From positions 2,480,001-2,544,000 of the forward strand of contig NZ_AP022582.1 of the NCBI RefSeq assembly GCF_010731595.1: 64,000 bases of DNA. The letters run 5' to 3'. Below the pieces are notes generated by a model. It did not search any database, was not told where the DNA came from, and saw only the letters and a program-made list of their open reading frames with translations. Shown here one piece after another: positions 1 through 64,000 of this stretch; the first letter of the stretch is position 1, and every line of letters starts with the position of its first letter. A program made the position numbers and the translations under genes. This stretch comes from Mycobacterium seoulense. GTDB taxonomy: Bacteria; Actinomycetota; Actinomycetes; Mycobacteriales; Mycobacteriaceae.

Positions 1-3000
1 GTGGACGGTAGTTGAGCAGCCAGCGGCCGGCGCGATCGATCAAGCGCCGGGTATCCAGCGTGAGCCGATCCGACAGGGCCACCGGCAGATTGGCCGCGCG
101 GATCCGCCGCCAGATCTCGCCCACGCCGAAGATGACGTCGGTGGCGACGTAGGTCCGGACCGCGTCGACAGGTCCCACGCCGACATCTTCGGTGATCCGG
201 AACGCATAGCTGATGCCGGCGGTGTCGACCAGGTCGTTGATCAGCATCGTGGTGACGATCTCGCGGCGCAACTGATGCGTACGGATCTCGGCGCCGAACC
301 GTTCCCGCAACGGCGTCGGGAAGTACTGGGGCAACCGGGATGCGAACACGTCCTGCTCGGTCAGCTCGGTGTTCAGCATCTCCTCTTTGAGCCCGAGTTT
401 CACGTGCGCCATCAGGGTGCACAGCTCGGGCGAGGTGAGGCCGATGCCGGCCTCACACCTCCGGTCGATTTCCTTCTCCGATGGCAGCGCTTCCAATTCG
501 CGGTTCAGCCCCCGCTCGTCGACCAGGTACTGAATCTGCCTGCCGTGCACCGGCAGCATGCTCGCCGCGTTGGCGCGGCTGGTGCCGATCAAGTCGTTCT
601 GGTCTTCGTTGTCGGTGAGCACCAGCTTTGCGACCTCGTCGGTCATCGACTCCAGCAGCTCCTTGCGCTCGCCGGGGTGGACCCTGCCCGCGGTGACCAG
701 CGAGTCGATCAGGATCTTGATGTTGACCTCGTGGTCCGAGCAGTCCACGCCGGCGGAGTTGTCCATCGCGTCGGTGTTGATGCGCCCGCCCGACAGATCG
801 AACTCGACCCGGCCCAGGGCGGTCACACCCAGGTTGCCGCCCTCGCCGATCACCTTGGCGCGCACCTGACTTGCGTTGACCCGCACCGGGTCGTTGGCGC
901 GATCGCCGACGTCGGAGTCGGATTCGGATTCGGCCTTGATGTAGGTGCCGATGCCGCCGTTGAACAGCAGATCGACCGGCGCCTGCAAGATCGCCTTGAT
1001 CAGGTTCGGCGGGGTCATCTCGGTGATTTCGCCGTCGATGCCCAACGCCTCGCGCACCTGCGGGCTGACGGGAATGGATTTGTGTTCGCGGCTGTACACC
1101 CCACCGCCCTGGCTGATCAACGACTTGTCGTAGTCGTCCCAGCTGGAGCGTGGCAGGTCGAACATGCGCCGGCGTTCCTCCCACGAGGCCGCGGTGTCGG
1201 GGTCGGGGTCGAGGAAGACGTGCCGGTGATCGAAGGCGGCGATCAACCGGATGTGTTTGGACAACAGCATGCCGTTGCCGAACACGTCGCCGCTCATGTC
1301 GCCGATGCCGACCACCGTGAAGTCCTCGGCCTGGGTGTCGACGCCCATCTCGCGGAAGTGTCGTTTGACGGCCTCCCACGCACCCTTGGCGGTGATGCCC
1401 ATGGCCTTGTGGTCGTAGCCCACCGATCCGCCGGACGCGAACGCGTCTCCCAACCAGAATCCGTAGGACTTGGCGACGTCGTTGGCGATGTCGGAGAAGG
1501 TGGCGGTGCCCTTGTCCGCGGCCACCACCAGGTAGGCGTCGTCGCCGTCGCGCCGGATCACCTCGGACGGCGGGCTGACCTTCTTCGTTTTGTGGTCGAC
1601 GTTGTCGGTGACGTCGAGCAGTCCGGAGATGAACAGCTGATAGCAGGCGACGCCTTCGGCCCGGCTGGCCTCGCGGTCCTCCGCCGGGTCCCCGGTCGGC
1701 ATCGGCGGCCGCTTGACGACGAAGCCCCCCTTGGCGCCGACCGGCACGATGACGGCGTTCTTCACCGCCTGCGCCTTGACCAGGCCGAGGATCTCGGTGC
1801 GGAAGTCGTCGCGCCGGTCCGACCAGCGCAGCCCGCCCCGCGCCACCGGACCGAAGCGCAGGTGCACGCCTTCCACGCGGGGCGAATAGACGAAGATCTC
1901 GTACTTGGGGCGCGGCAGCGGAAGCTCGTCGATGAGCTGAGCGTTGAGCTTGAGGGCCAGCACATTTCGTGCGCGGGCCGAACCTTCTCGCGTGACGAAG
2001 TAATTGGTGCGCAACGTCGCCTGGACCAGCGACGCGAACGCCCGCAGGATGCGGTCGGTGTCCAGGCTCATCAGCGCGTCGATGTCGGCGGCGACCGCGG
2101 CGGCCGCCGCCTGGGCGTCGCGGTTCGCCGACGCACGGGACGGGCGCGGATCAAAGAGCGCCTCGAACAGGACGACCAGCGATCGCGCGGTGGAGGGGTG
2201 CTCGTTGAGCACCGACTCGATGTAGGACTGGCTGTACGGAAAGCCCGCCTGCCGTAGGTATTTCGCGTACGCGCGCAGCAGCACGACTTGCTGCCAGGTC
2301 AGCCGTGCCCGCATGACCAGCTCGTTGAACCGGTCGATCTCGACGCGACCCTGCCAGATCGCCGTGACCGCGTCGGCGAATCGTTGCGCGGTCGCCTCGC
2401 GGTCGGCCGTCGTCGTCGCGGGCGCGATGGTGGGGTGCGTCGAAATCTTGAACTGGTAGATCCACACCGGCAGCCCGTCCGGACGGGTCACCGTGAACGG
2501 CCGCTCCTCGAGCACCACCACGCCCATGCTCTGCAGCATCGGCAGCAGCTGGCTCAGCGAGGCGGTGCGCCCACCCAGGAACCAGGTCAGCTGGGCGGCA
2601 CCCTCCTCACCGCGTTCGGAGAACACCAGCTTGACCGAGTTGTCCTGCAGCTCTTCGATGATCGCGATGTGCTCGATGGCATCCGCGGGGGTGACCGCCT
2701 GTTTGTAGACCTCGGGGAAGGCGGTCGCGTAGTGCTCGGCGTCGCCATGCTCGACGGAACCGTCCGCGGCCGCCGCGATCAACCGGTCGGTCCAGGTGCG
2801 CGCGGCCTCGCTCAGCATGCCCTGGATGCGGACCCGGTTGTCCTCCGAGACGTCCGGCGGTGCCGCGTGTTCGGGCAGCCGGACCATGAAATGCATGAGG
2901 GCCCAGGGCGATTCGCTGACACGAGCGGTGAATTCCAGTCGCGCGCCTCCGAACTCGCGGACCAGGATGTCCTCGATCTGAAGCCGCACCTGCGTGGTGT

Positions 3001-4246
3001 AGCGATCGCGGGGCAGGTAAACCAGGCACGAGACGAAGTATTGGAGCCGGTCGGCCCGCAGGAACAACAGCGCCCGACGCTGGGATCCCAGGTCGACCAC
3101 CGCTTTGGCCATCGTCAACAGCCGTTCGGCGCTCAGCGTGAACAGTTCCGAGCGCGGAACGGTCTGAATGACGTCGAGCAGCAGCTGGCCGGGGTGGATC
3201 GAGTCGCTGTCGGCCAGGGTGAGCGCCTCGCGCACCCGGGTCGAGACCGTCGGGATCTCCAGGACGTCCGCGTTCATCGCGGCGACGGTGAACAGCCCCA
3301 CGAAGCGATGCTCGACGACACCGTCCTCGCCGCCGCAGTTTTCCCGAATCGCGATGGCGTACGGGTAGGCGCCGTAGCGCAGGTAGCTGCCCACGACCGA
3401 TTGCGCGAGCACCAGCAGTGTGTCGTCGTCGGTCAACCGGGGGCGGGAACCGGTGCGGGTGCGCAGGACGCCCAGGCCCGGTGACCCGTCGCCGGAGACC
3501 GAGCCGTCGTGCACGTGGCAGCGCTGGTAGCCGAGTAGCAGGAAGTTGCCGTTGCCCAGCCAGCGCAGCAGCGCCGCGACATCCTCGCGGTCGGGGGCCG
3601 TGAAGTGGCCCTGCGCGTTGGTTTCGACTTCCGCGGCCAGGCCGCTCAGGGTGGCGATCAACACGCCCGCGTCGCTGGCGACCTGTTGCACGTCGGAAAG
3701 GACCTTGGGCAACAGCCGTTCGACTTCGGCGAGGCCCTTGCTGTCGACCGACGGCAGCAGTTGCACGTGTATCCACGCCTCGCCCTCGTACTGGGGGGCG
3801 CCGGGCGGTTTGGGGTCGAGGCTGACCAACTCGCCCGTCGGTTTGCGGTGCACCTCGAACACCGGGGTCATGATGGCCGTGTAGGACACGCCGAGCCGGT
3901 GCAGCAGCACCGTGACGGAGTCCATCAGCATGCCGCCGTGATCGGTGACGACTTGCAGCGCGGGCCCGAACCCGGCCGGGTGGTCCGGCGGGTAGACCGC
4001 GACCCGGCTTTGACCGGCCGGGCGATGCTGCCCGAGCCGGTAGTGGGCGCCGAGCATGCCCGGAGTCAGGATGGCCGACGGGAGGGTCAGGTCGATGGGA
4101 CCGGATTCCGCGGCCCCGGGTTGGTCGCCGTGCGGACCGCGATAGCTCTCGATATAGGCCTTCGCGATCCAGTCCGGAATGTCCTGCGGCTGCGCGAAGG
4201 CGGTCCACGGTTTGAGGGCCTGCCTGGCTCCGGGATCGATCGTCAT
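1..4246 (-). CDS. gdh: NAD-specific glutamate dehydrogenase, large (about 180 kDa) class, C-terminus outside window
   Basis: Catalyses oxidative deamination of glutamate to 2-oxoglutarate and ammonia with NAD. About 1415 codons lie in the window; the M. tuberculosis homologue (Rv2476c) has about 1620, so roughly 200 C-terminal residues are missing at the edge. The start is the ATG at 4246 ([17 protein letters not shown]), matching the known N-terminus. The catalytic core is visible around 1720-1830: [16 protein letters not shown] followed by [19 protein letters not shown], with the glutamate-binding/catalytic lysines. Downstream, [15 protein letters not shown] belongs to the nucleotide-binding part. 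I checked three distant points (N-terminus, 1738, 118) and all are in one frame, so no net frameshift. It lies 117 nt downstream of ettA on the same strand. Very long overlapping plus-strand frames here are GC-driven shadows. Confidence 0.95.
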
Positions 4247-4363
4247 GCCGATGGCTCCCAACTCGTGACAGATGCCGCTGTGCTCAACCGCCCACTGACC
4301 CCGCGAGGGGGGCGCCCCCACAACGGCCATGTGGGCCGCATCGTCGGGGCTGCGAGGCTGACA

Positions 4364-6040
4364 CTAGTCGCGCGTGAGCTTCCGGTGGGTCACTCTGTGC
4401 GGCCGCGCCGCATCGACCCCGAGCCGTTCGACCTTGTTCTCCTCGTAGGCGCCGAAGTTGCCCTCGAACCAGAACCACTTGGCCTCGTTGTCCTCGTCGC
4501 CCTCCCACGCCAGGATGTGCGTGCAGGTGCGGTCCAGGAACCAGCGGTCGTGGGAGATCACCACCGCACAGCCCGGGAATTTCTCCAGGGCATTCTCCAG
4601 CGAACCCAGGGTCTCGACGTCGAGGTCGTTGGTCGGCTCGTCGAGCAGGATCAGGTTGCCGCCTTCCTTCAGCGTGAGCGCCAGGTTCAGCCGGTTGCGC
4701 TCGCCGCCGGACAGCACGCCGGCCGGCTTCTGCTGGTCTGGCCCCTTGAACCCGAACGCGGAAACGTAGGCGCGTGACGGGATCTCGTTCTGGCCGACCT
4801 CGATGTAGTCCAGCCCGTCGGAGACCACTTCCCACACGGTTTTCTTGGGGTCGATGCCGGCGCGGGACTGATCCACGTAGCTGAGCTTGACGGTCTCCCC
4901 GACCTTGACCGTGCCGCTGTCCGGCTGCTCGAGCCCGACGATGGTTTTGAACAGCGTGGTCTTGCCGACCCCGTTGGGGCCGATGACCCCGACGATGCCG
5001 TTGCGGGGCAGGGTGAACGACAAATCCTTGATCAGGGTGCGCCCGTCGTAGCCCTTGTCGAGGTGGTCTACCTCGACGACGACGTTGCCCAGCCGCGGCC
5101 CGACCGGGATCTGGATCTCTTCGAAGTCGAGCTTGCGCGTCTTCTCCGCCTCGGCGGCCATCTCCTCGTAGCGCTGAAGGCGGGCCTTGCTCTTGGCCTG
5201 GCGCGCCTTGGCCCCCGACCGGACCCAGGCCAGCTCCTCGGTGAGCCGCTTTTGCAGCTTGGCGTCCTTGCGGCCCTGCACCGACAACCGCTCGGCCTTC
5301 TTCTCCAGATATGTCGAGTAGTTGCCCTCGTAGGGATACGCGCGGCCGCGGTCGAGCTCGAGGATCCACTGGGCGACGTTGTCCAGGAAGTACCGGTCGT
5401 GGGTCACCGCCAGCACCGCGCCCGGGTAGGCGGCCAGGTGTTGTTCGAGCCACTGCACGCTTTCGGCGTCCAGGTGGTTGGTCGGCTCGTCGAGCAGCAA
5501 CAGGTCGGGCTTGGACAACAGCAGCTTGCACAGCGCCACGCGGCGCCGCTCACCGCCGGACAGATTCGTCACCGGCTCGTCCGGCGGCGGGCAACGCAGG
5601 GCGTCCATGGCCTGCTCCAGCTGCGAGTCGAGGTCCCAGGCGTCGGCGTGGTCGAGGTCCTCCTGCAGCCGGCCCATTTCCTCCATCAACTCGTCGGAGT
5701 AGTCGGTGGCCATCAATTCGGCGACCTCGTTGAAGCGGTCCAGCTTGACCTTGATCTCGCCGAGCCCCTCCTCGACGTTGCCGCGCACCGTCTTCTCTTC
5801 GTTCAGCGGCGGCTCCTGCTGCAGGATGCCGACGGTGGCCCCGGTGGCCAGAAAGGCCTCGCCGTTGTTCGGCTTGTCCAGCCCGGCCATGATCCGCAAG
5901 ACGCTCGACTTGCCGGCGCCGTTGGGGCCGACAACACCGATCTTGGCGCCCGGGTAAAAGCTCAACGTGACGTCGTCCAGGATCACCTTGTCGCCGTGCG
6001 CCTTGCGGACCTTTTTCATCGTGTAGATGAACTCAGCCAT
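4364..6040 (-). CDS. ettA: Energy-dependent translational throttle protein EttA (ABC-F ATPase)
   Basis: A 558-residue soluble ABC-F protein that acts at the ribosomal E site and couples ATP/ADP ratio to translation elongation. Two ABC cassettes are present. The first has Walker A GPNGAGKSS near residue 40, signature LSGGERRR and Walker B LLLLDEPTNHLD. The second has GPNGVGKTT near residue 355, LSGGERNR and LILLDEPTNDLD. There are no membrane segments, so it is not a transporter although often annotated as one. A start 57 nt upstream is open, but the ATG at 6040 (MAEFIYTMKKVRK) matches the family N-terminus and the 558-aa length of Rv2477c. It lies between ssb and gdh, all on the minus strand. 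The function comes from the E. coli EttA family. Confidence 0.95.
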   Translation of the reverse strand: MAEFIYTMKKVRKAHGDKVILDDVTLSFYPGAKIGVVGPNGAGKSSVLRIMAGLDKPNNGEAFLATGATVGILQQEPPLNEEKTVRGNVEEGLGEIKVKLDRFNEVAELMATDYSDELMEEMGRLQEDLDHADAWDLDSQLEQAMDALRCPPPDEPVTNLSGGERRRVALCKLLLSKPDLLLLDEPTNHLDAESVQWLEQHLAAYPGAVLAVTHDRYFLDNVAQWILELDRGRAYPYEGNYSTYLEKKAERLSVQGRKDAKLQKRLTEELAWVRSGAKARQAKSKARLQRYEEMAAEAEKTRKLDFEEIQIPVGPRLGNVVVEVDHLDKGYDGRTLIKDLSFTLPRNGIVGVIGPNGVGKTTLFKTIVGLEQPDSGTVKVGETVKLSYVDQSRAGIDPKKTVWEVVSDGLDYIEVGQNEIPSRAYVSAFGFKGPDQQKPAGVLSGGERNRLNLALTLKEGGNLILLDEPTNDLDVETLGSLENALEKFPGCAVVISHDRWFLDRTCTHILAWEGDEDNEAKWFWFEGNFGAYEENKVERLGVDAARPHRVTHRKLTRD

Positions 6041-6121
6041 GCCGCGGGTATGCCTTTCTGGTTCTTTGAGAAAGCTCTCGCCGACCATCCTAGGCACCGC
6101 GCGGGAAGCCGGATCCCGCAG

Positions 6122-6604
6122 CTAAGCCGACAGCGGCAGCGGTCCCGTTGCGGCGGACTCGACGCTGTCGCCGGCGTCGGCGTCCTCACCAGTGGCGTCG
6201 GTCGCATCCGTCGCGGGCGTGGTGGCGTCGCCGGCGGTCGGGCCGGCATAGCCCGGCCGCTCGATGCGCACGATCGCGCGGGACACATCGGGCCCGACCG
6301 AGGTGGCACGCATCTCCAGCGACGAGCGGCGGTTGCCGTCACGGTCCTCGTACTCGCTGGTGTAGACGTGACCCACCACGATCACCGGCGCACCCTTGCC
6401 CAGCGCGGCGCCCACGCCGGTGACCAGCTTGCCCCAGCAATTGACGTTGATGAACAGCGAGTTGCCCGGCTCCCAGCCGCCGTCGGCGGTGCGCCGCCGG
6501 GAATTGCTGGCGACGCGGAACTTGATGACCTCCTGGGTGCCGACCTGCCGGCGCTCGGGGTTGTTGACGATGTGGCCGACGACCGTTAGCGGGGTTTCGA
6601 ACAT
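6122..6604 (-). CDS. ssb: Second single-stranded DNA-binding protein (SsbB type)
   Basis: A 160-residue OB-fold ssDNA-binding protein. The N-terminal two thirds carry the fold (MFETPLTVVGHIV, then FRVASNSRR, NCWGKL and GKGAPVIVVGHVYTSEYEDRDG). The C-terminal tail is Thr/Asp/Ala rich and ends TGPLPLSA. It lacks the acidic DDDxPF-type tip of the replicative SSB, which supports a paralogue specialised for stress or recombination, as described for mycobacterial SsbB. An in-frame ATG lies 20 codons upstream, but AAGGAAGGG sits about 9 nt before the ATG at 6604, which decides the start. The protein corresponds to Rv2478c by sequence and context. It ends 81 nt before ettA. Confidence 0.88.
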   Translation of the reverse strand: MFETPLTVVGHIVNNPERRQVGTQEVIKFRVASNSRRRTADGGWEPGNSLFINVNCWGKLVTGVGAALGKGAPVIVVGHVYTSEYEDRDGNRRSSLEMRATSVGPDVSRAIVRIERPGYAGPTAGDATTPATDATDATGEDADAGDSVESAATGPLPLSA

Positions 6605-6758
6605 TGGAATGATCCCTTCCTTGATTGCCATGGGCGGCGAACGCGCCGCCGCACGTCCTGGCACCTATGAAGCGCGACGCCCCCGACGGGCCGGCCGGGT
6701 GCACGGGCCCGAATCGGGCGGTGGCCGCCGCCCCTGTGGAAAGAACCGCGTCTGTGGA

Positions 6759-8798
6759 TCAGTCCGCGGGTTGGTGGGAGCGCTTCGGCGTCTCGTCCCG
6801 TCGCGCCAGCTCGGCCAGCATCGCGTTGTAGGCGACCAGCTCGGCGTCGTCGTCGCGGTCGGCGGCCCGGTCCAGGCGCCGGGCCGTGCGGTCGTCGCTG
6901 CGCGCCCACTGCACCAGCAGGGCCAGCATCACGATCACCAGGGGCAGCTCCCCGGCCGCCCAGGCGATGCCGCCACCCAGCCGCTGGTCACCCAGCAGGT
7001 CGGTGTGCCAGCTCAAACCGAGCGAGCGGTAGTAGTCGGCGCCGAGCACCCTGCGGGTGCCCATCAGCACCACCCCGAAGAACGCGTGCAGCGGCAACGA
7101 CGCGAACACCACGCCGACCTTGGCCAGCGGCGGGATCGGGCGCGGCGTGGGGTCGACCCCGATGACGATCCAGTAGAACAGGTAGCCGCTGACCAGGAAG
7201 TGCACGTTCATCGCCAGGTGGCCCGCGTGACTGCCCACGGCGGTGTCGAACAGGTTGGACAGGTACAGCCCGTAGAAGCCCGCGACGAACAACACCGTGG
7301 CTACCACCGGGTTGGTGACGAATCGGGAATAGCGGCTGTGCAGCGCGGCCAAGATCCATTCCCGCATACCGGGCGGGTCGTCCCGGCCGGCGGCGGGCAA
7401 CGCCCGCAGGGCCAGGCTCACCGGCGCGCCCAGCACCAGCAGGATGGGGACCAGCATCGACAGAACCATGTGGGCGACCATGTGCACGCTGAACATGGCC
7501 GGCATGTAGCGACCGACCCCCGACGAGGTGACGAACAGCAACGCGAAGCAGCCGAGCAGCCACGCCGCAGTGCGGCCCCGCGGCCACGCATCCCCGCGGC
7601 GGCGCAGCCGCACCATGGCGGCCACATAGAGGGCGGCGAGCACAATCGCGGCGCTGCCGAAGATCAGGTCGAAGCGCCAGTCGAAGAGGATGCGCGCCGG
7701 GGTGGGCGGCCCGTTGAAGTCGTAGCCGATCTCGGCTTCGGGAATCGAGGGCAGCCGGCCCGGCGGTGGTGGCGGCGGGGTGCGGCCCAGCCCGACGGCG
7801 ACACCGAAGGTGAGGCCGAAGACGGCCGCCTCGGCGAGGGCCAGCCGGAGCAGGGAACGCCGCGCCCCGGACCGGGTCGGCTCCGCTTGCAACCGGGCGA
7901 CCGTGGAGCGCCGCTGGCGCCACCCGATCACTCCCAGCACGCACAGCGCGACGAACTTGGCGAGCACCAAGCGGCCGTAATCGGTCGTCATCAGCTCCCC
8001 GGGCGGCACGCGCACCACGGCGTTCACCACCCCGCTGAGCGCCATCGCGACCCAGCACCACAACGCGACCGCGGAAAACCGCCGCGCGGCCAGGGCCAGG
8101 TGCCCGCCGCCGCGCAACCCGTAGGCGGCCAACGCCAGCAGGCCGCCGGCCCACACGGCGGCGGCCACGAGGTGGATCAGCAGGCTGTTGGTCGCCAGGT
8201 CGTGCGAACCACCCGCGGACGAGTGGCCGGTCAGCGCCAGCGGGATGAGCGTCAGCAACGAGCCCGCGAACAGCAGCGGTGTCCACGACCAGCGCAGCAC
8301 CGACAGGCTGGCCAGCATCACCAGCGCGGCCAGCGCGGCGGTCCAGCGCCACGCGGAGGCGGTGGTGACCAGGCCCGCCACCGACCAAATTCGCACCGGG
8401 TCGAGCATCGCGGCCACCGGTCGGCCCGACACGTCGGAAATGGTCAGCGGGACCAGCAGGGCGGCACACACGGCCCACACGCCCGACGCCACCGTCCCCA
8501 GGCGAAGCGCCCGGTAGCCGTCGGCGTCCAGGACACCGCTGCGTTGCGGTGGCACGAAGAAAGCCGCGAACAGGAATGACCCGGCAGCCAGCACCGCGGC
8601 GATCTCCCCCGCCGCCCGGACGAACGGCAGCCCCAGCGTGGTGGCCGGGCCCGGGTTCGGCAGGCCGGTGGCGGTCAGGGCGTCGGCCAGCGACAGCGCG
8701 CCGATGCCCGCCGCCGTGCAGCCCGCCAGCACCGCGACGCCGACCAGCATGGGCCACACCGCCGCGCGGGGTCTGGCCTGAGAGCGGTCGACGGTCAT
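6759..8798 (-). CDS. CopD / cytochrome c oxidase assembly (CtaG-type) fusion membrane protein
   Basis: A 679-residue polytopic membrane protein. Roughly residues 15-330 contain many hydrophobic helices of the copper resistance D (CopD) type. A proline-rich linker (run of P then GRLPSIPEAEIGYDF) follows near 345-365. Residues about 375-640 resemble the caa3_CtaG family, with conserved MPAMFSVHMVAHMVLSMLVP and NVHFLVSGYLFYWIVIGVDP. The same architecture is known in Rv0102. It probably handles copper in the envelope or helps build the cytochrome oxidase CuB site; this is inferred from the family. The tail after residue 645 is hydrophilic and charged. It starts 29 nt after the plsB2 stop on the same strand, so it may be the last gene of the lipid operon. 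In M. tuberculosis an insertion element and hypothetical genes occupy this place. Confidence 0.85.
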   Translation of the reverse strand: MTVDRSQARPRAAVWPMLVGVAVLAGCTAAGIGALSLADALTATGLPNPGPATTLGLPFVRAAGEIAAVLAAGSFLFAAFFVPPQRSGVLDADGYRALRLGTVASGVWAVCAALLVPLTISDVSGRPVAAMLDPVRIWSVAGLVTTASAWRWTAALAALVMLASLSVLRWSWTPLLFAGSLLTLIPLALTGHSSAGGSHDLATNSLLIHLVAAAVWAGGLLALAAYGLRGGGHLALAARRFSAVALWCWVAMALSGVVNAVVRVPPGELMTTDYGRLVLAKFVALCVLGVIGWRQRRSTVARLQAEPTRSGARRSLLRLALAEAAVFGLTFGVAVGLGRTPPPPPPGRLPSIPEAEIGYDFNGPPTPARILFDWRFDLIFGSAAIVLAALYVAAMVRLRRRGDAWPRGRTAAWLLGCFALLFVTSSGVGRYMPAMFSVHMVAHMVLSMLVPILLVLGAPVSLALRALPAAGRDDPPGMREWILAALHSRYSRFVTNPVVATVLFVAGFYGLYLSNLFDTAVGSHAGHLAMNVHFLVSGYLFYWIVIGVDPTPRPIPPLAKVGVVFASLPLHAFFGVVLMGTRRVLGADYYRSLGLSWHTDLLGDQRLGGGIAWAAGELPLVIVMLALLVQWARSDDRTARRLDRAADRDDDAELVAYNAMLAELARRDETPKRSHQPAD

Positions 8799-8827
8799 AC
8801 AGCCAGGGTATGGGCGCAGGCCGGCGA

Positions 8828-11185
8828 CTACCGAGGCAGGCGTTCCTGACGCGCCTTGAGCTCGCGGGCGACGAACTGGTCGCGGGCGATCCGCCCGACG
8901 CGATCGGAATCCCGCAAGATGTCCCGCAGCTCACGCCGGAACGCGCTCCGCCGTTCGGCGAGATCGGGCGCCGGTGCGATCAGGTCCTGATCGCCGACGA
9001 CCTGGTATGCGGTGGCGAACAGCAGGGTCGACACCGATTCGCTGCTGCGGACGCGGGTCTGCGCCACGTATTGACGGCCCACGCCGAGCGCCGATTCCGT
9101 CAACTTCTGCTGACCGACGTCGGGCGGTGCATCCCGCAGCACGTCGGCGACGATCTCGTAGGCCTCGAAGAACACCCGCAGCATCGCGTCCGCCATCAGC
9201 GGACGCTTGGCGAACAGCAACGCGTCGATCTCGTCGCCGCCGGCGGCGACGTGGGCTTCCCAATCGTCGTGCCATGCCATCTCTGCGGCGATGTTGTCCC
9301 GAAACGCCGCCGAGTCCGCGAAGTAGAAGTCGAACTTCAACAGGTCACGCAGCCGCATCGCCTGATCCCAGAAGGCCTGCATGCGGTCGCCCTCGGCGTG
9401 GCGGGCGTGTGCCAGCGCGAGCTCGACGATCGAGGTCTCCAGGAAGGCGTGGATGAGTGAGTTGCGGTAGAACGCCGCCTCGTGCTGTTTGGCCGGGGCG
9501 ATGTGCCACACAGGCTCCCGGCCGCCGTCGACCCGGGTGATCGGGTGCCCGTTGGACAGCGCGTCGACCGCCGCCCGCACCCCGTCGCGCGAGCGCAGCC
9601 GCAGCGCGCTGGTGGACATCGGGGTTTGTTTGCGTTCCAGATAGTCGAGCGAATCCTGCAGGGTGTGGTGCAGCTGATCGAGGGTCAACGCCGCGCCGCG
9701 AGTGGTCAGCAGCAACGCGCAGACCAAACCCGTCGCCGTCACCGGCGTCGCCTGCAAGATCCGCCACGCGACCTGGAACGACATCTTCTGCAGCGCAAGG
9801 CGTTTGGCGTCCCGGTCGTGGGCCAGCGGACCGTGCGCCGGACCCAGGTACTGGCGCATCGAGACGGCCTCGGGGAAGCGGACGTAGATCTTGCCGTAGT
9901 TGCGTTCGCCCTGCGCCCTGATGAAGTTGTACAGCCAGCCAACGCCTTCGGGCGTCTTCTGGCCACCGCGGGCGTAGGCCGCGTACTCGTCGGTCTCGTG
10001 CAGCTGGTCGAAGCTGATCGACACCGGCTGCAGCAAGATGTCCTCGCTGCGGCCGTCCAGGTAGGCGTCGGCGACGTAGGCGAGCAGGCCGAGTTTGGGG
10101 GGCAGCATCTTGCCGGTGCGCGACCGGGTGCCCTCGATGGACCAACTCAGGTTGAACCGCTTCTCGACGATGTAGCCGACGTATTCGCGCAGGACGTATT
10201 TGTAGAGCGGGTTTTCGCCGATGTTGCGGCGGATGAAGATGACGCCGGACCGGCGCAACAGCGGACCCATCGCGCCGAACGACAGGTTGATCCCGGCGAA
10301 CACGTGCACGGGCGGCAGCCGGTTCTCCTGCATCGCCACCGGGACCACCGCGCCGTCGATGTAGGACCGGTGCGAGAACAGCAGCACCGCCGGGTGGGTC
10401 TCCAGGGCGGTGCGCATGGCCGCCACCTGATACCCGTCGTAGTCGATCTCCGGATCGAATCCGCGGCTGAGCATCCTGCTGAGGACGGAAACGAGGTCGA
10501 CGGACACCCGGCTCCAGCCGGTGGAGAGCTCGTCGAGCATCTGGCCGGCTTCCTCGACGGTTGCGCCGGGGATCTTCTTCAGCCCGGCGCGAAACCGGCT
10601 GGACTCCAAGATCTCCGGCTTCACCAGTCGCGGTGACTTGTACTGCGGCCCCAGGATTCGATATTCGACGCGTTCCAGCGCCAGCAGGGCGCGGCGGATG
10701 ACGAAGCGGGCGAAGTCGCTCTCGTTCTCGCCGACGGTGATGTCGCGCCACTGCTGGTGCAGTTCGGAAACCTTCGCCGGCTCGCCGGCCACCACCCGCG
10801 CCCGTTGCGGGGCGTTGCGCACGATGTGCTGTTGCTGACGTTCGTTGGGCTGGTAGGGATCCCGCCCTGGGAGCAGGCCGGCCAGCTTGGCGATCCTGCC
10901 GCGATCCGGCGGCGGCAGCCAGAACACCCGCACCGGCACGATGGAGCGGTCGTCGGTGGCGTCGTCGCCGGCCCCGAGCTGCTCGATGAGCGCGCTCAGC
11001 GCATCGGGCGCCGCGTGCGGCGGCGGCAGTTCGAGGACGTCGAACCTCGCCTCCGGCTTGTCGCCGCGCTGTTGAGCCATCCAGGCCGTCACCAGTTCTC
11101 GCTCGACCGGCGAGGCCATCGACGCCAGCACCAGCGCGTCTTCGCCGGTCAGGACCGCGGTGGTATCCGCGGCCGGTTCGGTCAC
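8828..11185 (-). CDS. plsB2: Glycerol-3-phosphate acyltransferase PlsB2
   Basis: Transfers a fatty acyl group to sn-1 of glycerol-3-phosphate, the first step of phospholipid and triacylglycerol synthesis, at the membrane. The protein has 785 residues; Rv2482c has about 789. Acyltransferase motifs are present in order in the middle of the chain: HRSYID (the HX4D motif, around residue 268), then [12 protein letters not shown], then [11 protein letters not shown] (EGTR motif), then [10 protein letters not shown]. No clear N-terminal membrane helix is seen, in keeping with a peripheral PlsB-type enzyme. The ATG at 11185 overlaps the stop of plsC by 4 nt (ATGA), showing translational coupling with the next acyltransferase of the pathway. 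Confidence 0.95.
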
Positions 11186-12915
11186 GGCTGCCCTTCGGGC
11201 GGTTCGGTGTTGACGGCCGCCCCGGCGGGCCGGTGTGCCTCGCCGTCTTTCAGGACGGCCTGGGACTCGTGCGGATTAGCCTGGGCCGGCTTGGCTTTCG
11301 GCGCGGCCTTCTTCGCCGGCGCCTTCTTTACCGTCGCCTTCGAGACACCTTTGGCCGCAGCCTTTTTCGCCGGAGCCTTGGCCTTTGTCGCCGCCTTCTG
11401 CTCGGCGTACAGGTCGGGCTGGGGCAACTCGCCGTCCACAGGCCAGTTGGCCAGCGTGTCCAGATACAGCTGTCGGACCGCGGCGATCCGCTCCGGTAGG
11501 TTCTCGACGGTCCAGTCCTGCACCGAAATCGGCGGAAACACCGCGACATCGACCGTCCCGGGGTTGACGACGGTGGAGTTCCGGGCGGCGACGAGTTCGG
11601 CGTTGCGGATCACGATCGGCACGATCGGGATTCCGGCGGCCATGGCCAAGCGGAACGGCCCCTTCTTGAACGGCCCGACCTCGGTGGTGTCGACCCGAGT
11701 GCCTTCCGGGGCGATCACGATCGAGAGCCCCTTCCTGGCCCGGTCTTCGACCTCGTGCATCGTCTCGACCGCGGCGACGGGATCGTCCCGGTCGATGAAC
11801 ACGCCGTCGAGCAGCTTGCCGAGGGTACCCATGACTGGGTCTTTCTTCAGCTCCTTCTTGCCGACGCCGATCCAGTTCTCCCGCACCAGCGCGCCGGCGA
11901 TCACGGGGTCAACCTGGTTGCGGTGGTTGAAGATGAACACCGCCGGTCGCTGCGCGGTCAGGTTTTCCTGGCCGATGACGTTGAGCTGCACGCCCGTGAT
12001 TGCCAGCGACAGCTGGGAGAAGGTCGAGGTGAAGAAGTTCACGCCGCGCCGGCGGTTGCGGGTCAGCACGCCGATGCCCACGGCGCCGGCGGCGACCGGG
12101 AACATCGAGCCGAAGCCGGCGAGGGTGCGCAGCTGGCGCCGCAGACCCACCGGGCCCCGGCTGCTGAATCGCAGGATCGGCCAGCCGCGGCGCTTGGCCA
12201 CGGCGGCCATCTTGCCCTCGGGATTGGTGGGGCGCGGGTTGCCGACCAGATACATCAGGGCGACGTCCTCGTCCCCGTCGGCGTAGAAGTAGCTGTCCTT
12301 GAGGTCGATGCCATTCTCGGCCGCAAACCGTTGCACCGCAGCAGCTTTGCCCGGGCCCCACAGGATCGGCTTCTGCACACCGCCGGTGAGTATCCCGTCT
12401 TCGGTGGTCTCGAACTTGTTGGTGAGCATGTTCGAGATGCCCAAAAACCGCGCCACCGGGTTCACCTGGATGGTCAGCGCCGAGGAGCTGAGCACCACGG
12501 TGTGGCCGCGCGCGACGTGCGCCCGCACCAGCTCGCGCATCTCCGGGTAGATCCGCGACTCGATCCGCTGCACGAACAGCCGCTCGCCGATCTCCTCCAG
12601 GTCGTCCAGCAGGCGGCCGGCCAGCGCGGCGGCGGCCTTGCCGATGAGGTCCTCGAACTCGATGCGCCCCAGCGTGTGGCTCAGGCCGGCCTGAACCATG
12701 CCGAGCAGCTCGCCCACGCCCATGTCGCGGCGCAGCAGCCGCTCCTGGGTGAGGATCACCGCCGTGAAGCCGGCCACCAGCGTCCCGTCCAGGTCGAAGA
12801 ACGCCCCGATCTTCGGACCCGGTGGGCTGGCCATGATCTCGGCGACCGAGCCGGGCAGGCGCATATCCGCCCCGGCGGCTCCGCGCTCGCCTTCCTGGTC
12901 CTTCCCGGTGCTCAT
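11182..12915 (-). CDS. plsC: Bifunctional HAD-type phosphatase / 1-acylglycerol-3-phosphate acyltransferase PlsC
   Basis: A 577-residue two-domain protein corresponding to Rv2483c. Residues about 33-270 form a HAD hydrolase (FFDLDGTLV nucleophile loop; [22 protein letters not shown]). Residues about 300-510 form a PlsC domain with [12 protein letters not shown] (NHX4D motif) and APEGTRVDT. It is expected to acylate lysophosphatidate to phosphatidate, and the HAD domain may act on a phospho-lipid or phospho-serine type substrate; that second activity is inferred. The last about 60 residues are Ala/Lys rich ([11 protein letters not shown] and similar), like the tails of mycobacterial DNA-binding HupB. 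It overlaps plsB2 and the WS/DGAT gene by 4 nt at each end. Confidence 0.93.
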
Positions 12916-14381
12916 GAGCCCGACACCGTCCGTGCCGAGGTCGCCGGTTCGGTGAACGAGGCGGGCACCGCGCGCGGCGCCCCCTCACCGGCCAGCGCCA
13001 GGATTTCGTCGAAGCCCTCCAGCAGGCATTGGGCGAACAGCGGCTCGTTGCGCACCGCCGCCCTGTCGTAGCGCACGGTGATGGTGCACCACCCGCCGCG
13101 CGAGATCAGGACGACCATCATCGCGACACCCGGCAGTGGGCCGATGCCGTACTGCCGCAACACCTTTGCACCGGCGATGTAGGTGTCTCCGGGGTAGACC
13201 GGGACATTGCTGGCCTGCACGTCGGAGCCGATCACCGAACCGGTGATCCCCTCGAGAACCGCGGTGGGCAGGACGCTGAGCAGTGGGGCGACCGAACCGA
13301 TGATGTTCATCGCGGGCTCGTCGCGGCGCTGCGTCATCTGCGCGCGGATCTTCTTCATCCGCGAAACCGGGTCGACGGTACCGACGGGCGCGGCCAGGTT
13401 GACACCGGTGAACCGGTTGCCGCCGGCCGTGTCGGCTTCGGCCCGCAGGTTCACCGGCACCGCCATCGGCAGCGTGCTGATCGGCACGCCGAGTGCCTCG
13501 TGGTAGCGCCGCAAGGCGCCGCACAGGCCGGCGAGGTAGGCGTCGTTGATCGATCCCCCGCCGGCCTTGGCGGCCCGGTGCAGGTCGGCGAGCGGAATGT
13601 CGATCGCCTCGGTGCGGGTGGCCAGGCTACGCCGGCGCAGCAGCGGCGACGGCTCGGCGGCCCGGTTGAGCACCCGCATGCCCGAGAGGGCGTAGCCGAC
13701 GATTCCGGACACCGTGGACGTCGGCTCCAGGACCACCCGTCCGGCCGCCGATACCGCCCCCGCGACCGCACTCACGACGCCGCCGACCACGGCGGTGGGC
13801 AGGTGGTTAATGCCTTGCCGCATCAGGTCGTTGGGCGTGAGGTCCTGCGGGATGGGCAGCGGGGGCGTCGGCTTTGCGGGAGGGTTGCGCTCGAGGTCAT
13901 AGATTTCGGCGAACATCTGCACCCCGCCGACTCCGTCGGTGACCGCGTGGCTGACGTGCAGCAGCGTCGCGGCTTTCCCGCCGGCCAGACCCTCGACGAG
14001 GGTGGCCGTCCACAGCGGCCGGGAGATGTCCATCGGCGACTGCAGCATCACCTCGGCGAGGTTGAAGACGTCGCGCAGCGAGCCGGGTTCGGCCACCCGC
14101 ACCCGCCGGACGTGGAACTCGAGGTTGAAGTCGGGGTCCACCACCCAGCGCGGCGACGCCGTCGGCAACGTCGGCACGACCACCTTCTGCCGCAGCCGCA
14201 ACACCCGTCGGGAGGCGTTTTCGAACCGGCCCAGAAACTTGTGCCAGTCCGGCGTCGTGTCCAGAAGCTCGAGCGCCATGATCCCCGACCGGGTCCGGGG
14301 ATTCGCTTCGCCCCGATGCATCAGATAGTCGACCGGCCCCAGCTGGTCGGACAATTTCACGACCCCATCGGACTCAGTCAT
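12912..14381 (-). CDS. Wax ester synthase / diacylglycerol acyltransferase (WS/DGAT) family protein
   Basis: A 489-residue member of the mycobacterial triacylglycerol synthase-like family, corresponding to Rv2484c. The N-terminal acyltransferase half contains LLHVSHAVTDGVGGVQM near residue 150. This is the HHxxxDG active-site motif but with Ser in place of the first His; the catalytic second His and the Asp-Gly are kept. The C-terminal half contains NDAYLAGLCGALRRY, PVNLRAEAD and a G-SDVQASNVPVYPGDTYIAGA segment typical of the family. The expected reaction is acyl-CoA-dependent acylation of diacylglycerol or a long-chain alcohol. The ATG at 14381 begins MTESDGVVKLSDQLGPVDYLMHRGE. It is the first gene of the coupled WS/DGAT-plsC-plsB2 unit; a 153-nt gap separates it from lipQ. 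Confidence 0.92.
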   Translation of the reverse strand: MTESDGVVKLSDQLGPVDYLMHRGEANPRTRSGIMALELLDTTPDWHKFLGRFENASRRVLRLRQKVVVPTLPTASPRWVVDPDFNLEFHVRRVRVAEPGSLRDVFNLAEVMLQSPMDISRPLWTATLVEGLAGGKAATLLHVSHAVTDGVGGVQMFAEIYDLERNPPAKPTPPLPIPQDLTPNDLMRQGINHLPTAVVGGVVSAVAGAVSAAGRVVLEPTSTVSGIVGYALSGMRVLNRAAEPSPLLRRRSLATRTEAIDIPLADLHRAAKAGGGSINDAYLAGLCGALRRYHEALGVPISTLPMAVPVNLRAEADTAGGNRFTGVNLAAPVGTVDPVSRMKKIRAQMTQRRDEPAMNIIGSVAPLLSVLPTAVLEGITGSVIGSDVQASNVPVYPGDTYIAGAKVLRQYGIGPLPGVAMMVVLISRGGWCTITVRYDRAAVRNEPLFAQCLLEGFDEILALAGEGAPRAVPASFTEPATSARTVSGS

Positions 14382-14534
14382 GTCTTTCCGACCGACGCGC
14401 CAACCCTGTCACCGAAGATCAAGCCTCCTGCCTCGGACCCACCACCAACCCCATCGCCAACACAACGCTAGTCGGGTTGCCGCGCTGGTGAAAGGTGCGG
14501 TCGGGGCCTGGGCGCGGGTTACCGGTGGCCCGGC

Positions 14535-15782
14535 TCAGCTGGCCGATGTGGCCGCCAGCGGGACGAAGTCCAGCAGCGGGCTGACGCGCCGGCCGTAGAC
14601 GACACCCAGGAAATCCGCGACGGCGTCGGCCGCCAGCCGCGAGCGGACCGTCGAGAGGATGTCGAACGCGTGGTGGGCGTTGGCGAGTTCGGCGTGGGCC
14701 ACCGTGGGGGCGCCGGCCGCGCGCAGGGCGGCGCAGAAGGCCCGGGCCTGGCCGCTGGGAACCACTTCGTCCTTCTCGCCGTGCAGCACGAAGAACGGCG
14801 GCGCCTCGCTGTGCACGTAGGAGGCAGGCGACGCCGCGCGGAACCGCTCGGGCTCGTCGGCGTAGCGGGCCTTCATGACGAAATGCTCCAGGAACGGCAG
14901 CATCAGCTCGTGCATGTTGTCGAAGTCGGTGAAGTCGTACACCCCGTAGTAGGGCGCGACGGCCTGGACGGTGGTGTCGGAACTTTCGAAGCCGGGCTGG
15001 AACGCCGGTTCGTTCGGTGTGAGCGCGGCCAGGGAGGCCAGGTGCCCACCCGCCGAACCGCCGGTGATCGCGATGAAGTCGGGATCGCCGCCGTAGTCGG
15101 CGATGTTCTGGCGGACCCAGGCGATCGCCCTCTTCACGTCGATGAGGTGCGCGGGAAATGCGGAACGCGGGCTCTTGCAGTAGTTGATCGCGACGCAGAT
15201 CCAGCCGAGGTCGGCCATGCGGCTCATCAGCGTGTAGGCCTGCACTCGTTTGTCCCCGACGGTCCACGCCCCGCCGGGAACCTGGATCAGCACCGGGGCC
15301 CGCCGCCCGGGCGCGAGATCGTGCCGCCGCCAGATGTCGAGCAAGTTGTCGCGTCCACCCGGACCGTAGGGGATGTCGGACGTCTGCGCCGCGTACCGGC
15401 GGTGCGGGCCGGGCCGGTTCAACACGCCGCCGCGCGGGGCACAGACGGGCTCAATGCCGGCCGGGTGGCACACCTGCTCGCGGAAGTCCGGGCCGAGCGA
15501 TTCCTCGAGCGCGGCGCTGAGGGCCCGATCCGCCCGCTGCGCCGCCCAGGTGGTGCCGACGCGGCCGATGGACGGGTGCGCGACGCGCGACAACGCGTGC
15601 CCGGTCACGACGTGCGGGGGAAACTCCGTCGACAGCCAGCCGGCGAGGCAGCCCAGCGCGAACGGCGAGCCCCGCAGCAACAGCGTGCCGAACCGATAGG
15701 CGTCCTTCGCGTCGCCCGCCAGGCGTAATGCCTGGCTACCGGCCCACGAGCACCGGGAAGTCACGTGCGTGGTCACGCTCAT
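14535..15782 (-). CDS. lipQ: Carboxylesterase/lipase LipQ, alpha/beta hydrolase (HSL-like)
   Basis: A 415-residue alpha/beta hydrolase related to Rv2485c LipQ. The catalytic machinery is recognisable: oxyanion region QVPGGAWTVGDKR, nucleophile ITGGSAGGHLASL, acid HGEKDEVVP, and histidine NAHHAFDI. In the oxyanion loop the usual HGG is PGG, so the common first His is missing. A start 30 codons upstream is open, but the ATG at 15782 (MSVTTHVTSRCSW) gives the family length. Two hydrophobic stretches before residue 80 may tether it to the membrane. It would hydrolyse short or medium acyl esters; the substrate is not known. It lies upstream of the WS/DGAT-PlsC-PlsB2 unit on the same strand and faces the tRNA-Arg divergently. 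Confidence 0.88.
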   Translation of the reverse strand: MSVTTHVTSRCSWAGSQALRLAGDAKDAYRFGTLLLRGSPFALGCLAGWLSTEFPPHVVTGHALSRVAHPSIGRVGTTWAAQRADRALSAALEESLGPDFREQVCHPAGIEPVCAPRGGVLNRPGPHRRYAAQTSDIPYGPGGRDNLLDIWRRHDLAPGRRAPVLIQVPGGAWTVGDKRVQAYTLMSRMADLGWICVAINYCKSPRSAFPAHLIDVKRAIAWVRQNIADYGGDPDFIAITGGSAGGHLASLAALTPNEPAFQPGFESSDTTVQAVAPYYGVYDFTDFDNMHELMLPFLEHFVMKARYADEPERFRAASPASYVHSEAPPFFVLHGEKDEVVPSGQARAFCAALRAAGAPTVAHAELANAHHAFDILSTVRSRLAADAVADFLGVVYGRRVSPLLDFVPLAATSAS

Positions 15783-15969
15783 AGCAACGCCACCCCTCGA
15801 CGGTTTGCACACGCCTCGTTGCGGTAAACGGCCGATTACCGGCCGATGTTGTACGTGTGTCGAGGGTGCCAACCATAGCCGATACTTTCGGAGCCGGAAC
15901 GGTTTTCGTGCACGGCGCGGCGGCGAGTCGGGCTACGACACGCCGTTGGAATAGACTGACCTGCACATT

Positions 15970-16046
15970 GCCTCCGTAGCTCAGGTGGATAGAGCAAGGG
16001 CCTTCTAATCCCTAGGTCGCACGTTCGAGTCGTGCCGGGGGCACCA
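15970..16046 (+). tRNA. tRNA-Arg (anticodon TCT)
   Basis: A full cloverleaf can be folded. The 7-bp acceptor stem pairs GCCTCCG with CGGGGGC (one G-T), the D stem is GCTC/GAGC, and the T stem is GCACG/CGTGC around TTCGAGT. The anticodon loop CTTCTAA gives TCT, which reads AGA. The anticodon stem has a C-T mismatch next to the loop. CCA is encoded at 16044-16046. It marks the left edge of a roughly 6.5-kb accessory region that separates lipQ and echA14, neighbours in M. tuberculosis. M. tuberculosis may have an equivalent tRNA here, but I am not sure. Confidence 0.95.
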
Positions 16047-16155
16047 ACAGTTTTGTATGACGTCGGCTGATGGCTGACGTTTCGGCCTCGGGTGATGTCT
16101 GACGGTGTTTCGGTTGATCCGGGTGGGTCGCAGCTCGCTCGGCAAGACTCTGGTG

Positions 16156-16515
16156 CTAGCCCGCTAGTGACGAAGGCAGAGGGGACTCCAGGGGCGGTCC
16201 CCACGGCTGGGGCTGTGGTGAAGGCCCCAACATCTGAGGCAGTGGCGAGCCAGGCCCCAACATCTCAGGCAGTGGCGAGCCAGGCCCCAACATGTCAGGC
16301 AGTGGCGAGCCAGGCCCCAACATTTCAGGCAGTGGCGAGCCAGGCCCCAACATTTCAGGCAATAACGCCCAGGGCGGTGCCGCCAGCCCGGGTTCCCCCG
16401 GCAGTGGCGGCGGAGCTGGCGGGTCCGCCTGTGCCACGCCGCCGCCACTACCGAGCGCGGCCGCGCACAGCGCACCGGCGAGGGCGGATCCTGCCAGCAG
16501 GTGCCTGATACGCAT
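16156..16515 (-). CDS. Small secreted protein built of 10-residue MLGPGSPLPx repeats
   Basis: A 119-residue protein of unknown function. Residues 1-30 are a typical signal peptide: MRIRHLLAGS, a hydrophobic core, and an AQA|DPP cleavage site for signal peptidase I. The mature part is Pro/Leu/Gly rich and contains five copies of the core MLGP, four of them as tandem MLGPGSPLP[E/D/Q] units. The units are encoded by a perfect-length 30-bp DNA repeat. There is no cysteine in the mature chain and very little charge except one acidic residue per unit. Such chains are expected to be extended and disordered, or to form a polyproline-like rod at the cell surface. I do not recognise a named family. The region around it is non-syntenic with M. 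tuberculosis. Confidence 0.75.
   Translation of the reverse strand: MRIRHLLAGSALAGALCAAALGSGGGVAQADPPAPPPLPGEPGLAAPPWALLPEMLGPGSPLPEMLGPGSPLPDMLGPGSPLPEMLGPGSPLPQMLGPSPQPQPWGPPLESPLPSSLAG
16221..16360. repeat. 30-bp tandem repeat, four full copies plus partial ends
   Basis: Units start at 16231, 16261, 16291 and 16321; a fifth begins at 16351 for 10 bp, and the 10 bp before 16231 match the unit end. Copies differ only at the three bases after CAT (CTG, CTC, GTC, TTC, TTC). These change one residue per protein repeat between E, D and Q. The period is a multiple of three and lies inside the coding frame of the minus-strand secreted protein, so copy number can change without a frameshift. Confidence 0.95.
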
Positions 16516-16561
16516 TCGCAGAGCTTAGCGCCGAGCTACGTCAGCAGGAGGGCCAAAGGAG

Positions 16562-16765
16562 TTAGCGCGCCCAACTCCTTGTCAGCGCGCAGCGTTCATC
16601 CAGCAGCGCATCCGCATCCTCGATGGACGGCAGCGGCGCACCCCGCTCCCGAGCCGCACGACGGAGAGCCGCCACCAACCGCAGCTCGGCATCTATGGTC
16701 TCGAGGTCGCGGACGCGGGCTGGTGCGGCCTTTCGCCCGCCCACCGAGAGATCCTCGCGCCTCAT
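16562..16765 (-). CDS. Hypothetical small protein (67 aa), helical, charged
   Basis: A 67-residue soluble protein with no signal peptide or membrane segment. The sequence DLETIDAELRLVAALRRAARERG followed by PLPSIEDADALLDER looks like two amphipathic helices with alternating charge and leucine, as expected of a real small protein rather than a chance frame. No function is recognised. It is on the same strand as the repeat-protein gene and ends 46 nt upstream of it, so the two could be co-transcribed. The alternative plus-strand frames over this stretch have arginine-rich, low-complexity products typical of antisense shadows. Confidence 0.5.
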   Translation of the reverse strand: MRREDLSVGGRKAAPARVRDLETIDAELRLVAALRRAARERGAPLPSIEDADALLDERCALTRSWAR

Positions 16766-16897
16766 TGCATCGGATTACCCGGCCATTGGCGTCTTAAGCA
16801 CGTGCCGACCCCGAGGAGAGAAGGGCTTGTCGGCTGCACCGATGGCTCTTGGATGACGCGCGTTTTCGTGCGGCAGCGCTGCGGGTAACCAACCGGG

Positions 16898-17458
16898 GTG
16901 CGCGCGGAACCTGTACTTGCCGCAGCCGCGGTCGCGGTGGCCGTTGCCGCATGCGTATGTCCCACCGGTTCGGCGGACCCCACGTCCGACAACCCACCGT
17001 TCCCGATCGGACAGATGGGCGTGCCCGTGCACGCGCGGGCGGCCAACGGCGCCACCGCCGACATCACGGTCAACAGTGCAACGTGGTTACCGCCGGGGTG
17101 CGCGTCTCACTTTGCGGCTCCGACGTATGGCTCCGCATGCAACGTGGTGGAACTGACTATCACCGCGACGTCCCACCGGTTCTTCCAATTCGACCGGGAC
17201 TACGTATTCGCCGGATACGGCGGCGGCAATCAGCCATGGACCCATCCCGACGACGCGCCCCGACCGGCAACGTTGGCGGTCGACTACCAGAGGCTCGACA
17301 AGATGCCCCCACTGCAATCGGGCGGCCTCCAGGACGGGCAGACCGCACATGGATTCGTCGGCTTCGCCATGCCGACGGGAGGCGACCTGTACATCACGAT
17401 CAACGATCCCGCGCAACCCGCTCCCTACACCGAAGCGGGCTGGATCGTCCACACCTGA
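16898..17458 (+). CDS. Exported Ig-like protein (MPT63/DUF4352-like), hypothetical
   Basis: A 186-residue protein with a GTG start at 16898. The N-terminus is VRAEPVLAAAAVAVAVAACV, a signal peptide, with possible cleavage after GSA before DPTSDN. The mature region is beta-rich (GVPVHARAANGATADITVNSATWLPPG, VELTITATSHRFFQFDRDYVFAGYGGG). It ends with GFVGFAMPTGGDLYITINDP, a pattern typical of DUF4352/MPT63-like immunoglobulin folds in secreted mycobacterial proteins. Two cysteines in the mature part (GCASHF, SACNVV) could form a disulfide. The ribosome-binding site is weak. The family assignment is by pattern only. It is followed by a cutinase gene on the same strand 70 nt later. Confidence 0.6.
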   Translation: MRAEPVLAAAAVAVAVAACVCPTGSADPTSDNPPFPIGQMGVPVHARAANGATADITVNSATWLPPGCASHFAAPTYGSACNVVELTITATSHRFFQFDRDYVFAGYGGGNQPWTHPDDAPRPATLAVDYQRLDKMPPLQSGGLQDGQTAHGFVGFAMPTGGDLYITINDPAQPAPYTEAGWIVHT

Positions 17459-17528
17459 CGCCGCCACCGCAGCGGTGCCCGCACGGTCTTGCTCCGGGCG
17501 CAATTTTGGGCGGTGCGCCCGGGTCACG

Positions 17529-18236
17529 ATGTGTCAGCATTGGGACGTGGAAGCACGCCAGTTTCGTCGCTTGTTGGGCGCTGCGGTGGTGATGGCTTGC
17601 GCGACGCTGCTGAGCGCACCGATCCTCATGGCCCCCGCGTCCGCTGCCCCCTGCCCTGACGTCGAGGTGACGTTCGCCCGGGGCACCAACGAGCCAGCTG
17701 GTATTGGTGGGGTCGGGCAGGCCTTCGTCGATTCGCTGCGGTCGCAGGTTGGCGGCCGGTCGCTCGGGGTGTATGCCGTCAACTACCCGGCGACTGAAGA
17801 TTGGCCCCCGTCCGCATCCGCCGGCGCCAGCGATGCCAACGCTCACGTTCGATCCATGGTCGCGAACTGCCCCAACACCAAGCTGGTGCTCGGCGGATAT
17901 TCCCAAGGCGCGATGGTCATAGATCTGATCACCATCGCCCGAGCGTCGATTGCGGGCTTTAACGCCGCGACGCTATCGGCAGACGAGGCGGATCACGTTG
18001 CCGCCGTGGCCGTCTTCGGAAATATGACGGACCGAATTGTGGGCCCGATGAACGAGGCCAGTCCCTGGTATGGGGCCAAGGCCATTGACTTGTGTGCGCC
18101 CGGTGACCCGATTTGCTCACCGGGCGGTGGCCTGTCGTTGCCGACGCATGACGAAATGTTCTCGGCGGCGCATCTGTCCTATGAGCACTCCGGAATGCCC
18201 AGTCAGGCCGCGACTTTCGTGGCGAGCCATCTCTAA
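17529..18236 (+). CDS. Secreted cutinase family esterase
   Basis: A 235-residue cutinase-like serine esterase. After a short N-terminus there is a hydrophobic signal segment (LLGAAVVMACATLLSAPILM) with cleavage near ASA|APCPD. The catalytic triad is visible: GGYSQGAMV (Ser nucleophile), DLCAPGDPICSPGG (Asp between two Cys) and the His in AAHLSYEHSG. FARGTNEPAGIGGVGQAF is the conserved N-terminal cutinase segment. Mycobacterial members hydrolyse lipid esters, phospholipids or mycolate esters outside the cell. The start is either the ATG at 17529 or a GTG at 17547; both precede the signal peptide. It is convergent with the beta-lactamase-fold gene at 18290. Confidence 0.9.
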   Translation: MCQHWDVEARQFRRLLGAAVVMACATLLSAPILMAPASAAPCPDVEVTFARGTNEPAGIGGVGQAFVDSLRSQVGGRSLGVYAVNYPATEDWPPSASAGASDANAHVRSMVANCPNTKLVLGGYSQGAMVIDLITIARASIAGFNAATLSADEADHVAAVAVFGNMTDRIVGPMNEASPWYGAKAIDLCAPGDPICSPGGGLSLPTHDEMFSAAHLSYEHSGMPSQAATFVASHL

Positions 18237-18289
18237 CCCACGCGTCGGAGACAACTCGCTCGACGTCGGTTGGTGTTCGACAGCTCGGG

Positions 18290-19468
18290 CTAACGGGCGA
18301 TTCTCGCCAGTTCGTGTGCCACCGCGTCGAATGCGCGCAGCGTGTCCAGCATGTGCGGCTCGTGAGAGTGTGCCTGGGCCGACAGCTTGGCGGCGACCAG
18401 CTCGGCGGCGCGGTTGACGTAGATCATCTGGCCGCACATGCCCAGGCACAACACCACGTCGTTCCCCGGATACGGGAACCACATCTGGTTGCGGTACATC
18501 CCGCCGGGCAGGTCGGTGTCGTGGTCGGGGCTGGCGGCGAACGCTTCGCGAGAGTCGGGGCCGCCGTCGAGGGTGTCGGCGATCCACGCCGCCGGCACTA
18601 CCTGCTCGCCGGTCAGCGAGGCACCGTCGCGCAAGAACAGCGACCCGAACCGGATCATGTCGGTCAGGCACGCGCTGATGCCGCCATCGAAAAACCCGGT
18701 GCCGGCGGGATCGACCCCGATGGTGGCGTCGCTCTGGGCGCCGATGCGGCTCCACAGCAATTCGGACATCAATTCGGGCATCCGCTCGCCGCCGGCGACC
18801 TCGCAGATCCAGCCGAGTACGTCGGTTTCGCACGAGCGATATTCGAACGGCCCGCCGTGAGCCGCCTTCCGCCGCAGCGTCAGCAGGAAGTCACGCAGGG
18901 TTGGGGGCGCGTCCGGATCCCTCCTGGGCGCCCAGCCCATCGCCTGGTCGAGGCGGTGTATCTCGGCGGCCGGATCGTCGTAGTTTTCCGAAAACGCGAT
19001 GCCCGACCTCATGTCCAGCAGGTGGCGCACCGTCGCGCCGGCGTATCCGCAATTCGCCAGGGCGGGAACGAAACTCGTGACCGGGGCGTCAAGCGCGATC
19101 GCACCGGCTGCGTGCAGCACGCCGACGACGGCCCCCACCATCGACTTGCTCACCGAGAACAGCAGGTGCCGGGTCTCGGCCGCCATGCCGTCCAGGTACT
19201 GCTCGGCCACCATCGAGCCGCGGTGGGCGACGGCCCACCCGTCGGTAACGGTGGCGGCCATTACCGCGCCGACGCTGGTGAGCATCCCGTCGGTGTTGGT
19301 CACCGCGATATCCGCGAGAGGACCGGCAGCCGGGGGAATCGCCGCGACCGGCCCGGTACCGCGGGGGATCACCGCGGTCGGCACGACGTCTTCGACATGC
19401 TGGAACGACCACCTCGCATAGGGCGGCGACAGCCAGTTGTCCAAGGAGATGCCGGCCGGGCGGCTCAC
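18290..19468 (-). CDS. Beta-lactamase-fold serine hydrolase (class C / EstB-like)
   Basis: A 392-residue serine hydrolase of the beta-lactamase/transpeptidase-like superfamily. HLLFSVSKSMVGAVVG holds the SxxK catalytic Ser and Lys near residue 108, and YRSCETDVLGW holds the Tyr of the YxN/YxS motif near 213. LGMCGQMIYV near 350 stands in place of the KTG/HxG strand. The substitution pattern fits esterases and amide hydrolases such as 6-aminohexanoate-dimer hydrolase rather than antibiotic-degrading enzymes. No signal peptide, so it is predicted cytoplasmic. The GTG start at 19468 overlaps the TGA of the upstream ATP-grasp gene in a GTGA junction, so the two proteins are coupled. The substrate is unknown. 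Confidence 0.82.
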   Translation of the reverse strand: MSRPAGISLDNWLSPPYARWSFQHVEDVVPTAVIPRGTGPVAAIPPAAGPLADIAVTNTDGMLTSVGAVMAATVTDGWAVAHRGSMVAEQYLDGMAAETRHLLFSVSKSMVGAVVGVLHAAGAIALDAPVTSFVPALANCGYAGATVRHLLDMRSGIAFSENYDDPAAEIHRLDQAMGWAPRRDPDAPPTLRDFLLTLRRKAAHGGPFEYRSCETDVLGWICEVAGGERMPELMSELLWSRIGAQSDATIGVDPAGTGFFDGGISACLTDMIRFGSLFLRDGASLTGEQVVPAAWIADTLDGGPDSREAFAASPDHDTDLPGGMYRNQMWFPYPGNDVVLCLGMCGQMIYVNRAAELVAAKLSAQAHSHEPHMLDTLRAFDAVAHELARIAR

Positions 19469-20928
19469 GCTCGTGCGACGAGTCGCGAGACGATCGGCGC
19501 GGCGGGCGTCAGGGGCGTTGAGGTGAACTTCGCCTTCATACCCTTGACCCAGCGCTGGCATCGCTCGCTCAGCTGATAGTCGTCCGTCTGCAGGTGTGAA
19601 CGAGTGACGAGCACGCCGAGTTGGGCGCCCTCGGACCGTAAGTCGCCAGGCGCGGCGACTCGCATGTAGAAAGCCTCGGACCCGTCGAGCAGCGTGGCCC
19701 AGTCGTTGGCGGTCCGCGAAAAGGAAACCCGGCCGTCGTCGTCGATGCGCCAGACACCGGTGCGTGGCGTCGCGGTGAAGATCTCGATATCCGGCGACGT
19801 CTCGGTGAGGATCACCTGGCCCCAGACCTCGTCCTCGCCATAGCCCCGCTCCCAGCGCGAGTTGATCTCGTCGATGTCGAGCTCGTACTCCACGTCCATG
19901 TACTCGAGCAGGTGAAAGAGGAACAGCGGCATGTCGGCGTAGGCCTCGGTGGTCAGGTTCGTCATCGGGCTGGCGCCGCTCAGCCGCGGGTTCACCTCGC
20001 CGAGGTAGAGCTCGTCGGAGTCGAGGTCATGCAGAAGGTCCACCTCGAAGTAGCCGAGGTAACCCTCGCGGCGCATGACGTCGCCCAGCTTTGTCACCAT
20101 TTCTCGGGCGGCGCGCGTCTGGGCGGGCGGCAGCACCTCGTGCCAGATGTCATTGCCACACCAGCTGCCCCGGCTCGGCGTCAGCTCCGAATAACCGACG
20201 AGACTCGTCATCGCGGGGCCGACGACGGTGCCGTGGCGGGTCACGGCACCCTCGAGGCACACCTCGACGTTGCGGATCCGCTTCATAACCTTGAGGTCCT
20301 GCCCGACCAGGTCACCGGCGTGCTGGTCCCAGTCGCGCTGACCGTGGACAAAGAACGTCCCGCTGCCGGCGTTGCCATAAGCGATCGAGATGACGAGATC
20401 GTCCCCCAAGCCGGCGTCTTGTGCGAGCGCCAGCAATTCGTCGTAGGAACCGGCCCGCCCGATCGTGTTGGGCACACTGGGCACCCCCGCCTCGTCGGCC
20501 AGGCGCGTCATGACGATCTTGGAGCCCAGCCGATTGCGCAGCTCGATCGGCGGGTGCATGACCTCGAGACCTGCCGACCGCGCGAGGGCCTGGATTTCCT
20601 CGTTCATCATCACAAAGCAGCACTTGCCGCCGGGGCCTTTACCCGCGATGAACTCGAGCGTCTCGGGATCGGACAGCAGGTGGCTGCAGACCTCGTCCAT
20701 GGAGTCAAAATCACGGCGGTCGCGTCGCCGGGGCACGAAAACGCGCGAGTGTGTGCCCTCGAAAGAGTCAAAGTAGGTCAGGTAGAAGAAGTTTCGTATC
20801 CAGCGGTCAACACCCAGCAGGTTGAACGGGGTCGGCGAGATGAAGTACAGCGGCACCTTGTTTGTGTGGAAGAACGCGCGTACGTCCGAGAGGCCGTTCA
20901 GCACCCGACCCGGCTCAGGCCCACCCAT
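19465..20928 (-). CDS. ATP-grasp family ligase-like protein
   Basis: A 487-residue protein with an ATP-grasp fold in its middle. RNRLGSKIVMTRLADEAGVPSVPNTIG is the segment entering the ATP site, and DDLVISIAYGNAGSGTFFV is the phosphate-binding loop. YLGYFEVDLLHD and YLGEVNPRLSGASPMTNL carry the Asp, Glu and Asn that bind Mg-ATP. Such enzymes join a carboxylate to an amine or thiol through an acyl-phosphate. The N-terminal 100 residues are not recognised. The ATG at 20928 (MGGPEPGRVLNGL) is preferred over one 19 codons upstream. The gene lies 108 nt downstream of the DJ-1-like gene and overlaps the serine hydrolase gene by 4 nt. The product of the pathway is unknown. Confidence 0.8.
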   Translation of the reverse strand: MGGPEPGRVLNGLSDVRAFFHTNKVPLYFISPTPFNLLGVDRWIRNFFYLTYFDSFEGTHSRVFVPRRRDRRDFDSMDEVCSHLLSDPETLEFIAGKGPGGKCCFVMMNEEIQALARSAGLEVMHPPIELRNRLGSKIVMTRLADEAGVPSVPNTIGRAGSYDELLALAQDAGLGDDLVISIAYGNAGSGTFFVHGQRDWDQHAGDLVGQDLKVMKRIRNVEVCLEGAVTRHGTVVGPAMTSLVGYSELTPSRGSWCGNDIWHEVLPPAQTRAAREMVTKLGDVMRREGYLGYFEVDLLHDLDSDELYLGEVNPRLSGASPMTNLTTEAYADMPLFLFHLLEYMDVEYELDIDEINSRWERGYGEDEVWGQVILTETSPDIEIFTATPRTGVWRIDDDGRVSFSRTANDWATLLDGSEAFYMRVAAPGDLRSEGAQLGVLVTRSHLQTDDYQLSERCQRWVKGMKAKFTSTPLTPAAPIVSRLVARA

Positions 20929-21036
20929 GTTCACGCAACCCGCGCCGGAGACAGGGGCGCCGCACCCAGCGCGTCGGCAATGCAATCACATACGTTCATC
21001 CCACAAGTGTGGACCCGGATGGCCTGCGGCACTCGC

Positions 21037-21729
21037 TTAACCGAGTTCCTTCATGAACTCTTTCGCCAAAGGTCCGGCGGAGGCCGGGTTCTGACCCGTG
21101 AAGAGATTGCGGTCTTTCACCGTGTAGGGCTTCCAGATTTCGCCGCGGGAGAAGTCGACGCCCATCTTCACCAGTTCGTCCTCGGCGGTCCACCGGGCCT
21201 TCTCACGGAGCCCCACGGCATCCTCTTCGTCGTTGGTGTAGGCCGTGACTTTGTAGCCGGCGAACGGCGAGACCCCGTTTCGCCGGGTGGCCATCATGGC
21301 GACCGGCGCGTGACAGACGATGGCCAGTGGCTTGCCGGAGGCGAGCGCCGCGGTGAGCAGCCGGCCCGAGTCGGCGTCCTGCCACAGGTCCTCCATCGGG
21401 CCGTGCCCGCCCGGGTAGTAGACGGCGTCATAGTCCTCGAGGCGGGCGTCGGCCAATTCGATCGGGCGGCGCAATTCCTCGGCGGATCGCAGGATGTCCT
21501 CTAGTTCCCGCGCGATCTCCTCGCTACCGGCCATCGACGGACGCAGACTCATCACATCGACATGCGGGACAACCCCTTTCGGGGTGGCGACGACGACCTG
21601 GTGACCGGCGTCGGTGAGCTCGCGGTACGGCGCCGCGAACTCCTCGGCCCAATAGCCAGTCGGATGCCTCGTGCCGTCCTTGAGTGTCCAATAACTTGCG
21701 CCGGTCACTACGAACAGAACCTTTGCCAT
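21037..21729 (-). CDS. DJ-1/PfpI family protein (Hsp31 / glyoxalase III-like)
   Basis: A 230-residue class I glutamine amidotransferase-like protein. The nucleophile elbow is AIVCHAPVA with the reactive Cys near residue 130. VYYPGGHGPMEDLWQD with its Glu/His environment is typical of Hsp31-type glyoxalase III and chaperone proteins, and TGYWAEEFAAPYREL carries the N-terminal Glu. Expected roles are removal of reactive carbonyls such as methylglyoxal or repair of glycated groups; this comes from the family only. The ATG at 21729 (MAKVLFVVTGASYW) is chosen over one six codons earlier. It is the first of three minus-strand genes with the ATP-grasp and beta-lactamase-fold proteins. Confidence 0.87.
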   Translation of the reverse strand: MAKVLFVVTGASYWTLKDGTRHPTGYWAEEFAAPYRELTDAGHQVVVATPKGVVPHVDVMSLRPSMAGSEEIARELEDILRSAEELRRPIELADARLEDYDAVYYPGGHGPMEDLWQDADSGRLLTAALASGKPLAIVCHAPVAMMATRRNGVSPFAGYKVTAYTNDEEDAVGLREKARWTAEDELVKMGVDFSRGEIWKPYTVKDRNLFTGQNPASAGPLAKEFMKELG

Positions 21730-21948
21730 CGCCCAAGCTTCACCCATCTCGTCTGGGCGTGCAATAGCTCGGCCTCGCCTTCGCCCCGGAGCGTCGTAGA
21801 CACGCGGTGTGAATGGTTCTTAACACGCGCTGTTGTCCCCAAGGCTTGCCTATTAGACCGTTGGGGAACCACAATTGGCGTGTCGCGCGAGCAGATGACG
21901 CTTGCAGGGGGATTATGACTTAGGGCGTCTCTATTCGAGGGGTGGTCG

Positions 21949-22440
21949 ATGATGACGTCGAACGACTGGCAACCGGTGGTGCGAGTTGGGGAACCAAAGT
22001 TCGTAGCCGGCCTTGGGAACAGGATCAAAGTTGAGGTCAAGACACGGGGCTGGCTAAGCCGAGACTGGCGCGGCTACTTCGGTTCGCAGGTATCGCAGCA
22101 ACGGCTCGATGCCCGGTACTCCTCCTATCCCTGTTGGGATGAGGTCCAGCGCATCGAAGGCACCTGCGCCCTCGATGAAGCCGAGCGCTACATCGAAATG
22201 CTCGATGCCGCAATCCATTACGCGAACACGAGGGTGCGCCACGACGCGTTGCCGGCCACCGTGCTCCAGGAAACGCAGCGCGACCAACGTGCGTGCGCGG
22301 TCCGACGGCGTCAAGCGGCGCTCGACCAGCTCGCCAAGAAGTTGGCACGACCCGAATTCGGGTGCGAGCAAAATCCCGGAGATCGCGACGTAACGCATGG
22401 CGATGCCGTCGCCCTCGAGTTTGACCGCAGCGCCCGTTGA
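21949..22440 (+). CDS. Hypothetical protein (163 aa)
   Basis: A 163-residue protein with no recognised family. It has no signal peptide or membrane helix. The centre CALDEAERYIEMLDAAIHYANTRV is an amphipathic helix and the C-terminal half is charged. A good ribosome-binding site (GAGGGG, about 6 nt before the ATG) supports translation from 21949 or from the adjacent second ATG at 21952. A competing 114-residue minus-strand frame covers much of the same DNA. I favour the plus strand because of the ribosome-binding site and its more protein-like composition. It lies at the right end of the accessory block, before echA14. Confidence 0.5.
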   Translation: MMTSNDWQPVVRVGEPKFVAGLGNRIKVEVKTRGWLSRDWRGYFGSQVSQQRLDARYSSYPCWDEVQRIEGTCALDEAERYIEMLDAAIHYANTRVRHDALPATVLQETQRDQRACAVRRRQAALDQLAKKLARPEFGCEQNPGDRDVTHGDAVALEFDRSAR

Positions 22441-22732
22441 CTCGCTGAATTCTAGGCCTGTAATTAGCGGTCGTGCGCGCGCACGCTTACTCCGGATGAA
22501 TGCCTGAGCGCTCTCACGGGCGTCGGCTCAAGCGCCTAAGCGCTCACACATTCGCAGGTACACCACCATTGTTTGGGAAATGCCTTAGTCGCCGGCAAGA
22601 GCGGCGGTTGCCGACTGCGCGAAACTCGCGAGCACGCGCGCAGTACCCTTACCCTGCCCCGGAATCACAGCTGACGGCACACGAATCGTGCGTCGCCCGG
22701 ACCCGCCAACCCCCAAGCCACGGAGGTACCCG
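22441..22732. other. Intergenic stretch before echA14
   Basis: About 290 nt without a supported gene. Short frames here are arginine-rich and lack ribosome-binding sites. The last 20 nt carry the GGAGG ribosome-binding site of echA14. I see no convincing promoter, hairpin or repeat. Confidence 0.5.
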
Positions 22733-23503
22733 ATGGCCCAGTCAGACCCCGTCTTGTTCACTGTCGACAAGCGCGTCGCACTGATCACCGTCAACGACCC
22801 CGACCGGCGCAACGCGGTCACCGCCGGGATGTCGGCGCTTCTGCGCGCCGCCGTCGAGCGGGCCGAGGCCGATCCCGACGTACACGCCGTGGTGATCACC
22901 GGTGCCGGCAAGGCCTTTTGCGCCGGCGCGGATCTGAGCGCACTCGGCGCCGCTGGCGGCGACAAAGCCGAGACGGGTCTGCAACAGCTCTACGACGGCT
23001 TCATGGCCGTCGGCAGTTGCCGGCTGCCCACCATCGCCGCGGTCAACGGCGCGGCGGTCGGCGCGGGTCTGAATCTCGCGCTGGCGGCCGACGTGCGCAT
23101 CGCCGGGCCGGCGGCGTTGTTCGACGCCCGATTCCAGAAGCTCGGGCTACACCCCGGCGGCGGTGCGACGTGGATGCTGCAGCGCGCGGTGGGACCCCAG
23201 GTCGCCCGCGCGGCACTGCTCTTCGGCATGCGCTTCGACGCCGAAGCCGCCGTCCACCACGGCCTGGCGCTCTGCGCCGCCGACGACCCGGTCGCCGCGG
23301 CGCTGGAGCTGGCGGCCGGGCCCGCGGCCGCCCCACGCGAGGTCGTGCTGGCGACGAAGGCAACCATGCGCGCCACGGTCAGCCCGGGATCGTTGGATCA
23401 CGAACAACACGTGTTCGCCATGCGCACGGAGCTCGGCCCGCAGGCCTACTCCATCCAGTCGCCGGAGTTTGCTCAGCGATTGGCCGCAGCGCAACGCCGC
23501 TAG
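22733..23503 (+). CDS. echA14: Enoyl-CoA hydratase/isomerase family protein EchA14
   Basis: A 256-residue crotonase-fold enzyme, the same length as Rv2486 EchA14. [19 protein letters not shown] forms the first half of the oxyanion hole. [27 protein letters not shown] forms the second half, and [17 protein letters not shown] follows. In the second half the family's catalytic acid positions are not the classical Glu-Glu pair, so the reaction could be hydration or isomerisation of an enoyl-CoA. The start is the ATG at 22733 (MAQSDPVLF) with GGAGG upstream. It precedes the branched-chain keto-acid genes, convergent with bkdC, which suggests but does not prove a shared role in acyl-CoA breakdown. 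Confidence 0.9.
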
Positions 23504-23603
23504 TGCCAGCATGGCTTAGCAGGTTGGGATCGGTAGCGCAGCGTCCGTCGTGTGCTTGCGGGGAAGACGCCACCGACTGGCGCATGAGCAAAGGACATGC
23601 AGC

Positions 23604-23894
23604 GTGCACATCACCCGTACCCTCACCCGCATCGTCGCCGGGGCCCTCCTGTCCAGCGGCCTCGCCACGGCCGGATTCGCGCTGGTTGCCGGCACCGCCC
23701 ACGCCCAGCCGGGGCCCGCGCCGCAGGTGTACTGGTGCCCGAATCAGCCGTGGAACCCGGCATGGGGTGAGAACAAGTATTGGAATCAGTGCTGGGACAC
23801 CGACAACCCGCCGTCGTACCCGCCCCCGCCTCCCTTTCGCCAGCCGAACTTCAACTGCGGCCTGTTCTGGTGCCCCGTACCGCCGCACAGCTGA
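23604..23894 (+). CDS. Small secreted Trp/Cys/Pro-rich protein
   Basis: A 96-residue exported protein with a GTG start at 23604, preceded by AAAGGA at the right distance. The signal peptide (VHITRTLTRIVAGALLSSGL then GFALVAG) is cut after AHA or nearby, before QPGPAP. The mature chain is short, with VYWCPNQPWNPAWG, NQCWD and NCGLFWCP: four Cys and many Trp and Pro. It shares the pattern C-P-x-Q-x-W ... C-x-W with the secreted protein at 52537, so both belong to one mycobacterial family of small exported proteins without known function. It ends 10 nt from the convergent bkdC stop. Confidence 0.75.
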   Translation: MHITRTLTRIVAGALLSSGLATAGFALVAGTAHAQPGPAPQVYWCPNQPWNPAWGENKYWNQCWDTDNPPSYPPPPPFRQPNFNCGLFWCPVPPHS

Positions 23895-23904
23895 GCCGAA
23901 CCGG

Positions 23905-25068
23905 TCAGAGGTCGAGCAGCGCTGTCGCGGGTGACTCGATCAAATCCCTCAGCTCGGTGACGAACCCGGCCGCCTGGGCGCCGTCGGCGACGCGGTGGTC
24001 GAACACGCAGGTGAGCGCCATCGTCGGGCGCACCACGACCTGATCACCGACGGCCATCGGACGCGGTTTGATGGCGCCCATCCCCAGGATGGCCGCTTCG
24101 GGATGGTTGATCACCGGCTCGCCGTCGTCGGCGCCCAGCGCCCCGAAGTTCGACACGGTGAAGGTGGAGCCGCGCAGCTCCGCCGGCGTGAGCGTGCCCT
24201 CCCGCGCACCGGTGATCAATTCCGCTGCGCGGCTTGCCAACTCGCGGGTCGTCTTGTCGTGCGCGTCGGTGATCACCGGGACCAGCAGCCCGCGTGGGGT
24301 GGCCACTCCGAATCCGAGGTGCACCCGATGTTCGACGCGAACCCGCGGGCCCTCGGGCGAGTCAATCCATGTTGAGTTGAGAATCTCGTTGTGGCGCAGC
24401 GCAATGACCAGTAGCCGCATCGTCAGGACGAACGGCGTCATCTTCTGATCCGCCGACGCACGGTCCGATAGCCGCATCAGTTCGGTGCAGTCGACGGTGA
24501 CGCCGACTTTCGCGGCCGGGATCTCCCGGTGCGACAACGTCATCTTCTCGGCCATTCGGGCCTGCACGCCGCGGACCGGTCGGTAATCGGCGCCCTTGTG
24601 GTCGGCTGCCGCCAGCACGTCGGCGCGGGTGATGATGCTGTCGGGGTCGCGTTGCAGTGAACGCAGGTCGACCCTCAGGTCCTTGGCCAACTTGCGCACC
24701 GGGGGGGCGGCGAGCGGGCGGCTGGTCCGCCGGCTGGCGTCGATGCCGGCGTCCGCGCCATAGCCGACGAGCGTGGGAACCTCCCCGGCGGTCGCGGGTG
24801 CGTCGCCGTTGAGCGGTGCGGTGTCGATGCGGACCAGCACCGCGCCCACGGCGAGCACATCGCCTTCGCCGCCGTGCGTTTCGACGATCCGCCCCGCGTA
24901 GGGGCTGGGCAGCTCCACCTCCGCCTTGGCGGTCTCCACCGAGCACAGCACCTGGTTGAGCTCGACGTCGTCCCCCGCGGCGACGTTCCAGTGCGTCACG
25001 GTCACTTCCTGCAATCCTTCGCCCAGATCGGGAACCCGGAAGGACTTCACCCGCTCGTCGGCGCTCAC
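23905..25068 (-). CDS. bkdC: Branched-chain keto-acid dehydrogenase E2 (lipoyl acyltransferase) BkdC
   Basis: A 387-residue dihydrolipoamide acyltransferase, the core of the branched-chain 2-oxo acid dehydrogenase complex; it passes the acyl group from E1 to CoA. Residues 1-80 form one lipoyl domain with the lipoylated Lys in [11 protein letters not shown] hinge rich in Pro/Ala follows. A peripheral subunit-binding domain ([15 protein letters not shown]) lies near 140-175. The catalytic domain ends with the [14 protein letters not shown] motif, which contains the active-site His and Asp. The true start is the GTG at 25068 overlapping the bkdB stop (GTGA); the open frame extends further upstream but overlaps bkdB. 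It corresponds to Rv2495c. Confidence 0.95.
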
Positions 25069-26120
25069 GGCTGCCCCAACGCCCGCTCGACACAGTCCAG
25101 CAGCCGGTCGGGGCCCGGCAGCCACGATCGTTCCAGCCGCGCCGGCGGATACGGGGTGTCGAATCCGCAGGCGCGTAACACCGGCGCCTCCAACTCGTAG
25201 AACATCTCCTCTTGGATCCGGGCGGCCAACCCGGCGCCGTATCCCAGGCTGCGCGGCCCCTCGTGCATCACCACGCAGCGGCCGGTCCGATGAATGGACG
25301 CCGCCAAAGTATCGAAGTCCAACGGGACCAGTGACCGCAGGTCGATGACCTCCAGACTCCAACCATGTTGCCGCTGAGCCTCTTCCGCGGCGCCGACCGC
25401 GGTGCCGACCAGGCTGCCGTAGGTCACGACCGTCACGTCGGAGCCGGGCCGGCGCACCATCGCCCGCCCGATCGGCGGCTCGGGCCGCTCGGTGTCGACC
25501 GTTCCGCGGACCTGATAACGGCGCTTCGGCTCGAGGTACATCACCGGGTCCGGGCAGGCGATCGCGTGGCGAAGCAGCCAGTACGCGTCGGCGGGGCTGG
25601 ACGGAACCACCACCTTCAGGCCTGCGGTATGCGCCCAATACGACTCGGTGGAATCCGAATGATGCTCGGCCGCACCGATCCCACCGAAAGACGGGATACG
25701 CACCGTCACCGGCATGTTGACCTCGCCGCGGGTGCGGGTGCGGTACTTCGCCAGGTGGCTGACCACCTGATCGAAAGCGGGATAGGAGAACCCGTCGAAT
25801 TGAATCTCCGGCACCGGCACGAATCCGCGCAACGCCAGCCCCACCGCGATACCGATGATGGCGGATTCGGCCAGCGGGGTATCGAAACAGCGCTTCTCGC
25901 CGAATATTTCGGCCAGCCCTTCGGTGACCCGGAACACCCCGCCCTCGACCGAGACGTCCTCGCCGAACACCAGTACCCGGTCGTCGGCGGCCATCGCATC
26001 ACGCAAGCTTCGGTTGAGGGCCTGCACCATGGTCAGCGACTGCGTACCGAGCCCGGTGTTTTCCGTTGCCGCGGGCGGTGTTTCGGCGGGACCGGCCGGA
26101 CGATCGGCGAGCTGAGTCAT
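25065..26120 (-). CDS. bkdB: Branched-chain keto-acid dehydrogenase E1 beta subunit BkdB
   Basis: A 351-residue transketolase-like E1 beta subunit, corresponding to Rv2496c. [21 protein letters not shown] and [21 protein letters not shown] are the conserved N-terminal pyrimidine-binding segments, including the Glu that activates thiamine diphosphate. The C-terminal domain contains [20 protein letters not shown] and [11 protein letters not shown]. With BkdA it forms the alpha2beta2 E1 that decarboxylates 2-oxo acids of Leu, Ile and Val. The ATG at 26120 follows directly on the bkdA stop with no gap. Residues 1-28 are extended and Pro/Ala rich and may be disordered. Confidence 0.95.
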
Positions 26121-27221
26121 TCACGCCTCCTCGTCGAGGCGGTCGAGCTCGGACCGCAACTGGTCGCGCTGCGCCTGCAAACCCGGCGTCATCTCGGCGT
26201 ATACCGTGGTGAACACCTCGTCGATGTCGAAATCGGGCGCACCGAACACGGCGTCGCGTAACTCGGCGCGCATCCGCGTCGAGCGGGCAGCGACGCGGTC
26301 CTCCAAGCGGTTCGACCACAGGCCCTGCCCCTGCAGGTAGGTGCGGTAGCGCGGGATCGGGTCGAGCGCCGCCCAGCGGTCCACCTCCTCCTGGGTCCGG
26401 TAGCGGCTGGGATCATCCGAGGTCGTGTGCGGGCCGAGCCGGTAGGTGATCGCCTCGATCAGGGTCGGTCCACCACCGGCCCTGGCGCGGGCCGCGGCCT
26501 CGGCCATCACCGCGTAGCAGGCCAGCACGTCGTTGCCGTCCACCCGGATCCCCGGCATGCCGTAGCCGATCGCCTTGTGGGCGATGGACGGTGCCTTGGT
26601 CTGTTTGTGGACCGGCACCGAGATCGCCCACTGATTGTTCTGCACGAAGAACACACACGGCGCGGCGAACACGGCCGCGAAGTTCAGCGCCTCGTGCACG
26701 TCCCCCACGCTGGTGGCGCCGTCGCCGAGGAAGGTGACCGTCACCGAATCCTCGCCGAGCCGTTGGGCGGCCATCGCCGCCCCGACGGCGTGCAGGGTCT
26801 GGGTGCCGATCGGAATCGAGGTGGGCGCGCAGCACTTCTTGGTGAATTCCAGTCCGCCATGCCAGGTTCCGCGCCACACCGCACCGACGTGGCCGGGCGG
26901 GATGCCGCGCACCAGATACGCGCCGAGCTCGCGGTACTGCGGAAACAGCCAGTCGGTCTTGCGCAGGCATGCCGTCGCGCCCACCTGGGCGGCCTCCTGA
27001 CCGCGGCAGGACGCGAACAACGCCAATTCGCCCTGGCGCTTGAGGTTGACGAACTCGGTGTCCAGCTCCCGGGTGATCACCATCATCTCGTAGAGCCAGC
27101 ACAGTGTTTCCTCGGGAAGGTCGCGGCTGTAGCGGAACTCGGGCGTCGGCGTGCCGTCCGCGGCGACGAGTCGTACCGGCTCGAGGTCGACGGTCATCGG
27201 CAGTTGAGGCACGTTCGCCAT
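26121..27221 (-). CDS. bkdA: Branched-chain keto-acid dehydrogenase E1 alpha subunit BkdA
   Basis: A 366-residue E1 alpha subunit, corresponding to Rv2497c (367 aa). The thiamine diphosphate motif is complete: GDGATSVGDVHEALNFAA, ending in QNNQWAIS. HTTSDDPSRYR contains the phosphorylation-loop histidine region that binds the cofactor. It is the first gene of bkdABC. The 207-nt gap upstream to the citE-like gene is larger than other gaps in this block, so a separate promoter may sit there. None of the GTTA-N8-TAAC boxes seen at bkaR occurs in that gap. Confidence 0.95.
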   Translation of the reverse strand: MANVPQLPMTVDLEPVRLVAADGTPTPEFRYSRDLPEETLCWLYEMMVITRELDTEFVNLKRQGELALFASCRGQEAAQVGATACLRKTDWLFPQYRELGAYLVRGIPPGHVGAVWRGTWHGGLEFTKKCCAPTSIPIGTQTLHAVGAAMAAQRLGEDSVTVTFLGDGATSVGDVHEALNFAAVFAAPCVFFVQNNQWAISVPVHKQTKAPSIAHKAIGYGMPGIRVDGNDVLACYAVMAEAAARARAGGGPTLIEAITYRLGPHTTSDDPSRYRTQEEVDRWAALDPIPRYRTYLQGQGLWSNRLEDRVAARSTRMRAELRDAVFGAPDFDIDEVFTTVYAEMTPGLQAQRDQLRSELDRLDEEA

Positions 27222-27428
27222 ACCGTCTCCCTACTTCGGTGCCGCAGGGGTCACAGCAAGTGCTCAACCGGGACCCACCGCGAGCCGAAGTCGATCGCCA
27301 GCTCCACGAAAGACTCCGCTCGCCGCGACACTGGCGTACCACCCATTATGCGCTCGAATGCGAAGAGACCGCGCTGATCGCGAACGTGTCGCGCCCGCCG
27401 GCCAGGCGGTTCCTGCGGGTTTGAAGGC

Positions 27429-28250
27429 TCACCCGGCGTCGGGCTGCCCCGCCCTGCGCACCAGCATCTCGGCGTGCTTGAGCACCGGGGAGTCCACCAT
27501 CTGTCCCTCGAACGCGAAAACGCCGCGCTCGGACCGCGCGGCGGCCAATACCCTTCGCGCCCAGTCGACTTTCTCCTCGCTGGGGCGGTAGGCGTCGCGC
27601 ACCACCGGGATCTGGGTCGGGTGGATGCAGACCGTCCCGTGGAAACCCACCGCGACGGCGTCGTAGGCCTCCGCCCGTAAGCCCTCGATGTCGCGGATGT
27701 CCAAATGCACGGCGTCCAGCGCGATCCGGCCGAAGGTGGACGCCGCCAGCAGGACCGTCGACCGTACGTGGCGGGCGACGTCGCGATAGGTGCCGTCGGC
27801 CAGCCGGCTGGAGCTGCCGCCCAGCGTGGCGACCAGGTCCTCGGCGCCCCACATCATTGCGACGGTCCCCTCGGCGGCGGCGATCTCGGTGGTGAACACC
27901 GCCCCGCGGGGTGTCTCGATCAACGCGATGACGTCGCGCGGTGCCAGCGCGGACACCTGCGCGGCCGACTCGGTCTTGGAGAGCATCACGGTCGTGTACG
28001 GCGTCTCGGCGAGGGCGTCCAGGTCGCGGGCGTGCTCCTCGGTGCCGGAAGCGTTGACCCGCACCACGGTGCGCGCGGGGTCCAGTGGGTTCTCCCGCAG
28101 CGCTTTACGGGCGGCGGCCTTGTCGGATTCGGCCACCCCGTCCTCGAGGTCGAGGATCACCACGTCGGCGGCGGCGGCGGCCTTGGCGAAACGTTCGGGA
28201 CGGTCGGCCGGGCAGAACAGCCAACCCGGGCCGGCGGCTCGCAGGTTCAC
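27429..28250 (-). CDS. citE: CitE-like beta-hydroxyacyl-CoA lyase
   Basis: A 273-residue HpcH/HpaI-type aldolase, the same length as Rv2498c. The Mg-binding and catalytic segments are visible: [26 protein letters not shown], and the later [22 protein letters not shown] and [14 protein letters not shown]. Rv2498c has been shown to cleave beta-hydroxyacyl-CoA esters, including HMG-CoA in leucine breakdown and citramalyl-CoA in itaconate breakdown; I infer the same here from close similarity and gene context. There are no citrate lyase alpha or gamma genes nearby, so it is not part of citrate lyase. The GTG start at 28250 overlaps the MaoC stop (GTGA) and is preceded by AGGAGG at 5 nt. Confidence 0.93.
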
Positions 28251-28741
28251 TTGGCCTCCTCGCTCGGGCGCTTCTGGACCAGGGTGGTGCGCACGGCGCG
28301 CGCGACGACGTCGCCATGCTGGTTGCGCCCGGTGTGCTCGAGGGTGACGATCCCTTCCCCGGGCCTGCTCTTCGACTCGCGCTTGCCGGTGCACACCGTC
28401 TCCGCGTACAGGGTGTCGCCGTGAAATACCGGCTTGGGGAACGACACCTCGGAGAAGCCCAGGTTGGCGACGATGGTGCCCAGCGTCAGCTGCGAGACGG
28501 ACAGCCCCACCAGCGTGGACAGCGTGAACATCGAGTTGACCAACCGCTCGCCCCGAAAGCCGGGCTGGTCGGCGGCCCACGCCGCGTCCAGGTGCAACGA
28601 CTGGGTGTTCATCGTCAGCGTGGTGAACAAGACGTTGTCGGCCTCGGTGACGGTGCGGCCCGGCCGGTGTAGGTACGTCGTGCCGATCTCGAACTCCTCG
28701 AACCACAAGCCCCGCTGGATGATCGACTTGCCTTCGGTCAT
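28247..28741 (-). CDS. MaoC-like acyl-CoA dehydratase (Rv2499c type)
   Basis: A 164-residue hot-dog fold protein. It contains [25 protein letters not shown], the MaoC hydratase-2 motif region, with the catalytic Asp and His positions (EADN ... QSLHLD). It also has [19 protein letters not shown] and [13 protein letters not shown]. It hydrates an enoyl-CoA such as itaconyl- or methylglutaconyl-CoA, feeding the CitE-like lyase with which it is translationally coupled. The link to itaconate is from knowledge of Rv2499c; the sequence alone shows only the fold. It lies between fadE19 and citE. Confidence 0.88.
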
Positions 28742-28790
28742 GCGCGCCGCTCCTCCTCATCGCTCCGCTCTGCATCGTCGCCGGCGCGGG

Positions 28791-29957
28791 TCATGACAGC
28801 CCCAGCGACCGCGCGATGAGCATCAGTTGCACCTCGGTGGTCCCCTCGCCGATCTCGAGGATCTTGCTGTCGCGGTAGTGACGCGCCACCGGGTACTCGT
28901 TCATGAACCCGTACCCGCCGTGGATCTGGGTCGCGTCGCGGGCGTTGTCCATGGCGGCCTCGGAGGAGATCATCTTCGCGATCGCCGCCTCCTTCTTGAA
29001 AGGCTTGCCCGCCAACATCTTCGCGGCGGCCTCGTAGTACGCGGTGCGCGCCACGTAGGCTCGTGCCTCCATCCGCGCGATCTTGAAGCTGATCGCCTGG
29101 TATGAGCCGATGGGCTGGCCGAACGACTGGCGTTCCTTGGCGTACTTGACGCTCTCGTCGACGCACCCCTGGGCCACCCCGGTCGCCAGGGCGGCAATCG
29201 CGATGCGACCCTCGTCCAGGATGGACAGGAAGTTCGCGTAACCGGTGCCGCGGGCGCCCAACAGGTTTTCCTCCGGGACGCGGGTGTCGGCGAAGGTCAG
29301 CGGGTGGGTGTCCGACGCGTTCCACCCGACCTTGTTGTAGACCGGTTCGACAGTGAAACCCGGTGTGCCGCTGGGCACGATGATCGTCGAGATCTCCTTC
29401 TTGTCACCCGCGAGGGTCCCGGTGACCGCGGTGACGGTGACCAGCGAGGTGATGTCGGTGCCGGAGTTGGTGATGAATTGCTTGGTGCCGTTGATCACCC
29501 ACTCGCCGCCGTCGAGGCGGGCGGTGGTGCGGGTGGCGCCCGCGTCGGAGCCGGCACCCGGTTCGGTGAGCCCGAAGCCGGCCAGCGCCCGGCCGGCGGT
29601 CAGGTCCGGCAGCCACTTCTGTTTCTGCTCCTCGGTGCCGAACCGGTAGATCGGCATCGCGCCGAGGCCGACGCCGGCCTCCAGGGTGATCGCCACCGAC
29701 TGGTCGACCTTGCCGAGCTCCTCGAGGGCCAGCGCCAGCGCGAAGTAGTCGCCGCCCATCCCGCCGTACTCCTCGGGGAAGGGCAGCCCGAACAACCCCA
29801 TCTCGCCCATCTTGGCGACGACTTCGTACGGGAAGCTGTGCTCCTCATCGTGTTTCGCCGAGACCGGCGCGACCACCGCGCGCGCGAACTCGGCCACCGT
29901 GTCGCGGAGGTCTTGGTATTCCTTGGGAAGCGTTCCCGCGGTAATGGATGTCGTCAT
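28791..29957 (-). CDS. fadE19: Acyl-CoA dehydrogenase FadE19 (isovaleryl-CoA dehydrogenase-like)
   Basis: A 388-residue FAD-dependent acyl-CoA dehydrogenase, corresponding to Rv2500c. [19 protein letters not shown] is the FAD/substrate signature. The second signature [40 protein letters not shown] closes the protein. In this operon the natural substrate is a branched short-chain acyl-CoA such as isovaleryl-CoA, one step after the Bkd complex and one step before the AccA1/AccD1 carboxylase. That assignment is from pathway context. The ATG overlaps the accA1 stop by 4 nt. Forty-nine nucleotides separate its stop from the MaoC gene. Confidence 0.93.
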
Positions 29958-31966
29958 GTCTCGTCCTTACTCGAATCGACTGCTGTGTCGGGCTCTTCGG
30001 GGACCAGCCGGGCCAGCACCTGGTCGACGGTGACCTGATCGCCGACGGACACCAACAGCTCCACGCGTCCCGAAACCGGCGCGGAGAGTGAGTGTTCCAT
30101 CTTCATCGCCTCGACGACCACCACCACGTCGCCCTCGGATACCTCGGTGCCGGAGGCGGCCTGGACCGCGATCACGCTGCCGGGCATGGGGCTGAGGATC
30201 TCGGCCTGCTGCGCGCCGCCGGCGCGGTGGATCTTGTGTTCCTCTGCCTCGCGCAGATGCCAGGCGCCCCGCTCGTCGGCGATCCACAGGTGCCGGTCGG
30301 CCTCCGCCCACCGGTATTCGCGGCGCACGCCGTCCAACGTGACGTCCATGCGGGCGCCGTCGACGTGCACGCTCGCCGGATGGATCTCGCCCGCGCCCAC
30401 CTGTACCCGGGCGCCCGTGGGTGCGCCCCACACCGACACGGTGTCGCTGCGCAGCGGGGTCTGCATCTCGGTGCGCACCGGCGCCGGCGCACCCCCGACC
30501 CGCCACCCGGTCGGCACGGCCCACGGGTCACCCGCGGCCCGACGGTCCAGGGCCCACTGGCGGTAGAGGCCGCCGGCGGCGAGCACGTCGTCGGGCGCCG
30601 GTAGCGGTGTAAAGTCCGCCACCCGCTCGTCGAGCAGCGCCGTGTCCAGGTCGCCGGCGCGCACGCGCTCGTCGGCCAGCAGGAACCGGAGGAATTCGAC
30701 GTTGGTCTGCACCCCCAGGATGGCGGTCCGCGCCAGCGCCGCATCGAGTTTCGCCAGCGCCTCGTCGCGATCCTCCCCGTGGGCGATCACCTTGCTGAGC
30801 ATCGGGTCGTAATCGCTGCCGACCAGCGTGCCCGCGAGCAACGACGAGTCGACGCGGACGCCGGCGCCGGAGGGTTCGGCGACGTCCAGCACCCGGCCGC
30901 CGGTGGGCAGGAATCCCCGCGCGGGATCCTCGGCGTAGACCCGGGCCTCGATCGCGTGCCCGCGCAATTCGACGTCGTCCTGGGCGAATCCGAGCTTCTC
31001 TCCGGCCGCCACCCGGAGCTGCCATTCGACCAGGTCCAGGCCGGTAATCGCCTCGGTGACCGGGTGTTCCACCTGCAGCCGGGTGTTCATCTCCATGAAA
31101 AAGAACTCGTCGGGCCGGTCGGCGGAGACGATGAACTCCACCGTGCCCGCGCCGACGTAGTCGACGCTGCGGGCGGTGTTGCACGCCGCCGCCCCGATGC
31201 GGGCGCGGGTCTGCGGGTCGAGCAACGGCGAGGGCGCCTCCTCGATCACCTTTTGGTGGCGCCGCTGCAGGCTGCATTCGCGCTCGCCGAGGTGCACCAC
31301 GTTGCCGTGGGTGTCGGCGAGCACCTGCACTTCGATGTGCCTGGGCCGCAAGACGAATCGCTCGATGAACAGGGTGTCGTCGCCGAACGACGAGGCGGCC
31401 TCCCGGCGGGCGCCGAGCAGGGCGTCGCGCAGCCGGCTCGGGTCGTCGACCAGGCGCATGCCTTTGCCGCCGCCACCGGCCGACGGTTTGATGAGTACCG
31501 GATAGCCGACCTCTTCGGCGGCCGCGACCAGCTCGTCGTCGCTCAGTCCCGGCTTGGCCACCCCCGGCACCACCGGGACGTCGAAGGCGGCGACCGCGTT
31601 CTTGGCGGTGATCTTGTCGCCCATCACCTGGATCGCCCGAGCCGGCGGGCCCAGGAACACCACCCCGGCGCGCTCGCAGGCCGCAGCGAATTCGGCGTTC
31701 TCGGAAAGGAATCCGTAGCCGGGGTGGATGGCCTGCGCCCCGGTCCGCGCCGCGGCGTCGAGCACCTTGCCGATGTCGAGGTAGCTCTCGCGGGCCGCGG
31801 CGGGCCCGAGGCGCACGGCGGTGTCGGCCTCCTGGACATGGCGGGCGTCGGCGTCGGGATCGCTGTACACCGCGACCGAGCGGATACCCAGCCGGCGCAG
31901 CGTGCGCATCACCCGCACCGCGATCTCGCCGCGGTTGGCCACCAAGACGGTTTCGAACATCGTCAT
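29954..31966 (-). CDS. accA1: Acyl-CoA carboxylase alpha subunit AccA1 (biotin carboxylase + BCCP)
   Basis: A 670-residue biotin-dependent carboxylase subunit, corresponding to Rv2501c. The N-terminal biotin carboxylase domain begins [20 protein letters not shown]. It contains the ATP-grasp loop [13 protein letters not shown], then [23 protein letters not shown] and [14 protein letters not shown]. The C-terminal BCCP ends with [13 protein letters not shown], where the Lys is biotinylated. Together with AccD1 it carboxylates 3-methylcrotonyl-CoA in leucine catabolism. The ATG at 31966 shares its A with the accD1 stop (TGATG coupling); a second ATG two codons later is the start usually annotated. 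The stop overlaps the fadE19 start. Confidence 0.94.
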
Positions 31967-33552
31967 CACATCCGGAAGACGCCGTAGGAGACCGGCTCCA
32001 GCGGGGCGTGAGCACATACCGAAAGGGCCAGCCCGACAACCGTTCTGGTGTCGGCCGGATCGATGATGCCGTCGTCCCACAGGCGCGCGGTCGAATAGTA
32101 CGGGTTGCCCTGGTCCTCATATTGCGCGCGGATCGGCGCCTTGAAGGCCTCTTCTTCGTCGGGTGACCAGGGTTTGCCCGACGCGGTGAGCTGCTCACCA
32201 CGCACCGTGGCCAGCACCGAGGCGGCCTGCTCGCCACCCATGACCGAGATGCGGGCATTGGGCCACATCCACAAAAAGCGTGGCGAGTACGCCCGTCCGC
32301 ACATCGAATAGTTGCCCGCGCCATAGGATCCGCCGATCACGACGGTCAGCTTGGGCACCCGCGCGCAGGCCACGGCGGTCACCATCTTGGCGCCGTGCTT
32401 GGCGATGCCGCCGGCCTCGTAGTCGCGTCCCACCATGAACCCGGCGATGTTCTGCAGGAACAGCAGGGGGATCTTGCGTTTGTCGCAGAGCTCGATGAAA
32501 TGCGCCCCTTTGAGGGCGGATTCGCTGAACAGGACGCCGTTGTTGGCGACGATCCCGACCGGGTGGCCGTGGATGCGGGCGAAGGCGGTCACCAGCGTCT
32601 TGCCGTAATTGGTTTTGAACTCGCTGAATTCGCCGCCATCGACCAGCCGCACGATCACCTCGTGCACGTCGTAGGGCACCCGGGGGTCCGGCGGAACCAC
32701 GTCGTAGAGCTCGGTCTGCGGGTGTTTGGGCTCGCGGACGGGCCGGACCTCCCACTGGCTGGGCTCGCGCGGGCCGAAGGTGGCCGCGATGTCACGCACG
32801 ATGCGTAGCGCGTGCTCGTCGTCGTCGGCGAGGTGGTCGGTGACACCGGAGACCCGCGAATGCAGGTCGCCGCCGCCGAGGTCCTCGGCCGACACGATCT
32901 CGCCGGTGGCGGCCTTCACCAGGGGCGGACCCCCGAGAAAGATCGTGCCCTGCTCGCGGACGATGACGGCCTCGTCGCTCATGGCCGGCACGTAGGCGCC
33001 GCCCGCCGTGCACGAACCGAGCACGGCGGCCACTTGCGGGATCTCCTTGGCGCTCATGGTCGCCTGGTTGTAGAAGATCCGGCCGAAGTGCTCACGGTCG
33101 GGAAACACCTCGTCTTGACGCGGCAGGAAGGCGCCGCCGGAGTCCACCAGGTAGATGCAGGGCAGGCGGTTCTGCAGCGCGACCTCCTGTGCGCGCAGAT
33201 GCTTCTTGACGGTCATCGGGTAGTAGGTGCCACCCTTGACCGTGGCGTCGTTGGCGACGATCACGCACTCGCGCCCGGCCACCCGGCCGATCCCGGTGAT
33301 GATCCCGGCCCCCGGGGATTCGTCGTCGTACATGCCGTTGGCGGCCAGCGGGGCCAGCTCCAAGAACGGGCTGCCCGGGTCGAGCAGTCGATCCACCCGC
33401 TCGCGCGGCAGCAGCTTGCCGCGGCTGACGTGACGTTCGCGCGCGCGCTCGTTGCCGCCCAGTGCCGCGGCCGCCAGCTTGGCGTTCAACTCGGCGACCA
33501 GCCGGCGGTGTTCGTCGGCGAACGATGGCGCGGTCATCACAGCTGAACTCAC
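31966..33552 (-). CDS. accD1: Acyl-CoA carboxylase beta subunit AccD1 (methylcrotonyl-CoA carboxylase type)
   Basis: A 528-residue carboxyltransferase subunit, corresponding to Rv2502c. It has the two crotonase-like halves of the family. The first contains [18 protein letters not shown] and [20 protein letters not shown]. The second contains [36 protein letters not shown] and [28 protein letters not shown] in separate segments. This pattern is that of methylcrotonyl-CoA carboxylase beta rather than propionyl-CoA carboxylase. It takes the carboxyl group from biotin on AccA1. The ATG at 33552 overlaps the scoB stop by 4 nt, and the stop is shared with the accA1 start, so all three are coupled. 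Confidence 0.94.
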
Positions 33553-34199
33553 GAATGCCTCCCGGTTGTCGCCAGCACGAGCGGCGGTTCGGTCTTGTCG
33601 AGCACCTCGTCGGCCGAGACGCCCGGGGCGGTCTCGACCAAGTGCAAACCGTCGTCGCGGACATCGATGACGGCCAGGTCGGTGATGATGCGGTCGACGC
33701 AGCCCACACCGGTCAGCGGGAGACTGCAGCGCGCAACGATTTTCGGGCTGCCGTCACGCGCGGTGTGCTCCATCATCGCGATCACCTTACGGGCGCCGTG
33801 GACCAGATCCATCGCACCGCCCATGCCTTTCACCATCTTTCCGGGAATCATCCAGTTGGCCAGGTCACCGGTCGCCGAGACCTGCATCGCGCCGAGCACG
33901 GCCACGTCGAGGTGTCCGCCACGAATGATCCCGAACGAGGTCGAGGAACCGAAGAACGCCGCGCCCGGCATGGTGGTGACCGTCTCCTTGCCCGCGTTGA
34001 TCAGATCCGCGTCGGCGTCGCCGGGGCGGGGATACGGTCCCACGCCCAGGATGCCGTTTTCCGAATGCACGACCACGGTGACACCGGCCGGGATGTGGTT
34101 GGGCACGAGCGTCGGCATGCCGATGCCGAGGTTGACGTATTGGCCGTCCTCGAACTCGGCGGCCACCCGCGCGGCCAAACCCTCTCTACTCCACGGCAT
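33549..34199 (-). CDS. scoB: Succinyl-CoA:3-ketoacid CoA-transferase subunit B
   Basis: A 216-residue CoA-transferase beta subunit; the M. tuberculosis ScoB has about 218. It carries [10 protein letters not shown] with the catalytic Glu that forms the glutamyl-CoA thioester, followed by [21 protein letters not shown] and [18 protein letters not shown]. With ScoA it moves CoA between succinyl-CoA and acetoacetate, handling the acetoacetate released from leucine breakdown by the lyase encoded downstream. The start is the ATG at 34199 ([16 protein letters not shown]); an upstream in-frame ATG at 34253 is less likely. A 75-nt gap separates it from scoA. Confidence 0.94.
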
Positions 34200-34274
34200 C
34201 AGGCGCCACTGCTCCTCATCGCTCCATCCCCCGCAAGCGGGCGGTGCCCCCACGGCATCGTCGTGACGCAGGCA

Positions 34275-35018
34275 TTACCGCACCGTCATCTTCTCGATCG
34301 GCTTGACGGGGTCGGGCACGTGGACCACCCGCTGCACGAAGACACCCGGGGTGTGCACCGCCGCGGGGTCGATCTCTCCCGGCTCAACGAGGTGTTCCAC
34401 CTCGGCGATCGTGATCCTGCCGGCCTGCGCGCAGTCGGGGTTGAAGTTGGCGGCCGCCCGATGGTAGACGAGGTTGCCATGCCGGTCGCCCTTCCAGGCG
34501 TGCACCAGGGCGAAGTCCGTGCGAATCGCGCGTTCCAGAACGTAGGTGACACCGTCGAACTCGCGGGTCTCCTTGGGCGGCGACAAAACCGCCACCGCGC
34601 CGGACGCGTCGTAGCGCCACGGCAGCCCACCGTCGGCGACGGCGGTCCCCACCCCCGCCGCGGTGTAGAAGGCCGGGATTCCCATCCCGCCGGCGCGCAG
34701 CCGCTCCGCCAGCGTGCCCTGCGGGGTGAGCTCCACTTCGAGCTCACCGGCGAGGAACTGGCGGGCGAACTCCCGGTTGTCTCCGACGTAGGAGGCGACG
34801 GCCCGGCGAATTCGCTTGTGCTCCAAGAGGTGAACCAGCCCGACACCGTTTCCGCCGCAATTGTTGGACACCGTCTCCAGGTCACGCACCCCGGTGGCCA
34901 CCAGCGCGACGATCAACGCCTCGGGGATGCCGCAGAACCCGAAACCTCCGACCGCCAGGGACGACCCGTCGGTTATGTCGGCAACCGCCTCGGCGGCCGT
35001 CGCCACCACCTTGTCCAT
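34275..35018 (-). CDS. scoA: Succinyl-CoA:3-ketoacid CoA-transferase subunit A
   Basis: A 247-residue CoA-transferase alpha subunit, corresponding to Rv2504c (248 aa). GSSLAVGGFGFCGIPEALI is the glycine-rich CoA-binding segment near residues 18-37, followed by VSNNCGGNGVGLVHLLE and TPQGTLAERLRAGG. It is the first gene of the minus-strand catabolic operon and is divergent from the repressor gene bkaR. A 16-bp GTTA-N8-TAAC operator lies 39-54 nt upstream of its start, so direct repression is likely. In M. tuberculosis fadD35 lies between scoA and the regulator; here that gene is absent. Confidence 0.94.
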   Translation of the reverse strand: MDKVVATAAEAVADITDGSSLAVGGFGFCGIPEALIVALVATGVRDLETVSNNCGGNGVGLVHLLEHKRIRRAVASYVGDNREFARQFLAGELEVELTPQGTLAERLRAGGMGIPAFYTAAGVGTAVADGGLPWRYDASGAVAVLSPPKETREFDGVTYVLERAIRTDFALVHAWKGDRHGNLVYHRAAANFNPDCAQAGRITIAEVEHLVEPGEIDPAAVHTPGVFVQRVVHVPDPVKPIEKMTVR

Positions 35019-35056
35019 CGCCGCAGCAGCCTCCTTGCCGTCGGGCGGTGTTTTGA

Positions 35057-35072
35057 GTTAATGCTCATTAAC
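35057..35072. promoter_or_regulatory. BkaR-type operator, box 1 (scoA side)
   Basis: GTTAATGCTCATTAAC lies inside a 20-bp near-perfect palindrome (9-bp arms, 2-bp centre, 35055-35074). It sits 39 nt upstream of the scoA start in the 193-nt gap between scoA and bkaR. It fits the same GTTA-N8-TAAC consensus as boxes 2 and 3. The TetR protein encoded next door is the expected ligand; this is inferred from position and symmetry. Confidence 0.8.
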
Positions 35073-35150
35073 TCGTCGCTGAAGAATACCATCGCCGGTC
35101 CCACCGGTCCAGGGACGACGGCGCCGGGCCGCGGCCGCCCGTTGCAGCAG

Positions 35151-35166
35151 GTTAATCGTGAATAAC
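35151..35166. promoter_or_regulatory. BkaR-type operator, box 2
   Basis: GTTAATCGTGAATAAC is a GTTA-N8-TAAC box starting 61 nt upstream of the bkaR start. It begins 25 bp before box 3. Box 2 and box 3 also share outer arms (GGTTAATCGT and ACGATTAACC) that form a larger inverted repeat, which may allow cooperative binding of two repressor dimers. Confidence 0.75.
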
Positions 35167-35175
35167 TCGTGCTAA

Positions 35176-35191
35176 GTTAGTGACGATTAAC
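35176..35191. promoter_or_regulatory. BkaR-type operator, box 3 (bkaR side)
   Basis: GTTAGTGACGATTAAC is a third GTTA-N8-TAAC box, 20 nt before the bkaR start codon. Its position close to the start suggests autorepression by blocking the promoter or transcription start of bkaR. Confidence 0.75.
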
Positions 35192-35211
35192 CAACTGGAC
35201 GGGGGTTTGTC

Positions 35212-35868
35212 ATGACAACGTCCACCGCCGACGGCCAGCCCGGCCCCGCGGATGCCCCGAAACGTCGCAGCCAGTTGAAATCCGACCGGCGGCTGCAGCT
35301 GCTGTCGGCCGCCGAGCGGCTGTTCGCCGAGCGCGGCTTCCTGGCCGTGCGGCTGGAAGACATCGGCGCCGCGGCCGGCGTCAGCGGACCGGCGATCTAC
35401 CGGCACTTCCCCAACAAGGAGTCGCTGCTGGTCGAATTGCTGGTGGGCATCAGCGCGCGACTGCTCGCCGGCGCCCGCGACGTGCGGGCCCGCCACTCCG
35501 ACGCGGCCGCGGCGCTGGACGGACTGATCGACTTTCACCTCGACTTCGCACTCGGCGAACCGGATCTGATCCGCATCCAGGACCGCGACCTCGCGCACCT
35601 CCCCGAGGCGGCCGAGAAGCAGGTCCGCAAAGCGCAACGCCAATACGTCGAGGTGTGGGTCGGCGTGCTGCGCGAGCTGAACCCCGACCTGGCCGAGGCC
35701 GATGCCCGGCTGACCGCCCACGCGGTATTCGGGCTGCTGAACTCGACGCCGCACAGCATGAAATCCCCCGACACGTCGCGCAGCAAGCCCGCCCGCGCCG
35801 CGCGGTCCCGCGCCGTCATGCGGGCGATGACGGTCGCCGCGCTCACGGCCGGCAACGAGTGCCCCTGA
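35212..35868 (+). CDS. bkaR: TetR-family repressor of branched-chain keto-acid genes (BkaR, Rv2506 type)
   Basis: A 218-residue TetR regulator. The helix-turn-helix lies near residues 28-70: LLSAAERLFAERGFLAVRLE followed by DIGAAAGVSGPAIYRHFPNK. The C-terminal ligand domain (FHLDFALGEPDLIRIQDRDL and following) resembles acyl-CoA-sensing members. It is divergent from the scoAB-accD1A1-fadE19-maoC-citE-bkd gene run, with three matching operator boxes between the two starts. Its M. tuberculosis homologue Rv2506 has been described as the repressor BkaR of branched-chain keto-acid catabolism. Derepression by an acyl-CoA intermediate is plausible but not shown by the sequence. The ATG at 35212 is preceded by GGGGG. 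Confidence 0.92.
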   Translation: MTTSTADGQPGPADAPKRRSQLKSDRRLQLLSAAERLFAERGFLAVRLEDIGAAAGVSGPAIYRHFPNKESLLVELLVGISARLLAGARDVRARHSDAAAALDGLIDFHLDFALGEPDLIRIQDRDLAHLPEAAEKQVRKAQRQYVEVWVGVLRELNPDLAEADARLTAHAVFGLLNSTPHSMKSPDTSRSKPARAARSRAVMRAMTVAALTAGNECP

Positions 35869-35936
35869 GTCCCCGCTGTGAGGTGATTCGCCGTTCGGGC
35901 TCGCGGCGCAGGTACTCTGCAATCCATGAGGTGGAC

Positions 35937-36716
35937 ATGAACGATTCACGTCCCACCGACCGGTTCAGTACCTCCGTGCCAGGGTCGGCGCCGGAGGGCC
36001 CGTGGTACCCGCCACCCGCTGACCCGGCATACGCCGATCAGGCGCCGTACGTGCCCGCCTATGGCGGGCAGGCTCCGCCGTGGGCGCCCACCATGAACGA
36101 CACCAACACGACGAGACAGCTGCCGGCGTACTGGCAGCACGAGCTGCCGCCGTCGGGCCAACTGCCCCAGGGCTCGGCTCCCCCGCCACCCGGCGGCCCC
36201 AAACCACCCCCGCGATGGCTCTGGATCCTCGCCGGCGCGGCCGTGCTCTTGGTGGTTGCCCTGGTCATCGCCCTGGTGCTGGTGAACGACGCCATCAAGA
36301 CTCAGACCGCCGTCCCGCCGCTGCCCGCCATGCCGGAGACCACTCCGACCATGCCGAGCCCCTCGACGCGCACATCCCAGCCGCGCATCCCGGCCCCGGT
36401 GCCGCCGACCGGCGGCTCGCCGACGCCCACGGAGTCGCCCGGGCCGGCGGCGATGCAAGACATCGTCTACAGCGTGGCCGGCGACGGCCGCGCGATCAGC
36501 ATCATGTACATCGACACCGGGGACCTCATCCAAACCGAATTCAACGTCGCGCTGCCCTGGAGTAAAGAGGTCAGCCTGGCCAAGACGGCCGTGCACCCCG
36601 CCAACGTCACCATCGTCAACATCGGTCACAACGTCACCTGCTCGGTCACCGTCGACGGCGTCCAGATGAGCAAGCGCGTCGGCGTGGGCCTGACGATCTG
36701 CGACGCCAGGGGCTGA
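35937..36716 (+). CDS. Proline-rich membrane-anchored protein with MmpS-like C-terminal domain (Rv2507 type)
   Basis: A 259-residue membrane protein. Residues 1-93 are cytoplasmic and very rich in Pro, Gly and Tyr (PPPADPAYADQAPYVPAYGG). One transmembrane helix follows at about 95-116 (WLWILAGAAVLLVVALVIAL). A Pro/Thr/Ser linker leads to an outer domain with VYSVAGDGRAISIMYIDTGD, FNVALPWSKEVSLAK, and NVTCSVTVDGVQMSK...GVGLTICDA. The last domain resembles the periplasmic part of MmpS proteins, which partner MmpL lipid transporters; no mmpL gene is nearby. Cys near the end could form a disulfide. The ATG at 35937 has GAGGTGG just upstream. It is convergent with the MFS gene, 4 nt apart. Confidence 0.85.
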   Translation: MNDSRPTDRFSTSVPGSAPEGPWYPPPADPAYADQAPYVPAYGGQAPPWAPTMNDTNTTRQLPAYWQHELPPSGQLPQGSAPPPPGGPKPPPRWLWILAGAAVLLVVALVIALVLVNDAIKTQTAVPPLPAMPETTPTMPSPSTRTSQPRIPAPVPPTGGSPTPTESPGPAAMQDIVYSVAGDGRAISIMYIDTGDLIQTEFNVALPWSKEVSLAKTAVHPANVTIVNIGHNVTCSVTVDGVQMSKRVGVGLTICDARG

Positions 36717-36720
36717 GCGC

Positions 36721-38070
36721 CTACGACGGTTCGGCCGCGAGGGCGCCGCGCGCCGGAACCCGAACCGCCAGCATGGCGAGCAGCCCGGCGATCAGCACCA
36801 GCGAGATGCCGCCGAGGCCGGCGCGCACGGCGCCGAATACGTCCACGAATACCGAGAACAGCCACGGCGCGACGAACGCCACCGCGCGCCCGGTCATCGT
36901 GTACAGGCCGAACGCGACACCTTCCCTGCCGTGCTTGGCCATCTGCAGCAGCAGGGCGCGCGAGGACGACTGCGACGGCCCGATGAACATGCACAGCAGC
37001 AGCCCGCAGATCCAGAAGGCGACCGAACCGGACAGCAGCATCAGGGTGAGTCCCAGGACCACGATCGCGGCCAGCGACCCCACGATGACGGGTTTCGACC
37101 CGATCCGGTGATCGACGAACCCACCCAACACCGCTCCCACCGCAGCCACCACGCTGGCCACGACACCGAAGATGAGCACGTCGCCCTGCGAGATGCCGTA
37201 CACGTTGACCCCGAGCACGGCGCCGAAGGCAAAGATCGCCGCCAGCCCATCCCGGAAGAGCGCGCTCGCGAACAGGAAGTAGACCAGGTTGCGGTCGCGC
37301 CGCCATTCGGCGGAGACCTCGGTCCACAGCTTGCGGTAGCCGCCGAGCATGCTCGTCGGCTCGTGCACCTCGGCCGAGTCGGGGAGCCGGTGCGCGACGA
37401 AAAGTAGTGGCAGAGCAAGGATCGCCAGCCATGCCGCGGCGACCAGCATCGCCTCCCGGACGTAGAGGCCGTCGTGCAGCGGCGCCCGCAGCAGCCCGCG
37501 CGTCGCATCCGGCCCGGAACCCTTCCCGGAAATGAATCCGGTGTAGACCACGAGCAGGAGCAGGACGCTGCCGACGTAGCCGGCCGCCCAGCCCAATCCG
37601 GAAATCCGGCCGGCGGTCTGCGGGGTCGAAAGTTGGCGCAGCATAGCGTTATACGGGACGCTGGCCAGATCGCCGCAGGCCGCTGTGGCTCCCATCAGCG
37701 CCAGCCCGGCCCACAGGTAGCCGGGGCGGTCGTGGATGAAGAACATCCCGCACGTCAGCGCGACGGCCAGGGCAGTCAAGACGCTGAGGGCGACCCGCCT
37801 GCGATGCGGGGACTCCACCCAGACGCCGACGGCCGGCGCCAGCAGCGCGACGGTCAGCCCGGCGATGGCCGCGGCGCGCCCCAACCAGCTCGCCGGGGTG
37901 GTGCCGCCGGAGATGCCCACCCCCACGCTGCTGGTCAGGTACACGGAGAAGACGAAGGTCGCCACGATCGCGTTCAGGCCGGTGGAGCCGCAGTCCCACA
38001 GCGCCCACGCCACCACCCGGGATGGCACGGGCGTGAGCGAACGCGACGACGGCTGGCCCATGCCGGGCAC
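36721..38070 (-). CDS. MFS transporter, UMF1/Atg22-like (Rv2508c type)
   Basis: A 449-residue polytopic protein with about twelve hydrophobic helices. The N-terminal VVAWALWDCGSTGLNAIVATFVFSVYL is characteristic of the UMF1 family related to the vacuolar effluxer Atg22, and GLGWAAGYVGSVLLLLVVY marks the fourth to fifth helices. These proteins are proposed to export amino acids or other small metabolites; the substrate here is unknown. The start is the ATG at 38070. It is divergent from the reductase gene at 38192 with a short gap that holds a direct repeat. Confidence 0.85.
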   Translation of the reverse strand: MPGMGQPSSRSLTPVPSRVVAWALWDCGSTGLNAIVATFVFSVYLTSSVGVGISGGTTPASWLGRAAAIAGLTVALLAPAVGVWVESPHRRRVALSVLTALAVALTCGMFFIHDRPGYLWAGLALMGATAACGDLASVPYNAMLRQLSTPQTAGRISGLGWAAGYVGSVLLLLVVYTGFISGKGSGPDATRGLLRAPLHDGLYVREAMLVAAAWLAILALPLLFVAHRLPDSAEVHEPTSMLGGYRKLWTEVSAEWRRDRNLVYFLFASALFRDGLAAIFAFGAVLGVNVYGISQGDVLIFGVVASVVAAVGAVLGGFVDHRIGSKPVIVGSLAAIVVLGLTLMLLSGSVAFWICGLLLCMFIGPSQSSSRALLLQMAKHGREGVAFGLYTMTGRAVAFVAPWLFSVFVDVFGAVRAGLGGISLVLIAGLLAMLAVRVPARGALAAEPS

Positions 38071-38076
38071 TCTATT

Positions 38077-38169
38077 TGTTGGGCAGCCGACCCGCCGCGC
38101 CCGGCTCCGCCGCGCTCGCGATCGCTGCGATGTGTTGGGCAGCCGACCCGCCGCGCCCGGCTCCGCCGC
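38077..38169. repeat. 37-bp direct repeat, two copies, between the MFS gene and the mycolate reductase gene
   Basis: Two identical 37-bp copies lie at 38077-38113 and 38133-38169 with a 56-bp period. Each starts TGTTGGGCAGCCGACCCGCC. They fill the whole divergent promoter gap between starts at 38070 and 38192. They may reflect a recent tandem duplication of promoter DNA. Whether they bind a regulator is not known. Confidence 0.9.
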
Positions 38170-38191
38170 CGCGGCTGTCTACGATTGGCTC

Positions 38192-38998
38192 ATGCCGATC
38201 CCCGCTCCCAGCCCGGACGCGCGCGCCGTCGTCACCGGGGCTTCGCAAAACATCGGTGAAGCCCTGGCCACCGAACTGGCCGCGCGCGGCCACAGCCTGA
38301 TCGTCACCGCGCGGCGCGAAGACCTGCTCAACGCGCTGGCCGCCCGCCTGAGCGACAAGTACCGTGTCGCGGTCGACGTGCGACCCGCCGACCTGGCCGA
38401 TCCCGGGGAACGGGCGAAACTGTGCGACGAACTGGCCGCCCGACCCATCTCGATCCTGTGCGCCAACGCGGGTACCGCGACCTTCGGCCCGGTGGCGACG
38501 CTGGACCCAGCGGTCGAAAAGGCCCAGCTGCAACTGAATGTGCTGGGCGTGCATGACCTTACGCTGGCGGTGCTGCCCGGCATGGTCGAACGCCGGGCCG
38601 GCGGCATCCTGATTTCCGGCTCCGCCGCGGGCAATTCGCCGATTCCCTACAACGCGACCTATGCGGCCACCAAGGCGTTCGCGAACACCTTCAGCGAATC
38701 GCTGCGCGGCGAACTGCGCCACTCGGGCGTGCACGTCACCCTGCTGGCGCCGGGACCGGTGCGCACCGATCTGCCCGACGACGCCGAACGGTCGCTGGTG
38801 GAGCGACTGGTGCCCGACTTCCTGTGGATCTCCACCGAGCACACCGCCCAGCTGTCGCTGGATGCGTTGGCGCGCAACAAGATGCGGGTCGTCCCGGGCC
38901 TGACGTCCAAGGCGATGTCGGTGGCCAGCGGATACGCCCCCCGCGCTATCGTCGCGCCGATCGTAGGCAGCTTCTACAAGAAGCTCGGCGGCGGCTAG
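38192..38998 (+). CDS. cmrA: Short-chain dehydrogenase, 3-oxo-mycolate reductase (Rv2509 / CmrA type)
   Basis: A 268-residue SDR protein of exactly the Rv2509 length. The NADP-binding loop is VVTGASQNIGEALATELAARG (TGxxxGxG-like), with LCANAGTATFG as the NAG motif. The catalytic set is Ser in LISGSAAGNSP and Tyr/Lys in YAATKAFANTF. Homologues in Corynebacterium and Mycobacterium reduce the 3-oxo intermediate made by Pks13 condensation to mature mycolic acid, a late cell-wall step. This assignment is by homology. The start is the ATG at 38192. It is convergent with the HerA-like gene, 3 nt apart. Confidence 0.9.
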   Translation: MPIPAPSPDARAVVTGASQNIGEALATELAARGHSLIVTARREDLLNALAARLSDKYRVAVDVRPADLADPGERAKLCDELAARPISILCANAGTATFGPVATLDPAVEKAQLQLNVLGVHDLTLAVLPGMVERRAGGILISGSAAGNSPIPYNATYAATKAFANTFSESLRGELRHSGVHVTLLAPGPVRTDLPDDAERSLVERLVPDFLWISTEHTAQLSLDALARNKMRVVPGLTSKAMSVASGYAPRAIVAPIVGSFYKKLGGG

Positions 38999-39001
38999 CC
39001 G

Positions 39002-40573
39002 TTATTTGCGGCGCCGCCGGCCGCTGCCGAACAAGTTTTTCGTGATTTCGCGTATCGCCGTGTTGATGCCGCTTTTCACGGTGGGGTTGTTCAGCACTTC
39101 CTCCCACTTCGCGGGCCCCTGTGGCTCCGCGGGTTGCGGCATCGGCGGAGGCGGCTCGTTCGGCGGAACCGGCGGATAGTCGGACTGGGCCTGCGGCGTG
39201 GGCGCGGGCTCGGCTTGTCCGTCGCGGGGGACGGCCTGCGGCTGCGCCGATCGTTGAACCGTTTGGCCGTACTTGCCTTGCAGCGGACTGTCTTTCGCGG
39301 CCTGCGCGATCGCGTCGGTGCCGATCGAGGCCATCAGCGACCGCGGCACCCGCATGCGGGTCCACGCGACGGGCGTGGGTGCGCCGTTCTCGGACAGCAC
39401 CGTGACGACCGCCTCACCGATGCCCAGCGAGGTCAACGCCGATTCCAGGTCGTAGACATCGGTTTTCGGGTACGTCCGCACCGTCTTGCTCAACGCCTGC
39501 TGATCGTCGGGGGTGAATGCCCGCAACGCGTGCTGGATTCGGGCACCCAGCTGGGAAAGCACGTCGTTGGGCAGGTCGGTGGGCAACTGCGTGCAGAAGA
39601 ACACCCCGACGCCCTTGGAACGAATCAGCTTGACGGTTTGCTCGACCTGCTCGAGGAACGCTTTCGATGCGTCGGCGAACAACAGGTGCGCCTCGTCGAA
39701 GAAGAAGACCAGCTTCGGTTTGTCGACGTCACCGACTTCGGGCAGCACCGCGAACAAATCGGCGAGCACCCACATCAGGAACGTGGAGAAGATGACCGGA
39801 CGCAGCGACTGACCGCTGAACTCGAGCAGGGAAATGATGCCGTGCCCTTGGCCATCGACGCGCAGCAGATCCTGGGGATCGAGCTTCGGCTCGCCGAAAA
39901 ACGTATCTCCGCCCTCGGCAGCGAGATTCACCAGCGCCCGCAGGATCACGCCGGCCGTCGTCGACGACACCCCGCCCAGGTCTTTCAGATCGGCCTTGCC
40001 CTCGTCGCTTGCCAGGTGGCTGATGACGCCGCGCAGATCGTCCAGGGTGACCAGCGGCCGGTTGGCGTCCTTGGCCCAGTGGAAGATCAGACCCAGCGTC
40101 GACTCTTGAGTAGCGTTGAGCCCCAACACCTTCGACAGCAGAACCGGACCGAAGCTGGCCACCGTCGCGCGCACCGGCACACCCACTCCCCCGGTGCCCA
40201 GCGACAAGAACTCGACCGGGAATCCGGTCGCCGCCCAGTCGTCGCCCGTGTCTTTGGCTCGCGCGGCGGTCTTGTCGTTGGCCTCGCCCGGCCGGGCCAG
40301 ACCCGAGAGGTCGCCCTTGACGTCGGCCATCATCACCGCAACGCCCGCCGCGCTGAGTTGTTCGGCGATCAGCTGCAGCGTCTTGGTCTTGCCGGTTCCG
40401 GTCGCACCGGCCACCAGACCGTGGCGGTTGATCGTGGCCAGCGGGATGCGAATCTGCGCCGTCGGGTCGGCTACCCCGTCGACGACGACGGTGCCCAATT
40501 CGAGTGCCCGCCCGTCGACGGCGTAGCCGTTCGCGATCCGGCGCGCGGGCGTCTCCGCCGATTCGGTGCTCAT
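39002..40573 (-). CDS. HerA/DUF853-type ATPase (Rv2510c type)
   Basis: A 523-residue P-loop ATPase. Walker A is [16 protein letters not shown] near residue 58; Walker B is [13 protein letters not shown] near 290, followed by the sensor [15 protein letters not shown]. The family (DUF853, YjgR-like) is related to HerA/FtsK DNA translocases, but a specific role is unproven. The C-terminal 110 residues are Pro/Gln rich ([15 protein letters not shown]), likely disordered, and end in the basic RRRRK. The ATG at 40573 is chosen because [13 protein letters not shown] starts the conserved part; the frame is open for another 124 codons. It is divergent from orn. Confidence 0.85.
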
Positions 40574-40691
40574 CGTGCTGCGCCCCCGTTCCAGTGGTTC
40601 GGCATGCGGTCCGGCAACGCTCACACTACTTCTCCGGCGGAGTCGGGGGCGACGGGCGCCGTCAGCGGCACGTGGGCCTAGTCTGAGCGCT

Positions 40692-41339
40692 GTGCGTGAC
40701 GAATTGGTGTGGATCGACTGCGAGATGACCGGGCTGGACCTCGGCTCGGACAAGTTGATCGAGATCGCGGCCCTGGTCACCGACGCCGATTTGAACGTTC
40801 TGGGCGACGGCGTCGACGTGGTGATCCACGCCGACGACGCGGCGCTGTCGTCGATGATCGACGTCGTCACCGAAATGCACACGCGTTCAGGGTTGATCGA
40901 AGAGGTGCGGGCGTCCACCGTCGACCTGGCGACCGCCGAGGCCATGGTGCTCGATTACGTCGGCAAGCACGTCAAGCAACCCAAGACGGCGCCGCTGGCG
41001 GGCAATTCCATCGCCACCGACCGCGCGTTCATCGCCCGCGACATGCCCGCGCTGGACTCGTTCCTGCACTACCGGATGATCGATGTGAGCTCGATCAAGG
41101 AGCTCTGCCGGCGCTGGTATCCGCGGATCTACTTCGGCCAGCCGGTCAAGGGGCTCACGCACCGGGCCCTGGCGGACATTCACGAATCCATTCGCGAGCT
41201 GCGCTTCTACCGCCGTACCGCCTTCGTCGCGCCGCCGGGGCCCTCTACCAGCGAGATCGAGGCCGTCGTCGCCGATCTGGACGGCGACGGCGACGCCCCG
41301 AACGAAATCGATTCGGCCGCCGAGCCACCGACCGGCTAG
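40692..41339 (+). CDS. orn: Oligoribonuclease Orn
   Basis: A 215-residue DEDDh 3'-5' exonuclease that degrades di- to pentaribonucleotides, including pGpG from cyclic di-GMP turnover. The catalytic residues are in [15 protein letters not shown] (DxE), [17 protein letters not shown] (second Asp) and [11 protein letters not shown] (His and last Asp). The GTG start at 40692 ([12 protein letters not shown]) gives the 215 residues of Rv2511. The C-terminal 25 residues are acidic and variable. tRNA-His follows 45 nt downstream on the same strand, as in M. tuberculosis. There is a 118-nt divergent gap to the HerA-like gene. Confidence 0.96.
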
Positions 41340-41384
41340 TATCGACGTCGCCGCTCGTTGGCCTCGAGGCCGGCCGGCGGCGAT

Positions 41385-41458
41385 GGTGGCTGTAGTTCAG
41401 CTGGTAGAGCACCAGGTTGTGATCCTGGGTGTCGCGGGTTCGAGTCCCGTCAGCCACC
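41385..41458 (+). tRNA. tRNA-His (anticodon GTG)
   Basis: The acceptor stem pairs GTGGCTG with CAGCCAC. The extra 5' G (-1) at 41385 pairs with C73 at 41458, the identity element of histidine tRNA. The anticodon loop TTGTGAT gives GTG within the stem CCAGG/CCTGG, and the T arm is TTCGAGT. CCA is not encoded and must be added after transcription. It follows orn, conserved as hisT in M. tuberculosis. Confidence 0.95.
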
Positions 41459-41577
41459 CCGATAGGCGGGACGGCGCTTGCCGTTCCGGACCGCCCGCGA
41501 AGGCCCCGTTGTTGTGCTGATCGTCACGACCGGTGGTTCTCGACCGACGGACTGGCGAAAGGTCGGCTGACCGCGCG

Positions 41578-42774
41578 TCAGGTGTTGGCGTTGCCCGCTT
41601 TCCATTGCGGCCAGGGGACGTTCCAGTCGCCCAGCCCCTCGGTGCCCGGCAGCGTCGGCCCCACGGTGTTGATCACCTCGACGATGTCGCCGCTCTTGCT
41701 GTGGTCGTAGAACCACTCGGCGTTGCTGGGACTCACGTTCAAGCACCCGTGGCTGGTGTTGGTGTGGCCCTGGGCGCCGACCGACCACGGCGCGGAGTGC
41801 ACGAAGACGCCGCTATATGACATCTGGGTGGCCCAGTCGACTTCCGTGCGATATCCGTTGGGCGAGTTGACCGGAACGCCGTAGGTCGACGAGTCCATGA
41901 TGATGTGCTTGAACCGGCCGCCGACGATGTAGAACCCGTTGTCGGTCGGTGTGCTGTCCTTGCCCATCGACGTCGGCATCGTCCTGACCACTTCGCCGTT
42001 CACGCGCACGGTCACCGTCTTGGTGGTGTCGTCGGCCGTCGAAATGACCTCGTCACCAATGGTGAAGTGCGTCTTGACGCTGTCCTCGCCGAACATTCCG
42101 TCGCCCAGGTCCACGCCGTAGGTGTTGACCGCCACATCGATGACCGTTCCCGATTTCCAGAAATGCTCTGGGCGCCAGCGCACTTCGCGGTTGTTGAGCC
42201 AGTAGAACGCACCCTCGACGGGCGGGTTGGTGGTGATGGTGATGGCTTTCTGCGCCGCGGCGCGGTCCGCGATGTTCTCGTCGAACCGGATCGCCACCGG
42301 CTGGCCGACGCCGACAACCTCGCCGTCGCCCGGATAGACGTAGGGCATGGTCAGGTGGGCGGGGGAACTGGTCTGGAAGGTCATCTGCCGATTCGCCGCG
42401 CCACCCATGCCCAGCGCTTTGGCGCTCAAGGTGTAGCGCCTGTTGTAGCCGAGCTGCTCGGTGGTCGACCAGCGCAGTCCGTCGGGGCTGAGCTGTCCGC
42501 TGATCGACTTGCCGTTCTCGTTGACCATGGTGACCGACGCGAGGACCCCGTCGGCCACGCTGACCGTCACGGGCGCGTCCACGGTGACGCCGACGGCGCC
42601 GTCGGTCACCGAGGCGGTGAGCTTGGGGACGAGCAGATCGGCAAATGGAGTGCCCTTGTCGAAGATGACCTTCGCCGGTGCGGCGGTGTGGCCGCCGCCG
42701 CAGGCAACGCCGAACACAGCAAGCGAAGCGATCGCGGCAGCCAGCCACGATCGTCGTTTGCGCAAAGGCGTCAT
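41578..42774 (-). CDS. ldtB: L,D-transpeptidase LdtB (LdtMt2 type), lipoprotein
   Basis: A 398-residue cell-wall enzyme that makes 3-3 cross-links in peptidoglycan. The signal peptide [20 protein letters not shown] ends with a lipobox (FGVAC), so Cys25 is the lipid anchor. Two Ig-like domains follow (about 50-140 and 145-250). The YkuD catalytic domain covers about 250-390 with [18 protein letters not shown], where the Cys is the nucleophile and the preceding His the general base. The start is the ATG at 42774, preceded by GGAAGG at 7 nt; the ATG five codons earlier overlaps that site. It corresponds to Rv2518c and resists most beta-lactams except carbapenems. Confidence 0.95.
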
Positions 42775-43034
42775 CGAGTGACCTTCCATGAAATTCGACG
42801 TAGTTGGTCACCGCTGACCAGAAACAGTGCATGCATTGTAATGGGTTTTGGGCGCGCGCATGCCGGCCTCAGCCGGTCCGCGATCAGGTGTTTCGGGGCC
42901 GACCTCGGAGCGCCCGGCGGCCGGGCTCGTGTCCCTGCCCACGCGGCGCTGGGGCCTATCCTGGACGGGATCCGGGATTTCACACCGCGGCAGGACGCCT
43001 GTTATTGTCGCGTACGCGGTCTCGGCCGTCGCAA

Positions 43035-43293
<259 letters not shown>

Positions 43294-43305
43294 CTACTGG
43301 TAGCC

Positions 43306-43329
43306 CTTACTAGTATTGTCTACAGTAAG
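43306..43329. promoter_or_regulatory. Putative TetR operator upstream of the DapB-like gene
   Basis: Six-base arms CTTACT (43306-43311) and AGTAAG (43324-43329) form an inverted repeat with a 12-nt spacer in an AT-richer stretch, 82 nt before the GTG start of the DapB-like gene. A TetR gene is present at the other end of that gene. The size fits a TetR site; binding is a guess. Confidence 0.4.
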
Positions 43330-43411
43330 CGGCGACCTGATGTGTCGGTAACCGTGCCCATCGATCGAGATGATTTGGCCTGACACCCGCCAACGCCTGA
43401 GAGGCCACCCT

Positions 43412-44530
43412 GTGAGTTCATCCAATGGCCCTGCGACCGCCAAGCATCGCGTGGTTCACGTCGGCACCGGCATGACGGGAAGCGCGGCCCTACGCGCCAT
43501 CATCGACGACCCCGCTCTCGACCTGATCGCGGTCAAGGTGTCGTCGCCATCGAAGATCGGCATGGATGCCGGTCAGTTGTGCGGGCGCCCCGATGTAGGC
43601 GTCGCGGCGACAGGCGACGTGGCGGCAGTTCTGGATGCGAAGCCGGATTGCGTCGCCTATTGCGCGACAGCAGTAAGACGTGAAGACGAGGTGATCGCCG
43701 ACATTGTCGGCTACCTGGAAGCCGGCATCAACGTCGTCACGATCTCCGCGATCCCGATGGTCTATCCGAAAGCAGCCCCGGCGAAATGGCGCGATCCGAT
43801 CGAACACGCGGCACGGCAGGGCAACGCAACATTTTATGCGACCGGATGCGAACCCGGTTTCGTGAGCCTGAACCTGCCGACCGCGTTGCTGGCCGGTGCC
43901 GGTGTGATCGACTCCTACCGCATGGACGAGTACGCCCTCGACCTCGACTTGGCCTACCCGATCTGGGAAGTCCTTCATGAGTCGATGGGATTCGGCAAAC
44001 ACGACGGGCACGTTCCCATCCGCATCGCGGTGGGCAAGGTGAACAACGACTGGGAACCCGTCGTGCGCTACATCGCCGACACGCTGTCCGTTGAGGTCGA
44101 AAAGGTGGCACTGGACTGGGAGACGATCCTCGCCCCTCATGACCTCGACACCGCACTCGGCGTGATCCCGAAGGACACGATCTGCGCCCATCGCTGGCAG
44201 CTTTCCGCGATGTGCGACGAGCGGCCCGTCGTGTCGGTTCAATACTTCGCGACAGTGACTTCCACGCCGTGGCCCGATACCTGGCCGCGTCCGGCTCAAT
44301 CCGGCAAGGGCGGAATGGTCTTCCGCATCGAAGGCTCGCCCAACATGACCCTTGACCTCCGTCTCGACGCCGCAACGGGCGACGCCACCAACCCCGGCGT
44401 CGCCGCAACGGCGATGGCGGCGATCAACGCGATACCGGCTGTCATTGAAGCTGCGCCCGGACTCCTGCCCGCGCCACTGGCCGGTCCGGCGATCGTCACT
44501 CGGCAAACCCGTCGCAGCGCAGCGACTTAG
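43412..44530 (+). CDS. DapB-like NAD(P)-dependent dehydrogenase (dihydrodipicolinate reductase N-terminal domain)
   Basis: A 372-residue oxidoreductase. The N-terminus HRVVHVGTGMTGSAALRAII is a Rossmann GxGxxG segment, and residues 10-150 match the DapB_N-type fold seen in 2,4-diaminopentanoate dehydrogenase and similar enzymes. The C-terminal part has an unrecognised domain with FYATGCEPGFVSLNLP and DEYALDLDLAYPIWEV. It probably oxidises or reduces an amino-acid or keto-acid like substrate; no exact reaction can be given. GTG at 43412 has GAGAGG about 6 nt upstream and fits the family start better than the open ATG at 43370. The last 4 bases overlap the convergent TetR gene. It lies within the island after tRNA-Lys. 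Confidence 0.75.
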   Translation: MSSSNGPATAKHRVVHVGTGMTGSAALRAIIDDPALDLIAVKVSSPSKIGMDAGQLCGRPDVGVAATGDVAAVLDAKPDCVAYCATAVRREDEVIADIVGYLEAGINVVTISAIPMVYPKAAPAKWRDPIEHAARQGNATFYATGCEPGFVSLNLPTALLAGAGVIDSYRMDEYALDLDLAYPIWEVLHESMGFGKHDGHVPIRIAVGKVNNDWEPVVRYIADTLSVEVEKVALDWETILAPHDLDTALGVIPKDTICAHRWQLSAMCDERPVVSVQYFATVTSTPWPDTWPRPAQSGKGGMVFRIEGSPNMTLDLRLDAATGDATNPGVAATAMAAINAIPAVIEAAPGLLPAPLAGPAIVTRQTRRSAAT

Positions 44531-45213
44531 CCCACCCCCCGGTCCCCGGCGTCAGCCAGGACGGACGTGAGAAGAAGCTCGAACGCTCGATCATCGTGGG
44601 ACAGTGCGGCATCGACGAATCCACCGTCATCGTCGATTCCCACGTTGCCCGCTGTGCCGTGCTTCTGCGCCAACCTTGCGAGAAGGACCGAACCCCGGAC
44701 CAGAACCGAAACCGCCGAGTAGGTTTCCAGGGCATCTCGCCGATCCAGACCGGCTTCGATCATGCTGGCGATCGCCTTATCCATCTCCTGTGCGCCAAGC
44801 CGCCGCGCCATCGGACTCAGCGCCCCGCGGATCAATATCAAGTCGGTCAGCACTGGATTGCCGAGGAACGTCTGCCGCACCCCACGCGCATGCGCCATCA
44901 ACGACTCACGCCAATCAGCCGACTCAACAAACGAGGGCAACCCGCTGCGCCGCAACGCACGATCGGTCATGGCGTCAAGAAGCGCCGACTTATTGCGGAC
45001 ATGCCAGTAGATGCTCGTCACCCCGACGCCCAGCAACTTGGCGACCAAGGGAATACTCACCTCGTCGACAGACGACTCCTCGGCCAGCGCGAAGGCGGCT
45101 TCGACGATGGTGTCCGCGGTCAGCGTGCCTCGCGCCTGGCGGCCCGACTGCCGCCGTGACGTCGAACGCGGCACTCCCACGCCTACCTCCACACCGGCAT
45201 CAACATCTGGCAC
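44527..45213 (-). CDS. TetR-family transcriptional regulator
   Basis: A 228-residue TetR regulator. The helix-turn-helix is near residues 32-75: TLTADTIVEAAFALAEESSV and PLVAKLLGVGVTSIYWHVRNK. The rest resembles the TetR_C helical domain (GLDRRDALETYSAVSVLVRG). It is convergent with the DapB-like dehydrogenase and overlaps it by 4 nt, so the two probably arrived together and the regulator likely controls that gene through the inverted repeat at 43306. The Arg/Gly-rich N-terminal extension of about 30 residues is unusual, and the true start could be internal. Confidence 0.85.
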   Translation of the reverse strand: MPDVDAGVEVGVGVPRSTSRRQSGRQARGTLTADTIVEAAFALAEESSVDEVSIPLVAKLLGVGVTSIYWHVRNKSALLDAMTDRALRRSGLPSFVESADWRESLMAHARGVRQTFLGNPVLTDLILIRGALSPMARRLGAQEMDKAIASMIEAGLDRRDALETYSAVSVLVRGSVLLARLAQKHGTAGNVGIDDDGGFVDAALSHDDRAFELLLTSVLADAGDRGVG

Positions 45214-45584
45214 TGGTCAGTTTTTCATCCGGAGTCGCCAACACGCGGTAGACCGCCGGTGGGAGCGTTTTCCACAGCCTGACTGTACGCATTGGTGTAC
45301 ATGTTCGGGCACGGCTCGTCGTCCATGCCGGACCAGCTCACCACGGCGCCGACAGAGAAAGCTGGGGCCGAGCTGCGGTGTCAGACTCGCCGCATGTCCG
45401 CACCTTCTATTGGCCAGGCCCGCGGTGATCGTTGTCAGGAACGGGATGTCGTCCGCGCAATGTCATGTGGAAAGCAGAGCGAGGTTGACTTGCATCTGAC
45501 ACGGCGGGGAACCGTGTGGCGGTATCCGCAACAGTCGCGTTAACCCGGTAAGCATGTCGACCGTCGCCCGTCCGTGAATGGCGA
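45214..45584. other. Intergenic stretch between the TetR gene and a membrane-protein gene
   Basis: 371 nt without a supported gene. Only short frames exist, without ribosome-binding sites or recognisable protein sequence. The base composition is slightly less GC than neighbours around 45400-45540. I see no repeat or clear terminator; it is likely the TetR promoter region plus decayed DNA. Confidence 0.5.
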
Positions 45585-46379
45585 CTACGCCGGTGCGGCC
45601 GAGAGGGCTTGGATGACCGCGTTGAGGGGCTCGGGCGACGTCGCAGTGTCGCCGATATACGGGTGGGCGAGCTCCAAGACGAGGAATAGGTCGGTGGCCA
45701 GCAGCACGCCCACGGTCGCGACCAGCGCGTAGTGAATGGCGGGGTTCTCGACGCTGTAAATAATGACGCAACCAAGGACCAGCCCGCTGAGCAGGAAGAA
45801 AACGATCCACATCGACGAGGGCAGCCCGTTTGCAGTGCGGGCGCGGATCATCCGGTCTGTCCGTGCCTGACTGATCTTGTTGAGGGAATCGAATGACGTA
45901 GCGAGGAAAGTCTTTTGGGTATCGGTGCGCGGCTGAACTTGCTCATACGTGGTGCGAAGGCGTTGCAGCGCTTGGCCGGCCGCGGGGTAGGCGTGGCCGT
46001 TGGCGGCCATCGGCCACTCGGTTGCGGCCGCGCGTTCATAGTCCAGCAACGCCTGGCGGACGCGGTCGCTGTCAGCCTTGTCGAACACGGCTAGGTCGTT
46101 GGCCATCTGTACCCCCGTTGTGCCCTCAGCCCGCATCGCGTCGTCCGCAGTATTGTCCTGACCCCACATCGCGGTAACGATGAAACCCGTGTAGAACGCG
46201 TACACGAATCCGACCAGCAAGAAGGCGAACTGCGTCACCTCGCTGCGCTCGTCCCCCCGCAGGCCGGGGAACCGACGCCGAACATACGCCAGGACGAGCA
46301 CCGCCACACCCGCGATGAGGACGTTGAGCCCGACCAACAGCAACCACGACGGGACATTGCTCACGATCCAACCACTCAC
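45585..46379 (-). CDS. DUF4239-like (bestrophin-related) membrane protein
   Basis: A 264-residue membrane protein. Two helices near the N-terminus (SWLLLVGLNVLIAGVAVLVL and FAFLLVGFVYAFYTGFIVTAM) precede a soluble loop of about 110 residues (MANDLAVFDKADSDRVRQALLDYERAAATEWPM as part). Two further helices close the protein (MWIVFFLLSGLVLGCVIIYS and YALVATVGVLLATDLFLVLE). This 2+2 arrangement with ELAHPYIGD at the end is typical of DUF4239 proteins. Function is unknown; channel activity is only suggested by distant relatives. The GTG at 46379 has GAGGAG 8 nt upstream; the frame is open for 99 more codons but without a membrane-like start. Confidence 0.75.
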   Translation of the reverse strand: MSGWIVSNVPSWLLLVGLNVLIAGVAVLVLAYVRRRFPGLRGDERSEVTQFAFLLVGFVYAFYTGFIVTAMWGQDNTADDAMRAEGTTGVQMANDLAVFDKADSDRVRQALLDYERAAATEWPMAANGHAYPAAGQALQRLRTTYEQVQPRTDTQKTFLATSFDSLNKISQARTDRMIRARTANGLPSSMWIVFFLLSGLVLGCVIIYSVENPAIHYALVATVGVLLATDLFLVLELAHPYIGDTATSPEPLNAVIQALSAAPA

Positions 46380-46759
46380 AAGCCACACTCCTCGAGAGCG
46401 TCCGGAAACCCCGCGGAGGGGATGCAAAGGGGCCGGTCGTGGATACGCGGCCGGCCGTTCGACTCTAGGCGCATGTCCGCATCGCGACGTCCACTTCGCC
46501 ACTTTCTGGTCGGTTTCGGCTTTTGCTGAAAACAACCCGTCGAGCCGTCTAGCGTCGGTAGTGCCCCTCAATGGAAGGTGACGTGGCGAACGGGGCGAAA
46601 CCTTCGACGGCACACCGAGTGGCGAAGCATCCCAACGTGATCGCCACCGGGTTGATCGTCGTGGCGCGACGTCCATCCCCAGAATGTTGATCTTCCAGCG
46701 CGGCTGCAGACCGAGACCTCAGACGCCGATCTCTTCGCGGCGAGTTCAGGAGTGACCGA
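46380..46759. other. Intergenic stretch with a short orphan frame
   Basis: 380 nt without a firm gene. It contains the RBS-led short frame at 46583-46690, listed separately. The final part before 46760 lacks a strong ribosome-binding site for the FAD oxidase (AGGAGTGACCG lies 7-15 nt upstream and may serve). No repeat is visible. Confidence 0.5.
46583..46690 (+). pseudogene. Possible truncated 5' end of a membrane-protein gene (35 codons)
   Basis: A GTG with GGAAGG four nucleotides upstream opens VANGAKPSTAHRVAKHPN followed by VIATGLIVVA. This looks like the cytoplasmic start and half of a first transmembrane helix. The frame then becomes RRPSPEC and stops. It could be the 5' fragment of a membrane-protein gene cut off by a deletion. 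The evidence is only the RBS and the hydrophobic run, so this is a weak call. Confidence 0.3.
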
Positions 46760-48085
46760 ATGACCAGCAGGCTGACGGGTGAGGTGGTGCGCGCGGGCGA
46801 TCCCGGGTACGAGGCGGCGCGGGTGGGCTGGAATCGCCTGTATTCACGCTATCCCGAGGCAATCGTGTTCTGCGCCAACGCACGGGACGTGGTCAACGCG
46901 GTCGAGTGGGCACGCGAGGAGGGCATCGCCCTGCGAGCCCGCAGCGGGCGCCACAGCCTTGATGGCTGGTCCTCGATCGACGGCGGCCTGGTTGTCGACG
47001 TCAGTCGCATGAAGACCGTCACGATCGACGAGACGGCGCGGACGGCGACGGTCGGCACCGGGCTCACGCAGCAAGAGATCGTCCCGGCGCTCGGGCAGCG
47101 CGGCTTCGTCATTCCGACGGGTTCGGAGGGGGGCGTCGGACTCGGCGGTGTGGTTCTCGGCGGAGGCTTCGGATTACTCACTCGCAGTTTGGGATTGGCG
47201 TCCGACAACCTGCTCGCGGCCGAGATGGTGGTGGCCGACGGCCCACGCTCGGCGAAGGTTGTCGAAGCCGCCGAGCACAGTAACGCCGACCTGCTGTGGG
47301 CGTGCCGCGGCGGAGGCGGCGGCAACTTCGGGATCGCCACGTCCTACACGCTGAAGTTGCACAAGCTCTCGCGGGTCGACTTCGCAATCGTCAGGTGGGC
47401 CGGTCTCGGCGATCTGGGCGCGATACTTCGCACCTGGCAGCGTGACGCGCCGGTCGCCGACGAGCGCCTGACCAGTGCGCTCGAGGCGGGCTCCGCCGCG
47501 GTCGAGCTCAAGGCGGTGCTGCACGGCGGCTCACGCGACAAACTGGACGCCGAGTTGCGTTCCCTACTGGCGATCGGCAAGCCCGAGGTGACCTACACGA
47601 ACGAGGCCTGGCCGACCATCTACAAAAACCTCGACAGGGCAGCGGATCTACCGTTCTGGAAGTTCTACTCTCAGTTCGTCACTCGCCCATTGCCCGACGA
47701 GGCGATCGACCTGGTCGTTCGCTTCATGGCGAACGCGCCCAGCGCGTCGAGCAACTTCTTCTGTTCGAGCTTCGGCGGGGCCGTGCGCCACGCCCCGCCC
47801 GGTGGGTCGCCGTTCCCGCACCGTGAAGCGCTGTTCTACTGCGAGCCGGGCGCGGCCTGGGACGATCCCGCGCTGAACTCGAAGGCTCTGGGCTGGGCGG
47901 TCGACTTCTGGCGCGCACTGCGCCCCTTCGGCAACGGCGCCTACGTCAACGTGCCCAATGCTCCCGCATCCGATTGGGAGCGTGAGTATTACGGCCCCAA
48001 CTGCGAACGGCTACGCGAGGTGAAAGCCAAATACGACCCCTCGAACGTTTTCTGCTTCGAGCAATCCGTGCCTCCCCCGGGCTGA
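46760..48085 (+). CDS. FAD-linked oxidase, berberine-bridge-enzyme (BBE) type
   Basis: A 441-residue PCMH-type flavoprotein. The N-terminal FAD domain holds LRARSGRHSLDGWSSIDGGL, where the His is the usual 8-alpha-linked FAD site, and VGTGLTQQEIVPAL. The central substrate domain contains ADLLWACRGGGGGNFGIATSY. The C-terminal BBE motif is REYYGPNCERLREVKAKYDPSNVF. Bicovalent enzymes of this group have a second link through Cys in a GxCPxVGxGG segment; here the place reads IPTGSEGGVGLGG, so the flavin should be attached only once. It oxidises an alcohol or sugar with oxygen or another acceptor; the substrate is unknown. There is no signal peptide. Confidence 0.88.
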   Translation: MTSRLTGEVVRAGDPGYEAARVGWNRLYSRYPEAIVFCANARDVVNAVEWAREEGIALRARSGRHSLDGWSSIDGGLVVDVSRMKTVTIDETARTATVGTGLTQQEIVPALGQRGFVIPTGSEGGVGLGGVVLGGGFGLLTRSLGLASDNLLAAEMVVADGPRSAKVVEAAEHSNADLLWACRGGGGGNFGIATSYTLKLHKLSRVDFAIVRWAGLGDLGAILRTWQRDAPVADERLTSALEAGSAAVELKAVLHGGSRDKLDAELRSLLAIGKPEVTYTNEAWPTIYKNLDRAADLPFWKFYSQFVTRPLPDEAIDLVVRFMANAPSASSNFFCSSFGGAVRHAPPGGSPFPHREALFYCEPGAAWDDPALNSKALGWAVDFWRALRPFGNGAYVNVPNAPASDWEREYYGPNCERLREVKAKYDPSNVFCFEQSVPPPG

Positions 48086-48263
48086 CCGGTTGTCGCGTCG
48101 GAGGATCGGAGTCGACCGAAAGAACAGCCCACACAGCAGAAGATGGCAAACCCCCGTGTAGCACGGTCCAGTCAGGCAGACTGAGCCCCGTGGCAATGAG
48201 CACGTCCGTGCACACGCGTAGCAGCGCGTCAGCGCAAGCGCCGGGAAGACTGGCAGTAGAGCC

Positions 48264-48932
48264 ATGAGTTGGGAGACCTTGCTCACGAGCACTCTCGTGC
48301 CGGTCGCGTCCGTTGTCTCAACTGCGACGGTGGCGATCTGGACGAAGCGTATCGACGCCAGAACCAAGCGCGAGGATCGAGACCACGCGCTGGTGCTCGA
48401 CTACGAGAAGCGGGCCGGCGAGGACAAGAAGGCGGTGCTGAAGCGTCTCATCTCGGCAACCCTTTACCTCAAGCGCGGGGCGGAACCCCTCGCGGGTACG
48501 GACGTCACCGATGAGAGCGTCAGCCGAAGGAGGGCGGCGGCCACCAGCGAGTTGTACGAATTCCGCGCCCGGCTGGGCCTCGACGACGGAGTCGCGGAGC
48601 TGATGATCTACGCCGCAGAGCCGGTTCGCGACCTCACCGAATTGATTCTCGACGAATGGGACCGCCAATTCCGTGAGCATGGCTACTCGCTGACGCAGCT
48701 GGATGAGTGCAAGCAGCAACTCCAAGCAGCGGTCGACGTCCCTCAAAACAGCGATGAGGCGATGATCGAACGGAAGCGAAAGTGGACCGCGCTGAAGGAC
48801 GAGGAAGCATCGTTTCTCAAGCAACTCGGCGATGAGTCGGACCTTGACGTCGACGCGCTGGTGGAGCTGTGCAACCGATTGTTGAAAGCCGCCCACACAG
48901 ACCTGCGCGGTGGCTACGGCATCGACACCTGA
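48264..48932 (+). CDS. Hypothetical membrane-anchored coiled-coil protein
   Basis: A 222-residue protein with an N-terminal hydrophobic stretch (LLTSTLVPVASVVSTATVAIW, residues 6-26) that may be a single anchor. A charged helical body follows: KRIDARTKREDRDHALVLDY, then RAAATSELYEFRARLGL, then ALKDEEASFLKQLGDESDLDV. This resembles small phage or defence-island membrane proteins with a cytoplasmic coiled coil, but I do not recognise a family and assign no function. The start is the ATG at 48264. It closes the accessory region to the right of tRNA-Lys. Confidence 0.6.
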   Translation: MSWETLLTSTLVPVASVVSTATVAIWTKRIDARTKREDRDHALVLDYEKRAGEDKKAVLKRLISATLYLKRGAEPLAGTDVTDESVSRRRAAATSELYEFRARLGLDDGVAELMIYAAEPVRDLTELILDEWDRQFREHGYSLTQLDECKQQLQAAVDVPQNSDEAMIERKRKWTALKDEEASFLKQLGDESDLDVDALVELCNRLLKAAHTDLRGGYGIDT

Positions 48933-49056
48933 CATGCGGCGGGCCCGTCCCGACTTTTTCGGCGTGATTCGCCTGCCGCGCGAACGAGCCTGCAGGTAGC
49001 TTCTCCTTCACAGCGAGTGCCCAGGACCGCCGTCGAGCTGCGCCGAAGGAGCTGCC

Positions 49057-50799
49057 ATGGGGTTCATCCAGCCGAATCTGCCCGTCGTCGACCTGGCTGA
49101 ATGGAGCAAGCGGAGCCGCGCACAGCGGATCGTGCCGATGGTGCGCCACATCGCCGAGAACGGGTTCGGCACTCCGCTGGTGATGCACGTGATGTACGGC
49201 GCGAAGATCGCGCTGTACATCCTCGGCGGCTGGGTGTTCGGCTGGTGCACGACCGGCATCGGCAGCTTCACGGGCGTCGCCGCGTGGTGGTCGGAACCGA
49301 TCGTGTTCGAAAAGGCCGTGCTGTACACGATGCTGTTCGAAGTCATCGGACTGGGCTGTTGCTTCGGGCCACTGGCCGGCCGTTACTTCCCGCCGATGGG
49401 CTCGATCCTGTACTGGTTGCGGCCCGGAACCATCCGGTTGCCGCCATGGCCCGATCGGGTGCCGCTGACCCGGGGCAGCGTCCGCAGCCCGATCGACGCG
49501 GCGCTCTACGGTGCGCTGCTGGTCTTGCTCGCGATCGCGCTGGTGTCCGACGGCACCGGCCCAATTCCCGCCCTGCACACCGAGATTGGTGTGCTGGCGC
49601 CCTGGCACACCGTCGCGATCCTGGCGGTGCTGGCCGTCGTCGGCCTGCGCGACAAGGTGATCTTCCTGGCCGCTCGCGGCGAGGTCTACGCGCCGTTGGC
49701 GCTGGTCTTCCTGTTCGCCGGGGCGGACTGCATCATCGGGGCCAAGGTGGTCTTCATGGTGATCTGGCTGGGCGCGGCCACCTCGAAACTCAACAGGCAC
49801 TTCCCGTTCGTGATCTCAACGATGCTGGCGAACAACCCGTTCATCCCGTCCGGGCCGCTCAAACGGTCGATGTTCAAGCGTTATCCCGACGACTTGCGGC
49901 CCAGCGCGCTGGCGGGTTTCATCGCCCACTTCTCCACCGCCGTGGAAGGCCTGGTGCCGCTGGCGCTGCTGTTCTCCCACGGCGGCTGGCCGACGGCCAT
50001 CGCCGCGTTCGTGATGATCGTGTTCCACCTGAACATCCTGCTGGCTTTCCCGATGGGTGTGCCCCTGGAGTGGAACGTGTTCATGATCTTCGGGGTGTTG
50101 TCGCTGTTCGTCGCGCATGCCCGCCTTGGGTTGTCCGATCTGGCCAACCCGTTGCCGGTGGTGGTCCTGTTCGCGGTCATCGCCGGAATCGTCGTCGTCG
50201 GAAACCTCTACCCGCGCAAGGTGTCCTTCCTGCCGGGCATGCGCTACTACGCGGGCAACTGGGACACCACGGTGTGGTGCGTCAAGCCCTCGGTCGACGA
50301 GAAGTTCCGCACCGGCTCCCGCGCGCTCGGGCCAATGCAACACCTGCAACTCGAACGCCTCTACGGCTCCAAAGAGGCGACCCTGGTTCCGCTTCACCTC
50401 GCGATGGCGTTCCGCGGGATGAACACCCACGGCCGCGCGCTGTTCACCCTGGTGCATCGCGCGCTGGCCGGCTACGACGAGGACGACTACAACCTGTGCG
50501 AGGGCGAGGTGCTCTGCTCGATGGTGCTGGGGTGGAACTTCGGCGACGGACACATGCACAACGAATGCCTCATCGAGGCGCTACAACAGCGCTGCCGGTT
50601 CCAGCCCGGCGAGGTGCGGGTGGTGATCCTGGACTCGCAGCCCATCCACATCCAGCGCCAGGAGTACCGGCTCGTCGACGCGGCCACCGGCGAATTCGAG
50701 CGCGGCTATGTCGACGTCGACGACATGGTCACCGCGCAGCCCTGGGCCGACGACATTCCGGTACACGTCCAGAGCGGCACGGGCGCCGGCATGACCTGA
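49057..50799 (+). CDS. DUF3556 transmembrane protein
   Basis: A 580-residue protein with about ten hydrophobic helices in its first 410 residues (for example ALYILGGWVFGWCTTGIGSF, FVISTMLANNPFIPSGP, IVFHLNILLAFPMGVPLEW). A soluble C-terminal region of about 170 residues begins YPRKVSFLPGMRYYAGNWDT and ends with GWNFGDGHMHNECLIEALQQ and QPIHIQRQEYRLVDAATGEF. The combination matches mycobacterial DUF3556 proteins; their biochemical role is not established. The ATG at 49057 is preceded by AAGGAG at 6 nt. It is convergent with the Rv2520c homologue, 4 nt apart. Confidence 0.8.
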   Translation: MGFIQPNLPVVDLAEWSKRSRAQRIVPMVRHIAENGFGTPLVMHVMYGAKIALYILGGWVFGWCTTGIGSFTGVAAWWSEPIVFEKAVLYTMLFEVIGLGCCFGPLAGRYFPPMGSILYWLRPGTIRLPPWPDRVPLTRGSVRSPIDAALYGALLVLLAIALVSDGTGPIPALHTEIGVLAPWHTVAILAVLAVVGLRDKVIFLAARGEVYAPLALVFLFAGADCIIGAKVVFMVIWLGAATSKLNRHFPFVISTMLANNPFIPSGPLKRSMFKRYPDDLRPSALAGFIAHFSTAVEGLVPLALLFSHGGWPTAIAAFVMIVFHLNILLAFPMGVPLEWNVFMIFGVLSLFVAHARLGLSDLANPLPVVVLFAVIAGIVVVGNLYPRKVSFLPGMRYYAGNWDTTVWCVKPSVDEKFRTGSRALGPMQHLQLERLYGSKEATLVPLHLAMAFRGMNTHGRALFTLVHRALAGYDEDDYNLCEGEVLCSMVLGWNFGDGHMHNECLIEALQQRCRFQPGEVRVVILDSQPIHIQRQEYRLVDAATGEFERGYVDVDDMVTAQPWADDIPVHVQSGTGAGMT

Positions 50800-50803
50800 C
50801 GCG

Positions 50804-51031
50804 TCAGCGGTTGCGCACCCGGTGCACCACCACGACGACGACGAGGACACCGACGCCGGCGAGAGTCACCGTCACCGCGGGCTTCTTGACGAAGTCCACC
50901 ACCTTCGCCTTCAGGTCGTCGGCCAGGCGCCGCGGGTTGGCGCGCACGGCGAGTGAGTCGACGGTGGCCGCCAGCTGGTCGCGGGCGACATCGATGTCCC
51001 GCTTGATCGCCTCGGGGTCCCGGTCCGCCAC
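50804..51031 (-). CDS. Small membrane protein, DUF3618 family (Rv2520c type)
   Basis: A 75-residue protein. The N-terminal 45 residues form a charged helix (DPEAIKRDIDVARDQLAATV, then ANPRRLADDLKAKVVDF). One transmembrane helix follows (VTVTLAGVGVLVVVVVVH), and RVRNR ends the chain. This is the DUF3618 pattern found near membrane-stress genes. The GTG at 51031 with GGGAGG 8 nt upstream is chosen over the ATG ten codons earlier. The length equals that of Rv2520c. It is divergent from bcp with a 96-nt gap. Confidence 0.85.
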   Translation of the reverse strand: MADRDPEAIKRDIDVARDQLAATVDSLAVRANPRRLADDLKAKVVDFVKKPAVTVTLAGVGVLVVVVVVHRVRNR

Positions 51032-51127
51032 GTGTCTGTCCTCCCAGTCGGCCTCATGCACCTGACGAACTACCCTAGATCAGCTGGCGACAACCCCAAC
51101 GCTCCGGTGAACAGAAAGGGGCCCGAA

Positions 51128-51604
51128 TTGGCCGAGACCACGCGCCTTGCGCCGGGCGACACAGCGCCCTCCTTCCGCCTGCCCGACGCCGACGGAAACA
51201 CGGTGTCGCTGGCCGATTACCAGGGGCGTCGCGTCATCGTGTACTTCTACCCGGCCGCCTCCACGCCGGGCTGCACCAAACAGGCCTGCGACTTCCGCGA
51301 CAACCTGCACGAACTCGGCGGAGCCGGGCTCGACGTCATCGGGATCTCCCCCGACAAACCGGAGAAGCTGGCCAAGTTCCGCGACGCCGAGAAGCTGACG
51401 TTCCCCCTGCTGTCGGATCCCGATCGCAAGGTCCTGACGGCCTGGGGCGCCTACGGCGAGAAGCAGATGTACGGCAAGACCGTGCAGGGCGTGATCCGCT
51501 CGACCTTTGTGGTCGACGAGAAGGGCAAGATCGCCCTCGCGCGGTACAACGTCAAGGCAGCACATACGTCGTCCTTCATCAAAAAGCTGTTCAGTGCCTC
51601 GTAA
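51128..51604 (+). CDS. bcp: Peroxiredoxin Bcp with altered C-terminus
   Basis: A 158-residue thiol peroxidase that reduces hydroperoxides. The peroxidatic and resolving Cys lie five residues apart in STPGCTKQACDFRD, typical of the BCP/PrxQ class. LTAWGAYGEKQMYGKTVQGV and RSTFVVDEKGK are conserved. The likely start is the TTG at 51128 with AAAGGGG upstream, which gives the Rv2521 length. The expected tail after NVKA is missing: here it reads AHTSSFIKKLFSAS, whereas the tail I recall for M. tuberculosis Bcp (GHVAKLRRDLSV) is present at 52323-52361. The protein is therefore a fusion of bcp with a foreign end. The fold should be complete, but the last helix is different. Confidence 0.88.
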   Translation: MAETTRLAPGDTAPSFRLPDADGNTVSLADYQGRRVIVYFYPAASTPGCTKQACDFRDNLHELGGAGLDVIGISPDKPEKLAKFRDAEKLTFPLLSDPDRKVLTAWGAYGEKQMYGKTVQGVIRSTFVVDEKGKIALARYNVKAAHTSSFIKKLFSAS

Positions 51605-51730
51605 TTGATTCGCGGTCGTCACGTGTGTGGAAAGGGACCATCGGCCCTACAGAACGCCGAGGTCGCAGCGCATTCTTGATGCCGAATCATCCACGACTGA
51701 CTTGCGTCAGCCATTCCTTGGGGAGCGATC

Positions 51731-52063
51731 ATGGCAGAAGCCACCGAGAAGAAGCCGTCGGCGGCGGAACGTGCGTCAGACCTGACACAACGAGCGGCAA
51801 GCCTGTCCGATGAAGTGCTCAAGTCGGTCGAATCCGGACAACGGACCGCTATCGATGCCGTACGCAAGTTCGTTGGCGCTGTCGACGAGTCGTTGCCCGG
51901 GCACGGCGACGACCATCCGTCGAGACGCAATACGATCGTCGACGCCGCCCTCGATATGGCGGACAAGCTCGTCAAGACGCAGTACGAGTTCATTCGTAGC
52001 GTCGTCAGCAGCGCGAGCGAGACGCTGAAGAAGCAGGGCGACGAGAAGCCAGGCGCCGAGTAA
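51731..52063 (+). CDS. Small helical (phasin-like) protein
   Basis: A 110-residue hydrophilic protein that should be almost wholly helical: AEATEKKPSAAERASDLTQR, EVLKSVESGQRTAIDAVRKF and LDMADKLVKTQYEFIRSVVS are amphipathic segments. The layout resembles phasins or granule/lipid-droplet coat proteins, but the similarity is only by type. The ATG at 51731 has GGGGAG about 6 nt upstream. It lies inside the DNA that separates the body of bcp from its lost tail, so it probably came with that insertion. No signal peptide or membrane helix is present. Confidence 0.6.
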   Translation: MAEATEKKPSAAERASDLTQRAASLSDEVLKSVESGQRTAIDAVRKFVGAVDESLPGHGDDHPSRRNTIVDAALDMADKLVKTQYEFIRSVVSSASETLKKQGDEKPGAE

Positions 52064-52124
52064 GTCGCGCTGCCTACTCGCCAGGGGTTGTCGGTGGTTC
52101 GACACCGGACTCCGCGCGGACAGC

Positions 52125-52322
52125 TACGAATAACCGCCGAGTACGCGCCTCAAGACGACGGTAGCGTGCGTGTCGATAACCGGTGCATCGACAAGAACGG
52201 TGCACCGCTGCGGGCGATCGGTCGTGCAACCCAGGTGAACGGCCGGGCGGGGAAAGTTGGAGGTGTCGTTCCTTCCGCAATTCCTGCGGTGGATCCCCTT
52301 CACCAAAGGTGACTACTGGGGT
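52125..52322 (+). pseudogene. Lipocalin (Blc-like) remnant with one frameshift
   Basis: One frame encodes ITAEYAPQDDGSVRVDNRCI followed by DKNGAPLRAIGRATQVN (from 52130). The next frame encodes GKLEVSFLPQFLRWIPFTKG then DYW (to 52319). Together these are the central strands of a bacterial lipocalin of the Blc family. A single extra G in the run GGGG at 52249-52252 accounts for the shift. The N-terminal part and everything after GDYW are missing. The second frame continues directly into the orphan Bcp tail. It cannot make a functional lipocalin. Confidence 0.7.
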
Positions 52323-52361
52323 GGGCACGTCGCCAAACTGCGCCGCGACCTGTCGGTCTGA
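52323..52361 (+). pseudogene. Displaced 3' end of bcp (GHVAKLRRDLSV and stop)
   Basis: Codons GGG CAC GTC ... GTC TGA encode GHVAKLRRDLSV, identical to my recollection of the last 12 residues of M. tuberculosis Bcp. It lies about 720 nt beyond the stop codon of the present bcp and is in frame with the second half of the lipocalin remnant. This shows that the insert landed within the last 13 codons of bcp. Confidence 0.75.
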
Positions 52362-52536
52362 TCGCCTTTCGAGCCGAAACCGAACGCTGGCGCGTGGCCC
52401 CGGGCCAGGTCGGCGAGACCATGACGTACTGGCCGGCCCGGCTACAAGCTGGGATCGGTAGCCGCGAGCGAACGTCAGACTCTCGCAAGTGGTTCGCCGT
52501 AACACGCGGCTCGATGGGCAACGAAAGGATCTTCCG

Positions 52537-52830
52537 ATGGATGCACCGCGCACGTTGGGCCGGATCATCGGCGCGGCAATGATCTCCGGCGGCGTGGCGA
52601 TGGCCGGTCTGGGCGTTGCCGCGCCCGCCCAGGCCGGCCCGTCCTACTGGCACTACTGCCCCGGCCAGAAATGGGGATACACGGTTCCGATACCACCGGG
52701 ATTTGATCTGAGCGTGTGTCACTGGTTCGCCGTTACCGTTGAGAACGGCCCGTCGGGCCCGGTGTATCACTTCGCGGAGGCCGACCCGGCGCAAGTGCCC
52801 CCTCCGGCCCCCGGCTTCCCCTGGCCGTGA
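52537..52830 (+). CDS. Small secreted Trp/Cys-rich protein
   Basis: A 97-residue exported protein. The signal peptide (MDAPRTLGRIIGAAMISGGV onward) ends AQA|GPSYW. The mature part begins GPSYWHYCPGQKWGYTVPIP and contains DLSVCHWFAVTVENG, then an acidic Pro-rich end. Two Cys are spaced to form one disulfide. It shares C-P-x-Q-x-W ... C-x-W with the protein at 23604. The ATG at 52537 has AAAGGA about 8 nt upstream. It ends 13 nt before the stop of the convergent peptidase gene. Function unknown; likely an envelope or culture-filtrate protein. Confidence 0.75.
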   Translation: MDAPRTLGRIIGAAMISGGVAMAGLGVAAPAQAGPSYWHYCPGQKWGYTVPIPPGFDLSVCHWFAVTVENGPSGPVYHFAEADPAQVPPPAPGFPWP

Positions 52831-52843
52831 ACTTCCGCTGCGG

Positions 52844-54169
52844 TCAGGCCAGATTGGCCAGCAGCAGCGCCTCGGCGATAGCGGCGCGTTCCAGCACACC
52901 CAGGTGCAGGCTCTCGTTGACGCTGTGCGCCTGGGTGCCGGGATCCTCGACGCCCGTGACCAGAATCTTCGCCTGCGGGAACGCGGCGGCGAACTCGGCG
53001 ATGAACGGGATGGAGCCGCCCATGCCCGTGTCGATCGCTTCGGTACCCCACGCCTGGCGGAACGCCGCTCGCGCCGCGTCGTACACCGGGCCGCTGGCGT
53101 CGATCGCGTACGGCTCGCCGATGTCGCCGCGCGTGACGGTCACGTGTGCGCCCCACGGTGCATGCTCTCGAAGATGCGCCGTCAACGCGTCCAGGTGTGC
53201 CTCGGCGTCGCCGCCGGGCGCGACCCGCATGCTGATCTTCGCGCGGGCCCGCGGGATCAGGGTGTTCGACGCTTTCTCGATGGGCGTGGTGTCGATGCCG
53301 ATCACGGTGATCGCGGGTTTGGCCCACAGCCGCTGCGGCGCCGAACCGGAACCGATTTCGGACACCCCGTCCAACAGCCCGGAGTCCGCACGCACCCGCT
53401 CGGGCGGGTAATCCACAGCGGCGGCGTTACTTTCGTGCAGGCCGACGACGGCCACGTTGCCGTCGTCGTCGTGCAGGCTGGCCAGCAGCCGCACCAGAGC
53501 GCTTAGCGCGTCGGGAACCACGCCACCCCAGATGCCCGAGTGCAGCCCGTGGTCGAGCGTGGCGACCTCGACCACGCAGTCGACCAGGCCCCGCAGCGAA
53601 ACCGTCAGCGCCGGAACGTCGGTGCTCCAGTTGTCCGAGTCGGCGATGACGATCACGTCGGCCGCGAGCGCGTCGCGGTGGGCGGCCAGCAGTCGGCCCA
53701 GCGACGGTGAGCCGGACTCCTCCTCGCCCTCGACGAAGACCGTCACGCCGACCGGCGGTTGGCCGCCGTGCGCTCTGAACGCCGCCAAATGCGTTGCGAT
53801 GCCTGCCTTGTCGTCGGCGCTGCCCCGGCCGTAGAGCCGCCCACCTCGTTCGGTCGGTTCGAAGGGCGGCGACGCCCACTGGCCGGCATCGCCTTCGGGC
53901 TGCACGTCGTGGTGGGCGTACAGGAGTACGGTCGGCGCGCCCGGGGGCGCGGGATGGCGGGCGATGACCGCCGGGGCGCCGCCCTCGCTGACGATCAGCA
54001 CATCGCCAAAACCGGCCTGCGACAAGAGATCCGCCACCGCCCGCGCGCTGCGGTGCACCTCGTCGCGCCGGCCCGGGTCGGACCACACCGATTCGATGCG
54101 TACCAAGTCCTCCAGGTCGCCGCGCACGGACGGCAGCACCTCACGGACGCGCTCAACAAGATCGCTCAT
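52844..54169 (-). CDS. M20 family metallopeptidase/dipeptidase (Rv2522c type)
   Basis: A 441-residue zinc peptidase. The metal-binding sites are visible: LLYAHHDVQPEGD (first His and Asp), GRGSADDKAGIATHLAAFRA (bridging Asp), VFVEGEEESGSPSL (catalytic Glu-Glu), and the later His in THSVNES-like TQAHSVNESLHLG. A dimerisation domain separates these from about 195 to 310. The substrate is probably a dipeptide or an N-acyl or carboxylated amine; this is not determined. The ATG at 54169 (MSDLVERVREVLPSV) is used; the frame is open for 20 more codons. It follows acpS on the same strand with a 102-nt gap. Confidence 0.88.
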   Translation of the reverse strand: MSDLVERVREVLPSVRGDLEDLVRIESVWSDPGRRDEVHRSARAVADLLSQAGFGDVLIVSEGGAPAVIARHPAPPGAPTVLLYAHHDVQPEGDAGQWASPPFEPTERGGRLYGRGSADDKAGIATHLAAFRAHGGQPPVGVTVFVEGEEESGSPSLGRLLAAHRDALAADVIVIADSDNWSTDVPALTVSLRGLVDCVVEVATLDHGLHSGIWGGVVPDALSALVRLLASLHDDDGNVAVVGLHESNAAAVDYPPERVRADSGLLDGVSEIGSGSAPQRLWAKPAITVIGIDTTPIEKASNTLIPRARAKISMRVAPGGDAEAHLDALTAHLREHAPWGAHVTVTRGDIGEPYAIDASGPVYDAARAAFRQAWGTEAIDTGMGGSIPFIAEFAAAFPQAKILVTGVEDPGTQAHSVNESLHLGVLERAAIAEALLLANLA

Positions 54170-54271
54170 GATCTCGAGGCTAGTCGCGCGGGAAGAAGGC
54201 GGTCCCGGCGAGCGGGCGCAGAATGCCACCGCCTGCCGGCGTGTCGTGTACAGACACGCACGCTCGCGCCG

Positions 54272-54664
54272 TCAGGTCGTCTCCAGGATCGCGACGGCGG
54301 CCGCGGTGTCCCCCTCGTGCGTCAGCGACACGTGGATCGTGACGTCGGCCAGGTGTTTGGCGATGTCGCCGCTCAGCCGCACCCGGGGCCGCCCCCACAT
54401 GTCAGTGACCACCTCGATGTCGCGGTGGATGTCCTCCGGCAGCACGGGCCGCTGGGCGAACCGGGACCCCGACCAGGCCTTGATCACCGCCTCCTTGGCC
54501 GCCCACCGGGCCGCCAGGTGGCGCGCCGCGGACGAGCTCTTGTCCGAGGCGTCGCGGCGCTCACCCGGTGTGAACGTCTCCGAGAAGACGGTTCCGGGCT
54601 GGTCGACCTGCTCGGCGAAATCAGGGATGGAGACGACGTCGATCCCCACACCGACTATTCCCAT
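54272..54664 (-). CDS. acpS: Holo-ACP synthase AcpS
   Basis: A 130-residue 4'-phosphopantetheinyl transferase, the same length as Rv2523c. GIVGVGIDVVSIPDF holds the Mg-binding Asp and HLAARWAAKEAVIKAW the Glu and Lys that bind CoA. VTIHVSLTHEGDTAAAVAIL is the conserved end. It activates the ACP domain of Fas by transferring phosphopantetheine from CoA to the ACP serine. The ATG at 54664 (MGIVGVG) lies 31 nt after the fas stop, and longer in-frame starts would overlap fas. The pairing replaces the transferase domain that fungal Fas carries at its own C-terminus. Confidence 0.95.
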   Translation of the reverse strand: MGIVGVGIDVVSIPDFAEQVDQPGTVFSETFTPGERRDASDKSSSAARHLAARWAAKEAVIKAWSGSRFAQRPVLPEDIHRDIEVVTDMWGRPRVRLSGDIAKHLADVTIHVSLTHEGDTAAAVAILETT

Positions 54665-54695
54665 GGGTCGCCAGGCTAACGGACGGTCGACGACG

Positions 54696-57600
54696 TCATC
54701 CGGCCGAGACCTCGTAGGCATCGCCCTCACCCAGCCGGGACGCCGGGTTCAGCAGCATTGCCGCCTCCTGGCGCTTCTCCGGTACGTCATGGTCGAAACG
54801 GCGGTCCGCCGGCCGCTCGAACATGGGCGCACCGCCGGCGATCGCCGACGCCAGCCGGCGCTGACCGGCCAGCAGCCGCGCCTCCGCGCGCCGCTGGTAG
54901 TCCGCCCGCTGCTCGGGGTTCAGCGCGGCGATGAAGGCCTGCGGGTGCACCAGCGCCACCAGCCCGGACACATGCCCGAACCCGAGGCTGGTCACCATGC
55001 CGGCCTTCAGCGGGAACTTCTCACCGAGCCGCAGCGTCTCACGCACCCAGACGAAGTGGGCCGACCCGGCCAGTTCGTCGTCGACGCAGTCGAGGCTGCG
55101 GTTGGGCGGGATCACCCCGTCGCGCAGCATCTGGCACAAGCCCATCATCTGGAAGACCGCCGCGCCGCCCTTGGCGTGCCCGGTGAGGCTCTTCTGCGAC
55201 ACCACGAACAGCGGGGCGCCCTCGGAGCGACCCAACGAGTCGGCCAGCCGCTCGTGCAGCTCAGTCTCGTTGGGATCGTTGGCCAGCGTGGACGTGTCGT
55301 GCTTGGAGATCACGGCGATGTCGTCGGCGCCGACGCCGAGCTTGGCCAGCGACCGCGCCAACGCCGAGTCCCTGCCGCCGCGGCCCGCGCCCAGCGCGCC
55401 CAGACCCGGCGCCGGGATCGACGTGTGCACGCCGTCGGCGAACGATTGCGCGTAGGCCACCACCGCCAGCACCGGCAGGCCCATCTTGAGCGCCAGGTCG
55501 CCGCGGGCGAGCAGGATGGTGCCGCCCCCCTGCGCCTCGACGAACCCGAGCCGGCGCCGGTCGTTGGGCCGGGAGAACTTCGAGTCGTGAATGCCCCGGC
55601 CGCGCATCATGGACGTGTCGGCGGTGGCCGCCATGTCACCGAAGCCGATGATCGCTTCCAGCGTCAGGTCGTCGAAGCCGCCGGCCACCACCAGTTCGGC
55701 CTTGCCGAGGCGGATCTTGTCGACCCCCTCCTCGACCGATACCGCCGCGGTCGCGCACGCGCCGACCGGGTGGATCATCGCGCCGTAACTGCCCACGTAG
55801 CTCTGAATGACATGCGCGGCAACAACATTCGGCAGCACTTCCTGCAGGATGTCGTTCGGTTTGTTCCGGCCGAGCAGGTTGCCGTGATACATGGTCTGCA
55901 TCGACGTCATCCCGCCCATGCCGGTGCCCTGCGTGCTGGCCACCAGGCCGGGGTGCACCCACCGCATCAACTCGGTCGGGGCGAATCCCGAGGACAGGAA
56001 CGCGTCGACGGTCGCGACGATGTTCCACAGCGCCACCCGGTCGGTGGAGCTGGCCATGTCCTGGCTGATGCCGTACACGGTCGGATCGAACCCGGTGGGG
56101 ATCTGCGCGCCGACGGTTCGCGACAGCTTGGTCTTGCGCGGCACCCGGATCTCGGTGCCCGCCTTGCGCGTGACCTGCCAGTCGCTCGAGTCGGGGACCG
56201 GGCGAATGACCGTGTGCTCCGGATCGAACTCGACGAACCCGCGGGCGTCGGCTTCCGACGAGACGACGAAGGTGAAGTCCTTGTCCAGGAACACCGACAC
56301 CAGCAACGGCGACGCGTGATCGGGGTCGATCGCGCCGTCGTCGACGAACTCGCGAATGCCCACCCGCTCCACCACGGCGTCGTGGTAGCGCTCGACAAGC
56401 TCGGCCTCGTCGACCAGATCGCCGGATTGCGTGTCGTACCAACCGGGTTGCGGGTCGTCCTCCCAGCGGATCAGTCCCGTGGTCCAGGCCAGCTCGAGGA
56501 CGCCGGCCGCCGACAGTTCGTTGTCGACCTCCATCTCGAACCGGGTGCGCGACGAACCATACGGACCGATCTCGGCGCCACCGACGATCACCACCAGGTC
56601 GGCCGGGTCGACGTCGAGGTCGGCCCATTCCGGCGGGGGTGCCGGGGTGAAGCCGCGCGGCGGGGACGGCAGCGCGGCGATGGTGCCTTCGGCCGCAACG
56701 TCTTCCGTTGCCTGCTCGCCCGACGTGGCGTGCTCGCGGGCCTTGGCGGCCAATTCGGCCATGTCGAGGTCGGCCTCGGCGAGGCCGCCGGTCAGGTCCG
56801 CCTTGATCGGCGCGCCGGCCGCCGCGACCTTGGACTCGACGTCGCACAGGCCCAGCAGCATGGCGGCCATCTCGTCGGTGGAGTAGGTGGTTACACCGGC
56901 CTCCTCGACGGCGTCGACGATGGCGTCGTTGTGGCCCATCAGCCCGGTGCCGCGGGTCCAGCCGATCAGCGCATGCGCGAGGCTGACCCGGGAGGCCCAG
57001 GAGGATTCGGCGTGCCAACGGGTCACCAACGCGTCCAGCGCCGACTTGGCTTCGCCGTATGCGCCGTCACCGCCGAACATTCCGCGGTTGGGCGAGCCGG
57101 GCAACACGACGTGCAGCCGCGACGCGATGTCGCGCTCGGCGCCGATCTTGGACAGCCCGCCGATCAACCGCTGCACCGCCCACAGCAGAACCTTCATCTC
57201 CATCTCGGAGCGCGAACCGGCCTCCGACAGGTCGCCGGCGACACGTGGCGCCGCGAACGGGAACAGCAGTGTGGGAGTCTGCGCGTCCTTGATGTGAATG
57301 GATTGCGGCCCAAGGCTTTCGGTCTGCTCGGTACCGATCCATTCGACCAGGGCGTCGATGTCGGAGTAGGACGCCATGTTGGCGGCGACGACCCATAGCG
57401 CGGCGCCGTACCGGGCGTAGTCACGATACAGCCCGCGGTAGAACGCCAGCCGCTCGTCGTCGAGCTTCGATGTGGTGGCGACGACGGTCGCTCCGCCGTC
57501 GAGCAGTCGCGCGACCACCGACGCGGCGATCGAACCCTTCGACGCGCCCGTCACCACGGCAACTTCGTTGCTGTAGGGGCCGGGATCGGGGTTCTCGGCG

Positions 57601-60600
57601 CCGGCGGCGATGCGGCCGTACAGCGACGCGTGAATCTGGCGACCGGCGGCCAGCGACTTGCCCTGCCACCAGGTGGCCTGGGTGGCCACGACGTGGCCCG
57701 CGCCCTCGAACCTTTCGGACAGGCTCTGCCACTGGGCGTCGATGTCACCCTCGTCGGTCAGCCAGAGCTTGACCAGGTCCTCCCGCGCACTGGCCCACCG
57801 GTCGTCGAACACGACGGCCTTCTTGGCGTCGAAGGTCGGCGCGACCAGACGCGGCCAGTCCGCGCCGAGTTCGGCGGTGACCAGGTCGATGAGCTCGGCA
57901 TCCGTGGCCGTCGGCATGGCGCTGACGGGATCGTCGTGGCCCAACTGGTTGAGGATCAGCCGGGCCGCCGAGGCGAGCACGCCGTCGCGACCGGTGATCT
58001 GGTCGGTGAACTCGCTCAACGCGGCCGCGTCGACGGTCGCGCCGCCGCCACCGCCGGACGACGGCAACGCCACCGCGATGCCGCGACGCGCGGCGACCGA
58101 GGTCACCGCGGCGTCGACGACCTTGTCGACCGAGGCCGCGTCGGCCAGCGCGCCCTCGTGCAGGTGGCCCATGGCGCCGCCGCGCACGCTGGTGCCCTCG
58201 CGGGTTCCCAGCGCCACTTCGACCGTCACGTGCTTGGCCCACCCGTCGCCGAGCTCCCACGTCTTCTTGACCCGCTCGGCGATGGCGGCGGGCCGCTTGC
58301 CCGAGGGCCCCAACACCGTGCGCAACTGGTCGTTGATCGCGTCGGAAAGCACTGGGCCGAAGGGCTTGTACGTGCGCGCGAGCTTGGTCACCTGTGACCG
58401 CAGCCCGGCCAGGTCGGCCTCGGCGGCACCGTCGATGGCGCCGAGGTTCAATTCCGAACCCAGGTCCACCAGCAACTGGTTGCGCCGCGAGGAGGCGCCG
58501 TCGGTGATGGACTCGATGGAGTCCAACTCCTCGATCTGGTCGATGCGCATCTTGGCCGACAGCGCGATCAACGCCAAGGTGGCGTCGGCGGCGTCGAACC
58601 CGATGTCATCGGGGCGCGGGCCGGAGGACACGGCGGCCGGCGCCGGCGTGGGCGCCGCCTCCACCGGGGCGGCCCCCTCGGCCACCTCGGCGGCCGGCTC
58701 GTCCGCCTCCGGCTCCGGCTCCGGGTCGGTGTCGGTGGCGAACAGCACAGCGGCGTCGCGCTCGGCGTTGAGCACTTCGACTGTGCTGTGGGCATATTCG
58801 GGGAGCTTGAGGGTGTTGGTGGCCAATCCGGCGACGGTCGGCGCCGACTTCACGCCGATCTCGACGAACCGCTCCACGCCCAGCCCACCCGCGGCCTGTT
58901 CGGTGAACAGCAGGTCCTGGGTTTCGATCCAGCGCACCGGGCTGGCGAACTGCCATGCCAGCAGCTCGATCAAGACGATGCGCGCCATCTCGTTGCGGCG
59001 CTCGTTGAGCCAGGTGTCGTAGTCGGCGAGGATCTCGTCGAGCGGCTCGGCGGGCACCAAATCCCGGATCTCCTGGATGAAGTCGCGGTCCAGGGTGAAC
59101 GGACGCGGCACCAGGTTCGGAATGTAGCGGCCGATGATGACGTCGGGATCCTTGTCGCGCGGCATCACGCGTTCCAGCGAGCGGCGGAATTCGGCCACCC
59201 CGACGCGCAGCACCCGCGAGTGGAACGGCACGTCGATACCCGGCACAAGGATGAAAGAGCGCTTGCCGCCGGTGAGCTCGCGTCGCCGCTCCACCTCGGC
59301 CTCCAGCTCCTCGAGACCACGGACCGTGCCGGCGATCGCATACTGCGAACCGCGCAGGTTGAAGTTCACGATCTCCAGGAATTCACCTGTGCGCTCGGCG
59401 ATGCCGGCCACGAACCCGGGTACCTCGTCGTCCGGCAGGTCGATCTGCGACGGCCGGATCGCCGCCAGCCGGTAGTTGGAGCGGCCCAGCTCGTCGCGCG
59501 GCACGATGTCGTGCATCTTCGAGCCGCGGTGGAACACCGTCTCCAGCAACGCTTCCAGCTCGTAGATGCCGGTGACGCAGGCCAGCGCGGTGTACTCCCC
59601 GACGGAGTGGCCGCAGGCGATCGCACCCTCGACGAACGCGCCCTGCTCGCGCATCTCGGCGACCTGCGCCGCCGCCACGGTGGCCATCGCGACCTGGGTG
59701 AACTGCGTCAGGTACAGCACGCCCTCGGGGTGGTTGTAGTGCACGCCGCTGGCGATGATGCTGGTCGGGTTGTCGCGCACCACGTGCAGCACCGAGAAGC
59801 CCAGCGTGTCGCGGGTGAACTTGTCCGCCTTGTCCCACACCTTGCGAGCGGCCTTGGAGCGGGCGCGGACGTCCATGCCCATGCCCTTGTGCTGAATCCC
59901 CTGACCGGGGAAGGCATACACGGTATGCGGGGCGGCCAGGCGGGCCGTCGCCGACATCACCAGGTCGGACCCGATGCGGGCGGACACGTCCAAAACCTCT
60001 GCACCCTGGTCGATTCCGACGCGCTCGACGCGGAAGTCGACCTCGTCGCCGGGACGCACCATGCCCAGGAACCGAGCGGTCCAGCCGACCAGCCGGGCGG
60101 GGGGCCGAGCCTGGCCGTCGGTGGCGGTGACCGCGTGCTGCGCGGCCGCCGACAACCACATGCCATGCACGATGGGCGATTCCAGGCCGGCGAGCAGGGC
60201 GGCGGCCCGGTCGGTGTGGATCGGGTTGTGGTCACCGGACACCACGGCGAACGGCCGCATGTCGACGGGCGCCGTCAACCGGACGTCGCGGCGGCGGCGA
60301 CGCGGGGTGTCGGTCGCGTTCTGAGACACCGCGCCGCCGGCCCGCACCGGCTCGGTGAGCTCGGCGGGGCCCGTGCGTCCAAGGATCGCGAACCGCTCAT
60401 CGAGGCTGGCGATCGTCGCCCCGTCGGGGCCGGCGATGGTTACCGCAACCCGGACGACACGGCCCATGTCCGTGTCGATCGCCGGCGACGCCGTTGCGGC
60501 GATTGCCAATTCGGCTGGGACTGCGGGCACCGCGCCGACGACGTGGGCGGCGTGGTCGAGGTGCACGAGGCTGAGCAGGCCCTCGACGACCGGGACGCCG

Positions 60601-63600
60601 GTGTCGGTGAACGCCGAACCGATCGCCGCGAAGACGGCGGGCCAGCAAAGGCCCACCAGCGCGTCGGGCACGGTGCTCAGACCCGGTGCCAGCGGCTCGG
60701 AGAAGGTGGCCGTGACTCCGGTGTGGTCGGCGACCCGCTCGGGATCCCAGTCCACCGTCACGCTGGCCGTCCCTTCGACGACCGCGGGCAGGAACTCGGG
60801 CCCGTCGACACCGGCGGCGATCGCCAGCACCGCGCGCATGGCGGTGGCGGCGTCCTCGGTCGGCACCACCGGAGTTCCGCCATCAATGGTGTTGGCGGGC
60901 AGGGTGAATGGGATGTCGATCCAGGTTCCCGACAGCGGGACGCTCAGCACCACCCGGTCGCCGTCGACCTGAAGCCGCGCCCCGGTGGACGAGTGGGTGG
61001 CGCGGCGGCTTTCGGGGCCGTCGTGCACGAGCCAGTCGCCGGGGTCGGCGATCCGGTGGACGGGGTTGGTCGCGGTGCGACCGGCCCACTGCACGTCGGG
61101 AGCGTCGAGCACGACGGCCAGCGGTCCGGTCACGTCGGGGCGGCCCATCCGGCGCGACGCGACGGCCCGCGGCTGTCCGTTGCAAGACAGCACCTCGTCG
61201 ATGGCGGCCTGCTCGAAGCGGTCCAGCAGTTCACCGACGGGTTCGTCCATCCGGGTGATGCCGGCCACCGCCGCGGTACCCGGGATGATGCACACCTGGT
61301 CGGCGTCGTAGCGGGCGTCGTGGGCCTGCCACAGCGAGTCGCTTCGCCACCAGCGCCGCACGTCCTTGTCGATGACCGGCACGAAGTTGACCGGCTTGCC
61401 CAGCGTCTTGCAGAGGCTGACGAAGAACGGGACGTCGGCCGGGTGCAGCTGCACGGTTTCGGCGTCAGGGTAGTCGGCGACCAGCGTGGCGATGGCCTGC
61501 TGGGGGCTTTCCAGTAGCGCGGCGTCGGCGAACAGCGTGTCGATCGGGCCGGAATCGTTTGCGTGCAAACGCGCTTCGGCGCGGTGCAGCATCTGCTGGA
61601 ACCGGTCGCGCCAGGTGTCGGCCAGCCACGGGCTGCCCGGGGCGGCGGTGTCGGCCGTGGAGTTGCCGTCGCCGATGGTCAGCTCGACGTAGCGTTGCAA
61701 CCACTGCAGGTAGGTCATGTCGGCGACGTCGCCGAAGTAGGGCTTGGCGGTGTTCGCCATCGCCGCGATGATCTCGTCGCGACGCGCGGCGACGGCCTCC
61801 GCGTCACCGGCGACCTCGTCGAGCAGCCGGCCGCATCGCGACGCGCTGTTGTCGATCTCGTGGATGTCGGCGCCCAGCTGGCTGCGGCTGGAAGCCATGC
61901 CGCCCACGGCTTTTCCGGCGCCGACCCACCGGTCGGTGCCTTGGGTCTCGACGAGCATCCGCTTGACCGACGGCGACGTGGTGGCCTCCTTGGTCGCCAT
62001 CGCCGCGGTGCCGACCAGAATGCCGTCGATCGGCATCAGCGGGAAGCCGTACGCCTGCGCCCAACGCCCGGACAGATACTCGGCCGCCCGCTCGGGCGTG
62101 CCGATGCCACCGCCCACGCAGACGGTGATGTTGGAGCGCGACCGCAACTCCGAATACGTTGCCAGCAACAGGTCGTCGAGGTCTTCCCACGAGTGGTGGC
62201 CGCCGGCGCGCCCGCCCTCGATGTGCACGATCACCGGCTTGGTGGGCACCTCGGTCGCGATGCGGATGACCGAGCGGATCTGCTCGACCGTGCCGGGCTT
62301 GAATACGACGTGGCTGATGCCGACGTCGTTCAGCTCGTCGATCAGGTCGACGGCGTCCTCGAGGTCGGGGATGCCGGCGCTGATCACCAGGCCGTCGATC
62401 GCCGCACCGGACTGACGCGCCTTCTGCACCAAGCGCTTTCCGCCGACCTGCAGCTTCCACAGGTACGGGTCGAGGAACAGCGCGTTGAACTGATAGGTGC
62501 GGCCCGGCTCGAGCAGCGTGGCGAGCTCCTCGATGCGGCCGGCGAAGATTTCCTCGGTGACCTGCCCGCCGCCGGCCAGCTCGGCCCAGTGCCCGGCGTT
62601 GGCCGCCGCCGCGACGATCTTGGCGTCGACGGTGGTCGGGGTCATGCCCGCGAGCAGGATCGGCGAGCGGCCCGTCAACCGGGTGAACTTCGTCGAGAGC
62701 TTCACCCTGCCGTCGGGCAGGCGGACGACGGTCGGGGCATAGGTCGACCATGCGCGCGCCACCTCGGGGACGGCCCCGACGGTGAAGAGGTTGCGCTGCC
62801 CGCCGCGGGTCGCGGCGGGCACGATGCCGACGCCCAGGCCGCGGATGACCGGCGCGGTCAGCCGGGTCAGGATGTCGCCGGGACCCAGGTCCAGAATCCA
62901 GCGCGCACCGGCTTCGTGGACGCGGCTGATCTCCTCGACCCAGTCGACGCTGCGCACCAGGATGGCTTCGGTCAGCTCGCGGGCCAGCGCGACGTCCAGG
63001 CCGACCTTCTCGGCCCAACCGCCGACGATGTCGATGCCGTCGGCCAGCCGCGGCGTGTGGAAGCCGACCTCCACCTGCACCGGATCGAAGACGGGCGAGA
63101 AGACGTCGCCGCCGCGCAGCTTGTTCTTGCGGTCGGCCTCTTCCTTCTCCGAGATCTGCCGGCAGTAGAGCTCGAACCGGGACAGCTGTTCGGGCGTCCC
63201 GGTGATGACGACCGAACGCCGGCCGTTGCGGATGGACAGCACCGGGGGCAGCACGGTGCGGACATCCTGCGCGAACTCGTCGAGCAGCCGGCTGATGCGC
63301 TCGGGGTCGGCGTTGGTCACCGACACCATCGGCGGGCGGTCGCCGAGCACGGAGATCCCGCGCCGCCGGGCCACCAGCGTGCCGGCCGCCCCGATCAGCT
63401 GGGCCATCGCCAGCAGCTCGGCGTCGCGGGCACCCGCGGCCTTGAGCGCCTCGACGGCGAGCACCCCTTGCGAATGCCCGGCGACTGCCACCGGCGGGGT
63501 GGCTTGCAGGTCCATGCCTTGACGCGCCAGCGCGCGCACGGCCGCGATCTGGGTCAGCAGCACGCCGGGGATCGATACGGCCGCCGACGTCAGGTGCTTG

Positions 63601-63929
63601 TCCGACGGGACCGGATCCTCGGCCGCCAGCGCGCGCACCCAAGCGAGCGGCTCGAAACCGATCGGGCGCACCACCACCAGTTCCTTGGCCACCGGTTCGA
63701 GGAGCAGCTCGACCTCACCGACCAGCGTCGCCAGGTCCGATTCGATCCCGGCGGACGAGACCAGTTCCTCGAGGGTTTCCAGCCAGGCGCTGCCCTGGCC
63801 GCCGAACGCCACGGCGTACGGCTCGCCGGCCGTCAGGCGGTCGACCAGAGCGTGGGTCTCCCCGGCTGCCGGGTGCGGCCCATTTCCATCGCGGTCAGCG
63901 GACACCCGATCGTGCTCGTGGATCGTCAC
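54696..63929 (-). CDS. fas: Type I fatty acid synthase Fas
   Basis: A 3077-residue multienzyme that makes C16-C18 and C24-C26 acyl-CoA for phospholipids and mycolates. Domains in order, with rough active-site positions: acetyl transferase (VAGHSQGVLA, Ser near 153); FMN enoyl reductase (CVGGGIGTPERAAEYL near 605); dehydratase double hot-dog (GDHNPIHTDRA near 1234); malonyl/palmitoyl transferase (CGHSVGEYTALAC near 1441); ACP (DLGSELNLG, Ser near 1823); ketoreductase (VVTGASKGSIA near 2126); ketosynthase (GACATAAVSVEEG, Cys near 2724; His in KHDTST and GHAKGG near 2877 and 2914). All are intact. There is no C-terminal phosphopantetheinyl transferase; acpS supplies it. The GTG at 63929 has GGGAG 8 nt upstream. 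The M. tuberculosis protein has about 3069 residues. Confidence 0.97.
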   Translation of the reverse strand: MTIHEHDRVSADRDGNGPHPAAGETHALVDRLTAGEPYAVAFGGQGSAWLETLEELVSSAGIESDLATLVGEVELLLEPVAKELVVVRPIGFEPLAWVRALAAEDPVPSDKHLTSAAVSIPGVLLTQIAAVRALARQGMDLQATPPVAVAGHSQGVLAVEALKAAGARDAELLAMAQLIGAAGTLVARRRGISVLGDRPPMVSVTNADPERISRLLDEFAQDVRTVLPPVLSIRNGRRSVVITGTPEQLSRFELYCRQISEKEEADRKNKLRGGDVFSPVFDPVQVEVGFHTPRLADGIDIVGGWAEKVGLDVALARELTEAILVRSVDWVEEISRVHEAGARWILDLGPGDILTRLTAPVIRGLGVGIVPAATRGGQRNLFTVGAVPEVARAWSTYAPTVVRLPDGRVKLSTKFTRLTGRSPILLAGMTPTTVDAKIVAAAANAGHWAELAGGGQVTEEIFAGRIEELATLLEPGRTYQFNALFLDPYLWKLQVGGKRLVQKARQSGAAIDGLVISAGIPDLEDAVDLIDELNDVGISHVVFKPGTVEQIRSVIRIATEVPTKPVIVHIEGGRAGGHHSWEDLDDLLLATYSELRSRSNITVCVGGGIGTPERAAEYLSGRWAQAYGFPLMPIDGILVGTAAMATKEATTSPSVKRMLVETQGTDRWVGAGKAVGGMASSRSQLGADIHEIDNSASRCGRLLDEVAGDAEAVAARRDEIIAAMANTAKPYFGDVADMTYLQWLQRYVELTIGDGNSTADTAAPGSPWLADTWRDRFQQMLHRAEARLHANDSGPIDTLFADAALLESPQQAIATLVADYPDAETVQLHPADVPFFVSLCKTLGKPVNFVPVIDKDVRRWWRSDSLWQAHDARYDADQVCIIPGTAAVAGITRMDEPVGELLDRFEQAAIDEVLSCNGQPRAVASRRMGRPDVTGPLAVVLDAPDVQWAGRTATNPVHRIADPGDWLVHDGPESRRATHSSTGARLQVDGDRVVLSVPLSGTWIDIPFTLPANTIDGGTPVVPTEDAATAMRAVLAIAAGVDGPEFLPAVVEGTASVTVDWDPERVADHTGVTATFSEPLAPGLSTVPDALVGLCWPAVFAAIGSAFTDTGVPVVEGLLSLVHLDHAAHVVGAVPAVPAELAIAATASPAIDTDMGRVVRVAVTIAGPDGATIASLDERFAILGRTGPAELTEPVRAGGAVSQNATDTPRRRRRDVRLTAPVDMRPFAVVSGDHNPIHTDRAAALLAGLESPIVHGMWLSAAAQHAVTATDGQARPPARLVGWTARFLGMVRPGDEVDFRVERVGIDQGAEVLDVSARIGSDLVMSATARLAAPHTVYAFPGQGIQHKGMGMDVRARSKAARKVWDKADKFTRDTLGFSVLHVVRDNPTSIIASGVHYNHPEGVLYLTQFTQVAMATVAAAQVAEMREQGAFVEGAIACGHSVGEYTALACVTGIYELEALLETVFHRGSKMHDIVPRDELGRSNYRLAAIRPSQIDLPDDEVPGFVAGIAERTGEFLEIVNFNLRGSQYAIAGTVRGLEELEAEVERRRELTGGKRSFILVPGIDVPFHSRVLRVGVAEFRRSLERVMPRDKDPDVIIGRYIPNLVPRPFTLDRDFIQEIRDLVPAEPLDEILADYDTWLNERRNEMARIVLIELLAWQFASPVRWIETQDLLFTEQAAGGLGVERFVEIGVKSAPTVAGLATNTLKLPEYAHSTVEVLNAERDAAVLFATDTDPEPEPEADEPAAEVAEGAAPVEAAPTPAPAAVSSGPRPDDIGFDAADATLALIALSAKMRIDQIEELDSIESITDGASSRRNQLLVDLGSELNLGAIDGAAEADLAGLRSQVTKLARTYKPFGPVLSDAINDQLRTVLGPSGKRPAAIAERVKKTWELGDGWAKHVTVEVALGTREGTSVRGGAMGHLHEGALADAASVDKVVDAAVTSVAARRGIAVALPSSGGGGGATVDAAALSEFTDQITGRDGVLASAARLILNQLGHDDPVSAMPTATDAELIDLVTAELGADWPRLVAPTFDAKKAVVFDDRWASAREDLVKLWLTDEGDIDAQWQSLSERFEGAGHVVATQATWWQGKSLAAGRQIHASLYGRIAAGAENPDPGPYSNEVAVVTGASKGSIAASVVARLLDGGATVVATTSKLDDERLAFYRGLYRDYARYGAALWVVAANMASYSDIDALVEWIGTEQTESLGPQSIHIKDAQTPTLLFPFAAPRVAGDLSEAGSRSEMEMKVLLWAVQRLIGGLSKIGAERDIASRLHVVLPGSPNRGMFGGDGAYGEAKSALDALVTRWHAESSWASRVSLAHALIGWTRGTGLMGHNDAIVDAVEEAGVTTYSTDEMAAMLLGLCDVESKVAAAGAPIKADLTGGLAEADLDMAELAAKAREHATSGEQATEDVAAEGTIAALPSPPRGFTPAPPPEWADLDVDPADLVVIVGGAEIGPYGSSRTRFEMEVDNELSAAGVLELAWTTGLIRWEDDPQPGWYDTQSGDLVDEAELVERYHDAVVERVGIREFVDDGAIDPDHASPLLVSVFLDKDFTFVVSSEADARGFVEFDPEHTVIRPVPDSSDWQVTRKAGTEIRVPRKTKLSRTVGAQIPTGFDPTVYGISQDMASSTDRVALWNIVATVDAFLSSGFAPTELMRWVHPGLVASTQGTGMGGMTSMQTMYHGNLLGRNKPNDILQEVLPNVVAAHVIQSYVGSYGAMIHPVGACATAAVSVEEGVDKIRLGKAELVVAGGFDDLTLEAIIGFGDMAATADTSMMRGRGIHDSKFSRPNDRRRLGFVEAQGGGTILLARGDLALKMGLPVLAVVAYAQSFADGVHTSIPAPGLGALGAGRGGRDSALARSLAKLGVGADDIAVISKHDTSTLANDPNETELHERLADSLGRSEGAPLFVVSQKSLTGHAKGGAAVFQMMGLCQMLRDGVIPPNRSLDCVDDELAGSAHFVWVRETLRLGEKFPLKAGMVTSLGFGHVSGLVALVHPQAFIAALNPEQRADYQRRAEARLLAGQRRLASAIAGGAPMFERPADRRFDHDVPEKRQEAAMLLNPASRLGEGDAYEVSAG

Positions 63930-63955
63930 GTCTGTATCTCCCTGTATGCGTCATG

Positions 63956-63968
63956 TACGTCTTACGTA
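63956..63968. promoter_or_regulatory. Inverted repeat in the fas leader, candidate regulator site
   Basis: TACGTCTTACGTA is a perfect 5-bp inverted repeat (TACGT / ACGTA) with a 3-bp centre, 27-39 nt upstream of the fas GTG. The same leader also has two ATACAG words and ATGCGTCAT. FasR, an acyl-CoA-responsive activator, controls fas in mycobacteria by binding inverted repeats upstream of the gene. Whether this is its site cannot be told from the sequence, and the window ends before the full promoter. Confidence 0.4.
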
Positions 63969-64000
63969 TCAGTGCGTTCAGCCGGTCCGAAGGGGACAGG

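What the first reader, a model, noticed from the sequence alone, without database searches (positions are those of the whole stretch)
51557..52361. bcp lost its tail to an insertion; the tail survives about 760 bp downstream
Bcp here ends NVKA-AHTSSFIKKLFSAS, while GHVAKLRRDLSV-stop, the tail known from M. tuberculosis Bcp, is found intact at 52323. Both breakpoints can be placed to within a few bases. The insert gave a conserved peroxiredoxin a new C-terminal helix and brought a small helical-protein gene and a broken lipocalin. A tail preserved exactly after the event suggests that it is recent. The tail comparison rests on recalled M. tuberculosis sequence.
Basis: partly seen in the sequence, partly recalled or inferred. 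Interest (0 to 1): 0.75.

Follow-up and report, generated by a model that had tools for sequence, protein, structure and literature searches.

The report
Gene cassettes docking in bcp's end
In mycobacteria the end of a common antioxidant-enzyme gene is a repeatedly used docking site where small gene packages insert and hand the enzyme a replacement tail; the spot in this window is one such package, now partly decayed.

Summary
In detail: bcp (51128-51604) ends NVKA-AHTSSFIKKLFSAS and the usual tail GHVAKLRRDLSV lies displaced at 52323-52361. The reading as one recent accident is only partly right. Of 80 named bcp loci, 72 have the canonical tail and 8 another tail from the same codon on. A core (TACAACGTSAAGGC) followed by an AHT-type tail occurs in 27 of 396 mycobacterial genomes, in 26 within bcp itself; 19 of the 27 still keep the canonical tail downstream, 15 of these behind a second core. 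Cargo differs (phasin-like+lipocalin, cupin, bestrophin-like, GNAT, others); 11 of 15 measured inserts are 0.5-1.2 kb; one genome has three in tandem. Two 12-13 kb satellite-like inserts carry a large serine integrase beside the right-hand site. So the bcp 3' end is a recurrent site-specific docking site whose inserts supply a substitute tail, comparable to SCC/ECC islands in rlmH. In the window the insert has decayed: the lipocalin is broken and a later deletion removed the right-hand core. Weak point: the small inserts have the element's P' arm but not its P arm (0 of 13), so movement by this integrase is inferred.

The parts
51128..51604 (+). bcp (thioredoxin-dependent thiol peroxidase / PrxQ type) with substituted C-terminus AHTSSFIKKLFSAS
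   Evidence: NCBIfam NF006960 E 5.5e-49 above cut-off; tail compared with 80 named loci
51545..51558 (+). insertion core TACAACGTCAAGGC inside bcp (codes YNVKA)
   Evidence: present in bcp and repeated at the right end of inserts in other genomes
51559..51604 (+). P'-like left end of the insert, coding the substitute Bcp tail and stop
   Evidence: same position and type in other genomes; the window matches the 21-bp consensus at 14 of 21
51731..52063 (+). cargo gene 1: 110-aa helical, phasin-like protein of unknown function
   Evidence: dN/dS 0.10-0.44 over 21 pairs; weak Pfam hits below cut-off only; 254 homologues at E<=1e-5
52076..52320 (+). cargo gene 2: lipocalin pseudogene (5' part lost, frameshift, 3' part lost); clear homology 52130-52320
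   Evidence: partial Lipocalin_2 hit; intact 171-aa copy in G080; alignment
52320..52323 (.). later deletion junction joining the lipocalin to the displaced bcp tail; the right-hand core is lost
   Evidence: G080 has about 250 bp more here, including a second core
52323..52361 (+). displaced canonical Bcp tail GHVAKLRRDLSV plus stop
   Evidence: 92% identical over 39 bp to the uninterrupted bcp of L011

Best explanation
The 3' end of bcp is a site-specific docking site for mobile DNA in mycobacteria. Inserts enter at the core TACAACGTSAAGGC (codes YNVKA). Their left end supplies an in-frame substitute for the Bcp C-terminus, so the enzyme stays complete; the old tail is pushed downstream, usually behind a repeat of the core. 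Elements of 12-13 kb (phage-satellite-like) carry a large serine integrase beside the right-hand site. Smaller inserts with one or a few ordinary genes share the core and the left (P') arm and can stack in tandem; they are probably moved by such an integrase acting in trans, or descend from its elements. The window holds one such cassette (phasin-like + lipocalin), decayed. Shown by sequence: recurrence, precise site, differing cargo, stacking, displaced tails, integrase beside the site. Inferred: that the integrase moves the small cassettes, and that Bcp with the substitute tail works. Likelihood about 0.85 for recurrent site-specific insertion, about 0.5 for the serine integrase as mover of the small cassettes.
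For: 27 of 396 genus genomes carry core + AHT-type tail, 0 of 396 the reversed control pattern. In the order 5 of 298 genomes match, all in the genus; 0 of the 263 outside it (298 less 35 I count in the genus). In 19 of the 27 the canonical tail is still downstream. Tandem inserts: G333 three, G147 two. Closely similar cupin cassette in G062, G224, G357 (88-93%) and bestrophin-like cassette in G333 and G326 (92%). Serine integrase next to core + canonical tail in 4 of 5 genomes with an integrase of that subfamily; 3 of the 12 other genomes with a match, at 43-50% identity, were checked and had no core in the 10-18 kb fetched. Integrase subfamily against AHT-tail genomes: 4 of 5 versus 23 of 391, Fisher p 8e-5. 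At the P' arm the host-rare codons GCA (4% of Ala), CAT (13% of His) and ACA (1.8% of Thr, two positions) are used at 23, 19, 14 and 18 of 29 sites. On a tree of 55 flanks (24 non-canonical) tail type changes 18 times by parsimony, at least 14 forced by well supported branches, against 18.2 for shuffled labels.
Against: The small inserts lack the integrase elements' P arm: 0 of 13 right-hand or internal sites match it at p<0.05, while 7 of 13 resemble the bcp (B) arm instead, which plain attP x attB integration would not give. No related integrase was found in the window's genome, nor at E<=1e-60 in G333 or G147 (which scored at most 3 candidates per genome). The fifth subfamily integrase (G369) has no bcp site beside it in its 6.3-kb contig. 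Inverted-repeat symmetry between P and P' is weak: 11-14 of 20, with 2, 29, 120 and 143 of 2000 shuffles as high. 8 of the 27 genomes show no displaced tail. The free site was not found in viral contigs (0 exact matches); phage and plasmid records were not searched for it.
Confidence: 0.7

Rival explanations
1. Tandem duplication of bcp (or gain of a second bcp) followed by deletion of the second copy's 5' part, leaving only a tail.
For: G134 has two bcp copies in tandem, the first truncated.
Against: Bcp similarity upstream of the right-hand core stops 0-16 bp from it at all 13 sites measured; random deletions would end anywhere in about 430 bp. The P' arm and the tandem cassettes are unexplained.
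Confidence: 0.07
2. Two ordinary bcp alleles (canonical and AHT-type tail) spread by homologous recombination; downstream genes are incidental indels.
For: 8 of 27 AHT-type genomes show no displaced tail, and in G044 the M20 gene follows within 168 bp of the core.
Against: 19 of 27 keep the canonical tail downstream, 15 of these behind a second core; internal AHT tails in G333 and G147 are not attached to bcp. Homologous exchange may still spread finished cassettes.
Confidence: 0.08
3. The small cassettes are remnants of serine-integrase elements that lost the integrase by deletion, not mobile units of their own.
For: They share core and P' arm with the integrase elements; the window's own cassette has decayed by deletions.
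Against: Right ends sit at the core with ordinary genes (14 small-insert proteins and the window's phasin-like protein scanned with Pfam gave no phage, transposase or recombinase domain above cut-off; not screened with PHROGs except the phasin-like one); similar cassettes occur in different species and three stack in G333; the P arm that a remnant could keep is absent at 13 of 13.
Confidence: 0.25
4. Insertion by another mechanism (for example a host recombinase, or transposition with a 14-30 bp target duplication) into the same site.
For: Direct repeats of 14-30 bp with variable left extent at 11 of 13 sites look like target duplications; P arm absent.
Against: The same P' arm, a candidate recombination half-site, borders both the small cassettes and the integrase elements; no transposase domain among the small-insert proteins scanned.
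Confidence: 0.2

Closest known systems
SCC / ECC islands (CcrAB large serine recombinases, 3' end of rlmH)
   Same: Insertion in the 3' end of a conserved protein-coding gene, large serine recombinase, direct-repeat att sites, very variable cargo; many ECC genes also occur elsewhere in genomes (PMC6222049, passages). Tandem composites and units without recombinase: recalled.
   Different: Target is bcp, one integrase rather than a CcrAB pair, many cassettes of 0.5-1.2 kb often with one gene, the gene's last codons exchanged for a different sequence, and the small units lack one att arm.
Integron gene cassettes
   Same: Units of one or a few genes stacked at one site with a recombination sequence per unit; 14 of 18 ORFs picked inside core-bounded small inserts read with bcp.
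   Different: IntI and attC were not searched for; the site lies inside bcp and codes protein; the longest array seen has three units.
pdif/dif modules of Acinetobacter (XerC/D)
   Same: Small gene modules bordered by short recombination sites without their own recombinase (PMC6449649 and others, search listing and abstract starts only).
   Different: Chromosomal docking site in a peroxiredoxin gene; dif-like sites were not searched for.
Mycobacterial phage satellites (PICI-like) with serine integrase
   Same: The G200 and G069 inserts carry the integrase plus primase or replication genes and a terminase small subunit or minor tail gene; serine-integrase PICI candidates are described in PMC10654092 (passages and section 9).
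   Different: No capsid gene among the 9 element proteins scanned (not all ORFs were scanned); that paper's main text has 0 hits for peroxiredoxin.

Membership tests
SCC/ECC-type cassette chromosome | Insertion at the 3' end of rlmH | tested here: not met
   Where the bcp end of the locus was held, the insert lies in bcp.
SCC/ECC-type cassette chromosome | ccrA/ccrB-type large serine recombinase on the element | tested here: inconclusive
   The large inserts have one serine integrase that matches a phage integrase family (phrog_95); it was not compared with Ccr proteins. The window's insert has no integrase ORF.
SCC/ECC-type cassette chromosome | att direct repeats at both ends with the target gene kept in frame | tested here: met
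   Core repeats of 14-30 bp at 11 of 13 right-hand or internal sites; frame kept with a substitute tail. Lost on the right in the window.
Integron cassette | attC site and IntI integrase | not tested
   No dedicated attC or IntI search was run.
Large serine integrase | Resolvase N-terminal, Recombinase and zinc-ribbon domains | tested here: met
   PF00239 and PF07508 above cut-off, PF13408 below cut-off, in the G200 protein.
Serine-integrase substrate (small cassettes) | Both attP arms (P and P') at the element's ends | tested here: not met
   P' arm present, P arm not detected at 13 of 13 sites.
Bcp/PrxQ peroxiredoxin | Family profile match and conserved catalytic region | tested here: met
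   NF006960 above cut-off; PGCTK (47-51) invariant in 30 sequences.
Lipocalin (Blc-like) | Intact lipocalin domain | tested here: not met
   Window copy partial and frameshifted; G080 copy full length.

The most novel reading that the evidence does not exclude
A bcp-anchored, integron-like capture system of mycobacteria: single-gene cassettes carrying only a one-sided att site (core + P' arm that doubles as the code for a Bcp tail) are captured, stacked and exchanged at the bcp core by a serine integrase supplied in trans by phage-satellite elements that use the same site.
Probability: 0.35. Interest if true: 0.82.

Novelty: new variant of a known kind. Interest (0 to 1): 0.66.

Why it matters
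It turns an apparent one-off gene break into a recurrent hot spot where small ordinary genes come and go, which would help explain accessory gene traffic in mycobacteria, a group where integron-type capture is not prominent (recalled). It points to a serine integrase with a predicted chromosomal target and poses a testable question: can a serine integrase use one-armed sites to move cassettes? It also suggests that a core peroxiredoxin tolerates repeated replacement of its C-terminus. Searches of the open-access library (only the top listings seen) showed no report of bcp as such a site; subscription papers and preprints were not searched.

Tried and rejected
Viral contigs for the free site: 0 exact matches. 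Plasmid DNA search with the insert gave only short matches, 51-52 bp, in Paracoccus (a lipocalin gene) and Novosphingobium; phage search with the phasin-like protein gave none. Paralogous copies of the insert in its own genome: only a 71% stretch over 127 bp besides chance-level hits. Ectopic copies in G037 and G054 (phasin-like + lipocalin) and G018 (phasin-like only) were checked for a core; none in the 9-10 kb fetched, so they look like ordinary chromosomal genes. Tandem bcp duplication considered and set aside (G134). P arm sought at small-cassette right ends and not found. AlphaFold models: both tails come out as a short C-terminal helix (144-156 in the window form, 147-156 in the canonical form of L011) but with pLDDT only about 57-64 there, so this does not prove function. 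In the first tree L021, L155 and L184 were mislabelled and three rows were duplicate genomes; one search dropped four rows (L021, L155, L010, L184) and replaces it.

Full report
Observation. The window's bcp (51128-51604) ends NVKA-AHTSSFIKKLFSAS and the sequence GHVAKLRRDLSV-stop lies at 52323-52361. The relative Mycobacterium sp. E3251 (L011) has the uninterrupted gene; its DNA matches the window to 51558 and again from 52323. Among 80 named bcp loci from mycobacteria, Nocardia, Rhodococcus and others, 72 end with the canonical GH-type tail and 8 with another tail from the same codon on: AHT in L010, L017 and L021, and AHA, ANT, SST, AGT or AGA in L048, L053, L058, L059 and L081. The canonical tail is therefore the usual and probably ancestral form, and the window's tail belongs to a recurrent alternative.

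The same insert elsewhere. In genome G080 (L120) bcp has tail AHTSSFITKLLSAS, then a 108-aa phasin-like gene, an intact 171-aa lipocalin (Lipocalin_2, E 8.6e-43), then a second copy of the core TACAACGTCAAGGC and an eroded canonical tail. In the window the lipocalin has lost its 5' part, carries a frameshift and lost its 3' part; the deletion that removed the 3' part also removed the right-hand core and joined the lipocalin to GHVAKLRRDLSV.

Recurrence. A pattern for core + alanine-histidine tail was found in 27 of 396 genus genomes (30 places; the reversed control pattern in 0 of 396), three times in G333 and twice in G147. In 26 of the 27 the first place lies in bcp itself; G325's contig stretch holds no bcp, only what looks like an internal site, 99.9% identical over 1650 bp to the third unit of G333. 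In 298 genomes of the order there were 5 hits, all in the genus. I fetched the loci. The canonical tail, intact or damaged, still lies downstream in 19 of 27: G000, G080, G036, G113, G062, G333, G147, G200, G074, G222, G224, G143, G357, G383, G316, G069 and G325 on the same stretch, and G078 and G395 on another contig. In 15 of these 19 a recognisable second core precedes it (damaged in G074); not in G000, G036, G113, G357. No displaced tail was seen in G364, G063, G340, G188, G326, G312, G044, G112. Core-to-core lengths, from positions, are 551 (G143), 555 (G316), 571 (G074), 675 and 991 (G147), 714 (G224), 715 (G062), 833 (G383), 905 (G222), 1030, 4038 and 1464 (G333), 1187 (G080), 12131 (G069) and 12831 bp (G200): 11 of 15 are 0.5-1.2 kb.

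Cargo. The small inserts carry ordinary genes: Cupin_2 (closely similar 155-aa cassette in G062, G224, G357; another cupin in G383), bestrophin-like (G333, G326), Polyketide_cyc2 (G143), GNAT and a 275-aa protein without Pfam match (G147), a thioesterase domain (G074), carbon-nitrogen hydrolase and others (G333), a cyclase/AAA regulator (G113). Not every ORF was scanned. Of 18 ORFs that my script picked inside core-bounded small inserts, 14 read in the direction of bcp. The phasin-like gene is under purifying selection (dN/dS 0.10-0.44 over 21 pairs of 7 sequences). The pair (G037, G054) or the phasin-like gene alone (G018) also occurs with no core in the 9-10 kb fetched; homology between these and the G080 cassette begins 30 bp after the substitute stop codon and, for the pair, ends at the lipocalin stop, about 15 bp before the second core. 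This looks like capture of a chromosomal gene pair.

The integrase. The two largest inserts hold a large serine integrase reading away from the right-hand site: L168 12565-14241 and L186 (oriented) 11874-13538. The L168 protein has PF00239 and PF07508 above cut-off and matches phrog_95. G069's insert also encodes a phage minor tail protein and primase-like proteins, G200's a terminase small subunit and a replication initiation protein (9 element proteins scanned), so these look like phage satellites. A search of 396 genomes (at most 3 candidates scored per genome, E<=1e-60) found matches in 17; five of them, G200, G395, G078, G069 and G369, have one at about 60% identity or more over the matched parts. 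In the first four the integrase start lies beside core + canonical Bcp tail; in G369 no core was found in its 6.3-kb contig. Of the 12 other genomes with matches I checked three (G362, G119, G085; 43-50% identity): no core in the stretches fetched. Four of the five subfamily genomes are among the 27 with AHT-type tails (Fisher p 8e-5).

Site anatomy. The P' arm next to the core matches GCACATACGACAACAAAGATC at 18-21 of 21 in the nine G333, G147 and integrase-bearing sites and at 14 of 21 in the window; in eight other sites printed it ranges from 12 to 20 (G080, G036, G062, G224, G113, G188, G312 and the window). Its codons are rare in the host: GCA is 4% of Ala and used at 23 of 29 sites, CAT 13% of His and 19 of 29, ACA 1.8% of Thr and 14 and 18 of 29 at two positions; 19 canonical tails use common codons (29 of the 30 places, G325 left out). 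This fits a recombination site doubling as coding sequence, or foreign origin. The other arm differs: the integrase elements share a P arm (18 and 16 of 19 for G200 and G069 against the others), but none of 13 right-hand or internal sites of small inserts has it (smallest p 0.15), while 7 of 13 resemble the bcp arm (p<0.05, not corrected for 13 tests). Direct repeats are 14-30 bp at 11 of 13; G147's internal repeat runs on into the P' arm and G074's core is damaged. G036, G113 and G357 (no recognisable core), G325 (copy of G333's unit) and the window were left out. Inverted symmetry between P and P' was 11, 12, 14 and 12 of 20, with 120, 29, 2 and 143 of 2000 shuffles as high. So the P' arm ties small cassettes to the integrase elements, but their right ends do not look like plain attP x attB products. 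This is the main gap in the integrase reading.

History. On a tree of 55 flank sequences, a convenience sample with 24 non-canonical tails (some of them not AHT-type), the tail type needs 18 changes (at least 14 forced by well supported branches), no fewer than shuffled labels (18.2). The window's closest relative there, G224 (95% identical flank), carries the cupin cassette instead. Cassettes thus come and go, or ancestral arrays were lost differently; homologous exchange of the whole locus may add to this.

Function. AlphaFold models end in a helix with either tail but with low confidence there. That Bcp with the substitute tail stays active is inferred from frame preservation. What the cargo genes do is not known; expression from the bcp promoter is plausible but untested.

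Literature. Library searches (top listings seen) showed no report of bcp as an integration site. PMC10654092 (passages and section 9) describes serine-integrase prophages and PICI candidates of mycobacteria, with no hit for peroxiredoxin in its main text. In PMC6222049 (passages) ECC and SCC elements use large serine recombinases at the 3' end of rlmH, ECC with about 50-bp repeats; this is the closest known kind.

Noticed in passing
L122 (G113), reversed coordinates about 9201-10411: A phasin-lipocalin unit is bordered by two copies of bcp tail plus the 3' end of the M20 peptidase gene, next to a cyclase-regulator insert: a composite with a larger duplication than seen at the other loci looked at.
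   Followed up: partly
L134 (G134) about 5400-6700: Two bcp copies in tandem; the first is cut off after GKTVTGV, upstream of the core.
   Followed up: no
G000:C1:903944-904070 (L131 5945-6232): A phasin-like paralogue at 42% protein identity elsewhere in the window's genome, with no core in the 12 kb fetched.
   Followed up: partly
L121 6529-8097, L179 2514-3890, L169 3910-5289: Related genes of about 460-520 aa (P450-like by eye, not scanned) lie between the bcp region and the M20 gene in three relatives but not in the window.
   Followed up: no
L032 2304-3316: In Mycobacterium genavense the gene corresponding to window 49057-50799 matches only in separate pieces with a large internal gap, so it looks broken.
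   Followed up: no
G369:C15:84-887 (L217): A bcp-type serine integrase without a bcp site beside it in a 6.3-kb contig, possibly integrated elsewhere or a contig join.
   Followed up: no
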